The notes beneath the pieces are model-generated. The model saw nothing but the letters and a program-made list of their open reading frames with translations. It was not told the origin of the DNA and searched no databases. A stretch of 64,000 nucleotides of DNA from Mesaphorura yosii (lineage: Eukaryota; Arthropoda; Collembola; Poduromorpha; Tullbergiidae): the NCBI GenBank assembly GCA_009869945.1, contig WIXG01000286.1, positions 38,389 through 102,388 of the forward strand, given 5' to 3'. The translations under genes and the position numbers were made by a program. Within the stretch, counting starts at the first letter, position 1, and each line of letters starts with the position of its first letter. This document shows positions 1 to 64,000 of this stretch, piece by piece.

Positions 1-602
1 CGGTCAGATGTTGAATTTGCAGCACGGTTTACGCCTTTGAGGCGAGGGTGAGCAAGGAATTGAATGTATACACTGCATCGTACATAAACAAACGGTATTA
101 TTACGAGATTACTAATAGCGATGACGAATCGACGATACGATAATACAATCCACAGAAGAGCAGAGCTCTTGTAACTTGTAGAAGACAAACTTGCACTCAT
201 TCAAGTCGAAAGTGATTCATGCAGTTGTGAGTAACTCAACAAACGTCACGTCAGTTTCTGAACTCAAAATTCAAGTGGAGAACTGATTCCTGTGCTCAGT
301 TTTAAATTTATTGCGTGAACTCATCAGAGCTTGATTGGAAAATTAAATTTGTTCCCTACGTCTAAATTCTAAGATATCCTGCTCGTTAAGGGTTCAGTCC
401 AGTAATTCACAATTCAGGTGAGCACTTAGTTAATTTGTACACTAATCACAGGTGAAAGTTGGGATTGACAACTTAATTGTGAAATTGCGTTGCGACGTTG
501 ATTGCTTGTTAACACCACTGAATGTCCCCAATCATTTGACCTCCTCATTGACTGATTTATATTGATTCCAGATCAAGAAACGACACCAAATCTGCAATCA
601 CA
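1..602 (+). other. 5' flank and 5' UTR of CHMP2A
   Basis: No coding sequence is supported here. A good donor (CAG/GTGAGC, intron starting at 418) and an acceptor (TTCCAG, ending at 571) fit a 5' UTR intron of the CHMP2A gene. The second untranslated exon would then run from 572 to the ATG at 603. The transcription start is not visible. Confidence 0.5.
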
Positions 603-1540
603 ATGCCTCTGGAATGGCTGTTTGGTCGTCGTATGACGCCAGAAGAAATGCTTCGCAAGAACAAGCGAGCTTTGGATAAGGCCATCCGTGATCTAGATCG
701 AGAGAGACAACGAATGGAGCAGCAAGAGAAGAAGATCATTTCCGATATCAAGAAAATGGCAAAGGATGGTCAGATGGTAAGGTCTCCCCAATTCTAGCTA
801 AAACGATTGACGATGCCTTATAGTGAAGTTTTAATAAACCTGACCTGTAGTTGTAATTCTTCTCTATTCTTTGTAGGATGCTGTTAAGATTATGGCAAAG
901 GATCTAGTTCGGACAAGAAGATACACGAAGAAATTCATGTTGATGAAGGCAAACATTCAAGCAGTTTCGATGAAGATCCAAACTCTCAGATCGCAAAACG
1001 CAATGGCTGAGGCCATGAAAGGAGTCACCCGAGCCATGCAGAACATGAACAGGTAATGTCAATTGATATACTTGCACTAAGAACCCACATTTAGTAATTT
1101 CAACCTGAATTACACAACGCTAATGACGCATTATTTGAACGCAGACAAATGAAACTTCCACAAATTCAGAAGATCCTTCAGGAATTTGAGAAGCAGTCGG
1201 AAATCATGGATATGAAGGAAGAAATGATGAATGATGCCATGGATGACGCTCTGGATGAGGGAGATGAAGAAGAAAGGTAAATTAATAAAATTCAGCATAG
1301 TTAAATAGTTAAAACTTCTGAGCACCGAGACCGCTAAGCATAAAATTTCTTGTTTACTGCAGTGACGCGGTTGTTACTCAGATTTTGGATGAATTGGGAC
1401 TCCAACTGAAGGACCAACTCTCTGGTTTACCTGAAGCGAGTGGTGGACTGACAACTGGACAGAAGCAGCCTGCGCAGGCAGCAGTCGCCGACGCCGACGC
1501 TGATTTACAGGCGCGACTGGACAACCTAAGACGTGAATAG
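603..1540 (+). CDS. CHMP2A: Charged multivesicular body protein 2A (ESCRT-III, Vps2 family)
   Basis: ESCRT-III subunit that polymerises on membranes with CHMP3/CHMP4 and recruits Vps4 for multivesicular body sorting, cytokinetic abscission and membrane repair. Four exons: 603-776, 877-1052, 1145-1276 and 1363-1540, all GT-AG, joining to 219 residues (human is about 222). The basic N-terminal helix starts MPLEWLFGRRMTPEEMLRKN. The core has the family strings DAVKIMAKDLVRTRRY and QAVSMKIQTL. An acidic linker (DEGDEEE) follows. The C terminus ends in a MIM1 motif, DLQARLDNLRRE, which binds the Vps4 MIT domain. All diagnostic segments are present, so I expect it to be functional. A polyadenylation signal AATAAA lies at 1652. 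It faces SGF29, so the two genes converge. The start is unambiguous because the N-terminal amphipathic helix is invariant in the family. Confidence 0.95.
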
Positions 1541-2204
1541 CAACTTCAACTACTCCAATACTTACATAATTCAGGTTACGCCGTGCTTTATATGAATTAT
1601 ACATAATTGAGTGATTTAAATTCATAAGTTTGATAATTTCTAAACGCGATGAATAAACGATAAATGATATTGCTTTTACTATTTTTTTACTGCAAATTTA
1701 GTGGGTAGTAACATCCATATAAAACATCAATTAAATCAAAACGTATAAAATCCCATAAAATTGGTAATCGGTGTTGGTAAAAATTCAGTAAAATGTAATA
1801 AAGGAGGTATAAAAATTAATAACGCATTCGACCACAAGAACAAGAATAAATTAGGTAACAGTTGAATCGTAAATCATGGTGAAAGCTGCGAGCAGTTAAA
1901 AAAGAAAGTTTAAATTAATTACTTCAATCTTAAGTTATTGTAGACTAAAGTTAATTTATACTACATTTCTAATTTGTTAAATCATTAAATATTTTGTAAT
2001 TTAAAATCTGGATCGAATTGATTATCTCATTTACCATTTAGCTCAGATCGTACTTTGTTCGTGTCTTGTTCATTTAGAGAGTTAAAATTAAGCTTAATTT
2101 GAGTTAAAGTTAAGATACCGGGCCAAAGTACAATTACGGCCAATGTCTGTCAACTTCAGCTTCTTTTGTTTGTTTGCTCCATCGCCCTAGAACTGGATGG
2201 CAGA
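1541..2204. other. 3' UTR and convergent intergenic space
   Basis: AT-rich, with no supported gene. It holds the CHMP2A 3' UTR with AATAAA at 1652-1657 and, on the other strand, the SGF29 3' UTR. Nothing else is visible. Confidence 0.6.
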
Positions 2205-3409
2205 TTACTTCTTTTCTTTGTAAGCAATGACGTAACGCTGCGGAACCTTCAACGATGGACTGAAGCCTTCTGGATAAGTCGCGTCTTCAAAGAGAACCTC
2301 GTACTCGTCCTTGTGAGTCGCAGGTACAATATTGACCACAGCCTTGTAGAAGCAGGTAGTTTGTGGATACAAAGCCATGACTGATATCGAGTATATAAAA
2401 AATCGTAGATTAAAATTTGATTTTGATGGTTGATCTACGAATTGGCAAATAGCAAAACTTACCGACAGCGTTCTTAGGATAAAGTGCACCCATGTCCGTC
2501 TCAGGATTAGCTCTCATGGTCGGCAGAGGAATGACTCGTCGACGGCTCAAGTGCAGACGTTGTTTCTGCTCTTCGTCGACATCGTCCAGCTCATACTTTC
2601 CAGTAGACGCGTTATACTGCAAAACCTCTGCCAAAATCCAGTTGTCTTCGCCTTCAGATCCACGAACCAAAGCTGCAACCATGTCACCCGTCTAAATCAA
2701 AATCAATCAGAGTAAAAGGTGGTCTATGTTAATCATGTCATTTTTGCCTCCGTAATATTAAGTTCAGTTAACTGTTAACCTTACCTTGGCCAAGTAATGC
2801 GATTCTGCAGGCTTTGCTCCACACAATGGGGGCACTGTCTCGCCAGGTTGACCAATCCACAACGGCAAAGTTTGCGCAGAAGTCTGCAGCATTTTCATCA
2901 GTGTACCTCGGCGGATGGTTTCTTTACTTCCGGATTGTCTGACCGCAAACCGCCTGTCACTACGGATTTGGCGAACTTCATACAACATGCGAAGCGCTTG
3001 TTGAACAGCTGCTGCCTCCGCCTGCGCCTCTTCCAGGGCAGTGGTGTAGAGTCCATTCAACTTATGCTAAATGGGATAGCGATAACATTAATAGTCAACA
3101 ATAGGAGAACGCCAAATGGCAACTACGGGACTACTTTTATACGTACCTTCGTTCCAGGTGAAATTCGACCGTCCTTCTTCACAGCATCATTAACCGAATT
3201 AATTTCACCCAAAGATAGTGCACTCTGTTCGTGTCCAGCACCGATCTTTGGCAGCAGGGCCTGTGCCGCTCGCAGCTTCTCCTAGAAAATCAATCAAGAA
3301 CAAAGCAGACATAATGACACTATCTTTAATTAGTTAGGCTTAACATTATATGTACACGACTGATTACCTGAATTTGCTGAATAGTAGCGCTACTTGAAGA
3401 TTCACCCAT
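2205..3409 (-). CDS. SGF29: SAGA-associated factor 29 (tandem Tudor H3K4me reader)
   Basis: Subunit of the SAGA and ATAC acetyltransferase complexes. Its C-terminal tandem Tudor domain binds H3K4me2/3 and helps recruit the GCN5 module. Five exons in transcript order: 3409-3368, 3281-3147, 3066-2785, 2691-2463 and 2380-2205, giving 287 residues (human 293). The N-terminal half is helical (EKLRAAQALLPKIG). The Tudor region has the family strings DNWILAEVLQYN, KYELDDVDEE, LSRRRVIPLPTMRANPET, ALYPQTTCFYKAVV and VLFEDATYPEG, ending RYVIAYKEKK. The acidic and aromatic peptide-pocket residues typical of the family are in place. The start was chosen at the first ATG, after which exon 1 (14 codons, MGESSSSATIQQIQ) splices in phase 0. 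The gene converges on CHMP2A. Confidence 0.94.
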
Positions 3410-3884
3410 CTTGATTGCACTTATTGATTGCAACTATCGTCAACTTTGTACTTTTTTAATGTATGAGAAAGATCAGAAGCACCAATCGTACAAATTGCCA
3501 CTACAGTTTCGGTAACGCGATGCTCAGCTGCGTGCCCATGCCAGGAATCAGCAAGACAAACTAAACGGCTGCTGACAGTCCTTCAGTTGCACTCTGTGCT
3601 GGACGCCTAGAAATAAAATCGATGAAGTAGCCAAGAAGACGGATTGACTCTTCGCGGCCGCCCGCCGTCGATTCCTTGCGCTTGGGCGCATTGTCAGTAA
3701 AAAAAAAAGAACAAAGAGGCCTGGCCTCTCGTGTGAAGAAGAATTTTAATCGGCCTCTGTGCAATACATTGCAATTCACCTAAACGCGAATAAAAACTTC
3801 ACAAAGGCGCTCGGTCTTTGCAAAAGTGATCCAGTTTTGATCAACTAACTAAAAGATTCGTTATCGAATAAGGGTGGAACGTGA
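3410..3884. other. Intergenic, probable promoter space between SGF29 and the TPR locus
   Basis: Contains a 72-codon minus-strand open frame (3561-3779). It has low-complexity runs and no recognisable domain, splice partner or start context, so I treat it as non-coding. The space probably contains the SGF29 promoter. Confidence 0.4.
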
Positions 3885-5442
3885 ATGGTAATGGGTGATT
3901 CAGATAGGAACACAAGGTTGGGTAACAGACTCGAAAAGGAGACGATACGAGGAATTCCGGCAGCCACTGGAGCAACGCAAACACAAGCCAAAGACGTGAA
4001 GCACCGTAAAAAGAATGTAGATTCCGAAAAACCGAAAAGTCAAGTCGACAAAATGGAATCGTCTCGAGATAGAATGAAGAAATCGCACAGTAACGCGAGT
4101 ATAGAAAATGTACGAGTCCTGATAAAAAGAAAACTCCTTTGATCGACCTTGAAGCTGAAGACTTCCAAGAAGTAATTATGAATCGCCTTCAACCGATTTT
4201 GACCGATCTTATATACGATTCAGATGATGCTCAGCTGGATAGTTCTCAACGGAGCCAAGCAAACGGTAAATTCCAGAATAACCATGGTGTAAAAGCGAAA
4301 ATTTCGGAGCCTATTTCCAATGAAAAGTATGTCAGAAGTTTATCAAGTATTAAAATTCTCTCAATGATGAGACAATTCTCAATACTTAATGCTTAATTTG
4401 TAGACTTGCAGAAAATTAAAAGAACAAAGGAAATGAGTATGTTAGGAATGGTGATTACAGAGAGGCCATGAACAAGTACAATGAAGCTATTAGTAAGTAC
4501 ATTTCTCCTTGCTGTTTTGCTTGTATATCTTTCATACTGTCGGTTCTGTGGGCCTAAAATTCGGTAATTTGACAATTTTTCCATTCTAGGATTGAACAGC
4601 AAAGAAGCGGTGTATTTTTCAAATCGTGCCTTCTTGTACACTCAATATTAACAGGAGATTAGTTTTTTGTAGTTCATAATTTTCACGTTACGGGAGTGAC
4701 AGCTAAGATTGTCATAAGTTAAATTACGTTTCTTTAAAAATAAAATTTCTGGTTCCCAGAGTAGAAACTTCGTTCAATGTTTCAAGCATGCGATGCTGAA
4801 CCAGATATCAGATAAGGCCTTGAAAATGCCACTGCCATCAGTTGAGTTGAAAGTCCAGAAGTTCAGCATGATGGTGGTTATTTTGAAATCTGAAGGTCAA
4901 GTCTGTGGAGCAGTTGGCTTTAAATCAGAAGTATTTGACTCCCAGTTAACATTTTCTACCTACATGATTTAATGCATCAAAATCCGAGCGTAAGTAGTTA
5001 AATTAGTTTAATCCGTGCAAAGTACAACAAATTTACTGCTAAATTGCGTGGCATGGCTTCAAGTGGTTGGGCACTCAAGCAATGCTCTCATGACGGGGAA
5101 GTTCAAGCACAATTCAATCACTGAACTGGAATTCCTCTTCACAATTGACAAATACAAAAGATGGGGAATAATTGGCAATCGAAAATTATAATTAGCAGCC
5201 TGAGAAGTTGCCGCTGCTCTTTGTCCGTCTGCATGAATCCTGCTCGCCTTCTTGCTATTGGCAAGCAATGCCTTGCTTGCAAATTCGTTTCAAAATCGCA
5301 AACGACGAATGGGATTTTTGCAAAATTGCAGATAACGGCCCTTTGTCAGCTGCTTAATAACGGAAACCTGGTACGCGACATTCTCCATGCGAAAAGGAGA
5401 GATAAGGTCGAACAGAATGACATGGACATGGTACCCGAGTAA
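3885..5442 (+). pseudogene. Degenerate TPR-domain protein locus
   Basis: Several short coding-like blocks lie in order with plausible splice sites but disrupted frames. Block 1 (3885-4110) is Lys/Ser-rich. Block 2 (about 4107-4329) is in another frame and contains DLEAEDFQEVIMNRLQP. Block 3 (about 4403-4492) and block 4 (about 4590-4650) splice to a convincing tetratricopeptide repeat: KNKGNEYVRNGDYREAMNKY, then NEAIRLNSKEAVYFSNRAF. An in-frame TAA sits just before the KNKGNEY string. Another stop follows the TPR helix pair. Later blocks (4770-4975 and about 5161-5442) look codon-like but are unplaced. The TPR resembles the single-motif style of the SPAG1, RPAP3 or DNAAF4 co-chaperone families, but I cannot say which. 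Frame changes and internal stops favour a decayed gene. A fast-evolving gene with unseen exons is the alternative. Confidence 0.5.
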
Positions 5443-5811
5443 ATATGACATTCGTTGACAATTTGTAATTGGCCATTCTATTGCTTTATCAGAAAGGGCA
5501 AATACAAGTACAATATAGTTGAGTTTGATGATTGCTCAGGTGTTTCACAATGGCAATGGCAATGCAGTAATTTATTTATATGACATTGGAATTCCGCCTG
5601 AACCTTGAAACCATTCGCTGATTGTCACTTGGCCGCTAAAGTTTATCCCGGATAGTGAAAAGTCGGATTAGGAAACCAAGAAGTCCACCGCCCATGGCTT
5701 TCTAAATGCGGAATTCACACACATAGGCTTTTCGCTTACAGTGTGAAACGTGTGTCAACGCGTGAAACCCGTGGGTGTGCCGTGTGTCGTGCCAAATTTT
5801 CTCAGGATTTG
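5443..5811. other. Upstream region of the acyltransferase gene
   Basis: No gene seen. An acceptor-like TTTTCTCAG ends just upstream of the chosen start at 5812, so a 5' UTR intron is possible. Otherwise AT-rich and unremarkable. Confidence 0.35.
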
Positions 5812-8800
5812 ATGCACAAATCCAAAATGAAAGCGTCACCTTTCCTGTCGTTCGTGGCGGGCGCCATTCTTTGCGCCGCGCTCATCGTGTGGTCATCGTC
5901 AGTCGTCGATGCGAGCACGTCCCAAGAATACGAATCTTCTGCCCTGCTTAGCCTCATGCATCAGACACTGGACCACGGAACCGGAAGCAGCAGCAACAGC
6001 AAGCGAAGCGACGGAATCAGAAGAATCATGGAAAATTCGCTATTCCGGGAAGCTCTGATCCCATTCTACTTCAGAGACTTCGTTTGTCCGCTTAACTTTG
6101 ACTTTCTCTTCGTGAACATGACCAATTCAGTCTGCGAGGGGAATGTCAGAACGTTTCTGAATCACGTCTGCACCGCTTCGTTTGCGGCAGAGAATTTATG
6201 GGCACTGCAAAGTAAGTGACGTTTTTCCGGCATTTATTTTAGTTACAAAGGCGACGGATGAAATGAAAAATTCGCATCTCGCGTTTGAAAATGCTGAACA
6301 TCGATTTTTTTGCGTGGTCGTACGCCATATCGTCCTTTCTTGATTAGATTAATTTTGTGCGGACTTTTTACCCACACGCCAATGAACATGACCTCAAAAT
6401 GCTGCGACTGAAGCACGAATAAATCTGATTTATACGCATGTTTTTATCGTCAATGTTTTCAGTGGCCGATGCCTGGGCCAAACCGCCCGAAGGACTTTTA
6501 ACCGGTCACGTGAATCCGATGGGTGACTTTGATGAATGCGTGGAAATTGACACGAAAGGTCTGACCAATGTCGAAGGAGACGGCGCGACAAGTTTCAAGG
6601 GGCGCTACTGCACAGTTTACTTAGTCCCAAGTTTCTCGACTGTTGGAACCGGAAATGACACAGCAGCAATTCGGGAGGCCGTGTCCCCTGAGGAGCTTCT
6701 TGTAAGACTGCCACTGCCATTGCTCCACGTTTCTTTAAGCACGCGTAATCCATGAAGCTGAATCCTTGTCTTTTTCGGGGTTTACAGCACCTGATGTCGA
6801 TTCTGGAAGGTATCTTTATCATCCCCTCCATCGGAATCTGTCTCCCAAACACATGCGACAAGCACGAAATCCATCCAATCATAAACAACTTGGCAAAGTT
6901 CGTCGCATCGGGAATCGACGGCTTCAACCTCGGAACCAGCATGCATCAATGTTACGATAAGAAGAAGCCAGATTTGGACGCCGGAGATATTTCGGTCATG
7001 TACGTGCACAATCCGAAGATTCATAACGCAGGTGGCCTCATTTCTTGAACGGTTTATTTAAAATTTTAGAGCTCTCATTGGTGGAATAGCGGGACTTTGC
7101 ATTTTTGCTGCCATTGTTGACATTGCTCTTCACAGAGGAGTCGAGAAACCAAAGCCTCAAGGTATATCCAGCGAAATCTCTTAATCGTTTTTATTCCGTC
7201 TTGTTTTATTAGCGTCATTAATAAGTATGCAAGCTGCGGTTGTAGGTTTGGCCATGCAGTATTTCATGGCATTCTCGATGTACACAAACACAAAGAAATG
7301 GCTGTCGACTCGAAGTTCTGGTGACGACCTGGGTTGTATTCATGGAATAAGGTTCATCAGCACGACTTGGGTCATCTTAGCCCACACTTGGTACTGCATC
7401 TCGATGGTTCCGATGTGGAACATGGTCGACGTCAAGAAGGTAAGGTTTGGTTACTCAAATAAACAAACTTAAGTCTAATATTAACCCAACCATGTCAATG
7501 ATTTTATTTCAGATTCACGAAAGCTGGTCAATCCTAACCGTTTTGAACTCAACAATTTCCGTCGACACGTTCTTCATGCTCAGCGGGCTGCTTGTGGCCT
7601 ACAACGTTCTTAAAGTCCTCGACAAACAGAAAGGACGTCTGAATATTCCCATGTTTTATGTCCACCGTTACTTGAGGTATGTTCATCGGTCTGTAGGCAG
7701 AGTAAGCCGTGAGTCGTTGTCGTTTATCAGCTGAGATGACTGAGATCCACTTGACATTTGTATTTTTTTATGTAATTTTTAATTAGATTAACGCCCACCT
7801 ACGCAATGCTCGTTGGAATCATGGCCACGCTCGTGCCGTACCTCGGAAGTGGGCCGTTTTGGGAGCTCATGCAGCGCTGGTCAAATATTTGTGAAAACAA
7901 CTGGTGGACAAATCTGTTGTATGTCAATAACCTGGTCAATACGAGTTGGTTGGTAAGTCTGCTGACAATGCCGTCGCCAGTGCCTGAAATCCATTGCCTA
8001 ATAATGAATTAAGCGTTTGCATTATCTCAACTAGTGTCAAGGCGAAGCCTGGTACTTGGCCAACGACATGCAGTTTTACATCCTATCGCCGATTGTTCTC
8101 TACCCACTCTGGTATTCTCCGCTGATTGGCACGATATTCTTGGTTTTCTGCACCATTTGCGGAGTGCTGACTCCAGGGCTGCTGGTCCACTTTAAGAAAA
8201 CAGCGCCCACAACGATTGGAACCAGAGAGTAAGTACCTGAGGCTTATTAAATCGTACAACTATTGATGAAATAAGATGATTCCAAGACATGCTGCTTTTG
8301 TTTTCAGCATTCAGATATGGTTCTTGGACGTGTACATCAAACCCTGGGCTCGATTCCAGACCTACCTCGTTGGAGTCTGGGTCGGCTACATCCTGTACAA
8401 GTACAGAGGTAGGAAAATCCACATTCCATGGGTGCTCAACCTCGCCGGGTGGCTCCTGGCGACCGGCGCTTCTCTCGGAGTGCTGTATGGAATTCATCCC
8501 TGGTTCGACCCGGAGAAAGAAATTCCGAGGGCTGAAAGCTTCATTTACGCCTCGCTCAATCGATTCATTTGGGCCTGCGCTGTCGGCTGGGTCATATTCG
8601 CCTGCTGCAAAGGGTACGGAGGGCTAATCAACTCCTTCCTCTCTTGGAAGGTTTTCATGCCCCTCGGCCGCCTTTGCTTCTGCGTCTTCCTGGTTTCTCT
8701 TCATCTTCAAATGATTCTGCATCTCAGCCTTCGGGCGGCCTTCAGGCTCGAGAATTACGCGATGGTGAGTGCAGAGTGCGAATTCGAAATCGGCAACGCG

Positions 8801-9157
8801 AACAAATTCTATGCATTGACTGATATAACTGGTAACTAAATTGTAGGTGAACTATTTCTTCGCACATCTTGTCATGTCATTCCTGGTTGGATACTTCTGC
8901 ACAATGTTTTTCGAGTCGCCCTTCATGAAACTGGAGAAGTTACTGTTTGAAGGACCAGGTAACTTAGAATTAATTTCCTTATCTTGATCAAGTGTTACGA
9001 AACGCATGTTATCATGAACATTGCCCCTTTTGATGCAGATCGACCCAAGCCAGCGCCTGCTGTACAAGCTACACCTCCCAAAGAACGTTATGGAATATTT
9101 TATAACAAACCCGAGACCGTAATTAATGGAGTTTCCGACTCAAATAAGACGGAATAG
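5812..9157 (+). CDS. Nose-resistant-to-fluoxetine (NRF-6) type multipass acyltransferase
   Basis: Predicted membrane O-acyltransferase of the NRF-6/acyltransferase-3 family. In nematodes the family affects lipid and drug transport; substrates in arthropods are unknown. Eleven exons: 5812-6211, 6463-6701, 6788-6999, 7070-7161, 7213-7439, 7513-7676, 7787-7952, 8035-8228, 8308-8764, 8847-8958 and 9039-9157. All phases match, giving 793 residues. The signal peptide is at the start (LSFVAGAILCAALIVW). An extracellular Cys-rich NRF domain (residues about 60-300) has FDECVEID, GRYCTVYL, GICLPNTCDKHEI and MHQCYDKKKP. The acyltransferase-3 core follows with LGCIHGIRFISTTWVILAHT (carrying the conserved His), SVDTFFMLSGLLVAY and FYVHRYLRLTPTYAM, then about ten membrane segments. 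The C-terminal tail is cytosolic. The start is either ATG 5812 or the in-frame ATG 5827; both precede the signal peptide. AATAAA at 9281 is a good polyadenylation signal. Intact. Confidence 0.94.
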
Positions 9158-9421
9158 AATTCTTATAGTTGTACGTTAATTTTAATTCAGGTATAGATGG
9201 TAAACGCCAGAAACGATATTATTTACTGAATGAGTATTGATGGTGCGGTACTTTCTTATTATTCCTATCGATTAATTGCGAATAAATTCCCGGAAGCCGG
9301 AATGCTTCTTGGCTTTTAGTAATCAATCACGGTTTAATTTGCTTAAATATTGTTACAAGAGCAAAGCATTAAGATTTCGAATCAGAAGTATTTTGCTACA
9401 CTGCGAATTTTGTTGAAAGCA

Positions 9422-10164
9422 TTAAGAATTATTCCTCGGGTCTGGCTTCGCTTTCTCGTCCTCAGGATCGCCCTTCACCTTCACCGTGGTCTCAGTTTCT
9501 AAGGGACCCTTCGCTTGCGCCTCTTCAATCGCCGCTGGTTCATGTTCATCAGCTAATGAAGTCAAGGAAGTTGATTCTAGAATACTTTCGGCTTGGCTTA
9601 TGTCTTCACTGACAAGTGTTTCAGCGCTTGAGACGACCGAAATTGCGTCGTCGGTTATTTCTCCCAAATTATTTTCCCTGACGTCTTGACCATACTCGAG
9701 CAAATCCTAGAATACGGCTTCTCCAAATTCATCGCCACAGAAGACCTCCGAGAGTGATGATGATGACGCATCATCGTCGTCATTGTCATTATTGTCGACC
9801 GCTTCTGGTGTGTCGGCGTGGTCGGGATGATTCGAAGTCGTGGCAGTGGCAGACGAAGCCCCAGCTTTGTCCTCGACGAATGAACAAATTTCGTCGACAA
9901 CCTCCGATCCGAACTCGACGCAACCAACACTATTATCGATCACCTGTGTGGAGACTGCCCTTGCCAAGTTGTCGGTTCGAGCGCTGGCTCCAGACCCTCG
10001 ACGGTATCAGCAATCCAGAGAATTCGGTGTGCATTTTCCCGATCGACTTCTGTGAACTCAGTTCGTCCTCTTTTTAGCGATTCAGGAAGTTCACTGTATT
10101 CCTCTTCGATGAGATTTATAGCCGACTTGAATTTCTCGTCTGTTGGACTGTCTTCTTTGTCCAT
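9422..10164 (-). pseudogene. Acidic low-complexity protein gene with disrupted frame
   Basis: I do not recognise the product. Reading starts at ATG 10164 (MDKEDSPTDEKF), just after an acceptor-like GTGCAG. The first frame runs to about 9950 and includes NLIEEEYSELPESLKRG and HRILWIADTVEGLEPALE. It then has to shift by one base near 9965-9980 into a second frame carrying an acidic stretch (NNDNDDDDASSSSLSEVF). That second frame meets an in-frame TAG at 9707-9709 and continues in the same frame to TAA at 9422 (ISVVSSAETLVSEDISQAES, then EDEKAKPDPRNNS). Composition stays Asp/Glu/Ser-rich across the breaks, so all three pieces were probably one protein. Splicing from GTGATC near 9957 to TTCTAG at 9708 would remove both breaks, but only by switching to a 16-residue tail. 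Either an allele-specific or assembly indel plus a nonsense change, or a young pseudogene. It converges on the acyltransferase gene. Confidence 0.45.
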
Positions 10165-11160
10165 AGTCCTGCACAATTTAACAATTGGTGGGTTGTCCAA
10201 ATTAGTAAAATACCGATTCACCGTGACCCTGTAATTGGGGTATTATAAACAAATGTGAAGGAGTCAGGACACGATAACTTCAGGAAGGTCGGCAGAAAGC
10301 CCGAATGTCTTCAGTTTGATTAGTGCTTGTTACTAGTAAATTTTGGTTCAATCGGTACTGACACTGAATTACTCCACTGCAGAAAATTTTTTGCGGAAAT
10401 CAGTCACACAATTCTGTTGTCGTGACCAGAGCACGTAGTTTTATTTCAACTTGCAGATTTCTGTACGAATAGAAATCACTCGCATATTTTCCTTGATTGC
10501 AAACTTTTCCAAGTTCAAGGCGAGTGGGAAATGTCTCACTCCGACATCTGTCGTCATTCAGTCGGTAGTTTATTGAGAATTGTAAGGTTATTTCTGGAAA
10601 TGCCAGCGGCTGCATTGTAAACATGGAAGGGGCACTTAAGGGTAAGCATAGGTGATGAATTGTTTTTTTTTATTCCAAATGTTAGCCAGGCACAGACCAC
10701 TGGTTCAACAGAAGTAATACTTTATTGACTACATGACTACAATAATACAATACTTGGTACGCACGTTAGCAGTACAATTTCTCACTAAAGATTCATAAGT
10801 CAAGATGATTACATGCACATTCCAAGTTCGAATTTCCATTTCCTCGCACAATTCCACGTGCAGGCTCTACAAAGCAGCGTAGGCCGCCGACGCTGTACGG
10901 CGACGGCAAGGCCAAGTAACACAATTGTTAGTCGAATCTTATCTCTAACCTAGGCCACACAAAAACTTGCGAATTGCAAGGCGAAAGAAGCGACTAAGTT
11001 AGTATAGGATTCAAGTCTACGCACAACGCAGCATTGCGTCAACATTTTGAAAGTTTGAACGATTGTAAAATTATGGTTGGTTTTTGCATGATTCAGAGCG
11101 ATTGTGATTGCACAGTTTCCTTTCGTTTTATTCTCACAATCAGCGTCAGATTTCTTTTGT
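10165..11160. other. 3' UTR of the Pro-rich membrane protein gene and intergenic space
   Basis: A minus-strand polyadenylation signal (AATAAA read from 10726 to 10721) fits the end of the downstream minus-strand gene, giving a 3' UTR of about 430 bases. A 74-codon minus-strand open frame at 10400-10624 has unbiased composition and no domain or splice partner. I do not call it a gene. Confidence 0.5.
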
Positions 11161-14100
11161 CTACTCGCGCAGTGGGTTATGGTTTTTGCAAGCACAGTCG
11201 CAGGCACAACGCTTCACACGGTGGTGCTGTTTCTTCGCAGCGGCGGCCTCCTTCGCTTCGCTCGACTCGGACTCGACGTCGTCGACGGATCGGCGAGGGC
11301 GGATCACTGAAACAACAAATTGTGATTAAGAAAAGAAATGAGGCTTGTCTCGAATCATAGAATCATTAAGCTACAAAATGTCTTATTACCATGCTGAATG
11401 TGATGGCGTGGTTCAATCGGCACCGGATTCGGCAGTGCCCGCTCCCGCTGCAGTATTTCGCTGATGATTTGCCTGGCAGGAATCTGCTCCTCAATCGAGC
11501 CTCCTTCCTGGCGTTCGAGGTTGGTGACGAACGAACCCGGAAGCTGGAACTGAATGCTGCGACCTCGGAACGGAGAGGCCGGGATTTCTTGTGCGCCCGC
11601 GGGGAAGAAAATGGATCCACCCGCCTCCTCGCTCGAGTCTGGCTGGGGCATGAAGATTGGGACGAGTGGTGGTGTGGAGCTCTCGTCGTCATTGTTGTTA
11701 TTTACAAGTTGATTCAGACTGGACTGACTAGCGCTGAGCATCGGGTCGTTTTGGCTTTCGGCGACGACGTGCTGAAGCAGAACTTCGAGGGGATTCTGCC
11801 CGGGGGTGAGAGGAATCGGGCCGATCATGTGGATGTTGTTGGAAGCGGCGCCGCTGGGTCCGGACGACGCTGAGGGAGCGGGCTGCTGTCTGGTGGCGAA
11901 GGGCAGCGCCGGTCGAAGGAGAGTGGCCTGGAACGGAGACTGCGGCTCGAAGGTGGCCTGATGTGGTGGGGGCGGGAAAAGCATGGGGGCCGGTGCGCCC
12001 CCATTGAGGATGTCCATCAGGAGCGGGTGCACGGGCGGGTGAGGGTACGGCCCCGGGAACCCTGGGCCCATCGGCATGGGCGGCGGAGGGCCTTCGTGCT
12101 GCGGCAGCAGGATTCTTGCGCCTGGCTGCGGGTGGGGGTCCTCCGACCCGCAGGACACAATCATCTTTTCGCCAGTGAAGCGCAGGTACCTCGGGTCCGT
12201 GCTGGCGTTCATGCCCAGGAAAAACGGCAGGGGCTTCGCGTGCTCGTCGACGATCTCCTCTGCGCGCTTCTTCTCGATGACGCAGTTCATGTTGGAGCGG
12301 TGGTTCAACTTCTCAAACATGTGCTAAAAACGAGGTACAGAACGCAAAATCAAAATATGAAACCCTCTCAATTCGACACAAGCGAAATTAAAGAGTAACG
12401 ACGCCAAGGTTAAGTCAACGCTAAAAAACGATACACTCTGACGCTTTTGACACTCTTACAATTACAATTACAACTCTACCATGCTCGCTCGTCTTTGGCC
12501 TCAGTTAGAAATTTTTCTCTCGTTGCAACAATAAATTATTATCTTTTTATTTTTAAACACTGCAAAACAATCTTTGCAAATGATCAAATTGAAGTGAAAC
12601 TTCTGCTGCATTCACATTCACTTGGTTCTCTTCGCATCTGTGCTGCATTCTGCATTCGCATTCTGCAGTGTCTCAGCCTCAAATTCGAATACATTCTCTG
12701 ACTAAATGCGTCTGTCACGCTCTCGCTTCCATTTACAATTTTGCATCTCTTTTAGTCTTTTATCCACTCAATTTACGCATTCATTACGCATAATTTTGTA
12801 CGCGGCCTTTCGTCCCCGCGCTCTCTTTGCAGCAGCAGCGCAGCAGAATTGTATGTCATTCACTGCTGCTTACGTTTTACTCGTCACGGATCATAAACCG
12901 AGGCAGCACGCTAATTGAAAGCATGGCATGGCGTGCATTTTATTGTAATTGCAATTGCTCTCACGGCATCATAAACGTATCATTTCGAGCGAAGTGATTC
13001 GCAGCTCATGATTTTATCGGACGGCATCTCAAGTGAACGTGAATTAAATGTGGTTTGCGTACGGAAATTAATGATACTTGTAATTACAGTGCAATTAATT
13101 TGTTGCCGAAACATGCAAGATGCTTTTTTTTTTTACAAATTTACTTGAGTATTTTGCATGTTGCTCTGCATTTTGTGTGTTTTATGGCTTGGCTTACTTC
13201 TTGGAGGTTCAACTCGAGCGGGAGCTTCAGCATTGTGACAGAGTCGTCATCGTCGTCGTCTTCGTCTTCGACCGAGTTGGAGTTGGAGTCGCTGTCCTTG
13301 GCGCTCGCGCTTCCCGCTTCAGTGGGCTTGGGCTTTGCCTCCTTCTGCTGCTTGTTTGTACCCACGTCAATTTTGCTCTCAGACGAATCCAGGTCACTGG
13401 CTCCAATAAGGATCGCACTGCGCAGCGATTGCGGCTCGAGAATCGTCTCAATCTAATTACAACAACATGCAACAATAACGCGATCAAACGCTGAACAAGA
13501 ACAATGGCAATGGCTTGGCCGAGACCTTGCTGACATTGCGCGCAGTAGCGGCGGCAGCGTCAATCACGTTTTCGTGACATTTGCACGAGCGTTAACTGGC
13601 TAATTGGCCTTTACAAATTCTACGACCTACTAAACATTTTCATGATTTGCGATGCGACTTACTCCTGAAGGTGGCTGATACTGGCACAACGTATTTCCGT
13701 TTCCGTTGCCGCTCGAAATCCAAGCCGAGACGATGATTGACGCCGACAGCATTCCAGCGATTACGACCGCAGTCAGCGCGATGATCTTGGCGACCTGCAC
13801 CATCGGATGCTGCTTGTTGACGCCGCGGTACGACTGACAAAGACAAAGAAAAGATGAGACAGCGTGAACATTTATTCGATACTGGTATAAGCATAAAAGC
13901 AACGGCGGGTACGGCCGCCGTCGCAGGTTTCTTTTTCTCGTGCCAGATTAATGATAATCTGTAGTGATAAAGAAGGCGTAATCGAGAACTAGATCGCTAT
14001 TAGCTAAATGGAAGAAAGGTCATTTTCAGGAATTTCGTGCGTTACGTTGATGAGTCTGATAACGATAACATTTGACCTTGGTCGCGAATTCGAGCGTAAT

Positions 14101-17041
14101 TGGAAGAAATTCGAGCTCGGGTTCTGAAATTCGACTTCAATCGCGCCATTTCAACAATCGGCACGAGAAATCACGACGGTGATAATTTTATGCAATGTTA
14201 ACGAGGTGAGAGTTTTCGTATCTTATATCGCATCCTCTGATTGTTAAGTTGGGTGTGGTGCGCCTGCGCCGTTTTGAAACTGATGCCTCATTTACTCATG
14301 TGTACCAGCATTTTTCATTCCGGCCGCATTGACTTCAACTTCCACTTCGACACACTCTGACTGAGTTTGTAGGCTACACTTTCAATTTTCGCAACGGCAA
14401 ACGCAAAGCAAAATTGTCGGAAGTTTCTGTCACAGTGAATCAGTGATTTTCAAATCAAAGACTTGACTTGACTGACTCGAGTTGTAGTGGAGTGCATCCG
14501 GTGTATTGTGCTCAATATGCGACAGGGAATGGAATAGCGAATACGCAATACTTCACAGTGACTCGACTCGTGCGCATTTTCAGCATATCCGGATTAAATT
14601 CGCAATTCGCACTGGAATACGTAAATCACGCAGGCAGGCTGACGCTGAGCTGAGCTGTCAGCGAGTAAATGACAGGGTACAGGAAAAGGCACATAAAATT
14701 CGCAATCCGTAATTCGCAAATCACGCCAGAATTGCATTGACTGCCTTAGACAAAGAGCGTCAATTAACGTGCCGACACTTTTAGTTTTGCTTCTCGGCTC
14801 GGCTCATCCGTTTTTCTCATTTTAATTGTGTAATGCAATATAAATTCTAATTTGATTTACCGTCTCGCTGCAGTAAATGCTTAACCCACGCCGTGCCTTC
14901 CGCACTGCACTGCTTTATAATGGCAGCAGAATAGCAAAACAGCAAAATATTATTGAGATTCACGCGGCGACCAGCCGGCCTTGTTTATAAAAGTCGTAAA
15001 CTCTTAACTTCACGAACACGATGCTTCTTTCCTCTTGCAAAAGGACAGGCACAGACAGTAAATTTGCACGTGTGCACGCGATCTCATTGCTCACCTCGCC
15101 CTTAAAGGCTACTTGTCGTCTTGGCTGACTTGACTTTATGACCGCTCCTAATCCAAGCCAAGTCATCGTCTTACGTCAACGCTAGCATCGACACTTTACG
15201 AGCATTGGAAATTGAGACTCATTCTCCCTTAATTAAAGTCAATGCTGCCAGTTTTATATGGCACACTTCAGAAAACAATTCTGAATTCTGAATAGCTAAT
15301 TAAAATGCGACTCCATTTCGTCAAAAACGGAACTGCGCGTGGTCGTAAAGGAATCCTTCGATTGTGGATGCCCGATTGGGCAATCCAATTAATTCTTTTG
15401 TCACTTGGCTGTCGAAGTTCAACTCGAGTCATTACTCATCATCTGTCAAGCACAGAAGGGAAACAGCGTAGAAGAAGACGCTGAAGAAACAGAAGTAGAG
15501 GAATAAAGAATGATCGCCTCGCTAGCCAATTGAATGCAACAATAAATTTGTAAAACAAAGACTGACGGCTTGAAACTCTCTCCTTTCATTTATCCTCGAT
15601 CCTTTCCTAATTATCTAATTAGTTAAATCCATCTTCACTCTTATCTTCGTGCTATGGCTATACAGGCTTTGTATGCAGTGCTGACCTGATTATGATTATG
15701 AAGCTTGTCTTCTTGTGGCCAGCACTCGCAATAGCAATAGCGCAAATTGCATCTCAATTTCAGTTTCAGCTTCTCTTCATTTTAATGAGGCATAAGAATC
15801 GACAGCGGCCCGACCGACCTTCTCTCGTTTCGACAAGCTAAAGCTACGCGTCACCTTTCATAATTCATAATTCGTTAAGATTCACAAGCACACGTACGAA
15901 GGAAACAGCACAAACTCTACACGGATGATTCCAAGGCAAAAGCCAAACAACAACAGCTTGATTGCAGTTCAGTTTGCAACGCAGCAGTTGAAATGTTGCG
16001 AAAGCATTTCAAGTCAAGTAAAGTCAAGCCGAGTCGAGGCGAGTCGCTGCCGCTGCTGATTGAATAATACTCAATGTTAACCAGCCAGCTCGACTGTTGC
16101 CAATTCGCATTACACCATAGATAATGAAAAGTTACATTAAGAATTATGATGAATGCTCGGAAGTGAGAAGACCAGCAACTGCAAAATGAGCTGACATTTT
16201 TCTATATTTTGACTTTTGGCATTGGAAAACTCAAGCATTTAATTACTACGAACTAATTGGAGTTGTTCGGTTGCTGCCAGAACGTAAACACTAACACTCT
16301 TCAAAAATTCGCGAATTTTCATTGTAATTTCTAAAAGACTAAAACCGCATTCGCAATTTCAGTGCGACAGAAAACCAGCGTTTTGCTGTGCTAACAAGCA
16401 CCTTCAATTTCATTTTCAATCTTTGCAGGCTGTAGCTGCATTTCACACTTTCAAATTTCCATTCGAGAATCCTGCAGCAAACCGCAAACGCGAGCGCAAA
16501 CCAAATGCAAAATGAATGTTTAAGGCAAGGCGAGCGATTACTTTGCAGCCAAGTCTTGTCAATACAGAAATAGAAATTTCGTGTAAACACGCCGCTCGAC
16601 GCTGCAAGACTGAAGACTGACTATCGTTTTTATGGTATTGTTTTTGCCATTTTCGTGGACAACGTGCAGATTGCAGATTCGTCTTTGTTCCGAGAATGCC
16701 TCACCTCACGTGGACGATTCATATTTCATCTCTCATGCATCGCTCGCATGCATGTGCATGACTTATTTTTAAAAACAACTTTCCATTTCGAATGATGGCC
16801 GTCGCTGCCAAAGCTCGTCACAGCAAAAACACAAAACACGTTGACGAGAAGAGACACGAATGGGACACAAAAATATGCCGCAGTGAAATTAATTATAAAT
16901 CAATTAGCGAAATGACGAGTTTGCGAAATTGAGAACAGTTTTGGTTACCGGCGGAGGGTCCGGATACTCCATGCCCGGAGTGTAGTCTTTGACCGTCACA
17001 GTTGTCATCGAGTCGCAATCGGAAGGCGGCTGCTTTTCCAT
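11161..17041 (-). CDS. Type II membrane protein, Pro-rich ectodomain, furin-like sites and CxCxCxC tail
   Basis: I do not recognise the family. Five exons in transcript order join in phase to 532 residues: 17041-16949, 13833-13663, 13452-13198, 12323-11390 and 11306-11161. Residues 1-31 (MEKQPPSDCDSMTTVTVKDY onward) and a basic SYRGVNKQHP precede a single hydrophobic helix at about 47-70 (AKIIALTAVVIAGMLSASII), so the N terminus is probably cytosolic. Then come an acidic spacer (SVEDEDDDDDDSV) and a possibly folded segment with two Cys (MNCVIEKKRAEEIVDE, later GEKMIVSCGSEDP). A Pro/Gln-rich low-complexity region of about 200 residues follows. The last exon has RPRR followed by SVDD, then RVKR followed by CACDCACKNHNPLRE at the C terminus. 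Both basic motifs fit furin consensus, so secretion of a small Cys peptide is conceivable. That layout recalls BRICHOS-type proteins (ITM2, chondromodulin), but I see no clear BRICHOS domain. Intron 1 is 3.1 kb. Confidence 0.75.
13834..16948 (-). other. 3.1-kb intron 1 of the Pro-rich membrane protein gene
   Basis: No coding block with splice partners was seen. It is rich in short degenerate words such as CGCAAATC, AATTCGCA and TGCAATT, also common in the other long non-coding stretches of the window. Probably holds regulatory elements, none of which I can name. Confidence 0.5.
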
Positions 17042-19351
17042 GCCGTAATGCTGTTTCAGATTCCCCCAAACTAGTGCGTGTGCGTACTTGCGAGTTGACT
17101 CAAAAGGTCGCAAAGAAGTGCACTGGACGAAGATTGTACGTGGACTGAAGTAAAGGGTCAAAGTCTTTAGTCGAGCCTTGAGCCTTGTCTTGTAATGACT
17201 TGTCTTTAAACCCCACGAAAGGTTGTTGTGTTGTTTTGAACAGAAAGGGTTGAAGGCAGAATGCAGAGTGCACGTTGAGATGAGAAGCGGAGAAGGATGT
17301 CGATTGTTGATGTTGATGTGTTTGGTGCGTTCGAGTCTCCGGCTGGATAACGGTGGTTTGTCTCACTTTTCTTTTGTGTGCATGCAGCAGGAACAGCAAA
17401 CAAGAGGCAAGAAACCAGTTAAGACGAGTCTCAATTGTTGACAGGCTTATTGGAACTGCCAGGCGACACGGAATTTTCCAGGCTATTTATACACACGGAT
17501 GAGATGCTGCTTCCTGAAGCACCAGTGTAATGCAATGTGTAATACTGATAAGGAAGGAGGAATCGGTGTTTGTTGGTATCTGGGAGTCAAATCATTGACT
17601 GACTAACGCTGCTTGGCAACAATGCGAGACAACGAGCCTCTTTGACTCTTTATCATAATCCCTCGGCTTGGATGGTTGGCGAGAGCTTCTCTTCAACAGC
17701 CTTGCAATTGCAATCACAATTGCAAATGCAGTGTAAAGCAAAGCAGTGCAGAATTTGAGAGAATGCAGGCAAGGCAAGAATTAAAAGGGAAAAATAGAAA
17801 ACGTGCGTGAATACGTGCATTTCGCATTGATAAGAGCGCCAGCATGCATTTCGCATTCGCACACGTAATAACGCGCTGCACTGCAATCTGCGATGTACCT
17901 CAACTTTTTATGACCGACCGACCGACCGACTCCTCATCTACAATTATCCCAGCAGCCACCAAGCTAAATGCTACTGCTTCGTTAAAGTTAATAACGATGA
18001 TGACAGTCATCCCTTTGTACTCTGATTTTGCAACTGCCTCCCTGTGATTGCAGAGGAGTCGCGCGCATCGCGGTAGAGTGGAGAAGAAATGGCAAAGATT
18101 ATAATAATCAGGAGAAAGGGTACGCGAACGCATACGCGAAACGCAACGCAACAAACTTTTTGCATTGCTGCGATCACAAATCACAGTGACTGCAGGCAGG
18201 CAACAGTGGCAGTAATTTACAGCTCAACAAAGAACAATGCAATGCAATGCGATGCAACTCGAGTATGAAGAAGAGAGATGAAGGCGTGAGAAGAAGATGC
18301 AAGAAAAGTGCATAATGGATTTACAGCTTCAGCTGGCTGACTCGCAAATACAAATGCACGGCAAATGGCAGACTCTTCAGGTCTGTCAGGCCTACTTTTA
18401 CCTCAAACCAAGGAGGCAGGGCAGGCAAATACAGGCAGGCTTAATTGTATGTCATTAAGACAGCAGGTACAGTTAAGAACAGCTCTGAATCTTTAAGCAG
18501 TAGTACCAAAATATCTGTTTTAATTTCCCAAATTTCATTTCATGTTTATAATAATCAGCAGTGTGCGTCTGTTGTCCCGCAAAAATTGACTTTGTTACTC
18601 TCATTCGGAATCTGCACTGCAATTTCTAACTAGTGACAAAATTTGGGCCCCGCGCCGCCTCACCGCGATGACGACGGCGAAGATAATGGCGACGATGATT
18701 TGCGGTTCGCCGCGGCGTATTCAAAGAAGCTCTTCAGTTAATTCAGTACGTCACTGCCCCAAATTGTATTTAATGCATGCATACACAACGCAAATGCAGA
18801 CGAAGGCGAACACGCTGAATAAAAACTATCAATTTCACTTTACACGCGGGCAGGTAACGTAGAGCAAACCAGCAGTCAAAATACAAGAAATGGGACACTT
18901 TGTTGTTGTATTTTGATGATGATGCTATCTTAATTCGAGTTGGCAGTTTGCGGTCGGAATTAAAATTCAACAAAGATTTGTGCCTTTTTAATCGTGTCTT
19001 TTTATTTTGAACCATCAATTACGCTGGAATCTAGGAATGAATCGTCCCGGAACGAATCTCCCTGTATGAATCTTCACAGATCCAATCTTCCAAGTCACAC
19101 ACACATTGATTAGAGTCTGTCTGCAGTCCCAAGAATAACTTGAAAGCGCTGTACAAGTCCACGGCAGGCAAGTCTCTATTTTCGGACCCGGAGCGTGAAG
19201 GAATTAAGGATAGAAAGTATACACGGGAATGATCTCAACATCCAATATCAGTGCAAAATACTTCCTCAGCACTGTGCACAGAAAATGTGGACTACATTAC
19301 ACGTGTACATGGGTAGGATACATATGTTAAAAATATAAAACAATAATTAAA
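17042..19351. other. Gene-poor intergenic stretch
   Basis: No gene supported. It has a short GACC tetranucleotide tract near 17913-17930 and an AATGC pentamer tract near 18236-18250. Upstream of 17041 this is the likely promoter side of the Pro-rich membrane protein gene. Confidence 0.5.
17911..17932. repeat. GACC tetranucleotide microsatellite
   Basis: About four to five tandem GACC units in intergenic DNA, too short to be more than a simple repeat. Confidence 0.7.
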
Positions 19352-20290
19352 TTAGATGTTATATTCAATGTTATGAACCACGCCTCGCAAGTAGTCCTGC
19401 ATTGAGTCGTCGTCGAGGGTGTACTCGGCGACGACCTTCTTCAGTTTGGCTACCATGTCTTTGTATTTTTCGAGTCCTGCAGGCTCGGCACTTCGGCCCA
19501 GGACTTTCTCAATTTTAGCTTTAGTTAGCTGCAGTTCTTACTTCAAGCAATCATGTAATTTGAAAATAGTGGGGTGTGGGGAGCTCAACATTGAGTTGAT
19601 GTTCTGTTGAAGCCCTCGCATGCGTTGTTAATCTTCCCCAAATCCTCCAAAACTGATTGGCGACAATTCCAATGGACTGTTGGGTACATTGGAGGACGTC
19701 TGCGATTTCTCCTGTCGACGGAGCCAATCCGAGTTGTCTCAAAGTAGTTGAAGAACTGTCCGAGAATGTCCTCATTTTCTTCAAAAAAAAGTTTCTGCAT
19801 CAACTTGTCGTATGCTGCAGAAACTTTCTCAGGTGAAACAAAAGCAAGAGAAGCCAAAATTTTCATGTTGAGGGCGAAGTCCAACTTCTGGCGGTATTCT
19901 TCAGACAACGGTGGATGTGCTTCCAGATGGATTGCGACAAATGAAAGAAGCAGTCTCGCTGGCGAGAAGTCTGGAACGCGTCGTGAAACGTTTTGATTGA
20001 AGCCTGCTCAAAATCTGACATGATGCTGGTTGGGACCAAATTAGGTCTCAAGTTTTTGATCCTGGTGTAGGAGGGTTGCGGCCGCTTTGGCAGCAGCGCA
20101 AACAACAATGGCAGAACCAACTCGCGAAACTTTCCGTGGATTACGAAGACCTATTCAAACAATGCGGGGCTGGCTTTGAATATTCTGTCGAAGAACCAGT
20201 GGTCACAGCGTCGGAGAACATCCAAACCCTGTTCTGTGCCAAACATTTTGCGCTGCATAATTTGACAAAATAAAACACTAAACTCACAAG
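19352..20290 (-). mobile_element. MULE (Mutator-like) transposase remnant
   Basis: Degenerate DDE transposase of the FLYWCH-associated MULE type common in arthropods. Blocks in order along the minus strand: WFFDRIFKASPALF, then VFVIHG and LPLLFALLPKRPQPSYTRI, then IMSDFEQASIKTFHDAF, then DCFFHLSQSIWKHIHR. After a frameshift near 19908 come LSEEYRQKLDFALNMKILAS and LAFVSPEKVSAAY. Then FFNYFETTRIG, KINNACEGFNRT, and after another frameshift near 19600 SSPHPTIFKLHDCLK, ending DDDSMQDYLRGV. The three catalytic acids are still readable: Asp near 20188, Asp near 20024 and Glu near 19616. Nonsense codons are at 20153-20151 (a TAG where Gln is expected) and 19540-19538. No N-terminal zinc finger and no terminal inverted repeats were identified. 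Dead element, single copy in this window. Gene-conversion or domestication claims are not supported. Confidence 0.87.
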
Positions 20291-23200
20291 TTGCGTCGAT
20301 ATCTTGCAACAGTAATATTAGTAACTTTATTAAAACGAATAAAACTCTGCAAAGTTTTGCTGCGTCTTTAAAAAGTTCAGGAGAGGTTTGGAAGATCAGC
20401 CTCGTGCTTCGTGTGCATTACTTTGTTCTTGTACACACAGGGCGCTCCCCCCTTTGTTCGGCAGAGCTCGCGTGTTACCTGGAAGATTCGTTCCTAGGAA
20501 TATTCACTCCTGTTACGATTACGCTGCATTCGCCAACATTTATGGTCTCAAGTCTCCGTTCCTTGTTACTTGAATGCATTCGTGAGTCGCAAATCGCAAT
20601 TTGCAAACTGGGTTCTTGCATCTGCCAATTGCGAGGAATAATTGTGCTGGGATTCGCGATAATTGCATGCGCTTAGGCTTGTGTTTAATTCGCATGCAGT
20701 TTGCAGTTCGCATTTTGCAGTTTGTATGCATAAATGGGCATACGAGATCAAATTAGCATATATTTAACTTTTGTAGGAAATGAGACGTGGATACAAGCTC
20801 ATTTCAATGCCGGCCAAATGTGATGTGAATGCGATGAGTGGAACAAGAACAAGGCAGTTGGTCAAAGAGCGTGAAGAGAGTGAACGAGAATGCGAATGCG
20901 AGTACAGACGTGTGATTGATTATTGTATAAGAATGCAGTAGATTTTATGGTACATTTGAGCTGCATGAGCCCATAAATTGCAATTGCAGCAGAATGAGCA
21001 GAAATTTCGCGTTGCCAAACAGGTACGCGTATTCAAAAGGCAAAATGTAGAATGCAGAATTTAGAATGCATGCGAGCTGTGTACTTCTTGTGAATTGGTC
21101 AATTACGCAACAAGCAACAATTTCTGGCTCGCTCGGCATCGTGGTTTATTTTTGATATCCGCGTCAGCAGAAAAGCGAGCCAACAACTTAAATACTACTT
21201 GTATTCTCGAATTTTCAGGTTCTAATCAGTTGTGGTAATAATTACTTTGCGCCTTGTTTGCATTTTTCATTTGCAGTCCGGACAATCGAAGGCCAAACCT
21301 TAAGCCGTAAAATTACGAGGCTGGGCTCCGAGCTCGGATTTGCATCACTGCTTAAGCACGGCAGACAATGTCAATGCAATGTCAATCGAGTCTCCACCGT
21401 TTACGTTTTTCTGAGGAATGAAAGTTTGGAAATGGAAATGCGAAATGTGAAATACGAAATAATTACCGTAATTGACTACAACTGCAATTTCAGTTCGAAT
21501 CGAAAGAAAATAATGATGGAGGAATGAAACTGTGTCAATTTATATTTGACATAATGTAAATTGCACTTTGTACAAGATGCACGATTTTTTCACTGCAATT
21601 CGCGTGCGGTTTCGGCCAGGCCATCATTTGGAGGCGCAGATTGCGTCTACGTCCTTTAGCGTCAGCGTCTCCTCTCATTGTTGTACTTACCGCGTCTGTT
21701 TGGCATTTGGCTGGCAGTGATTGGCGGTATTGTAATGGCATTTACTTTTATTTTCGTTGCGTGTTGTGGTAAGCCAGTGCAGTTGCAATGTTGGCCTCAG
21801 GGACGGTTAAGAAATTCTCGTACTTTAAGCACGAATTCATAAATTATGCATGGACCAGTTTCAATTTCTTTGCAAATACAAGCCAAGCGACTTAGACGCG
21901 CCAATAAACAAATTGTAACGGCCGAATTGTCAATGAAAGCTTCCAAATCCGAATATTTACGTTTTCCGCTCTTAAAATTTGAGATTAAGAGAGATTAAGA
22001 TTTCTCCAATTGATTTTAGCAGCCATTTCTCACTGTAGACTTTCACTAAATCACAGTCGTAGTCACAGTCTTAGAAATTGTCGATTATCATTCGTCATTG
22101 TTGAAGGTCTCCTCATGAATAATTGACGCCTGCCGTTGCCTTGCGTTATTTCGGCTCCCGCAATGCAATTAATATTAATCAGCCCACTTAACTTTACGAG
22201 CTTGTTTGTCACCTGCATGAGCATCAAGCTTCATCGTCCCGTCTCGTCTGGGCCGGCGGCGGCCTGCCTTTGTCGCGTTTGCTGGCTGGGCTTATTTTTC
22301 TCGGCAGCCGTTTTAACGCTTTAATGCTTCAATTGTTGAATTATGACAGCACGTAAATTGAAGAATTAAATCGCGATGTGAGAGTTGCGAGGCTGAACTC
22401 CTCCACTGACATGCAGGCACACATTTTCACAAAGGTTGGCTCCCACTTTTTGCATTTTTCTGGTGCAATGGGAAAATAATCCACAATTAAACGGTGGGAA
22501 ATTTGCTCCCGTTGTTCTGACTGACTCCAAGTAAACCTCATTCATTAAGGCACGCAGCCAGCGGTGTAGCGTAGGGAGGACTGAAACTGCAATTACCATA
22601 ATTATGCCAGGTCGAGGATGATCAACGATCAAAGCGTGTAATGAAGATGAGCATCATCGCAATGCAATGCAATGCAAAGCGTTGTTTTTATATGTGATAC
22701 ATGAGTGAAGAAATACAGAAAATATAAATGAAACGAATGAAACCGACTGAGTATGAAATGTGAACTGAACCCATGCCACGAGAGAAGAGGATGCGAAATG
22801 TAAATTGCGTATGTACAATGAAAAAATCTTCCCGTCGTTGTCGTTTCTTTTATTTTCTGCAAAAAGTCTTTCCTCTTTTCTTATTTCTACGCGTCCGCCG
22901 TCATTTGTAATTTACATGTGCATTTTCAGCTCGTTTGCAATCCGAATTTCATACTAATGCTGAGCACTTGGAGATTGTCGCCCTGATTTGGTAATTTCCT
23001 TCGTGAAACACGCGTGCTTGTGTTAATTATTCTTATGCAGGCTTCCCTGCCTGCTTGTACGTGCACGTGCGAGCGGGCATGTCAAGGTTACAATTAAAAT
23101 TACAGAAATTCAACCTCAAGGTTGGTCAGCAGTCTGATGTACGAGAGTTTCTTTTGTGGAAATTAACAACAAGCAGCAGAGGTGTTTCGGCCAGTGCGGC

Positions 23201-25920
23201 TGTTCTCGGTTGCCTTTTTGAGAAATTTACTCGTGTCGCTTTTATTTCTTGAGAAGCCATGAGCCCATGAGTCACTGTCACTCGTCACATAGCAAATCGC
23301 AGCAGAGCAATGCATTTCTGCTTGTTGGAAGCAACAAATCAATTATTTTTGCTGATTTCAGTAGAAAGCATCATAAATTCAATATTGCACTGCCGTTTCC
23401 TGAACCTGCAAACAGAAATTTATTTAAACAACATGGCTGATTAAAGTGAATTTGAATTTTGTTGATCAACTTTTACATTTCACATTTTGATTATCATTTC
23501 CTGGAAACTTGGCTTTGGCTTGGAAAAGTTAAGGTTAGACAGGCTGAATTTGAAGACTTGATTTTAAGCCTCTTGAGAGAAGGCGACGGTTTGAAGAAGT
23601 TTTGAATTTCTTGTTTTCATGATACACATCAACGAGTGCATTGCACTGCAATAAAAACAAAAGAAATGACTGAAATGAGTCGCCTGAAACATGAACCGCA
23701 GCTAATTTTCTCATTTTTGTAAGAAAAACGTGCAGAATCTAATTTGGGCGCTTGAGACATGCAAATTAACACTTAATTTCATTCTCATCACGCAGGCAGG
23801 CTCCAAACCGTTAGAGCCATTCATTCTTTGCAGTTTCTGCGTGCTTTGTGAGCGTGAGACGATGCTCGAGAGCTTTGTTTCTTGCAATTTTCAATGCCAA
23901 AGTAGCAATTTGCAGTTTGCAATTTGTAATTTGCATTTAGAGCCAACGTAACGATCCGGGCAATAAACAAAGGAGGAAGTGACTCGATTTAATGGCCATT
24001 CACGCAGTAATGGCGACCTGAAATTTTGAGAAAGCCGAGCCGAATTCGAACTCGAATTCGGGTTTTATGACGTTCTCATATCAGAATTGCAGACGCTTTT
24101 CTGTGGAGTCTGTTCAACGTTCAAGGTAAAGAGTTTACGACTGACTTCTTATTTCAGCAAGGAAATTGCTCGTACTTCGATTATCTAATGCCTGGTTCAC
24201 AGAGACGCGTTCGCCCGCCGCACTGAAAGCTAGCTTTTTCGCGAGCATCTCGACGCGCATTCAAAAAGTCGCTTCCAAGCGTCTGCTGTGAACTAGGTAT
24301 AATTCTGTCTGTCATGCAACGGACATAAAAATGCCAAATGCGCGAATGAGGAAACATGAAACGCACATGACGCAGTTCGGATGTGAAAATCATCTTGAGT
24401 TTGGCAAATCACAAATCACGGACGTAAACTTCCGGTGATATTGCGAAAGAATTTGCGACGCTGCGCAGGTGCGCGTCCAAAAGCCTTTCAGACAGTTAAA
24501 GTAAAAATTGTAATTAGAAGAGGCCCTGGATTTTCTACCCGAGCAGCAATAAAACCGCCCTCGTACAGATTTTGCAAATCATTTCTCGTCTTCTCCCGAA
24601 ATGGCGAAGGATTCATGGTACCTCGCACCGAGAGCAATAAAACTCTCGACTCGCTACTCGCCGCTCATGGCCGAATTGGTAAGGATTTGCGACGCATTCG
24701 CAGCGCAGCTGCAACATGATTGTCGAGATCTTGAAGGTTACTTTTAATTTCGCACTTTCCCTTTGTATTTGTGTTCAATTTTCATAAATCATAAACCGAG
24801 ACCAAGACCGAGACGGAGCCGAGATTGACGAGGATGACGACGAAAATCGAGAATGGAGCTGACTCACACTCAGCTGCGCTTGAAATCGAATATCGCCAAG
24901 CCATGCCATGTATTTTGCCTTATGAATCGTCATCCCAGGAAGTAGAGCGTGAAATTAGAATGACATTTATTTAGTTGGGCAAATGGTGTTGAGGTCCCTT
25001 CGTCACTTGTATTTGGATTTGCATACGCTTTATATTCACATTGGCTTTATGCAAAATGCAGGCACTGACTATTGTGCGATTAGCGATTATGAAATCGGAA
25101 TGGCCGAGTGGCCAAATTACGCCAATATTATTGCTCAGGCTGTGAATGGCAGGCATATGGCTCTAATTTTAGGACGTGTATTACTGTAAGTCAAAACTGG
25201 TGACTGTTTTCTATGATAGCTTTTCGTTCTGATGTGGGATTTGTGATTTTCTCAAGTCTCTGCTTTACATTTGCATGAATGTAATATTCCCTTAATGAAG
25301 TATGCATGAAAATACAAAAACTAAGCACTCGCATTGCATTTTATTATGACCTACTTATTTAGTCCTTTGAGCTGCCTGAACTTAAATCCTGTCTTCAAGT
25401 TCATAATTTATTAGTTTGAGGTACAGCGAAATCCAATGGCAGCTCAGCCAAGAAGAAAGCGATTCCCATGAAATTGAAATTCATTAATTCGTTGAATTGT
25501 AATATTAAGCTCAAACACAAGAAAACAACCAAATGACTGCCGACTGCACTGAAAATTGAGCCATCGTAATCAACCGCACGAGTTTCATGTCAAAACAGCA
25601 GGTGACCGGTTCGTAGTTTAATTGATTTGCTGCATGTGTCAATTGCAAGGGTGACCGGCTGGCAGCTCAACAAAGGTGTTTTTGTTTTTCCTTCATGGGC
25701 AGAACACGTGTTCTACCATCGGAATGAAAATGAAGAGCTTTAAGTCGACCGTCAATTCAATGGCGGACGGCTTCAGAGAAAATATTCTAGAACAAAGAAG
25801 CTGTGGCTGCACTGCCGGCTGAATCTGTGCTGACTTGCCGATCATTTCAGGAGAGGCCTTTCATTTTCGGCCGCCGCCCGTTTCCCTTTTCGCAGGCTCC
25901 GACTGAGGTCGTCCGGAGGG
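20291..25920. other. Long gene-poor intergenic region
   Basis: No coding sequence supported in 5.6 kb. The many 60-90 codon open frames lack codon bias, domains and splice partners. The stretch is unusually full of short palindromic words of the GCAATTTGC, TTTGCAGTTTGC and AATGCGAATGCG kind, for example 20590-20735 and 23900-23945. It lies upstream of the glycine-rich protein gene and may carry its distal control elements. Confidence 0.55.
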
Positions 25921-25927
25921 TATAAAG
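25921..25927 (+). promoter_or_regulatory. TATA box of the glycine-rich protein gene
   Basis: TATAAAG lies 138 bases upstream of the ATG at 26059, with GC-rich sequence just before it. Strong TATA elements are typical of arthropod structural and secretory genes. Confidence 0.65.
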
Positions 25928-26058
25928 CCACGACCACCGCTGGAAAAGTTTAATTCTTCTTGGGACCTCGTGCCCTCAACTAATTGCCATTAACGTGCTA
26001 GATTTCTGCTCACATTGCCCCATAAGGGCCAGAATACAGTGTTCTTAGTGTTCGTAAC

Positions 26059-29000
26059 ATGGCGCCGACGATGGCTCTTTTTTTGTTCTTAGCAGCTCAA
26101 CACGGAGTCGAAGGTAATTCGCACTTCGCAGCTGTCGTCTGTTTAATGAATAAAAATGCTAAGCATGTTCGCTCTCTCGCGTATATCAGGGCAACTTTTT
26201 GGAGGTGGCGGGCTGCTCGGCGGTCTGAACGTGCTCAGCAATCTCGCCAACGGAGGACCCGGCGGCGGCGGGTCGCTGACGGGCCCGATCAACGTCCTCT
26301 CCTCAGGCGTAGGCGGTGAAGGAGGACGTCTGGGTGGCCTCAATATTCTTAGCAATGGCGCTGCCGGTGTCGGTGCAGGTGCTGGTGCTGGAGGAGGACT
26401 TCTGGGCGGCCTTAACGTGCTCTCTTCCGGTCCTGGCTTTGGCCCAGGTGCAGGTGCAGGCGCAAGCGGTGGCTTGCTGGGTCCCGTCAATATTTTGAGC
26501 AACGGGGCGGGCGGTGGTTTGTTGGGGGGACTCAACGTGCTGAGTTCTGGGGCCGGAGGTCTTCATGGTCCTGGAGCCGGACTCGGTGATGGCCTTGGTG
26601 GGCTTGGAAGTGGATTGGACAGTCTTGGTGGACTGGCTGGAGGCAGAGCTGAAGCAACAGCTTCATCATCAGCTGCAGCAAGCGGTGGCGCTGCAGGAGC
26701 TGGTTCATCAGGATTCGGCGATGGCTTTAACGATGGTAGATCGGGGGCATCGAATGGTTTTGCAGGGGCTGGTGGGTCCAACGGATTCATGGGTGGATCT
26801 GCGGCCTCTTCGGGCCCTGCAGCCGGTGGCGCTGGATTCGCAGGTATGCAAAGCAGCCGGCTGGGGCTATAAATCGAGGACTCAAGTCCAATACGACTAA
26901 TAATAATCTATTTTACCTGCAGTGAATTCAGGCTCTGGAGCAGGCGGTGGGTCAATGGGAGGATTCTCCGACGCCTCAGCCACAGCTGCTGGGGTAGCCG
27001 GTGGTTCTGGATTCAATGGCGGATTCTCAGGGGCAGACGGCAGTATGCACCGGGGGGTGTCGTCAGGTGGATTCCAGGGAGGCTCATCTGGAAGGTCCGG
27101 CATGGGCCAAGGCTCTACTTTCGCTGGCGGCGCCAGCAGCGGTACGCTGGGATCCGGGTTCGGGTCGGATGGTTCGTCTGCTCTTGGCGGAGCGGCTGGA
27201 GGCGCTGGTTTTAATAATGGATTTGGTGGAGGAGCTGGCGGTGCAAAGGTAGCAGATGTGGCTGCTGGTAGCGCAGGGCAATTTGGCGGAATGAACGGCA
27301 TAGGATCAGGATTCGGCAGTGCTGGCGGAGCGACTGCGGCTGGCACATCACAGTTCGGTGGAATGAATGGAATGGGATCAGGATTTGGCGGTGCTGGAGG
27401 AGCAGTGGCTTCGTCTGCAGCCGCAGGCGGAATGACAGGTGCTGGCATGAGCAACGGATTTGCGGGAGGTGCTGGACTGGCTCAAGGCGCCGCGATGAAT
27501 GCTGCAATGGGAGGAGCTAGTGACGGATTCAATCATGAGCTGGGGGGAGCAGCAGGAGGCATGGCAGCTGTATCTGGCTTCGGAGGCAGGTCCGCACTCG
27601 CCGCCGGTGGCGCTTCTGGAGGAATAGGCCTTGCAGGTGGGTCGCTGACGGCCGGAGCGGCGGGAGTTGGAAGCTTGAACCGACTTGGGTTTGGAAACGG
27701 ACTGGGCTACCGCGGATATCCTGGGATGTACATGGCGTCCCCGGGTTACGGCTTCGCCCCGGGCTTCAAGTTCGGTCGCCCGATGTACGGCCCCGGATTC
27801 TTCGGACAACCCAACTTTGACTTTCCCGGCTACGGATTTGGTCGACCGCCATTTCTCGGATCTCCATTCGTTGGGTCGGGATTTGGAGGCCTCGGCGGTG
27901 GTTTTAGGCTCTCCGGTGGGAACTTTGGAGGATTTGGACTCTCTGATGGGACTGGTTTTGGATTGGGAGCCTTAAGCTACCCGTGGTTTGGCCATGGATA
28001 CCCCGGAAGATTCCGAGATTTTGGGATGGGATCAGGCTTCGGAGGACTCGGAGGATTTGGGTCTTCTCTTGGTTTTGGGATGGGCGCTGGTTTCGGAAGA
28101 TTTGGCCTGGGCAGTCAATTAGGAATGAGTCCATTCGGGTTCGGAAGCTACGGATTTGGGAACCTTGGAATGATTGGCATGCAATGGGTAACGCCTGGAT
28201 GGGGATTCGGTCCTGCGTCAGACCTGGGCGGCCTTGGGTTCTCTGGATTTGGACAGCAATTAGGATTCGGTGGGTTCCCACTCTTCCCTGGCTTTGGTTT
28301 TGGAGGATACGGAAAACTTGGCTTCCCGTTCCATGGCGGCTACAACATCGGATTCCCACACTACTCCCAAGGCTACTACCCGGGCGTTGGCTACGGAGGA
28401 ATGGAACAATTTGGTATTGGTTTTGGCGGCTTTGGTAACATGGGTTACGGTAGACTCGGTGGACTTGGATTCGGCAGCCACGGCGAGTTTGGCTACGATG
28501 GATATAGAGGCTTCGGTGGATTTGGATATGGCGGTGACGGTTGGTTTGGCTATGGCGGACTTGGTTATGGAGGCTACGGTGGGTTCGGTTATGGAGGTCA
28601 TGGGTATGGCGGCTACGGTGGAGGTTTTACCGGCATTGGATCTCCGTTCTTTTTCCGCGGCTATTATCCTGGCTTTGGCTTTGGACAATTTGGTTCCCCG
28701 TTCTTTGGCTATAGTTACTACCCGGGAGCGTTTAAATCGCTTGGCAGCTATCGTCCGTTTGGTTTTCGCTACGGGGCGTTCGGGGTCAATCCCGACTTTG
28801 GATTTCAAGGAGGATTTGGTAGCCTCGGCTTCGGGACTCTGATTTCTCCGTTTGGGTTTGGTAGGCCCATGACTCCATTCGGGTTCGGAAGCAACATGGG
28901 ACTCTTCGGAGGAATGCCATCTAATTTGGGATTTGGAGGCTTATTCATGAGTCCCTTCGCCGGTGGACTTGGAGGGCTGGACGGTCTCAATCGATTTAAC

Positions 29001-29201
29001 CTGGGTTCCGGTTTTGGAAGCTCAGGCTTTGGATTTGGAGGCCCAAATGGTTTTGGACCCCTCGGAAATTCAGGCTTTGGATTTGCAAGTCCCGGCTTCG
29101 GGTTTGGAGGTCAAATGGGTAGCGGATTTGGTAATGGGTTTGGATCCTTCGGAAGCGGAGTTGGCAGTCCCTTTGGGTTTCTCGATGGCGGACTAGGATA
29201 A
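26059..29201 (+). CDS. Secreted glycine-rich structural protein with two repeat classes
   Basis: Probable extracellular structural protein (cuticle, silk, glue or eggshell-like). No specific family recognised. Three exons: 26059-26113, 26190-26843 and 26923-29201, phase-consistent, giving 995 residues. The short first exon encodes a signal peptide, MAPTMALFLFLAAQHGVEG. Residues about 20-135 are built from repeats alternating GGLLGGLNVLSS with GPINVLSS or GPVNILSN. Residues about 135-490 are Gly/Ala/Ser-rich with GFG and AGG motifs. From about 490 on, the protein turns into aromatic repeats (GFGFG, PFGFGS, YGGYGGFGYGG, FPGYGFG) rich in Phe and Tyr, with no Cys noticed. Tyr-Gly-rich segments of this sort are often cross-linked or phase-separating; that is inference. 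The reading frame is uninterrupted for 759 codons in exon 3. Antisense open frames here are shadows of the glycine-codon bias. Confidence 0.85.
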
Positions 29202-29800
29202 CCGTACGCTAAATTCTGATTTGGAATGTAGAGCAGGACGTCCTCGTCTTTGAACAGCAATTTCATAACGTTTACAAACATATCTTCGTCATTAGCGTCT
29301 AAAGTGCGTGTAGTAATAGAATTAATTGGAATTTGTGGATTAAATAATGCATTGACTGAAATTACGGCCGCCCTTGTTTACGTTCCGTTTGATTCAGAAT
29401 CTGATGCATGGCACAGCTCATTCGTCAAATCCATGAAGAACTCATACATTTCTCGATGGATGGAACAAAATATTGGCTGCGTTCATTTATTGCTTAAGAT
29501 GGTTGTGAGTGCAAATTACTTTTGTGTTCTTTGTTTCCTCGGTGAGTTATTGTGCTGTCTTACTAATAGTGCGAAAATTGAATCGAATGAAAGTGACTCA
29601 TGTGAATACAACCGCACCGCATCTTGCAGAATTCGTTAGTTTAGTTCCAATTTCTATGTTTTCTGTTTTCTGTGCTTCTCTGAGATCAGTGAATCGCACT
29701 TAATCTTCAACAGGACAACAGCCGCTGTCTCCAGGATCGGACCCACAAAAACCTAAGCCATGCATGCACAATTGCTTCTCTAAATTGAAATTATCAACAA
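29202..29800 (+). other. 3' flank of the glycine-rich gene
   Basis: Holds the 3' UTR of the glycine-rich gene and a 129-codon open frame (29250-29639) without recognisable domain. The latter could be an eroded part of the adjacent DARS2-like remnant, but I cannot align it, so it is left uncalled. Confidence 0.4.
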
Positions 29801-29805
29801 CTTGT

Positions 29806-30890
29806 ACAGGACCGAATTTTAAAAGATCTTCTTGACCAGACGCCTTTGGAGTCAGTTTTCCAGATAACAGGATTTGTCGCTAGCGGTCCAATTAGAAAAG
29901 AAAAGTAAGTTAATTCAACCGGAATCCTTATCGTTTTGTAACCAACTCTGCAATTTGCATGAATCTCTTTACTTGCTCATTGCAGACCCCTGTGGCCGGT
30001 GACATTGGAATAATTGTTGACGACTTCAGAGTACTGGGTCAACAAGAATGGCTCAGAAGACTGTGGAAAAGTCCCAGGACACATTCAGTTCTCCTTTAGT
30101 GATGGCTACTATTTTTCTGTCCGCTGACGAAGTAATTCAAATGAGTTACTTCGGTCCTGATATTTTTCAGAATCAAAATCGACTGAAATTCGGACCCAAT
30201 TCACAGAGAAGACTTATTTTATGAACAGTAATAATTTCCTAGAAATTGAGACACAGAAGACCTTAGACTCCAACCCCCAGGGTGAGCTATAAAAACCTTT
30301 AATTAAATTGGTTTTAATAGTTTTGATTTTGCGATGCAATTTAATTTTTTCCAATTTATTTTTAAAGGGCTCTGGGGAGTTTCCTGTTCCAACTGATCAT
30401 AAGAGAAGTTTTTACTCTTGCGCAAATGCGCAATTCGTTGAAATATTCAAACAATTGTTAATGGTTGGTGGCACGGACAGGTGCGTAATTCCACATAATT
30501 ATTAGAATTTTTAATCACCCCATAATTTTATATTTTATTCAACAGGTAGTCAAGATCGCGAGGAGGAAGACGGAACTCTCCAGTTATGTCAAGTCATCAT
30601 CCATTTGCAATGTCGGCTGATTTCGGTTTAATTTACATGGATTCCTCAAAGGTAATTAGTTAATTAACCTTAGAGAGCAGACGTTCTAGTTGATTTTACC
30701 CTTTATTAGGTAAACAATGCGAAATATGTAAATGTTTATTTTTCGTTTTCACAAGGATAAACTCTTCAAATACGGTTGTTGGATTTACTAGACGTGGTTG
30801 CGTTTTCAAAGTCTTTCGAGGGGTATAATTTACTCTCCGGCGCCCCTCCTCGTCTGGATGAATCGAGTCTTGCGTTCTACAGTCTATAAT
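29806..30890 (+). pseudogene. Degenerate mitochondrial aspartyl-tRNA synthetase (DARS2-like) with internal deletion
   Basis: Blocks match the order of a bacterial/mitochondrial-type AspRS. Anticodon-binding domain: LESVFQITGFVASGPIRKE (about 29844-29904), then across an intact intron PVAGDIGIIVDDFRVLG (about 29988-30040). Catalytic domain entry: NNFLEIETQKTLDSNPQ (about 30230-30281). After an intron comes GSGEFPVPTDHKRSFYSC with FVEIFKQLLMVGGTDR (30369-30480). Then, after skipping most of the catalytic and insertion domains, SSHHPFAMSADFGLIYMDSS (about 30592-30650). The C-terminal block is DVVAFSKSFEGYNLLSGAPP (about 30790-30850). Frames differ between blocks and stops intervene. Donors and acceptors at most exon edges survive, so this is a decayed genomic copy, not a retrocopy. 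The functional gene is not in this window. Confidence 0.82.
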
Positions 30891-32044
30891 AAGCTCCTAT
30901 TAGAATTTTTTTAGGATCTATTCGTTTATCACTTGGGTACAATTGGTACCCTATGAAACTTCTCTGCATTTATAAATGAAGCTATGAGTAGTATTTAATT
31001 GAACCAGTTGATTACAGTTTCTTTCGAGAAAGAATAAAACGAGTATGTGCACATGAAAATCTTCCTCTTCTCTCGTGTACAGAATAAATGTCCTTAATCC
31101 AGCATGGCGTGGCATGACAATTTGACAATTCACATTCGAAACTACATAAATTACAGGACGGCTTTCAGAATTCTTAGAATCCTCTCATAGACACTGCAGG
31201 TCGTTTGCCTTTTGACTGCTACTTGGTTGGGCCGGCCACGAGCACTGACCATGCCTCCGCCCATCACCCAATTGCGGCAGGAGGGAGATGGCATAGGAAG
31301 AGGAACATGGATATTTGTTAATACTAAATACTAATACTACTGCCAATGCTAACACACTTCAGCTTAAGCTTAAGAATAATCAAACTACCACATTACAGCT
31401 CACCATCACCAAACGTTTGCTACTTGCTGGTACTTGCAATGCAAAAATTAGCATTTGGCATTTAGTATTTAGCATTATATTTGGGTCTATACTGACTGAC
31501 CAATATGTCAATGGAGGGTCACAGTCACAGTGTCACAAGCGTGGCGTGACTGGCATGGCATGGCTAGCAACGGGCCATTGCCAGTGCATCAATGCATAAC
31601 TGAAGTTCCAACCCGAAGAAACTGCTGCAGAACAGCAGAAGAAGAAGGGACGGCGAGCAAGCCGGCTCGCCGGCTTGCCGGTGGAAGGAGAGCAAAACCG
31701 AGCTCAGAAGTGCAGTGCAGCTGAAACCCGGCACGACACGTTGCTCAATCGCCGGCCAGAACTCAGGGAAGCCAGTTCGAGATTCAAGAAGCCAGTCATC
31801 AGGCTTCCTTCTTCCTCAACGGCAGCGCAGCTGTGAGTTCGACTTCGAAGAAGCAATCTTCAATCCTGAAGCCAGGCAATTGTGAATCGGTAAGAAACTT
31901 AAACGCTTTACTACTATCTCTCGATTATCTTTTAAGAATTAACGTACAAGGTATGGGTTTCACTTAGCTTGGACTAAAGTTCGAATTTTGGCTTGTCTCA
32001 TTTTAGACTATGCATCAATTCTAAGCTGAGCCGACCCTGAAAGC
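30891..32044 (+). other. Promoter and 5' UTR region of Sobp
   Basis: No coding sequence. Near 31620-31880 the sequence is enriched in GCCAG and GAAGCC words. A 5' UTR intron fits 31890-32006 (donor CG/GTAAGA, acceptor TTTTAG), so transcription begins upstream of 31890. No TATA box was identified. Confidence 0.5.
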
Positions 32045-35000
32045 ATGAGCGCATCAAATATGAGACCAACCCCTACAAACACAAATCGTCCCACACAGCG
32101 AGCTGAAGCCACGCAATCAAATTCGCCAGAAGACAGGGCCAGCAGCCAGGTAAATTGACAGTTCACTTAATTAATGTATGTTTTCTTTTCTCCATGCCAT
32201 TCTACTATTCTCATTTTCTCCCGCGGAGACGCTTTCGGTTTTTGCAACTCGCATTCACAATTCACTCGACAACGGTCACCAAACAATTTAAATTTCACTA
32301 TTTTCAATTGGATTCAGTTGTGATAATGCGACAACCCATAAATTTTAACATTGACCAAAATTCGCAATGCCAATTTGTGCTTGGCCAAATCAAATCATAA
32401 TTGCAAGGCATTCATCTCAGATTCACATTCACACTTAATAAAGACAGACTAAAAAAGCGTTGCATCGCGTTACTTTGTATCGGTGTCTCAATTTTCGCAT
32501 ATTTCGTTTGGCGTGGGTTCTTTTTCTTGAATGACCAGTGCATTGAGTTCGGTTCCGGTTTTGCTCTCAAGGCTGAGTGGCTTCTGGCGACTCTCGAGTA
32601 CATTTCCGTGGTCACGGAATCCATCGCGCCGCTTGGCGATGGAATTGCCGGCCAAGTGCCTGCTGCCTGCACTTTATCCTGAGATCACATGCCGCTTTGC
32701 ATGGCGTTTGTGTAATGGGCCTAAATATAACCAAAGTGCAATTACACGCACTCTGTGATTAGCGGCCGATGTTTACGGTTGCTGGAGACAGGCGAGCGAG
32801 CGAGCACGGTGTCATGTTGTTGCCGGAGTTAATATTAGAAAAAGTTGGAAACGAGAGAAAACGAGACGCGCAGCGAGCGAGGAAAGCAACAGGAGATTGT
32901 GTTTCAGGCTGGTTTATTATTTCGGTTCCGAGATCAAGTTCCTACCCGGGTTTTCTATTTCAAGTCTTTCTGTGTCTCTCTCATTACAAGTACAAAGTAC
33001 GCGTACGCGACAGCCCTTCCACACCACGCACGGTTCAGTTTCAGCTCAGTCAGTGACTCAGTTCATTTGTTCGTTCATCATAATATTAGACTCTCCACTC
33101 GCTCGTATTTCCAAACACGACGGTCGTCTCATCTTCGCTCGCTTCTCTCTCCTCGTCACTCTCGTGTTCCGCTGCTGCTTCTTCACTCGCACTTTTCTCT
33201 TGCGCTATTCGATACTCCTGCCTCTCCTCTTTCCATTTTTAGATCCGATTACAGTGCGAAGAGCAGTCGAGCCAGCCAGCCAACGCAACACTCCGACGAT
33301 GTAAGAGAGACTTGCAGGATTTCTGGTAGGAAGTTTGGCGAGAGTTAAAGAATTAAAGTTGAAATACTGAAAATATTGCAACTGCAATGCTTCTGGTTCT
33401 CTGCGTTCTCATCTGCGTTATAATAAAGCTCGAAAATCAAACTCAAACTCGAGAGACAGAGAAGTCAGATAGAAATGAACCGAAGTTCGAGAAAAGGGCA
33501 GACAGTACGTAAATCGCAAATCGCAGCGGCTGAGGTGTGAAATTAAATCAGAAACATCGGAATCAGGCGTAGTTGATTAGTAAGCCGTAGAAAACGCGAT
33601 ATGGGAGTCAAAAGTCAGCGTGGGCAAAGACGTGAGGCGATTGCACGCGTTTCGTTTCGCGTTGATGAAAAATGTCTCAAATCGCGTCCTTCCAGTAAGA
33701 AAATCGAGAAGAGAAACCGCATCTCCTCGTCATTCAGAAGGAGCAGCGCACATGTGCTCGGAATATGTGGCAGTGTATAAATAGTGCAATAACAGATGAG
33801 GATAAAATGATAATAGCGTGCATAAGAAACTGCAGACTGCATGCATGGCAGGCAGGCAGGCAGGCATCTCTTCTCTGTTCTCCCGTGTAATTTTCAGCAG
33901 TCTGCAGCCTTTATAAATAACAACAAAATCATTTTCCGTTGTTATTCCGCAATAATTTGAAATATGAACGGAAAAACCTTAAAAAGATTGCGATGAGAGC
34001 CAAATAATCATAATAATAACCAATACGATTCGATTTGCGAATGGCGAAAAACGAATCTGTGCTTGAGTCTTTCCTTTTCGCTGCGGTCGTAACTTGAGCG
34101 ACTCGATTCACGATTTTCTTAGTATTGCAGACGAGAAAGATAGAATTGTGACATTGGGAAACCGTGAGCAGTGGAGCAGGAAAGCAGAAATTGCAGACGT
34201 AATTCGAGCAGGGGTAATAATAAATGTGCTGTACTCCGTATTATTATGGATTACTTCCAAAGGTTAAATATGAAATCCTACACGGAAACGGATTGCATTC
34301 CATTATTATCAGGGCAACTTTCGGAAAAGCCGAGTATTACGTGGAAGAAATGGAGCACTGCCGCTGCGCTGCTGTAATGCTTTGGATTTAACTGTAGCCT
34401 AGCGTAGCCAAGCCAAGCTATAGTTTGTTGTCTGGGATGGACGAATGAGTTACAGCCTGGCCTCATTTAACCATTATTAATTTTTTCCCGTGCTAATGAA
34501 GACTCTCTAAAAAATTCTGTGTCCCATACAAAAGGCGAATAAGAAGGTGCTGGAAACTTACTGAACAACTGCTTTACGAGTTAAAGGGTCAGAAAATGAG
34601 GCGTGCAAATATTTCACATAGGAGGTCATATTATCAATTATCATTACCCTGTTAAGGCAAGGCTTCCAGATTGCAGCTGTAGTCCATAATTTAATGTGGG
34701 TCTTCAAAAACAGGACAGAAGTCAAGAATCAAGTCAAAAAAGAAATTTGATACTCCAGATAATCATCTACAGGCCATCGAATTGCTCGTGATCCTTGTAA
34801 AAGCATAAAAGCGAAATCTCGTTCGCGATTGCGGGAGACGGGAAAATCTGTTTAATTCAGTGTATCTCATTTCTTTGTCCGCGGAGGCTGTTTGCACTTT
34901 CCAGTTTATTTATTCGGCCAATTTGCTCAGGAAAAATCCTGAGCAAATCCTGAGCTCGTGGCACGGATCAGGTGACTTGATCGCTTCTTTTCAAGTCACG

Positions 35001-38000
35001 AGCGTCCGGCCCCTTTTCTTGTAACTACAATTCATTTGACAGTGCTTCAAAAAAGAGCACGACTGACCTTCATTTTGAAATTGAAGCCTCGTGGCCGTCG
35101 ATATCCTTCACTTTATTTGTTCCACGTGGACTTTATGCTTGTTTTCGTGTTTTCGTCTGGCATTCCAGTGGCCGGACGTCATTTATGAAAAATATTATTT
35201 CAATTTATTCAGCACGTTTCCATTGAAGCCACAGCCGACGCATCGGCCGGCGGCGCGACAAATTCGATTTTCATTCGAAATTGTCGTAAACTTGTTGTTC
35301 CCATGAAAGAATGGTGCTTAACGGCCGTAATGTGGCCATTGAAAATTTCTAGAAGCAAGTGACTCACGATTTCTTGAGTCACAACCGAACTTTGATTCAT
35401 AACCCGTCGAAATTTATGGCTTGTCTTTCGTCAGCTGCAATCAAGACCTGACGTGGCTTGACTGGCCTGACGTTTCCTGTCGTGTTTCGAGCGAATTTCA
35501 GCTGCCTTCGCCGTTTCTCACGGCTGGCTTGAAATTCCTTCAACGTGTCGTCATCGTCGTTCGTTGTCATCGCCATTCGTGACATCTTATCAGGTCGGGC
35601 TTAAATTACACCTTACGCAATAGGACAAGAAATTTCTTAATGTGAAATGTGAACTCAGTTTTTGAAATATCTTCCGTTTGTGATTTTTAATTAATGGCCA
35701 CATTTTTCATTGTTGGTTGCAGGGTTCGATGGACCAAGTTCTGGACTTGAGAAAGTCGAGTTCGCCAGGTATGTTCGCGTTTTTCCTTTTCTGCGTTTTG
35801 TTCCATTCATCAGGCCAATAACGCAACGGCGCTAGCTGGCTGACTGGGCTGTGTGGCGGTGGCATGACATCTCGGGGGCTATTTGACATGTTATCTGCGG
35901 CATTTCTTGTGCACTCTTTCAAACTTTCTTGCGAAGCCTTGCCAAGACGCGCTCGTGCGTGCCCCTGTCATGCCTACGCGTTCGTCGCGGGTTCCTACGC
36001 GACCGACCACGATGGTTGTCTCAGGCACGGCAGGTACGGCAGGAAAGTGCATCGTCAGAGCCATCATCAGGCTTCTACTTCCTTCTGCTTCTGCTTGGGT
36101 CTTAACATTCTGCAAAACGCAAACACCATGGCAAAACGTAAACGGCAAATCTCACCTTCGTCGTCACTTCTCGCAGTTTCTCATTCACACCTCACACAAT
36201 GCAGATTTCCTATTCGCATAAAAACATGGCGTCAGTGTAGAAAAACAGTTTCAAAAGTCCTGACCACGCACGCTCTTAGCTCGCTCTCGGCTCTTTCCAC
36301 CTTCACTTAAAACGTACAGCAAAGTTGAAATACCTGTAAATTACACACAGAAAAGCCATGCATTTGGTGCGGAAAGCACAGCACCTTCTGCAGTGCCACC
36401 GACAACGGGATTGGGGCCGAATTTTGTTCCGAAGTTTGTTTCGACCAATTTCGACGCGACTCCTTTAAAAAGCGGTCGGCGTGTATCTGGTGCAATAACA
36501 GCATCACCAACAATAGCAACGGTTCTGGGCCCGGGAGTCTCGTTAATATTAACTTGAATTCAAACGTGGACGAAACGAAATTCTGCTCGGAGAGTTGCCT
36601 CGCACAGTACAAGGTCAGGTTATTTTGCGAAGAAACCTCAGCCCACCTGGACCAAATCAAGGTAGCGCACTCAATTTTGTCGTGCACGATACTTCAAACT
36701 TTCATTTTTGCTTCTCATCGATTTCATCAAACGTGTGGCAGCATGCTTGAAATAATTTTCGTCTTTCTTTTCCTTTCTCTGCTTTTTAACCACCTTCACG
36801 TTTGGGGCGGACTTTTCTCAAAAGCCAAATTCATGCTTAATTTATGTTTCTTTCGCATTTACGTCCTATGTGATCATGCTATGCTTAAAAACGCTTTTGG
36901 AACGCATTGCACAATTCTCAACGCTAAATTGCACCGAATTTGAACAGAACTCTAAAAATGGAGGCGCAAACATCGGTATCGGAGGCGGACTACCAAACGG
37001 CAACGAAAATGGAACGGACTTGATCACCCCTGACTTGTGGCTTAAAAAATTACCAAATGGCTTCTTGGGCAGCGGCGGCGTCGGCGGTGGTGGCAGCAGC
37101 GGTTCGGGCATCGAAAGAAGTTCTCCCCACTCGTCGTCATCTTCAGATTTGTCTCCTTCAGCTCTTTTCTCACCTAATTACGCTTTGAATTCCGGGCACA
37201 ATGAGAGCAGCAGCGTCTGCCCTGTCGCTCCTTCTAGCTCACCGGCGGCAGTCACTGTCGGCCCTTCCACTTCCGGAAGACGGCTGCAGCTCGAACTCGG
37301 CGACGCTTCGCTTTCGCCCGGCAAACTGAAGTCGGCGGAGGTTTCTCCTCGCAGTCGAGTCAACTGTAAGCCCTGCGATCAGAATTTTACTGTCATTAAC
37401 GATCCGTTCAGCCACTCAAACTATTTGAGTAGCGTAAAACGTAGCAGAGGGCAGCAGCACTCTGCTGCTGCTTCTGCGGCGACACCCCCACCGAAGAAAA
37501 AGTTCAACATGTCTTATCCGATCATTTCTAATTTCATAAACCAAAATCAAAATTCGGCATCCGTGCCAATGCCAAGTCAATCACCCATTCCGCTGCAATT
37601 AGTTCAGCCGATGGAGGCGGCTGCTGCTGCGTCTGCTCAAAAGATGCGTGCCGGCAGAAAGAGCGGCAGTCGAAATTACAGAATCAGAGCTTGTAACTTA
37701 ATAACTACGACGGCTCCGACTACTCCTTCTCTTCCTTCCCAGCTTCCTTTAATTATCCATCCGGGGGAAGTAACTTTTATCAAACCGGAACTTTTTGCCC
37801 GGTCAGGCCTCGCGCTCCAGGAATCCAGCGCTCCAACTGCTGGCCACGTGGGCAAGGGCGCAAAATTTCAAGATTCCGCGCAACTCCAGCAAAATAAAAT
37901 ATTTTCCAATGTAACGAGCGCGAACGGGAGCGGCCGCCCGCTTTCGCTTGCGCACGACAGTTCCTCTTTCGTTTTTGCATCCACCCAGACGGACGAGTCC

Positions 38001-38327
38001 AGAATTAACGTTGCCAGCTCCGTACTCTCAAATTGCATTCCAATTTCATCCCGTCATCCGACTTCGACAATATTCGACGCGTTCTCTCCTCGCGCTGTGG
38101 TTTTCCTTCCGTATCCCGTTCCTCTCCCGATTCCCATGCCCATACCCATGCTCATGCCCATGCCATGCGAGTCCCCACTTAATTTTCAAAACACCGACTC
38201 CAGCACCTTGCAACTTGATTCAGGTGAAAGCGAAAGAGAAGGGTTTAGGATTGACCCCACCACAAGGGGAATACTAGGGAAGGATGGCAAGGTGCTGCGG
38301 TTGGATGTATTGGACGACTTAGAGTAA
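32045..38327 (+). CDS. Sobp: Sine oculis-binding protein homologue (Sobp), FCS-type zinc fingers
   Basis: Nuclear cofactor that binds Six-family homeoproteins; its vertebrate orthologue is needed for inner-ear and limbic development. Coding exons: 32045-32149 (35 codons, MSASNMRPTPTNTN), 35723-35768 (GSMDQVLDLRKSSSP), 36351-36661 and 36948-38327, about 613 residues. Exon 3 has the diagnostic paired zinc modules. The first is KPCIWCGKHSTFCS with AEFCSEVCFDQFRRDSFKKR. The second is SACIWCNN with KFCSESCLAQYKVRLFCEET. Exon 4 has the conserved ITPDLWLKKLPNG, a long Ser-rich tail, and the hydrophobic FLPYPVPLPIPMPIPM stretch equivalent to the vertebrate VPYPVIVPLPVPIPI block. The end is uncertain: the frame reaches TAA at 38325, but the same bases read as a donor (GA/GTAAGTG), so a further exon is possible. 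Exons 1-2 are inferred from phase and splice sites. Intron 1 is 3.6 kb. Confidence 0.86.
32150..35722 (+). other. 3.6-kb intron 1 of Sobp
   Basis: No exon with matching splice sites and phase was found. It contains a GGCA tetranucleotide tract near 33846-33866 and numerous CGCAAATCGCA-type words. A minus-strand frame at 35397-35585 has a charged composition (TLKEFQASREKRRRQLKFAR) but no supporting splice sites, so it is left uncalled. Confidence 0.5.
33845..33867. repeat. GGCA tetranucleotide microsatellite
   Basis: Five tandem GGCA units inside Sobp intron 1. Simple repeat only. Confidence 0.75.
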
Positions 38328-41300
38328 GTGAATTTCAGTGAATCACAATCTCAATCACACTCCACGACGTGGTTCCACGACACTGTGCACGGCGCCGGCA
38401 GAGAAAAGACAAAACAGAAAAAAGTCGTCGCGTAAAAGTAAAATTAAAGGTAAATGAAAGGAATACAAATGCATAATGCATGTGGCTTGTCGCTTTGCGT
38501 TTCGGTCACAGCCCCACTTTGCACTTTTCCTGGAATTTTAATTTCTCCGTGTGAACTTTTCTCTCATAACGTGAATACTTGCCTCGATTAGGGTAGAATA
38601 GTTCGTAGATGCATAAATCAATGGAACATGTGCTTACTACTGCACTGCAACAATCACAACTTCCTGCACTGTAGTGGCACAATCGTCCGTTCCGGATTTG
38701 CTTGTAAATAGCCCCACAAGGTAAATTAGGTAGTTGATAGACTACAGTTCTTATTATTTGTAGCTGTAAGGTTTAGATAGGCTTTTCGCTTACTCCTTGC
38801 ACGCACTCTAGACTCTGTTTACCATTGAACAGCGTTTCACTTTCATTCGGTATGTCAGATGCTGCATTGAGAAGGAAAAACGATTTTGAAGGAAGATCTT
38901 ACAAATTGTACAGCTACAATTAAATAGGCAAGTATGCATATTTAGGCATATTTTTCACATTCCACTTCCTGCTACACTGCATTCTATTGGCGAATTACAT
39001 CCGTTCGTGTAGTTTTTAGTGTTAGTTTGCATTTCCGAAATTCTTAGCGTTCTTAGCACCCAATTGGCAACTTGACAGTAGAAATTGATAAATTCCCAAA
39101 ATTATGCTCCGGTTTATTGCTTACGCAAGTATTTTATAGTTTAGAATTACGGAAAAAACTGCATTTACTTCTTAGCGTAGGATTCTCTGCGTTGAACCGC
39201 GCACACACGAAACTTTAACCTCAGGAAATAAGCGATGAATGGAAGACCTCCAATTGGCGTACCTTCTCATTCTGCTTTGTAAATAGAACCTTAGACGTAA
39301 TTTCTAGCCGTATTTTAGGTAGGCAGTTTAGAGTAGTCGAGTCAGAGTTGCACCTCAGCACTGCGTCGCCTCTCCGCGTGCATAATGACGGTCATATGAG
39401 CCTGGAGGCCAAAACAAAGGTAACACTGTACATAGAACAATAGCAAGTAAGGATCGAGTAGATAAGACTGGTGTCGGCCTCGGCAAGGTGAGAAGACGCT
39501 CACGTCCCTCACGTCCTGGCGCGCCCAACTATGCAATTACACCGAACGCATTTATCTGTAAATAGTAGCTAAGTTACCATGTAAAACCCCATTTAGCAGG
39601 AGCAAGCTTTAGGCAGAGATTCCCGTCCTCAATGCATGGTCTTTCCAGCGCATTTGGCAGAGACAGGAATTCTGCGACGATTGGCTATCGCGTTCTCCAT
39701 TGAAATTCTTTCTCAGGCCCGGACTGTCTAGGCAAGGCTTATTTAGGTACGTTTGCATGAAATTTAGAATGGAAGTATTTGGATGAATGAATGAATACGT
39801 GCAAATGCGAATGTCAACATTCTTCGATTCTTGACTGACTTTGTTTTTTCCGATTTGCCGTGCACAGCGTCGTCGAGAACCCGTGTCCAAATTATTCAAT
39901 CGTTAATTCCAACTTAATTTTGTCTATCCACCGTCATTTGGTAATTTTTAAAGCTTGCACTGCAGCCTGCAGCACGAGCGATTGCTGAGCCTTTTCTCGT
40001 ACTCAGGACAGCCCCAGCAATTGCCTGTACAAATTTTTACGTTCTTAATGATTAATGATTCGTAGATTACATGCTAGGGTAATAAATTCGAACTGTACTT
40101 TACATTATGTGCTAGATTGGTTCGTAGTTCGTAAGCATAAATTTTAGGCTCATATGTAGGGAAATTTTAGAATCAAAATTCTAAATTTGAATAAGTCGGT
40201 GAAAAACGGGTGCTGATAATCTAGCGACTAAATAGACAGTCATGTCTTTGTCCAGATTACAATTAGTGTACGAATTAGCGTTACAATTACAATAAAATTA
40301 AGGTTTCAGATACCAGATAAAAGATTTCGGCCTCTTCTTCGTTTCCATTTTATTTTTAACGTCTTTTCAATTTTTGATAACGATAACGTCAACGAATAAT
40401 TACTTCCAAAATGATTCATTCTCAGTTAAATGAGTTTTGATGAGTTTTGTTTACAATCTCCAAACTATTCTTTTGATTTACTATGCAAAATACTGGAGTA
40501 GTTAATAAATTAGACAGTAAGACATTAAGTAGACATTAAGGAATGAGAATCAGTTACTGAGACCATCTGGGCTGGACTGTGTGTGCGTGTCGCTGAAAGA
40601 CAAACACAAAGGCTTGGCTAGCAATTAATTATGAATAATACATTAATCGTAGCCGTAAGAGTCAAGGATTAAGCATAATCGTTTGCATTTAGGATAATCA
40701 GAAGTCTTCGTCCAGTCGTCAATCCTCCAAATAATATTTTCTGAACATTTCTACTTCTTTTAGATTCTGTTAAAGAAGTTAAAACATTTTCTTTGTTCTC
40801 GTTCTGGTTTCCGTCCATCATGAAATCATGAAGGTGACGAAGAAAACCTTAAACATGACAGTTTCGTTGTAGCTTGCAGATTTCTTTCTTTCTAGATCAT
40901 TCTGAGTTCATTCATTGCATTAGAATTAAGTAATGGTAATGTAAGGAGTAATTATTTTGGATGGTGTCAAAATTTAAAATTAAATGGCTTGGGTAATTGG
41001 CAGTAGAATTCGCGTTGCATACACTTTAGGTAGTTTTTATTTTTAGATAAGTTAAGCACGTAAATTCCAAAATTTATTAAGAAGTTATTGTATTAATATG
41101 AAACTGGTACTAATAAATATCAAATTTTATGTTGTTCAAAATAGTTGATATTCGAGTCATCATCCAACTGAAATTGACATTTCTCTCTTCGCGTATTGCC
41201 TTCTTTGTCTCCAACTCGTTCTTATCAGCTCTTTCTCACAGCTTGAAAGAGTAAAATCGTTGCATTTGCACATGAAGCCATTCAGCCACTCATTAAGTAC

Positions 41301-42291
41301 ATCGGCAGGCATCAGCATGACATAACAATCCAGTACAGAGCGGTTTTAACCAAACCAAGCCTGTTCACCATTCATTCATCGTTCGACGATGTCGTGACAA
41401 ATGTTCGCAAAAAAAAGCAGCACCATCATTTCAGCGACTCAGATACCTAAGAGGCAAGAATTATGAATAGTGATAAGACGAGAACAACACGTGTCAATGG
41501 TGAGCAGTGAATTTTCTCTTCAAGAAACGTTCATCCAGGCAGCGAAATCCGAGATGAAATGAATTCATAACAATTTGATTTATTTAAGGCTTTCTGCGAC
41601 AAATAATAATAGAACAATACGCCATCGCGACTCTGATTTTGGCATCGAAAACCTTCTCACACTCCGAAAGCAATGACTGCGAACAATTTTTCTAATTCTT
41701 GTCATCAAAATCCTCATGTCAACGTAATTTTACGTAATGCCCTTAAAAAATTATCGAAAATGGAAGGTTGAAGTCGAAACAAGCTTGTGATTTGACTAAA
41801 ACATGAAATCATTGCAAATAATGAAGCAAATGCTACACTATATAAAATCTTAATTCGAAATAAAATTCAAAGTCTTCAAGATAGGAACTTCAAATTGTTG
41901 AAATGATTAGAAAATTGCACGGCAAATAAAGCAGACAATAAGCTGCAAGGGACAACTAATTGACTAATTAATTGGACAGTCTGGAAATGGAGCACGTGTC
42001 CGCAAATTACAAGGCTACTAGTAATCTAATCTAATTCAATCTCGCATTTAAAGTACTCAGTGCATTTTATTTTCTATTATTACGCAGATACCAAGTTTAT
42101 CATCTAATTCACTGGCTTGAAATACATTTCTTTTTAGAATATGCTCGAGTTTCTATTTGATATTTTGCGAATAATTTAGGATTTCGTTATCATAAAGTAT
42201 ATATCAAGTTTCTTTCTCTGGTTGGCAAATTTGCTTACTCTAATCAAATAATTGTTGACTACCATGACCATTGGAAGTGTGGTTATGACCG
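38328..42291 (+). other. Probable long 3' UTR of Sobp plus intergenic space
   Basis: Nearly 4 kb without any supported coding sequence and with few long open frames. AATAAA signals on the plus strand occur near 40081, 40505 and 41112. The last would give a 3' UTR of about 2.8 kb, reasonable for a developmental regulator. The final part (41.2-42.29 kb) contains the 3' UTR of the minus-strand UBE2J1 gene. Confidence 0.5.
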
Positions 42292-43753
42292 TTAAAATTC
42301 GAAGCCGAGAAGGTAAAGACGGCGGAAGGCGAGAGCAGCAATTGTCAGAACGACGGCTCCAACGAACATGCGGTATGCCGTGTCGTCTGCCGGAAGGGGA
42401 ATGTTGTCATCTTGACCGACGTCCTCTTCTTCATCTGGAATTGCGTGGTCACCAGCTTCATCATTAGGAACGGGTTGACGAAACTGGAAGCGCGGAAAGT
42501 CGACTGGTCCTTCAGCGTGAACGCGGCCATCACCAATTTCGGCGGCTGGAGTGTGCTCGTGTGGAAGACGGAAGACGCGTTGAGCAGGAGCTGGTGAAGG
42601 ATCAGCAGGAGGGGCACTTTCGTGAGCCTATTCATAGCAAGAAAACGAATAAAATCAAGGGCAATGCAAATTGATGTTGCACGACGATGTTTTCTTATCT
42701 TACATGACGATGACCGATGTCGTCAATAATTGGTCCACAAGTAGGGCAAACCCAAGCAACACTCTGGCGAGCAAGCCGTCGGCGGACTTCCGGAGAGCAT
42801 TCCAACGAGCCGATAGCACCAGGACTTGGAGTCGCCATAAAGCTGATAAGAGCCATCAAAGCAGTACGAATGGACCAGCAAGGGCGCCATGTTTCAGGAT
42901 GGTAGTTACTAATTGACAAACAAATTTTGACTCCTGTTTCAAAGCGACCGTTTGGCTGAAATATCAGAACAAAGATAAATTAGTAAATAATCTTCATGTA
43001 GTTCTCAATACTTATGCTTAATCACGGGTGAAGCTGCAGCGTTTACCGTTAGCATCATAATTGCTGGTGGTTTCAGAGGATAATCTGGTGGCATGATAAT
43101 TCGTCCATGATAAACCCCATCAGCAAACTCCGAATCACCAGGACCACGAATGGTGTAGTGCCATTCAAATAAATTGTCTTCCAGGGGAACTGCTCGAATA
43201 TCATTGGTGGGCTCCCGACTCATTTCCTGTGCTTCCTTCAGCAGACGCTTCACAGCTGAAATGAACGAGAAAAAGAAATTACTGAAATAATTTCCCATAC
43301 TTAGCTATCGGACTCGACGTATATCAGTGATGCTGTAATGTAGATATTAGTCACCTTACCTGGGCTTCTCAAATTGTAGTTTTCAGCGATCGGAAGTCTT
43401 GAGCTAGCCAATGGAGCACTTGGACGATTACTCCCAGTCTCAGTAGTTTCTGGAGTTGAAGCTGCGAGCCGACAGTTAGCAACAGAATTGGCGTTCGCGA
43501 GCGACCTCGGTTCACTCTCACTCTCCTTATCAGCAGCGGTCGAAGAGGTTTCTTCAGCCTGACTAGCGATCAGACGGTTTGACTCATCATTAGCAGCACC
43601 GGCAGGCGCAGGTGGAGGCTGCGATTGAGGACCACCGTCAGGAGCAGCTGCTACTACGATTTCTCCAATTCTTGAAGCCAACGTTCCATTGTCAGCCTGA
43701 GGGTCAGCATTATCGTTGGCACCTTCCGGTTGACTTTGAAGATTGAAATCCAT
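42292..43753 (-). CDS. UBE2J1: Ubiquitin-conjugating enzyme E2 J1, ER tail-anchored, with N-terminal extension
   Basis: ERAD E2 enzyme (Ubc6 type) that carries ubiquitin on a catalytic Cys at the ER surface and works with HRD1-type ligases. Four exons in transcript order: 43753-43360, 43255-43047, 42955-42704 and 42627-42292, giving 396 residues. The UBC fold begins at ENYNLRSPAVKRLLKEAQEM and continues DNLFEWHYTIRGPGDSEF, VYHGRIIMPPDYPLKPP and NGRFETGVKICLSIS, with the catalytic Cys at about residue 213. NYHPETW and GAIGSLECSPEVRRRLA follow. The C-terminal anchor is MFVGAVVLTIAALAFRRLYL, preceded by an acidic linker. Odd: about 125 Ser/Ala/Glu-rich residues precede the UBC domain, whereas the family normally starts within a few residues of NLKSPAVKR. 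The extension is in one open frame from ATG 43753 with a continuous splice, so it looks real. Confidence 0.94.
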
Positions 43754-44600
43754 TGCCTTTGCTTCAAACTGGAAACCACAAGAATTAGAATTAGCTTAAA
43801 GCGAAGACTGATAGGAAGTCGCCTCTGCTTAAAAGCAGGTGAACTGTGACACCAATCAACAAAAAGTGCTTCAATTCTACATGAAATTGAAGTAAAACCG
43901 TACCAGTTGAGTTGGAGCTCAGGACGGCTGGAAACTTTGGTTAATCTGCGACTAGCTGCCAAATTTACTTGGCGAATGACTGGTCAAATAATTACTGGTT
44001 CTGTTAGAAGTTCGAATGCATTAAATTTGGTAATTAGGTTGGCGAATTATCACCAGTTAAATCAGTTGAAAGCAAGTTAACTGAAATGGAAGTGCTGAAG
44101 GAAAATTCTCGTCTCTCGGTTTGCTACGACAGAGCAGAAGGGAGAATTCAAGTTTGAAAATCCACGTAAGGATAAACTTGAGATTGAAGCCACTTGAAAT
44201 TGTCTGCGCAACAGCGAGTTCTCCACTGAGCGCTCTCTGCTCTGGAGAAACTCCCGATATTCAACTAAAATAGTTGTCGACTGATTAAAACATAACTCAA
44301 ACATTTAAATATAATATAACATCTAAAAGAGTACATAAAACAAAGCACGTATCAGCATATATTATAAACTAACAAAAATATATTCTTTAAAACACTGGTT
44401 CGGATTCCATGCCGGATTACGACCTTAGGTTGCGTACAATTTCCCATATCATGGAGCTAATTTCCAACATAATTGCTTAAAAAATACTAAGAACAAAGAA
44501 AAATATATCAAATATAAGAAAAAAAATCATAACAAGTAAAATATTGAATTAAAATTAAAAATGCAATTACCAAGACCGAGAAGAACATCGTTGCATGTAG
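43754..44600. other. 5' flank of UBE2J1
   Basis: No gene called. Contains the UBE2J1 promoter and 5' UTR on the minus strand. Open frames at 43654-43962 and 44077-44304 have no domain. Confidence 0.45.
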
Positions 44601-44601
44601 A

Positions 44602-44701
44602 TTGTCAAGAGGGAATTCAATCTTAGGAACTGTGCCAGCCCTGATGGGGATGTGAGACGTCGGGCAAACAATATGCTTTCTACTTCCAAGATTTTTTTCA
44701 A
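44602..44701 (-). repeat. Left arm of an inverted homologous pair flanking the UBE2J1 pseudogene
   Basis: Read on the minus strand this segment can encode KILEVESILFARRLTSPSGL then AQFLRLNSLL. The plus strand at 45699-45785 can encode KILQVASRRITSLTRLAQF then RGISSF. The nucleotide match is patchy but ordered (AAAATCTTG, GCTGGC, CAGTTCC, CTTCTTG-type blocks). The origin of the sequence is unknown. Confidence 0.5.
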
Positions 44702-44940
44702 ACATGGAAGTGAAGGTCTCGCAAATGATCCGCAGCCAGAAAGCAGAAGATTGATGAAGCTCTTAGGCTTAAAGACCATCCAAACAATCGAGTTCCTCGA
44801 GAATTTGGAGTCAGCGTTGATTAGAGAAGTCCTAGTAAGACTACAAACACCTACTTCAGTGATTCTGATCAAGTTCGATGGTTAATTACATTACGAGAAA
44901 TGATTTGACTATTTCTTCTTTCTATCTCTCTTTGCTTCAG

Positions 44941-45475
44941 TCGTGTTCGTTTGTTGACGGAGGTCAAGGACATGAGTCGGAAACTCACCAGATGTTCGAG
45001 CTGCTCTACTTACTGGAAGACAATTATTCGAAGATACTACAAACAACACAATTCGTGGCCCTGTTGACTCCGAATTCTGACGGCGTTTATCATGGACGAG
45101 TTATCATGCCTCCAGGCTATCCTTCGAAACCACTAGGATTTATGATGTTTACAGTAAGTACTGCATTTGTGATAAGTATTAAGCGCTAAATCAAGATTAT
45201 TTACTAATAAATTTGTCTTTGTCCTATTCTTTCAGCCTACCGGCCGATTTGAAACTTGAATCAAGATTTACTGGTCAATTAGCGGCTATAATCCAGAGAT
45301 ATCCAGTTTTTCCGCAATGCTTTGATGGCTCTTATCAGCTTTATGGCGACTCCAAGCCCTGGTGCTATCGGCTCGTTGGAATGCTCTCCGGAAGTCCGCC
45401 GACGGCTTGCTCGCCAGAGTGTTGCTTGGGTTTTGCCATACTTTGGACCAATTATTGACGACGTCGGCCATAGTC
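44941..45475 (+). pseudogene. Inverted UBE2J1 pseudogene (exons 2 and 3)
   Basis: A broken copy of the neighbouring UBE2J1, on the opposite strand about 1.2 kb away. The exon 2 copy spans 44941-45153, with acceptor TTGCTTCAG and donor ACA/GTAAGT still present. It keeps DGVYHGRVIMPPGYPSKP. The exon 3 copy starts at 45236 after TTTCAG: PTGRFET, a TGA where Gly is expected, then IKIYWSISGYNPE. The catalytic Cys of KICLSIS is therefore replaced by Tyr. From about 45323 to 45435 the copy is almost base-identical to the parent exon (one mismatch seen in about 113 bases: C at 45359 against T in the parent). It carries ALISFMATPSPGAIGSLECS and PEVRRRLARQSVAWV. Exons 1 and 4 are absent. Not expected to make an active E2. 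Confidence 0.92.
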
Positions 45476-45698
45476 TTGCAAGTAAATCGTGGTCATTAGA
45501 AATTGCCTTTCCGTTGATATTTTACTCATGTAGTTGTTGCTCTGTTACATTATTCCGAACAGACCGCAAATCTACTTCTCCTGGCTCTTCCACCACCTGT
45601 TCAGCGCGTCTTTCGCATTACACCTGAACACACTTTTGACGAACTTCGATGTAGCCACGAGTTACGAGTTTCGTGAGCTGTTATTCCCTTCCGTATTC

Positions 45699-45785
45699 GA
45701 AAAAATCTTGCAAGTGGCTAGCCGTCGAATTACATCTCTAACAAGGCTGGCGCAGTTCCGAGGAATCAGTTCCTTCTTGCCAAAT
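45699..45785 (+). repeat. Right arm of the inverted homologous pair
   Basis: Partner of 44602-44701 in opposite orientation (see that entry). Together they bracket the UBE2J1 exon copies. Divergence is high, so the match was judged from ordered blocks and the parallel translations, not from a computed alignment. Confidence 0.5.
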
Positions 45786-46564
45786 CCGCATTCGACGCAC
45801 TTCTTAAAATATAAACAATGGAAGTAAAGGATATGACATAATTTCATCATTATTTAAATTTATTTCATTGCTGGGGCAATTAAGTAGTAAATTAGGTGAG
45901 TTTTATCCATCTGATATCTGATGCCGTCATGAGTGTTAAAAATATCAGAGGATGCCAGTCATTCTTCATTGCGAAATGATAAAAGGCAGAGTAAGTCACA
46001 AACATCCGTTATTTGGTTGGAATCAACTTCCGGTCATGTACTCAATCGGCAGTCGTCCGCTGCCTGCAATGAATTCATTCACTCACTCGTTTATTAGGGG
46101 ACACTGCTTATAGTAAAAGGCAAGACAAATTATCTTTAATTTAGCATAGTTCGTCTGATCTCTCTGTCGTTTCTGTATTCTGTTGACGAGAGTGTATAAA
46201 CTAGGGCTTGAGAGAGCATAACTTCTCTGAACTGAAGCCAGGCAAGGCTAAGAATTCTTACTGTGCTGCGTTCATTTATAACCCGTCCGACCTTCTGACC
46301 GCATACTCCTGAGGATCATAGGCGAGATATCTTGTGAAGAATGAAGAAAGTCAAAGCCAAGCCAAGGCATGATAGACAACATAATATAAATTGAGTCTGT
46401 CATGCATGACAGACTGTAGTGGTAGTTTATTCACTTTGTTGACCGTCCCGAATACAATTATAATTTATCAGTTCTCCTTCAAGAGAAGAAGAGGCCACAG
46501 GCAAGCCAGATTCCCTGACACCGCATCTTCTAAGTCGATTACACTGATTGAAGTCGGATTGAAG
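45786..46564. other. Promoter side of PPT1
   Basis: No gene seen. Includes the PPT1 upstream region and 5' UTR. The open frame that runs into PPT1 from 46391 begins at a non-ATG codon and lies upstream of the signal peptide, so it is not used. Confidence 0.45.
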
Positions 46565-48351
46565 ATGAAGACAATTTTGCTACAATTACTCGTCATTCTT
46601 CTCCAATTTACCTTCCTTCTACTTCTCCAGTCTCCCCCTGCCAATTCGGAAGTGTTGGCACTAAGCAGAATTCGTCCAATTGTCAGGTATTATTTTCTCG
46701 AAGAAGCCAAGGCCAAGAGGAGACACGAGAAGGAGATCGAGACGAACTCCATTCTCTCTTCATCCAACGAAGAAGCCGAAGCTCTGGAGCCAGCGAACGA
46801 GGAGCAGTTGCAATTGGTTTCAGATCTGAGCAATGAGGAAACTGATGGAGACGTCGACATGGACGATCAGACAAATGGAAAGACTACAACGTTTTCAAGC
46901 GCCAACACCACAGATCGATCGCCACCGGAAACATCACCGCCGAAGACTTTTAAACCCATTGTGTTATGGCATGGAATGGGTAAGTTATCATTAGTCGGTT
47001 TTTATTTGTTAGACAATGTTTACGTGCACCATGTTTGTTGACAATGTTGGTCTATTATCGTTTTCCGACTAAGATTTAGAATTTGTGCCTCGCAGGTGAT
47101 AACGCAGTTGGGGTGAAGTTCGCCTTGAGCTTCCTAACCAAGGAAATGCCAGGAGTCTACATCAAATCACTACAAATTGGACCAAACCCCGCTAAGGTAA
47201 GAGGTAACTAAAGCCAAGCGCATAATTTGCATTGTTGCATCTACCAATTCAAAATCCTTAGAGACGCTCTTGTTCTAATTCTTAGGACATCGAAAATGGA
47301 TTCTTCCTCAACGTAAATGAGCAGGTCGCGATGGTTTGCAATGACCTGAAGCAGGATAAGCTGTTGGCCAACGGATACAACGCCATCGGCTTGTCTCAAG
47401 GCGGCCAGTTTCTGTATGCACAATTGCAATTAAATTTTATTATTGCACATGAATATGCTTGATTGAAAATATTGTTAAATAGGAGAGCTGTGGCTCAAAG
47501 ATGTCCGGACCCTCCAATGTTCAACCTGATTTCGCTGGGTGGCCAACATCAGGGCGTGTTCGGTCTGCCGCAGTGTTCAGCGCCGAAACAGGGGTGGTGT
47601 GAAATAATTGACAAGCTCCTTACACACGCTGCGTATTCTGAGTAAGCTAAATACCAATTATAATAAACCTTAAATATTTTAAATTCATGCTAGAATTTCA
47701 TTTCCAATTATTCCTACTTTGTTTAAGCAATTAAGCACGATTCAAGAGTTCCAGAAAATAAAGAAATAATGCTCATTGTTCTTTTCAGATGGGTTCAGAA
47801 ATTTTTAGTTCAGGCGGAGTACTGGCACGATCCCTTCAAACCACAAATCTACGCCGAGAGCAGCGTCTTCCTCGCCGATATCAACAATGAGAGGGTATTT
47901 CCTATTTTATTTTTTACATTTGGATTTTCTCATTTTCCGTGCCATAAATTGACTTTGGAATTCAGTCATTGAACACCACGTACAAAGAAAATCTCCAGAA
48001 ACTCCGCAATTTGGTTTTGGTACTGTTTGAAGGCGACACAATTGTCCAACCGAAAGATAGTGAATGGTTCGGGTATTTTAAGGATGGGCAGGACAAAGTT
48101 ATGTACAAAATGGAGGATTCGGCTCTGTACAAAGAAGTACGAAATTTCTCCAAATATCCACATGCAAATGAATCGCTGACTCATTGACGACTGTGATTAA
48201 GTTTGCTCTTAACAAAATCTTACAGGATCGGATTGGACTGAAAACACTGAATGAAAGTGGACGGCTGCATTTGCTGTCGGTGCCTGGAAATCATTTGATA
48301 TTCAGCAAAGCCTGGTTCATTCGAAACATTGTCAAACCGTTCCTCATGTGA
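46565..48351 (+). CDS. PPT1: Palmitoyl-protein thioesterase 1 with acidic N-terminal insert
   Basis: Lysosomal hydrolase that removes thioester-linked fatty acyl groups from cysteines of proteins under degradation. Seven exons: 46565-46979, 47096-47196, 47286-47413, 47483-47641, 47789-47894, 47966-48136 and 48226-48351, giving 401 residues. The signal peptide is [20 protein letters not shown]. The alpha/beta hydrolase core starts at [15 protein letters not shown]. Triad: Ser at about 209 in [16 protein letters not shown], Asp at about 327 in [16 protein letters not shown], and His at about 383 in [13 protein letters not shown]. These align with human Ser115, Asp233 and His289. Odd: about 95 extra Glu/Ser/Thr-rich residues sit between the signal peptide and the hydrolase core (human protein 306 residues). 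The start was chosen at the Met opening the signal peptide. A damaged copy of exons 6-7 and the 3' UTR follows downstream. Confidence 0.95.
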
Positions 48352-48655
48352 GCCTTATCTTCAGCGTGACGGCATACAAAAAACAGATAATGAAAAAGCA
48401 AACGGAGCTCTGATAAAAAGACTCGTTGTTGTCCAAGGCTTAATTAAAACATAAATTATTTTTTTAATTACTATTATCAGATGCCATTCCTAAATTGTTG
48501 CTTAACATTGTTTTTTACCTTGGCAATTAAATGTGCATTGGATTGTTCAATAATTGAATTATGAATTTCATCTCAGACTATTTTTTTTTAATGGCCTACA
48601 ACACTGATGATCTAAGTTTGATCAAGTTTTCAAGGCAGCTGCGCATATTTCGTTC
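48352..48655 (+). other. 3' UTR of PPT1
   Basis: AT-rich, no coding sequence. Its second half (about 48500-48590) has a diverged match downstream at about 49100-49190, so the UTR is part of the tandem duplication. Confidence 0.5.
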
Positions 48656-48659
48656 GGAC

Positions 48660-49190
48660 AGGCTCGTATTAGGTCAGGAATGGGCAAATAGGAAGGGGTA
48701 GTAGTACAAACTCGTGCACAAAATGGAGGATTCGTCTCTGTAAGAAGAGGTACGAAATTCATCGAAATGTCCAAATACAAGTACACAAGCTGATGGCGAT
48801 GACTACAGGATCGGATTGGACGGAAAACGTTGAACGATGGTGCAAGACTTTCCGGATGGCTTTCGGCGACTGGAAACCCTTTGATATTCAGCAAACAAAG
48901 GTTCATTCGAAACGCTGTTAAGGCTTTCCTCAACTCAAGTTATTCCCAACCCGTCGCGGCGTCGTTGGCGTTTGAAGAAATGTGAAGATTTGATTCAAAG
49001 GCATAGGCTCCGAAGAGGTCTGTGAAGAAGACGCCGGGGCATAATTAACAACTTATTGTATTAATTACTTGCTACTTTCAGTTGCCAATACCAAGACTAT
49101 TCTTTTACATGGTTTTGTTTGAAAATAAATATACATAGTTCAATAATCGAATTATGAATTTCAGATTACATTTTTTGAATTTTGGCTTGC
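48660..49190 (+). pseudogene. Tandem duplicate remnant of PPT1 3' end and 3' UTR
   Basis: Copy of PPT1 exon 6 (end), intron 6, exon 7 and the 3' UTR. It matches the parent in order. Copy 48718-48760 corresponds to parent 48105-48147, including the ACAAAATGGAGGATTCG block. Copy 48808-48825 corresponds to the exon 7 start, with the acceptor-like TACAG and GATCGGATTGGA. Copy 48868-48920 corresponds to the active-site end of exon 7. The parental GGAAATCATTTG (Gly-Asn-His-Leu) reads GGAAACCCTTTG here, so the catalytic His codon has become Pro. The frame is broken by premature stops. The later block sharing TTCAATAAT and GAATTATGAATTTCA shows that the 3' UTR was copied too. Confidence 0.87.
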
Positions 49191-49358
49191 ATGCACTGTG
49201 GATTCTAGTTTGGGTGAGATTTCAAGGAATTGAACGGCGTTCATGACATCTTGTACTGCGAAGCGAGGTTCTACAATTAAAAGAGAACTTTGATTGAATG
49301 AACGAAACATATTATATTCGGCTTAATAAATTCTAATTAGACTAATAAAAATCAAATT

Positions 49359-50882
49359 CTACTTACATTCCCACTTTGCTTTGCCTTTGTCGTTAGGTTT
49401 CTGGAAACTTCGGTGGGTTGGATAACACATGTGAGTTTCGACGACTGTCGGAGCCTCGACGGCTTCAGATGCACAAGAGGGCTTTGGAGCTTCGATGACC
49501 TTCTGACGCTTCGGGGCTTCGATGACTTCTGCAGGGCATTCGACTTTTGGAACTTCGACTACCTTCGGAGCCTCGACGACTTCCGATGCACACGCGGGTT
49601 TTGGAGCTTTAACGACCTTCGGAGCTTCGATGGCTTCTACAGGACACTCGAAGTGTGGAATCTCGGCGACCTTCAGAGCTTCAGCTTGAGAAGGTTCTGG
49701 AATTGAATCTCCAGGGTTCCACAAGGCACATTCGCAGACTGGAGGGTCATTAGTCGGGCAGAGATGAGCTGGACGGTCAGTTTGCGCTGATTGAGATGCA
49801 TCGGCTTGAACATTCGGAGCAGTGGTAGCTGCAGGCACTTTTGCTAGAGTGCAGAATTTAGGGTGGCAAGTAATACCTAAGCTTGGCATAGGCGGGCAGA
49901 TGTGATTAAGAGCGGTTGTCAACGGCGTTGGATCGCAGTCGTCCGAAAGCTCCCCTTGGCAATGCTTACGTCCTTTTCGTTTGTAAATCGGACAGTCATG
50001 ATAGCCATAGTCACATCCTGTATAGAAATTTGGGAATCAATGACAAAACATCACAAATTAATTTTTCTAAGACAATTTCAACTTCTGGAGCCTTGACTTA
50101 CCACTACCGTTGGCAGCACGCTCACTGCAGTCACGACCCAGCGTGGTAAACATACCAGCAACAAATCGGGCATCTGATAGGCGCGTTGAGGGAAGATAAC
50201 GCTATAGGTAGCTGCGCCTCCAATTCCTGCGTACAAGATTTTACGTGCTCTCGATTTCCCGATTCCAAACATCGCTCCAACTAAAGCTCCAATTTCAATG
50301 AGAGTGAACTGAACGTCATTATCAGCACGCTTTTGCAGGTACCCCAGATTATCTGAAAGGAAGATGTCAATTTTCTGTGCATCTTGAGCGGACTCGAAGG
50401 CGGGAGTTCAAGACTATGATAAGATCAGATCAATGCACTGAATTACCAGCAAATCTTTGTGGCAAAGTCTTGGAAGTATTTCGAGCAATGCAGTAGCAGC
50501 TTCCAAACTTTTCTAAAACAGGTTGGCACTTTTCCTTACACTCGTCGACGCACTTTTCCAGGTCAGTGCGGGTGTCGATCACCTTCAGCTTGAGAGTATC
50601 CAGATTGCCATCTCCACATTCATTACTATAAGAAGGAATATATTGGGATTATAATTAGGGCTGATCGACTATGAACCCCTTTTATGTCTGATGTTGCTAT
50701 TTTGTCTTTTATTACTCATTGATTTGGTCCTCCAATGGCGGCTGTGGATGTGGAGTACAATCTTCGCCTCCACTCTCGGCTTCTTCAGCACTCGCCATCA
50801 GGCTACCAATTGAAACCATTCCACTCCCAACGAGTCCCCCGACTCCAACAGCCGGAGCCAGAAGCTTGAAGGCTCGATACAT
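49359..50882 (-). CDS. ApoO/MICOS (MIC26/MIC27)-like protein with Cys- and EAPK-rich tail; frame break in exon 3
   Basis: Likely inner-membrane cristae protein. Exons in transcript order: 50882-50716, 50625-50447, 50352-50102 and 50017-49359. The N terminus is MYRAFKLLAPAVGVGG. A Cys-containing helix reads TDLEKCVDECKEKCQPVLEK. Then come two ApoO-like membrane hairpins, LIEIGALVGAMFGIGKSRAR and KILYAGIGGAATYSVIFPQ. This parallels the mammalian GLIGLLLARGSKIKKLVYP...YYPQQA layout. Odd: after FPQRA the frame must move by one base to reach the open downstream frame ARFVAGMFTTLGRDCSERAA then NGSG. That frame continues across an intron into CDYGYHDCPIYKRKGRKHCQ and a tail of EAPK, VVEVPK and CASE repeats ending KAKWECK. 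In the first frame the joined exon 4 soon stops. Either an indel in this sequence, or two adjoining genes. The ApoO identity is moderate confidence; the tail is unrecognised. Confidence 0.62.
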
Positions 50883-51440
50883 TTTGGCCAACTGAATCTG
50901 AATCCTAATCCGACGTGAAAGTTCAGAATCAGATAGTTTCACTCGAAACTCGAGTAGACCGGCAGACAAGAGAGCAAGATTGAAACACTGAGATTGAAAA
51001 TTAGGATAGAGCAAGCAAGAATTAGAATGGAAATTAAATTACGTCCACACACTTCGAAGACTAGAAATCGATAACAAACTTCGTAGGGCGAAACTTGCTG
51101 GCTTTTGCAGTGGAATACGGAATGCAGCAGAATAGTAGAATGGTAATGCAGTTTGGTTTCGCGTATTTGCAAAATGTTGAATTTATTTATAGCGCTTGTT
51201 TGTTCCCTGTTGACTGTTAAGAAAATTTACCCAAGACTGAGGTTGATGAGTTGATAAATTCTAGCTTGGCTTTTATTTGTTCAAAGATTCCAAAAAAATT
51301 GTACACTGAAATTGCTGATGCAAGGCATATAAGCATTAAACATAAGAAAATTTGGCTAATTTGGCAAATCTGGCATTTCTGAATAGGTGGAAAGATTAAA
51401 TTATAGCTTTACAGCAAACAGAATTCGAGAATAACTTAAT
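50883..51440. other. Intergenic space between the ApoO-like and cuticle genes
   Basis: Holds the promoter side of the ApoO-like gene and the 3' UTR of the cuticle gene. No other coding block supported. Confidence 0.45.
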
Positions 51441-52125
51441 TTAGAAGAAACGGTGTGGAACGGCGGCGTACGGGTGGTGGAGTGGGGCAGCGAATCCGTG
51501 GTGCGCGTAGGCCGCAACTGGAGCTGGGGCGTGACGGGCCAAGACTGGAGCAGCAGCGACGGCTGGTGCTTGTCTGTCGACAACAGCGTTGAAGCCGTTG
51601 ATGCCATCGGCGGTGTAAGTGACAACGCGGAGGGAGCCGTCGGGCTCAACGAGCGAGTATTGTCCGGACACTGCGTCTCCGTTTCTGGTTTCGGTGTGGG
51701 ACTTGGCGTCTCCGGTGAGGGCATCTTGGACCGAGTATCCAAAGTTGTACTGTGGGTGGTGGTCGTACGGCTCAGCGGCAAGAGCTGCAAGATACGAGAT
51801 ACAGCAGTGGACATTAATTCATCAATTGGGCAAAGTGGCAAGTAGCAATCGCTCCAGTGCAGGATTACCCTTGACGGCTGGGGCGGCATAGGCCAATGGA
51901 GCGTGGGCGTGAGGACCGGCGAAGGCCAGCGGAGCAGCAGCGTGGGCAGCGTAAGGGTGGGCTCCGAGGAATCCGGCTGGGAATTGTGGAGCAGCCATGC
52001 TGACACCGACCAATGTCAAGAAAATGGCGACCTGCCACGAACACACAGACGCAAATAATTCGGGTTAATCGAGTCTCAAGTTAAGCGAAGAGCAGACCAG
52101 AGCAGAGAATTCTCACCTTCATCAT
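51441..52125 (-). CDS. RR-2 chitin-binding cuticle protein
   Basis: Structural exoskeleton protein of the CPR family, RR-2 class, typical of hard cuticle. Three exons in transcript order: 52125-52117 (only MMK), 52031-51869 and 51784-51441, giving 171 residues. The signal peptide is spread over exons 1 and 2 ([19 protein letters not shown]). An Ala/His/Pro-rich linker follows ([15 protein letters not shown]). The extended Rebers-Riddiford consensus is [65 protein letters not shown]. The tail is Ala/Pro/His-rich and ends VPHRFF. A three-codon first exon is characteristic of arthropod CPR genes. A TATA box lies upstream. Intact. Confidence 0.96.
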
Positions 52126-52254
52126 GTTGATTGTTGGAGTAGGACACGTTGGACGGAAAATGTGAGACAAGGTGAAGTGCACAAAATGCGAGCGATTTTT
52201 CTTCTCTAGAGTTCCAAATTGAGGACTGAATAAAATCCAAGCTAATTGTTAACC

Positions 52255-52262
52255 TATTTATA
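52255..52262 (-). promoter_or_regulatory. TATA box of the cuticle protein gene
   Basis: TATAAATA on the minus strand, about 130 bases upstream of the ATG at 52125. The spacing fits a short 5' UTR. Confidence 0.65.
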
Positions 52263-55200
52263 CAAAAATTGGAATGATCGTGAAAGTGTTTAATGCACTA
52301 GACCTCATTCGCACAAAATTGTGGCAACAATTCTTGTTAATGTTTACTTGCCTATCCCAACTTGGCTTGGTGTTGGCCTGCGCCTGGCCAGAATCATCGT
52401 ACATCGTCCATTTAATAATGCACTACAATGCACTGCTCGCATAAAAGGAGTCGTCAAGTCAGCTGCCAGCCTTTCTGCAACTCTGTATCTCAACTGCACG
52501 AAGCTGTTAAGGAAAGGAATGCTGAATGCATTAGCATCAAGAATTCGGCGTACGGCGAACTTGAAGAATCAATTATCGCAAATATTCAGTTGCATTGTAG
52601 TTCATTACACTGCAGGCAAAGGCAGTAAAGGCAAAGGCAAAAGGCGTTTCATTGTTGCCTCTCAACGACGGCACGGCTCGACTGAGTTTAACCATGATAA
52701 CATTTTAATAATTCTTTCTCTGTATGGTTCAACAATTAAATATAGATTATAATGAACATAATTAGAGTCGGTCGAGTCGATTGAGTCTTGAAGTAATGCA
52801 GAACTTGTGAACTGCAAAGGAATTTACGATCTGCGAATGGCATTGGATGCTCGTGTGCTTTGTTTATGCAGGCAGGAAGCATTGTGCCGTGCAGCTAAAA
52901 ACTAAAATTAGATCTGAAAGGGCAACAAAAGAACGACGAACAGACAACCTGTTTATGTTTTTATTACACAGCGTGTCAAATTATTATTTATTGTTGGCTT
53001 TATTACTTTCGAACCACCAGTTCGTGCTCTCAGCCAGGCCAGGCCGAAGTTTATCGTTTAGCGCTTAACGTTTAACCATGAAGATCAGACGGACGAGTGG
53101 CTATGGCTAATGGCCGCATTAACGTCCGTCCATCCATCAAATGAACGGCTTTGGCTTTAATGGGTTTAATATCAAAGGCAAACATAATTACAATTACGAT
53201 TACAAGATCAATCATTCTTGCGTACGTATCCGCGTACGGTCGCAAGGCTCGGAACAAAAAGGCAGTCCAATTCGCAATCTGCAATCTGCTCAATTCATCT
53301 TAAATCCGCTCTGGCTTGCGTCTTTGAGATCACGCTCGATAATAAATGATCTTTCACTTCCTACATGACTTTGTGATTCTTTTTGTCTTTTTGGAGTTTT
53401 GACTTTTGTTTTCTTCTCTGACAAACTGCCCTTTTGTTTCGAAACTAGTTTAGTTAATGAAGGTATCACGTTACATGGACGACGGACGGACAAGTGCGCG
53501 CAGTCGAATTGGCGCTTGACCACGACCGTGCCGCAGCCGACCGCACCTCGCCGCATTAATTCCCAATCAATCTCCATTAATCATGTCTGTCAACACTCAT
53601 CGTGTCTTGTGTCGGGGAGGCAAACCAGACGCTCATGTAGGCTCGCTATTTATGTCTTCAGTGTCTTGTTCGACGTCAGAAATGTCACAGACACAGCAGC
53701 TTAATTAAAATTAGCATGGCCTTTTGTGCCCCGTAAATCGTAATTTATGAGAATCAGATAAAATGCGGGACCCCAAGTCTTCGAGAGCGCCAGCTTCAAT
53801 TTGATTATGGCAGTGCCCCAATAATTAGCCATTAAATCATTTTTTATTACATCATGTGATCCGAATCTCGTTATCAGTGCAGTGTAGTGCACTATATTTT
53901 CTTGACACCATAAAAGTCAGATTCAAATAAACGCATGTCTTTCAAGACTTTTCAAGCCATTGTTCGAATTCAATGTTCAATGTCTGGCAGGTAAAGCACT
54001 TGTCACTTGTGCTCTTGTAATTGCTGTTGTAACTGCTAATTGAAATTAGAATTTCTTGCAAATGAGCTAACTCAGCAAAAGCAGCAAGTGCGAAGAATTT
54101 ATGAGCACTACGCGTACTTCGTTTTGCTTTTGTTGCAGTTGCAGTGGGGGCATTGAGAATTTTACGAGTTCTGTTTACAAGTTCTGGGTGCCAACTGACA
54201 ACCACACCGACGCCGACGACTAAACGAATTTCAATTAATAATTCATGGTTATCGGGCATAGCATGGCTTGCCAAAGCTTTTAAACATTTATTGCTTTGTT
54301 CCGCGCGTTCCCTGTCAATAATACTCCAATTACAAACTCACTCATGTCACAATTCATTCGAGAATCGAGATTCGAGAATGTCTGTCCATCACTTTTCAGT
54401 GCTCAGTCCAATTCGAATCAAATTTCAATGCTGGCCTGGCCTTACATTTCGTTAATTTTGCTGGCACTGAATATTTTGACGAACAACGCGCAATATTGAA
54501 ATTGACACAGAAAATTGCGCATGAGCGTCCAGCGCACTGATATCAATACGAGTCCTACTTAATCATCTTAATCGTGCGATTAAACTCAATCTGTGGCTTT
54601 CCACATTTTTAAAACATTGTCGCATAGTGTAGAAAGGAAACAAAATCATTACGCAATAAATAATTGATTAGGACAAATCAAAATGACGATGTTACAAGGA
54701 TCAGATTGCAGATTGCATACGCATGCATTATTGAAATTGCAATTGCAATTATGCCATATAAGAACACAAGTAATATCAGAGCAACCTACACCAACAACAT
54801 ACGACACGCTCCGTATTTAAATCATAACTCCTTTTATAAAAGTCTTTTTCTTTGCAATGTAGACTCGGTCAGTCATTAAACCATTAAACTTCCATCGCCT
54901 TCGACTTCGTCATCATGCAACAAAATTCAAAAACTAAATTACATCAGAGAACAGTGGATGGATTGATACAAACTGCAAATTTGCAAATTGATGCAAATAC
55001 TCATTTTAGCAATTATTTCAACTATTTGTCATCATTAAGCAGTAATGGCAGTGAATTGAGGCTTAATTAGTAAAGAATTATGCCCGTAGCCAATTGGAGC
55101 TAAATCAGCTAAAAGTTTGAATTTGTATTCTGCCTTGGCTTTTTATGACAACACGATTGGTTAAGAAAATTTTGAATTTTTGATTTGATTAGAGAAATAG

Positions 55201-56618
55201 CCCAAAAAATATCCAGAAGTAGTTTTTGATAACCATTTTAAACGCGGGGCCTCGGGCGGTTGTTCTAAATTGTAATTAACATGCCTCCGTTTCAAGTTTA
55301 CAAGTTACAAGGCATTTCCGGAAGCGGAAATTAAAAAGTGTTCGTGATCTGTCGATTTGATAGGCAGAGATCGAGTTTCGTTCCTCTCGTAGACCCAGAA
55401 ATTAATGCAAAATAAGAAAGACCTTTACAGTTGCAATTTGCAATTACTAAACTATACCACAACAGAGTGAACGCCCTTTGCTGTATCGCGTTATTATTAT
55501 CATTCCCACGTTGACGTTGATGCTAATTTCGCCATTGGCTTCATGTCTTAACTTGAGAGTAATAACACGTCATCGCGTCGTAGTCGCATCGTAGTCGAAT
55601 AGCTTATATCTCAAAAATGTAGGTAAAAGGTTAGCAATGACTTTTGGTTAGATTAGATTAGCCAACGGAATTCAGAACAGAATTCGACCCTTTGAAAAAT
55701 TGAAATGAGACGTGTAATACGTGGTACGCTGTACGCTTGACGATAAGAAGAACAAAGAGCCGATTTGAGGCAGCCAACTGCAAAACTGAAGCGCTACGCC
55801 GGCCTGCTTACGTGCGTGCGTTGAGATGCATACGACTCCTCTGTGAGCAACTCATAACAAACAGAAAATCAAGCAAAGGAGTGGGAAGACGAGAGAGAAT
55901 GAAATATGAGCGACAGTGCTTTGTTTCGTGTTTTGCGTTATCGCGATAAGAATGATCCGTAAGGCGATCGAGTTTATCCACATCCCACATCCTCGGTTTA
56001 AGTTTATAAGACTCACAAAAATAAATAGGAGGTTCCGTCCTTTGTGAAGTAATTCTAGTTGTTTAACGTTTTTCGTATGTAATATTTTCAGTGACTGACA
56101 ATCACATTCTAGCACAGTTTAGTTAACTTAAGTTCAATACTTAAATGCAATAATTCAGCTCCGAGTCCAGAATCCGTTTTCATTTGTGATGTAGGTCGAG
56201 TCTGGGTGTGGTGGGTAGTAATATTTCTATCTATCCATAATTATTTTTTAGTATTTAGTTAATGTGTCCAATTAAATTTAAAACTACAGTGTCTTACAGT
56301 CCACTGTTATGTTTTGTGCAGATAAGAGCTTGGCAGCAATGTGGCTTGTGAAGCTAGTATTTGTGTGATAACTACTGTCACTTCAGCATTCAGCTTGAAG
56401 ATTAAGGTTCTATGATATCAAAACATTTATTCCGGCCATGGCTGATCGCATTTATGAACGTAAATAAAAATATCGACTCTCGCATGCACCTTCAACTGGC
56501 TAGCCAATGGGTCTCTTGGACTCATCCTAGCGCTTGAGATAAGGAGACTTTATGCGACTGAAGCCTCCACTTTATTTTATCCTTAGATCCTGGACTGGTC
56601 TCATTCCGTGCGCCCGGA
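52263..56618. other. Gene-free region upstream of the BTB gene
   Basis: No gene supported in 4.3 kb. Open frames are short and without codon bias. GCAATTGCAATT and TTGCAATTTGCAATT words recur (54735-54750, 55430-55445). It may contain regulatory DNA of the cuticle gene (near side) and of the BTB gene (far side). Confidence 0.5.
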
Positions 56619-59600
56619 ATGGGAGAACGCGGCGAATTGTCTGTTAAAGTATATTCAAGGAATCAACAACACGTGCCCCCGACGGATCCAAGAGTAATGG
56701 TTCAAGTCATCTGCACCGAGGGTTATTTTTACATCCATAAAACTTTGCTCGTAGTCAACTCACCAATGCTAAAGGAATTGCTGAGAGAGGTGAGTGCAAA
56801 AGGACAAGCATTGCGTGATTTGAGTAATTTCTTTCATTGTCCAACTGATCAACTGCGATGTGTTTCCTTTTCTCAGGACACTGAAGACACACCTGTGCTC
56901 AGGCTGGCAGATGTTGATGTTCAAGTCGCCGAGAAATTATTTCGCTGCATATACCAAGGTTACACCGTCGCCACAGGCTTTGCGGAGGTACGAGCAATCG
57001 AGTCATTGGCTCGGTCGCTGGACTTCCGTCCATTCACTTCGACGGTAGCGACTCGTGAAGACAAATCCAGATCTTGTCCACTGATCTCTTGTCTGGGGAA
57101 CCCGGTCGTGGAAGTGCCAAGAACGAATGTCCCCGTCGTCACTGCACCCGTTCGGGTGAATCAGCAGTCCACTTCTGCTAGCAATGGCAACACCACGAAT
57201 CCTGCTGCTACCGCAGCCGGGTCAGCTCCTCCTCTAGAGCGATGCGCTCCGCCTCCATCACTCGGTTTTGCGCCCATAGTCAACCGCAGGAATTCCAGCC
57301 CTTACCTTAGCATTCTACCCACTTCGTTCTCAACCAGTGCGCTTGTTGACTTCAGTCAACGCCAATCCGGCTTTCAACAGCTTAGAAATAAACTGGCAGG
57401 CATCCGTGAACTCAAAGGAGAGACGGAGAGTAACCAAGCCCCATCTGGAAGTCGGCAGCATGGAAATTACTGTTACGACAATCGTGCGGACAGAACGGAA
57501 AATACACAAGCTCCTTCTTTCCTTCGACAAAATTCAAGCGACGCGCCAAGAAAGAGAAAACGGGAAGAGCTGCCAGTGTTCATGAAAACCATCCGTGAGC
57601 CTTCGCCAAACAAAGTTCCTCGTGTCGATTGCCGTGATCCTGTACTCGCGTCGTCGGACCCCCAGCAATCCACGTCCAAAGCTTGTCCACCGGCAGGAGG
57701 CAAGAAGGTGACCGAAATGTATATTCCATCGTTTCGTAAAATACTACCAAACCCTGTGTTGTCGCCCGATCGAATTCCTCGTGAAAATCCGATTCGAAAG
57801 CCCAAACCGAAGCCAGAGGAAGTACCCTGCCCAACCCGAGGTAAGAAAGAAATGCGAGCCGGCCGTGACTTTAGCCAATTTTCCTGAGTTTTCCTGACTA
57901 AATGTTGAGTGTCCTCATTTTCTAGCTTCCATGCGCAATGCTCTCATGAAACAGCAACGTGAACAGCAACCGTCAAGTACTCAGCAAAATGTCGGAACTG
58001 CTGGTACTAGATCTAAAAGTGATAAAGATAAAGTGAATACTGCCCAGCAAGAAGACGCTAGTAATGAATCCGGGCAAGTACCCAAAGGTAAATTGTAAAA
58101 ATTGTATTGTTTTTTAAGGGCCTGGCTACAGTCGTATGTCAGTCATTTTATGTAATTTCTCTGTGTGCTGCAGATGATGATGGATCTGATGGGCGTCAGG
58201 GAGGTCAGAAATGTTACTTCTGTGGATCAGAATTACGAACCATTAAAGGTAGCCACCGTACACTGTGATATCTGAAAGCCAATACTTAATATGATTTATA
58301 ATGACTGACTGAATAATCATTCAATCCCGGCAGAATTGGTTGACCATCTCAAGACATGCATGAGTCATTTAAATGTCACTCTGGCTACATTGACCAACAG
58401 GACGTGCACTTTCTGTGCGAAGAAACTTCGTAGACGCAGTTCAGTAAGCGCTTATCTGAGACATTTGATCCGATGCTGCAATGAACTAGTAACCCGTAAG
58501 TTCGCCATTCATTATTTCCTTTCAAAACACATTCCGGCCTTTGCGGTCCATCTTGTCTAGTAGTTCAGTTGAATTTATGTCACGAATAATCTCTTATGCA
58601 GCGAATGCGGATAGCAGTGTCACTAGTGCGAGCAAGAATGCACCTGCTACTAGAAAGAAGTCTGATAAGAATGATGCAAAGGATACTGCTAAAAAATCTC
58701 CCGACAAGAATATGGCTGCTACAAACGAAATCTCTGATAAGAAAAACGCAGGGAATTCCACCCCTAAGAACGTGGCTCCTAGCAATAAATTTTCTGATAA
58801 AAACAAAGCAGAGGACGGCTCCAAGAAGTCTGCATATAAGAATGTGGCTGATAACAGCAAAATGTCTGAGAAAAGGAATGCAGTGAGAGTCACCAGAAAT
58901 TCCGCCGATAAGAACACGGCTACTAGCGATAAAAAGTCTGACCAAAACAACGCAAGGGATGGCTCCAAAAATGTTGCAGATAAGAATGTGGCTGATTATA
59001 GCAGAATGTCTGAGAAAAAGAATGCGGTGAGAGTCACCAGAAATTCCGCCGATAAGAACACGGCTGTTGCCAACAAAAAGTCTGATAATAGTAACGCGGA
59101 GGACGTCTTCAAAAGTCCTGCATATAAGAACGCCGCGTCTGAAAAAAGGAATGCAGTGAGAGTCACCAGAAATTCCGCCGATAAGGGTACAGCTAATATC
59201 GACAAGAATTTCGATAAGACAGCAGATGTTGACAAGAAAGCTGGTGGCGAGAACCTGGACAAAAGGAACGTCGCTGAGAATGGGAAATATTCTGCCAATA
59301 AGAACTCAGTTGATGCCAACCGTAATTCGACAAGTAAGAACGCTGCCAACTCCGGTAGAAATTCTGTCAACAAGGGTGCTGTTGATACAAGGAAGAAACC
59401 GGACAAGAAAGATGTCGATGATAATGCGGTTGGAGCCGGCAATATTCCTACTAGCACAAACTCTCGAAACGCGGTCCGGAAGAAAGCATCGGTTCAGAAC
59501 ACCAAGCAATCACCAGGATCTGACAGCAGCATTTGTTCTTCTGCGTCCTCGTTCGGCTCTCCACTCACACAGGGAGAAGTAATTGAACTTGGCAACTTAA

Positions 59601-62375
59601 CGATTCCACTCGGCGTAAGCGTAAGCGGTGTAAAACAATTGGCTAAAAAGTATAAGAAAAAACTCAATATTGGCGACATGTTTTTGGCGGTGTGTTTTCC
59701 TAAAAAGGGAATGCAGCAGGTGCCAACGCCTGGACATTGTGGGCCAAAAACTGCTGCACCTGGGAGGAATGAAGTTCCAAAGGGAGACGCGGTGTCTGGT
59801 TCTGGTGATAAAAATAAGAAATCAGCCGTCTCGAGTAAAGACCAAGACCCGTCTTATGGTGAACTAGAAGCTTTAAAAGACATGGGCGCCTTAAAAATAT
59901 CTGATCCAAAAAGAAAAACGCGTGACCATGGTAAGAAATACTTCTACTACTACTCGATTGAAAGCTTTATTTTATTTCTAATATGTATTTAAACAAATGA
60001 TTTGCTTTCAGGAAAGAACATTGAACGAACGATCACACCGATGACTGGCCCATCGTCGGCAGCCTTGCGGCAGATCCTTGCTGACCGAGAAAAGTGTCTA
60101 CGCACTCCCACAAAACCACAACAGGGAGACCAGGCAGCCGCTTCACCGCCGCCGAAGCCGGTATTTAAGAAGCCTGGACCAGCCTGCGCGACTGGACGAA
60201 GATCAATCTCGGCAAACACCGGTGCAAGTCGGACCCCTTCGACATCGACGTCCGTTACTTCTTTGAAAATAGAAGAACGTCCTGGAGTCGCCACACCCGG
60301 CTTTAACAACACCGCCGGCACACAGTCAACACCTGCATCAGTGAAGGGACCAACTCAGATTCAAAGCGTGACGGAAGTGTCATCACCTGACGGACACATT
60401 GCCAACCCGCAAACCAGTTCTAATCAGGTGCCTGCTGCTTCACCACAGTCTCCAGGAGACAGGCCAAACATTGTGAGGATCTCTTCAATCAACTTGAATC
60501 CCAGGAGCAAGGCCGCTGAAATTAACACTGTCAACACCGTCATTGCCGGCGTAGCTGCAGACAAATCACCACTTTCGTGTTTGCCTAGCCAGCAGACAGG
60601 CGCCAACAGCGCGGCTGCAGCGCCCAGGCATTCACTGAACAGAATCGCGGGATCATTTTCACGTCTGGTAACGGCAGCTAGGGCACAGGAGGCAGCTAAA
60701 CAGCAGCAAGCGGCTAAACAGAAGGAAACAGTTAAACAGCAACAAGCAGTCCAAATTTTTGAAGGACGACCGATGCCCCTGTCGAGAAAGAAAGCGGTTT
60801 CTGCCTATTCAAATGTAAATGCTTCGAATTCTGAGGTGAGACATACCTCGCCATTTGGAAAGCAGCCTGAATACCAGTCACGATACGCAACACGAACAGC
60901 AGAACAAAGACAGCGAGAAATTGATAGGCGAGTCAGAAGCCCTGCTCTGCAGACCGAAAGGCGAACTTTGACAAGTCAACAATTAATACTTCCCCAAAAA
61001 AGAAGTCTGGACAGCACAGATAAGACTGAAGGCGGGGCCAGCACTACGTCGAGGCTAAAAATTCCTCGTCAAGCTGAAGTTTCTACATTGGGGAGTGGAA
61101 ATTCTGAGGAGCTCACCGCGGGCGGGACCGCAAACTCGATAACGGCAGAACAATATGAAAACTCTTCGAATGTACCTGTCAATGCAGATGATTTCCCGGA
61201 AAACCGGGGTATGCAACGAGCGGAGTCGGTCTCCTCAATAAAAATCCTGGACGTCAGAAGCCTCGCACAGGAATATGCTGCAGCTGAAGCGGAAGTGGAA
61301 ACGAATCAATCCAGCCAGTTCAGCATCCATTTGAACGCCGAGACTCAAAAGGCTGAGTCGGGCGCAGCTTCCACGAGCACGAGCATTTTTGCAAACTCGA
61401 AAGATGACAGGTCGGCCTGCACTGCGAAACAGGGCAAGGCTGAGACCTATGATTCTTCCGTAAAAAGACGGGGGAAGGCCTTTCTGGACCGCTTGACGTT
61501 CAGTACAAAGGTGGCCAATGTTGTCAAAAACCTAGGCAGGGCGTTAAATGGACCGGTGCCGGCAGAAGCGAGTTCAAGTTCAATTTCAGCAGGAGTTTCG
61601 GCGCAGAGTACACAAAGTGCCAATACCAATAGAAATGCTGTTCGCGAAGAGTCCAGACACGTGTCTTCTATTATTCCAGGTGAGAAGAAAGCATTTCACC
61701 ACCAACTAAAAAAAATTCAGTATTTAATTGTTGCATACTCATAATCGTATAATGCCACCTTTTTGGATAGAGTCAAGGCCAACGGGAACTGACGCTGGTA
61801 GAAGCGACGGACAGTCAAGCTTCAGCCACAAGGCTTCATCTTCACGTACATCAGCAAAGAATAAGGAAAAAGAGAAACCAGCTGTATCATCCGCAAATCA
61901 GCCTGGAGCGGTCGTGCCGTGGCTAGAGAATGCAAGCGGTATTTTGACCTCTGATATGCCGTCATCATCAACATTTATTTACGCGCCTTTACCAGATGAA
62001 TCTTTTAATACTGTATATCCTTTGACTGAAGGGGATGAGCCGTTGGTGGAAAATCCGGTGAGTCCAGACGAAGGTGCATCGATTGATCCGCTGGCAATGG
62101 ACGTTGACAACCATGAACATGGAAATAATGAAGAAGAGGTTCGAAATCCCGGCAATCAAGCTCGGGCGCACGAAGCAGATGGCAGTCTCGATTTGGGATA
62201 TGTCGGTCCCCGTGATCTGACGTCGATGGCAATGGTGACAGCGCCGTCACAACTCGAGGATATCCCAAGACATGAAGAAGTAGTGACAGCCGAGGGACGA
62301 AGGGTCTTCAGGTGTTCGGCGTGCAGGATGGTTTATACTTGCCTCGACACCTTCCAAGACCATATTTGTTATTAA
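56619..62375 (+). CDS. BTB domain / zinc-finger / Lys-Asn-rich repeat protein of novel architecture
   Basis: No known orthologue recognised. Eight exons, all phase-consistent: 56619-56789, 56877-57840, 57926-58087, 58174-58248, 58334-58495, 58602-59930, 60012-61679 and 61771-62375, giving 1711 residues. An N-terminal BTB/POZ-like fold (residues about 25-115) reads VQVICTEGYFYIHKTLLVVN, SPMLKELLRE, then VLRLADVDVQVAEKLFRCIY. Next is a Ser/Pro-rich linker with nuclear-type basic clusters (APRKRKREELPVF). Two adjacent CCHC-like modules sit in exons 4-5: KCYFCGSELRTIKELVDHLK with TCMSH, and TCTFCAKKLRRRSSVSAYLR with HLIRCC. Exon 6 is dominated by degenerate Lys/Asn/Ser/Ala repeats including three near-identical NAVRVTRNSADK units. 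A long Ser/Thr/Gln-rich region follows. The protein ends with a lone finger, FRCSACRMVYTCLDTFQDHI CY. A nuclear, chromatin-associated role is inference only. The start is the first ATG before the BTB strand. Intron 1 happens to be open in frame. Confidence 0.75.
58871..59200 (+). repeat. Internal coding repeat, NAVRVTRNSADK units
   Basis: Three copies (starting near 58871, 59017 and 59141) of a unit of about 50 bases encoding K-R/K-NAVRVTRNSADK. Copies are nearly base-identical within a longer array of looser KKSDKN/KNVAD units, pointing to recent unequal exchange inside exon 6. Confidence 0.8.
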
Positions 62376-63100
62376 TTCGAAGCAAAACAAACAAAATGAC
62401 TTGTAAATAGAGGATTGCTTACTACTACTTACTTTGAGTTTAATTTAAATTTGACATTTTTACATTACATTATCAATATCTTGTTGACAACTTTTGTAGT
62501 CTTAAGTTAGTTTTCTCAATTTTTACGCAAGTCTTCTGGTTCAAGAAACAGAGATGGCCTCATGTTTGAAGAGATTTCGTCGTCTAGGAAGCTAAGATCA
62601 TCACTGTTCGCGAAAAATGAAATGAAATGAAGTCATATGAATTCGCACGTGTAAACTGATTCTTGTGAATCTCAGCTAGCAAATCTCTGTGTTCAATTTT
62701 ACTTAATTAATTTACATAAGTTTTACGTAATTTACGATCTTGAATGAATATTCTCATATTTTGCTTTATTTCCTAATGCTATGACTTCTTGATTTTTGTC
62801 GTATGACTTATAAGCACGACTAGCCTTCAGTCACTCGATGAAATGATGTTAAATAATTATTAAGGATGTACGCAATAGCCGAATGGCAAAGTCCATCTAT
62901 GGTACTTAAAAGTCTGAGATAAAAACGCCAATGAAATTAATTATTTATGCTAACTTATATTTTTACATGTTTTGTATCCAGAAATTAATTATGCTTACTA
63001 TAGTCGTTACTTCATCATTGTATTCAATTGACGTTAATTAATGTCTGATGCGAGATTAAATTAGGTTATGAGATTTTGGGTTTGAGCTGTTGGCTTTATT
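62376..63100. other. 3' UTR of the BTB gene and intergenic AT-rich DNA
   Basis: No coding sequence seen. AT-rich, with no clear polyadenylation hexamer close to the stop. Confidence 0.45.
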
Positions 63101-63103
63101 ATC

Positions 63104-63430
63104 TGGCATCAATGCGTTACCTACTCGCTCAAACATGATATTGACTCCGGCAGTCCGGAGAATATCGCCAGGCGTCAGGACCCTGAAGAATTGGTGCATG
63201 CTAAACGCAAGTCAAAACACGCGGCGTACTGGGCGCCTTACCTGGACCCACCCACCTTCTTGCACTCGAGCTCGGTCCTCAAGGGGTTAAGACCGGCATG
63301 CGTCGTGTTTCAGGAGGCATTAGAAGTGCAGCATTTACTTGAGAGGGTGACAGCAATTGAGCAACATTGGATCCCTGAAATCTGCCCCGCAGAACAGGGT
63401 GTGCGGTGGGTCTGTCGGACGCGAGTCGTG
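63104..63430 (+). pseudogene. Fragment resembling the DEAH helicase DHX37/kurz
   Basis: One open frame of about 108 codons reads IARRQDPEELVHAKRKSKHA, FLHSSSVLKGLRPACVVFQE and VTAIEQHWIPEICPAEQG. This fits the C-terminal part of DHX37/Ecm16 ribosome-biogenesis helicases, which have a pattern of the form FIHPSSVL-x-YQE-x-VTAIEPEWLP. The order and spacing match. No other helicase exon lies in the 600 bases on either side, and the sequence after 63430 does not continue the family. So this is an isolated fragment, or one exon of a very spread-out gene. Assignment rests on recognition of a short segment. Confidence 0.5.
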
Positions 63431-64000
63431 ATCGGAGTAATTTTTCTGTATTGAATTAACGATGCTATTTTGCTAATAATTGTGACCAGCAAATCAGCAG
63501 CCAGCCGTCGGCGCGTGCAGCACCGACGATATCAACGAGTACATCAACTTAACCAACTGCACTACACTCTTAATGTAATAGAAAGTTTATACCCATGTTA
63601 GTTTTATTTTGTGCTGATTATTTTGCAGTTGAATTAAACTCTCATTACATTGCATTGATAAATGATTTAATGAGTTATGATTCACTGTACGCTTTTAATG
63701 CTAAGTTGCAGCACAGGCTACAATTCATGAATTAAAGTATACTCTTGCTCACCAGTTAATCATCGCAGGGTACAATTAATTTGTTGGTTTGGCGCCGAGT
63801 TAAATGGGTCAGCTGAGAAGTAATTTATTCAACTGCTGTTTGGCGAATGCTGGCGGTTCGACTCTTTACAGCTTCGAGAGCACACAAATCGCTGGCAATG
63901 AGGAATCTCTTGCTCAGTACCTTTCTGCAGTGTACTGGCAATGCAAATGGTGGAGAGAGGCACTGCGCTAAAGCTGAGAGAGTAGACAGAAAAGCATTGG
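63431..64000. other. Right-end intergenic sequence
   Basis: No gene or repeat that I can support. Confidence 0.4.

Follow-up and report, generated by a model that had tools for sequence, protein, structure and literature searches.

A near-identical tract in an inverted UBE2J1-like pseudogene of the springtail Mesaphorura yosii, probably the product of recent gene conversion

Conversion between neighbouring gene copies

Gene conversion between adjacent inverted paralogs has been described in Caenorhabditis for hsp16 and for the pair hsp70-7/hsp70-8, and the same account presents fog-2/ftr-1 as a tandem pair in which the conversion tract ran into a region of 77% identity (PMC3966223). We analysed a window of 64,000 nucleotides of Mesaphorura yosii DNA (the whole stretch under study; contig WIXG01000286.1, positions 38,389 to 102,388) in which a UBE2J1-like gene lies beside an inverted, decayed copy of itself. 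The Caenorhabditis pairs resemble this locus in two respects (PMC3966223): the copies are neighbours, with spacings between a few hundred bases and about 2 kb, and a short near-identical tract lies inside moderately diverged sequence. They differ from it in that the likely recipient here is a truncated pseudogene and in that the direction of transfer is read here from a single genome. Whereas fog-2 and ftr-1 are in tandem (PMC3966223), the M. yosii copies lie in inverted orientation with about 1.07 kb between them. The decayed copy is like an ordinary non-processed pseudogene in having introns, frameshifts and a stop, and in being a partial copy beside its parent, but unlike one in that a single tract has apparently been rewritten with parent sequence. 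A literature search of a limited collection found nothing on a UBE2J1 pseudogene with gene conversion.

The parent gene and its inverted copy

The UBE2J1-like gene occupies 42292..43753 on the minus strand and consists of four exons (43753-43360, 43255-43047, 42955-42704 and 42627-42292) encoding 396 amino acids, with a UBC domain (Pfam UQ_con, 7.7e-19) and a hydrophobic C-terminal tail. The splice sites of this model were picked by eye, from sequence alone, and the spliced frame contains no internal stops. Among the best 60 of 267 matches to solved structures, the closest are Ubc6 (7.6e-41) and UBE2J2 (3.2e-40); four Ubc6/UBE2J2 chains score at or below 3.2e-38, and the next chain follows at 1.4e-18. 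A search of NCBIfam returned no family for the protein. The UBC core and the hydrophobic tail, a putative anchor read from the translation, place the gene in the UBE2J/Ubc6 group of ER-anchored E2 enzymes. Two further UBE2J2-like genes are present in the genome (contig C58 near 268.1 kb and contig C280 near 41 kb), at 42% and 38% identity; the core is split by several introns in one of them and largely uninterrupted in the other. The protein is presumably closest to human UBE2J1; with the two other UBE2J2-like genes in the genome, this makes J1 rather than J2 a tentative assignment, and we call the gene UBE2J1-like. About 125 residues precede the motif YNLRSP, where the UBC region starts (exon 43753-43360, minus strand), and this N-terminal extension is presumably absent from human UBE2J1.

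The inverted copy, defined by alignment to the gene, is an intron-bearing partial UBE2J1 pseudogene at 44820..45634 on the plus strand, the gap of about 1.07 kb being measured to it from the parent start codon. It contains the final bases of exon 1, introns 1-3, exons 2-3 and the beginning of exon 4. The alignment score of the stretch spanning the end of exon 1 and intron 1 was reached by 0/300 shuffles, and the same holds for intron 3 with the start of exon 4 (0/300). Exon 1 proper is not above background in the pseudogene, with 46/300 shuffles reaching its score (151/300 when upstream sequence is included), and homology further downstream of the exon-4 start is borderline (3/300). The two copies form inverted arms at 42699-42868 and 45313-45482 (170 nt, 91% complementary, 2444 nt apart), a second pair at 43035-43123 and 45077-45165 (89 nt, 81% complementary) and a weaker 48-nt pair.

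Decay of the copy is extensive. At aligned sites, introns 1, 2 and 3 have identities to the gene of 0.77, 0.81 and 0.83, with 9 gap events in intron 1 and 4 in intron 2, and the beginning of exon 4 stands at 0.73. The first-pass annotation had described exon 2 and the first third of exon 3 as strongly diverged, which the values of 0.806 for exon 2 and 0.675 for exon 3 before the tract bear out; exon 3 after the tract stands at 0.872. Alignment and translation likewise confirm that the catalytic Cys is replaced by Tyr and that an in-frame stop is present, the latter in early exon 3. Exon 2 has accumulated nine frameshifting indels relative to 209 gene bases in the alignment used. Outside the tract, 45/234 nondegenerate and 19/59 fourfold sites have changed, a ratio of about 0.6 that, compared informally, is near the expectation for a copy unconstrained since birth; such decay agrees with the missing first exon. 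With its introns kept and its reading frame broken, the copy is a non-processed (duplicated) pseudogene; a processed retrocopy is rejected because the introns are retained. The pseudogene frame at 45304-45480 gives a sub-threshold Pfam match to the unrelated family FR47 (12.2 bits against a threshold of 22.1).

Several other frames of the window were also inspected. To the right of the pseudogene the next gene seems to begin at 46565-46984 (plus strand), with a first exon that ends in VLWHGMG; this ending resembles, we presume, palmitoyl-protein thioesterase, and a Pfam search of 46565-46984 was without match. Repetitive, very glycine-rich frames at 26150-29201 (plus strand) look silk- or cuticle-like, and Pfam gave no match at E 0.01 for 26907-29198. 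At 36329-36943 (plus strand) a match to Sine oculis-binding protein scores 34.6 bits and so narrowly misses the curated cut-off of 35, and a long frame at 56562-57887 (plus strand) carries a BTB/POZ domain (22.1 bits, cut-off 20.5).

The near-identical tract in exon 3

Alignment of the two loci reveals that divergence is not uniform, as the first-pass annotation had anticipated, and that a bounded patch stands out. This probable conversion tract lies at 45318..45437 on the plus strand of the pseudogene, and may reach to about 45462; its counterpart in the gene, the probable donor, lies in exon 3 at 42745..42863 on the minus strand and is an open frame. Across 119 aligned sites the two differ by one substitution (45357) and by a 1-base insertion (45431). 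The mid-exon-3 patch noticed earlier is thus real and does contain a single substitution, but the insertion had been missed, and the gene coordinates assigned to it (42753-42865) were about 6 bases off, 45323-45435 actually pairing with 42858-42747. In a segment scan that counted each indel once as an alignment column difference, the best segment was 45318-45462, where 4/146 alignment columns differ compared to 176/656 outside. Its log-likelihood gain of 27.2 was reached by 0/200 permutations, whose maximum was 10.5, and the longest identical run, 73 bases, exceeds a permutation maximum of 53 (0/20,000). A chance run of identity is rejected by these permutations. The observed pattern is that of a conversion tract, a bounded excess of identity within diverged homologs.

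With rates fixed from the segment scan, the pooled 95% intervals of the breakpoints are 45316-45332 on the left and 45422-45470 on the right, and five alignment settings agree. The boundary had been described as sharp, which is true of the left edge. There the tract adjoins a poorly alignable stretch (45298..45317, plus strand) with a 10-base deletion relative to the gene, which may be the scar of a repair event. The right edge is softer, 45444-45462 being identical over its 19 bases. Loss of one base at 45444 offsets the 1-base insertion at 45431 and returns the final part of exon 3 to the reading frame of the gene, an oddity without clear meaning. Divergence of the flanks on both sides speaks against the patch as the margin of a larger duplication of recent date, and that reading is rejected.

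Silent sites are nearly unchanged as well, and protein constraint is therefore rejected as the cause of the identity. None of the 24 fourfold sites in the tract has changed, compared to 19/59 in other exon parts (p 0.001; the pool comprises exon 2, the pre-tract part of exon 3 and the exon-4 start, with the post-tract part of exon 3, 1/6, left out), and 1/17 twofold sites has changed compared to 23/62 (p 0.016). The excess of identity at silent sites, as in conversion tracts, goes beyond what protein constraint accounts for. Relative to introns 1 and 2, where 36/172 sites differ, the tract has 1/119 (Fisher p 3.4e-8, for a tract chosen post hoc, a choice for which the segment and run permutations allow). 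The corresponding Jukes-Cantor distances are 0.245 for introns 1 and 2 and 0.008 (upper bound 0.048) for the tract, far below the former, which implies that the copies last exchanged sequence long after the duplication.

A third copy as donor was sought in the assembly (93 Mb, 1127 contigs) with DNA queries of 602 and 201 bases. Each query scored two places, the gene and the pseudogene of this locus; a third copy as donor is rejected at the sensitivity of a search that skips very common words. The pair is also the sole inverted self-match at E 1e-8 in 253,028 bases (52 records, several overlapping). A COX1 search was negative, and so was one for SL1, which is uninformative since its controls gave no signal either.

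Direction of transfer and competing explanations

We consider it likely that the tract arose by recent ectopic gene conversion between gene and pseudogene, probably from the live gene into the dead copy. Conversion between the inverted neighbours, as the first-pass annotation had proposed, is supported by the bounded mosaic, the silent sites and the stable edges; flanks of about 75% identity are a poor recombination substrate and count against it. For direction the evidence is modest. Extrapolated from all other aligned coding parts of the pseudogene, a stretch as long as the tract should contain about 3.7 frameshifts, with a chance of 0.025 of containing none; exon 2 alone gives 5.1 (chance 0.006) and exon 3 outside the tract alone gives 1.8 (chance 0.17). 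Since a long-decayed donor would probably leave damage, and the gene's frame stays open through the tract, transfer from live to dead is favoured. The concern that the reverse direction could have damaged UBE2J1 finds no counterpart in the gene, in whose reading frame no damage was found.

Transfer from the dead copy into the live gene, at a time when the copy's exon 3 was still open, nevertheless has some features in its favour. Within the tract the gene keeps 8/20 residues common to both UBE2J2-like paralogs, compared to 39/62 before it (16/22 in the preceding part of exon 3), and it matches at least one of these paralogs at 17/38 columns. GC content in the pseudogene's tract is 0.562, compared to 0.412-0.466 in other exon parts, and third-position GC in the gene is 0.487 over 39 tract codons, compared to 0.231-0.441 in its other parts, both comparisons being descriptive and unpolarised. 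The low agreement with the paralogs may reflect a more variable region of the protein, and it lends the live-to-dead direction no help. Against a dead donor stand the open frame of the gene, the apparently unconstrained decay of the copy seen in its nondegenerate (45/234) and fourfold (19/59) changes, and the lesions that would probably have been passed on, whose absence has the chance of 0.025 computed from all other coding parts or 0.17 from exon 3; we regard this direction as improbable. An assembly artefact, in which gap filling or local collapse put exon 3 sequence of the gene in place of the pseudogene's own, seems equally doubtful: an identical run of 73 bases and a tract of about 120 bases are within the range of a short-read mistake, but the differences at 45357 and 45431 are private to the tract, the window contains zero N and the flanks are distinct on either side.

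Still less probable, in our judgement, is selection on RNA that kept the tract identical, for example as part of a long hairpin stem from which small RNAs against UBE2J1 would be made. The 170-nt arms, 91% complementary and 2444 nt apart, would suit such a stem, and the genome has 52 stretches with a Piwi-domain match, spread over 20 contigs and with 50 above the cut-off. Silent sites, however, would have to freeze in both copies while the remainder drifts, and just one short tract has been kept. This explanation predicts a hairpin transcript across both arms, small RNAs that tune UBE2J1 and a stem maintained by repeated conversion or selection, a scenario that we think very unlikely. The Piwi-domain stretches in themselves suggest a large Argonaute family, several of the frames containing stops.

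Under the preferred explanation, conversion of the pseudogene by the live gene, a UBE2J1 segment reaching from the last bases of exon 1 to the first part of exon 4 would have been duplicated in inverted orientation beside the gene, and the inverted copy, without most of exon 1, would have decayed to a pseudogene. A later break in the pseudogene's exon 3 may then have been repaired with sequence copied from the adjacent live gene, by a non-crossover ectopic conversion such as synthesis-dependent strand annealing, which would have overwritten about 120-145 bases of the pseudogene with gene sequence. The mosaic, its edges and the decay of the pseudogene are directly observed; how the break was repaired, which copy was the donor, how recent the exchange is and in what order the events took place are inferred from them. 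The mechanism itself is known, and the locus appears to be a clean example of it between inverted neighbours whose flanks are about 75% identical. Patches of this kind give misleading ages for duplicates, and they can confuse the mapping of reads.
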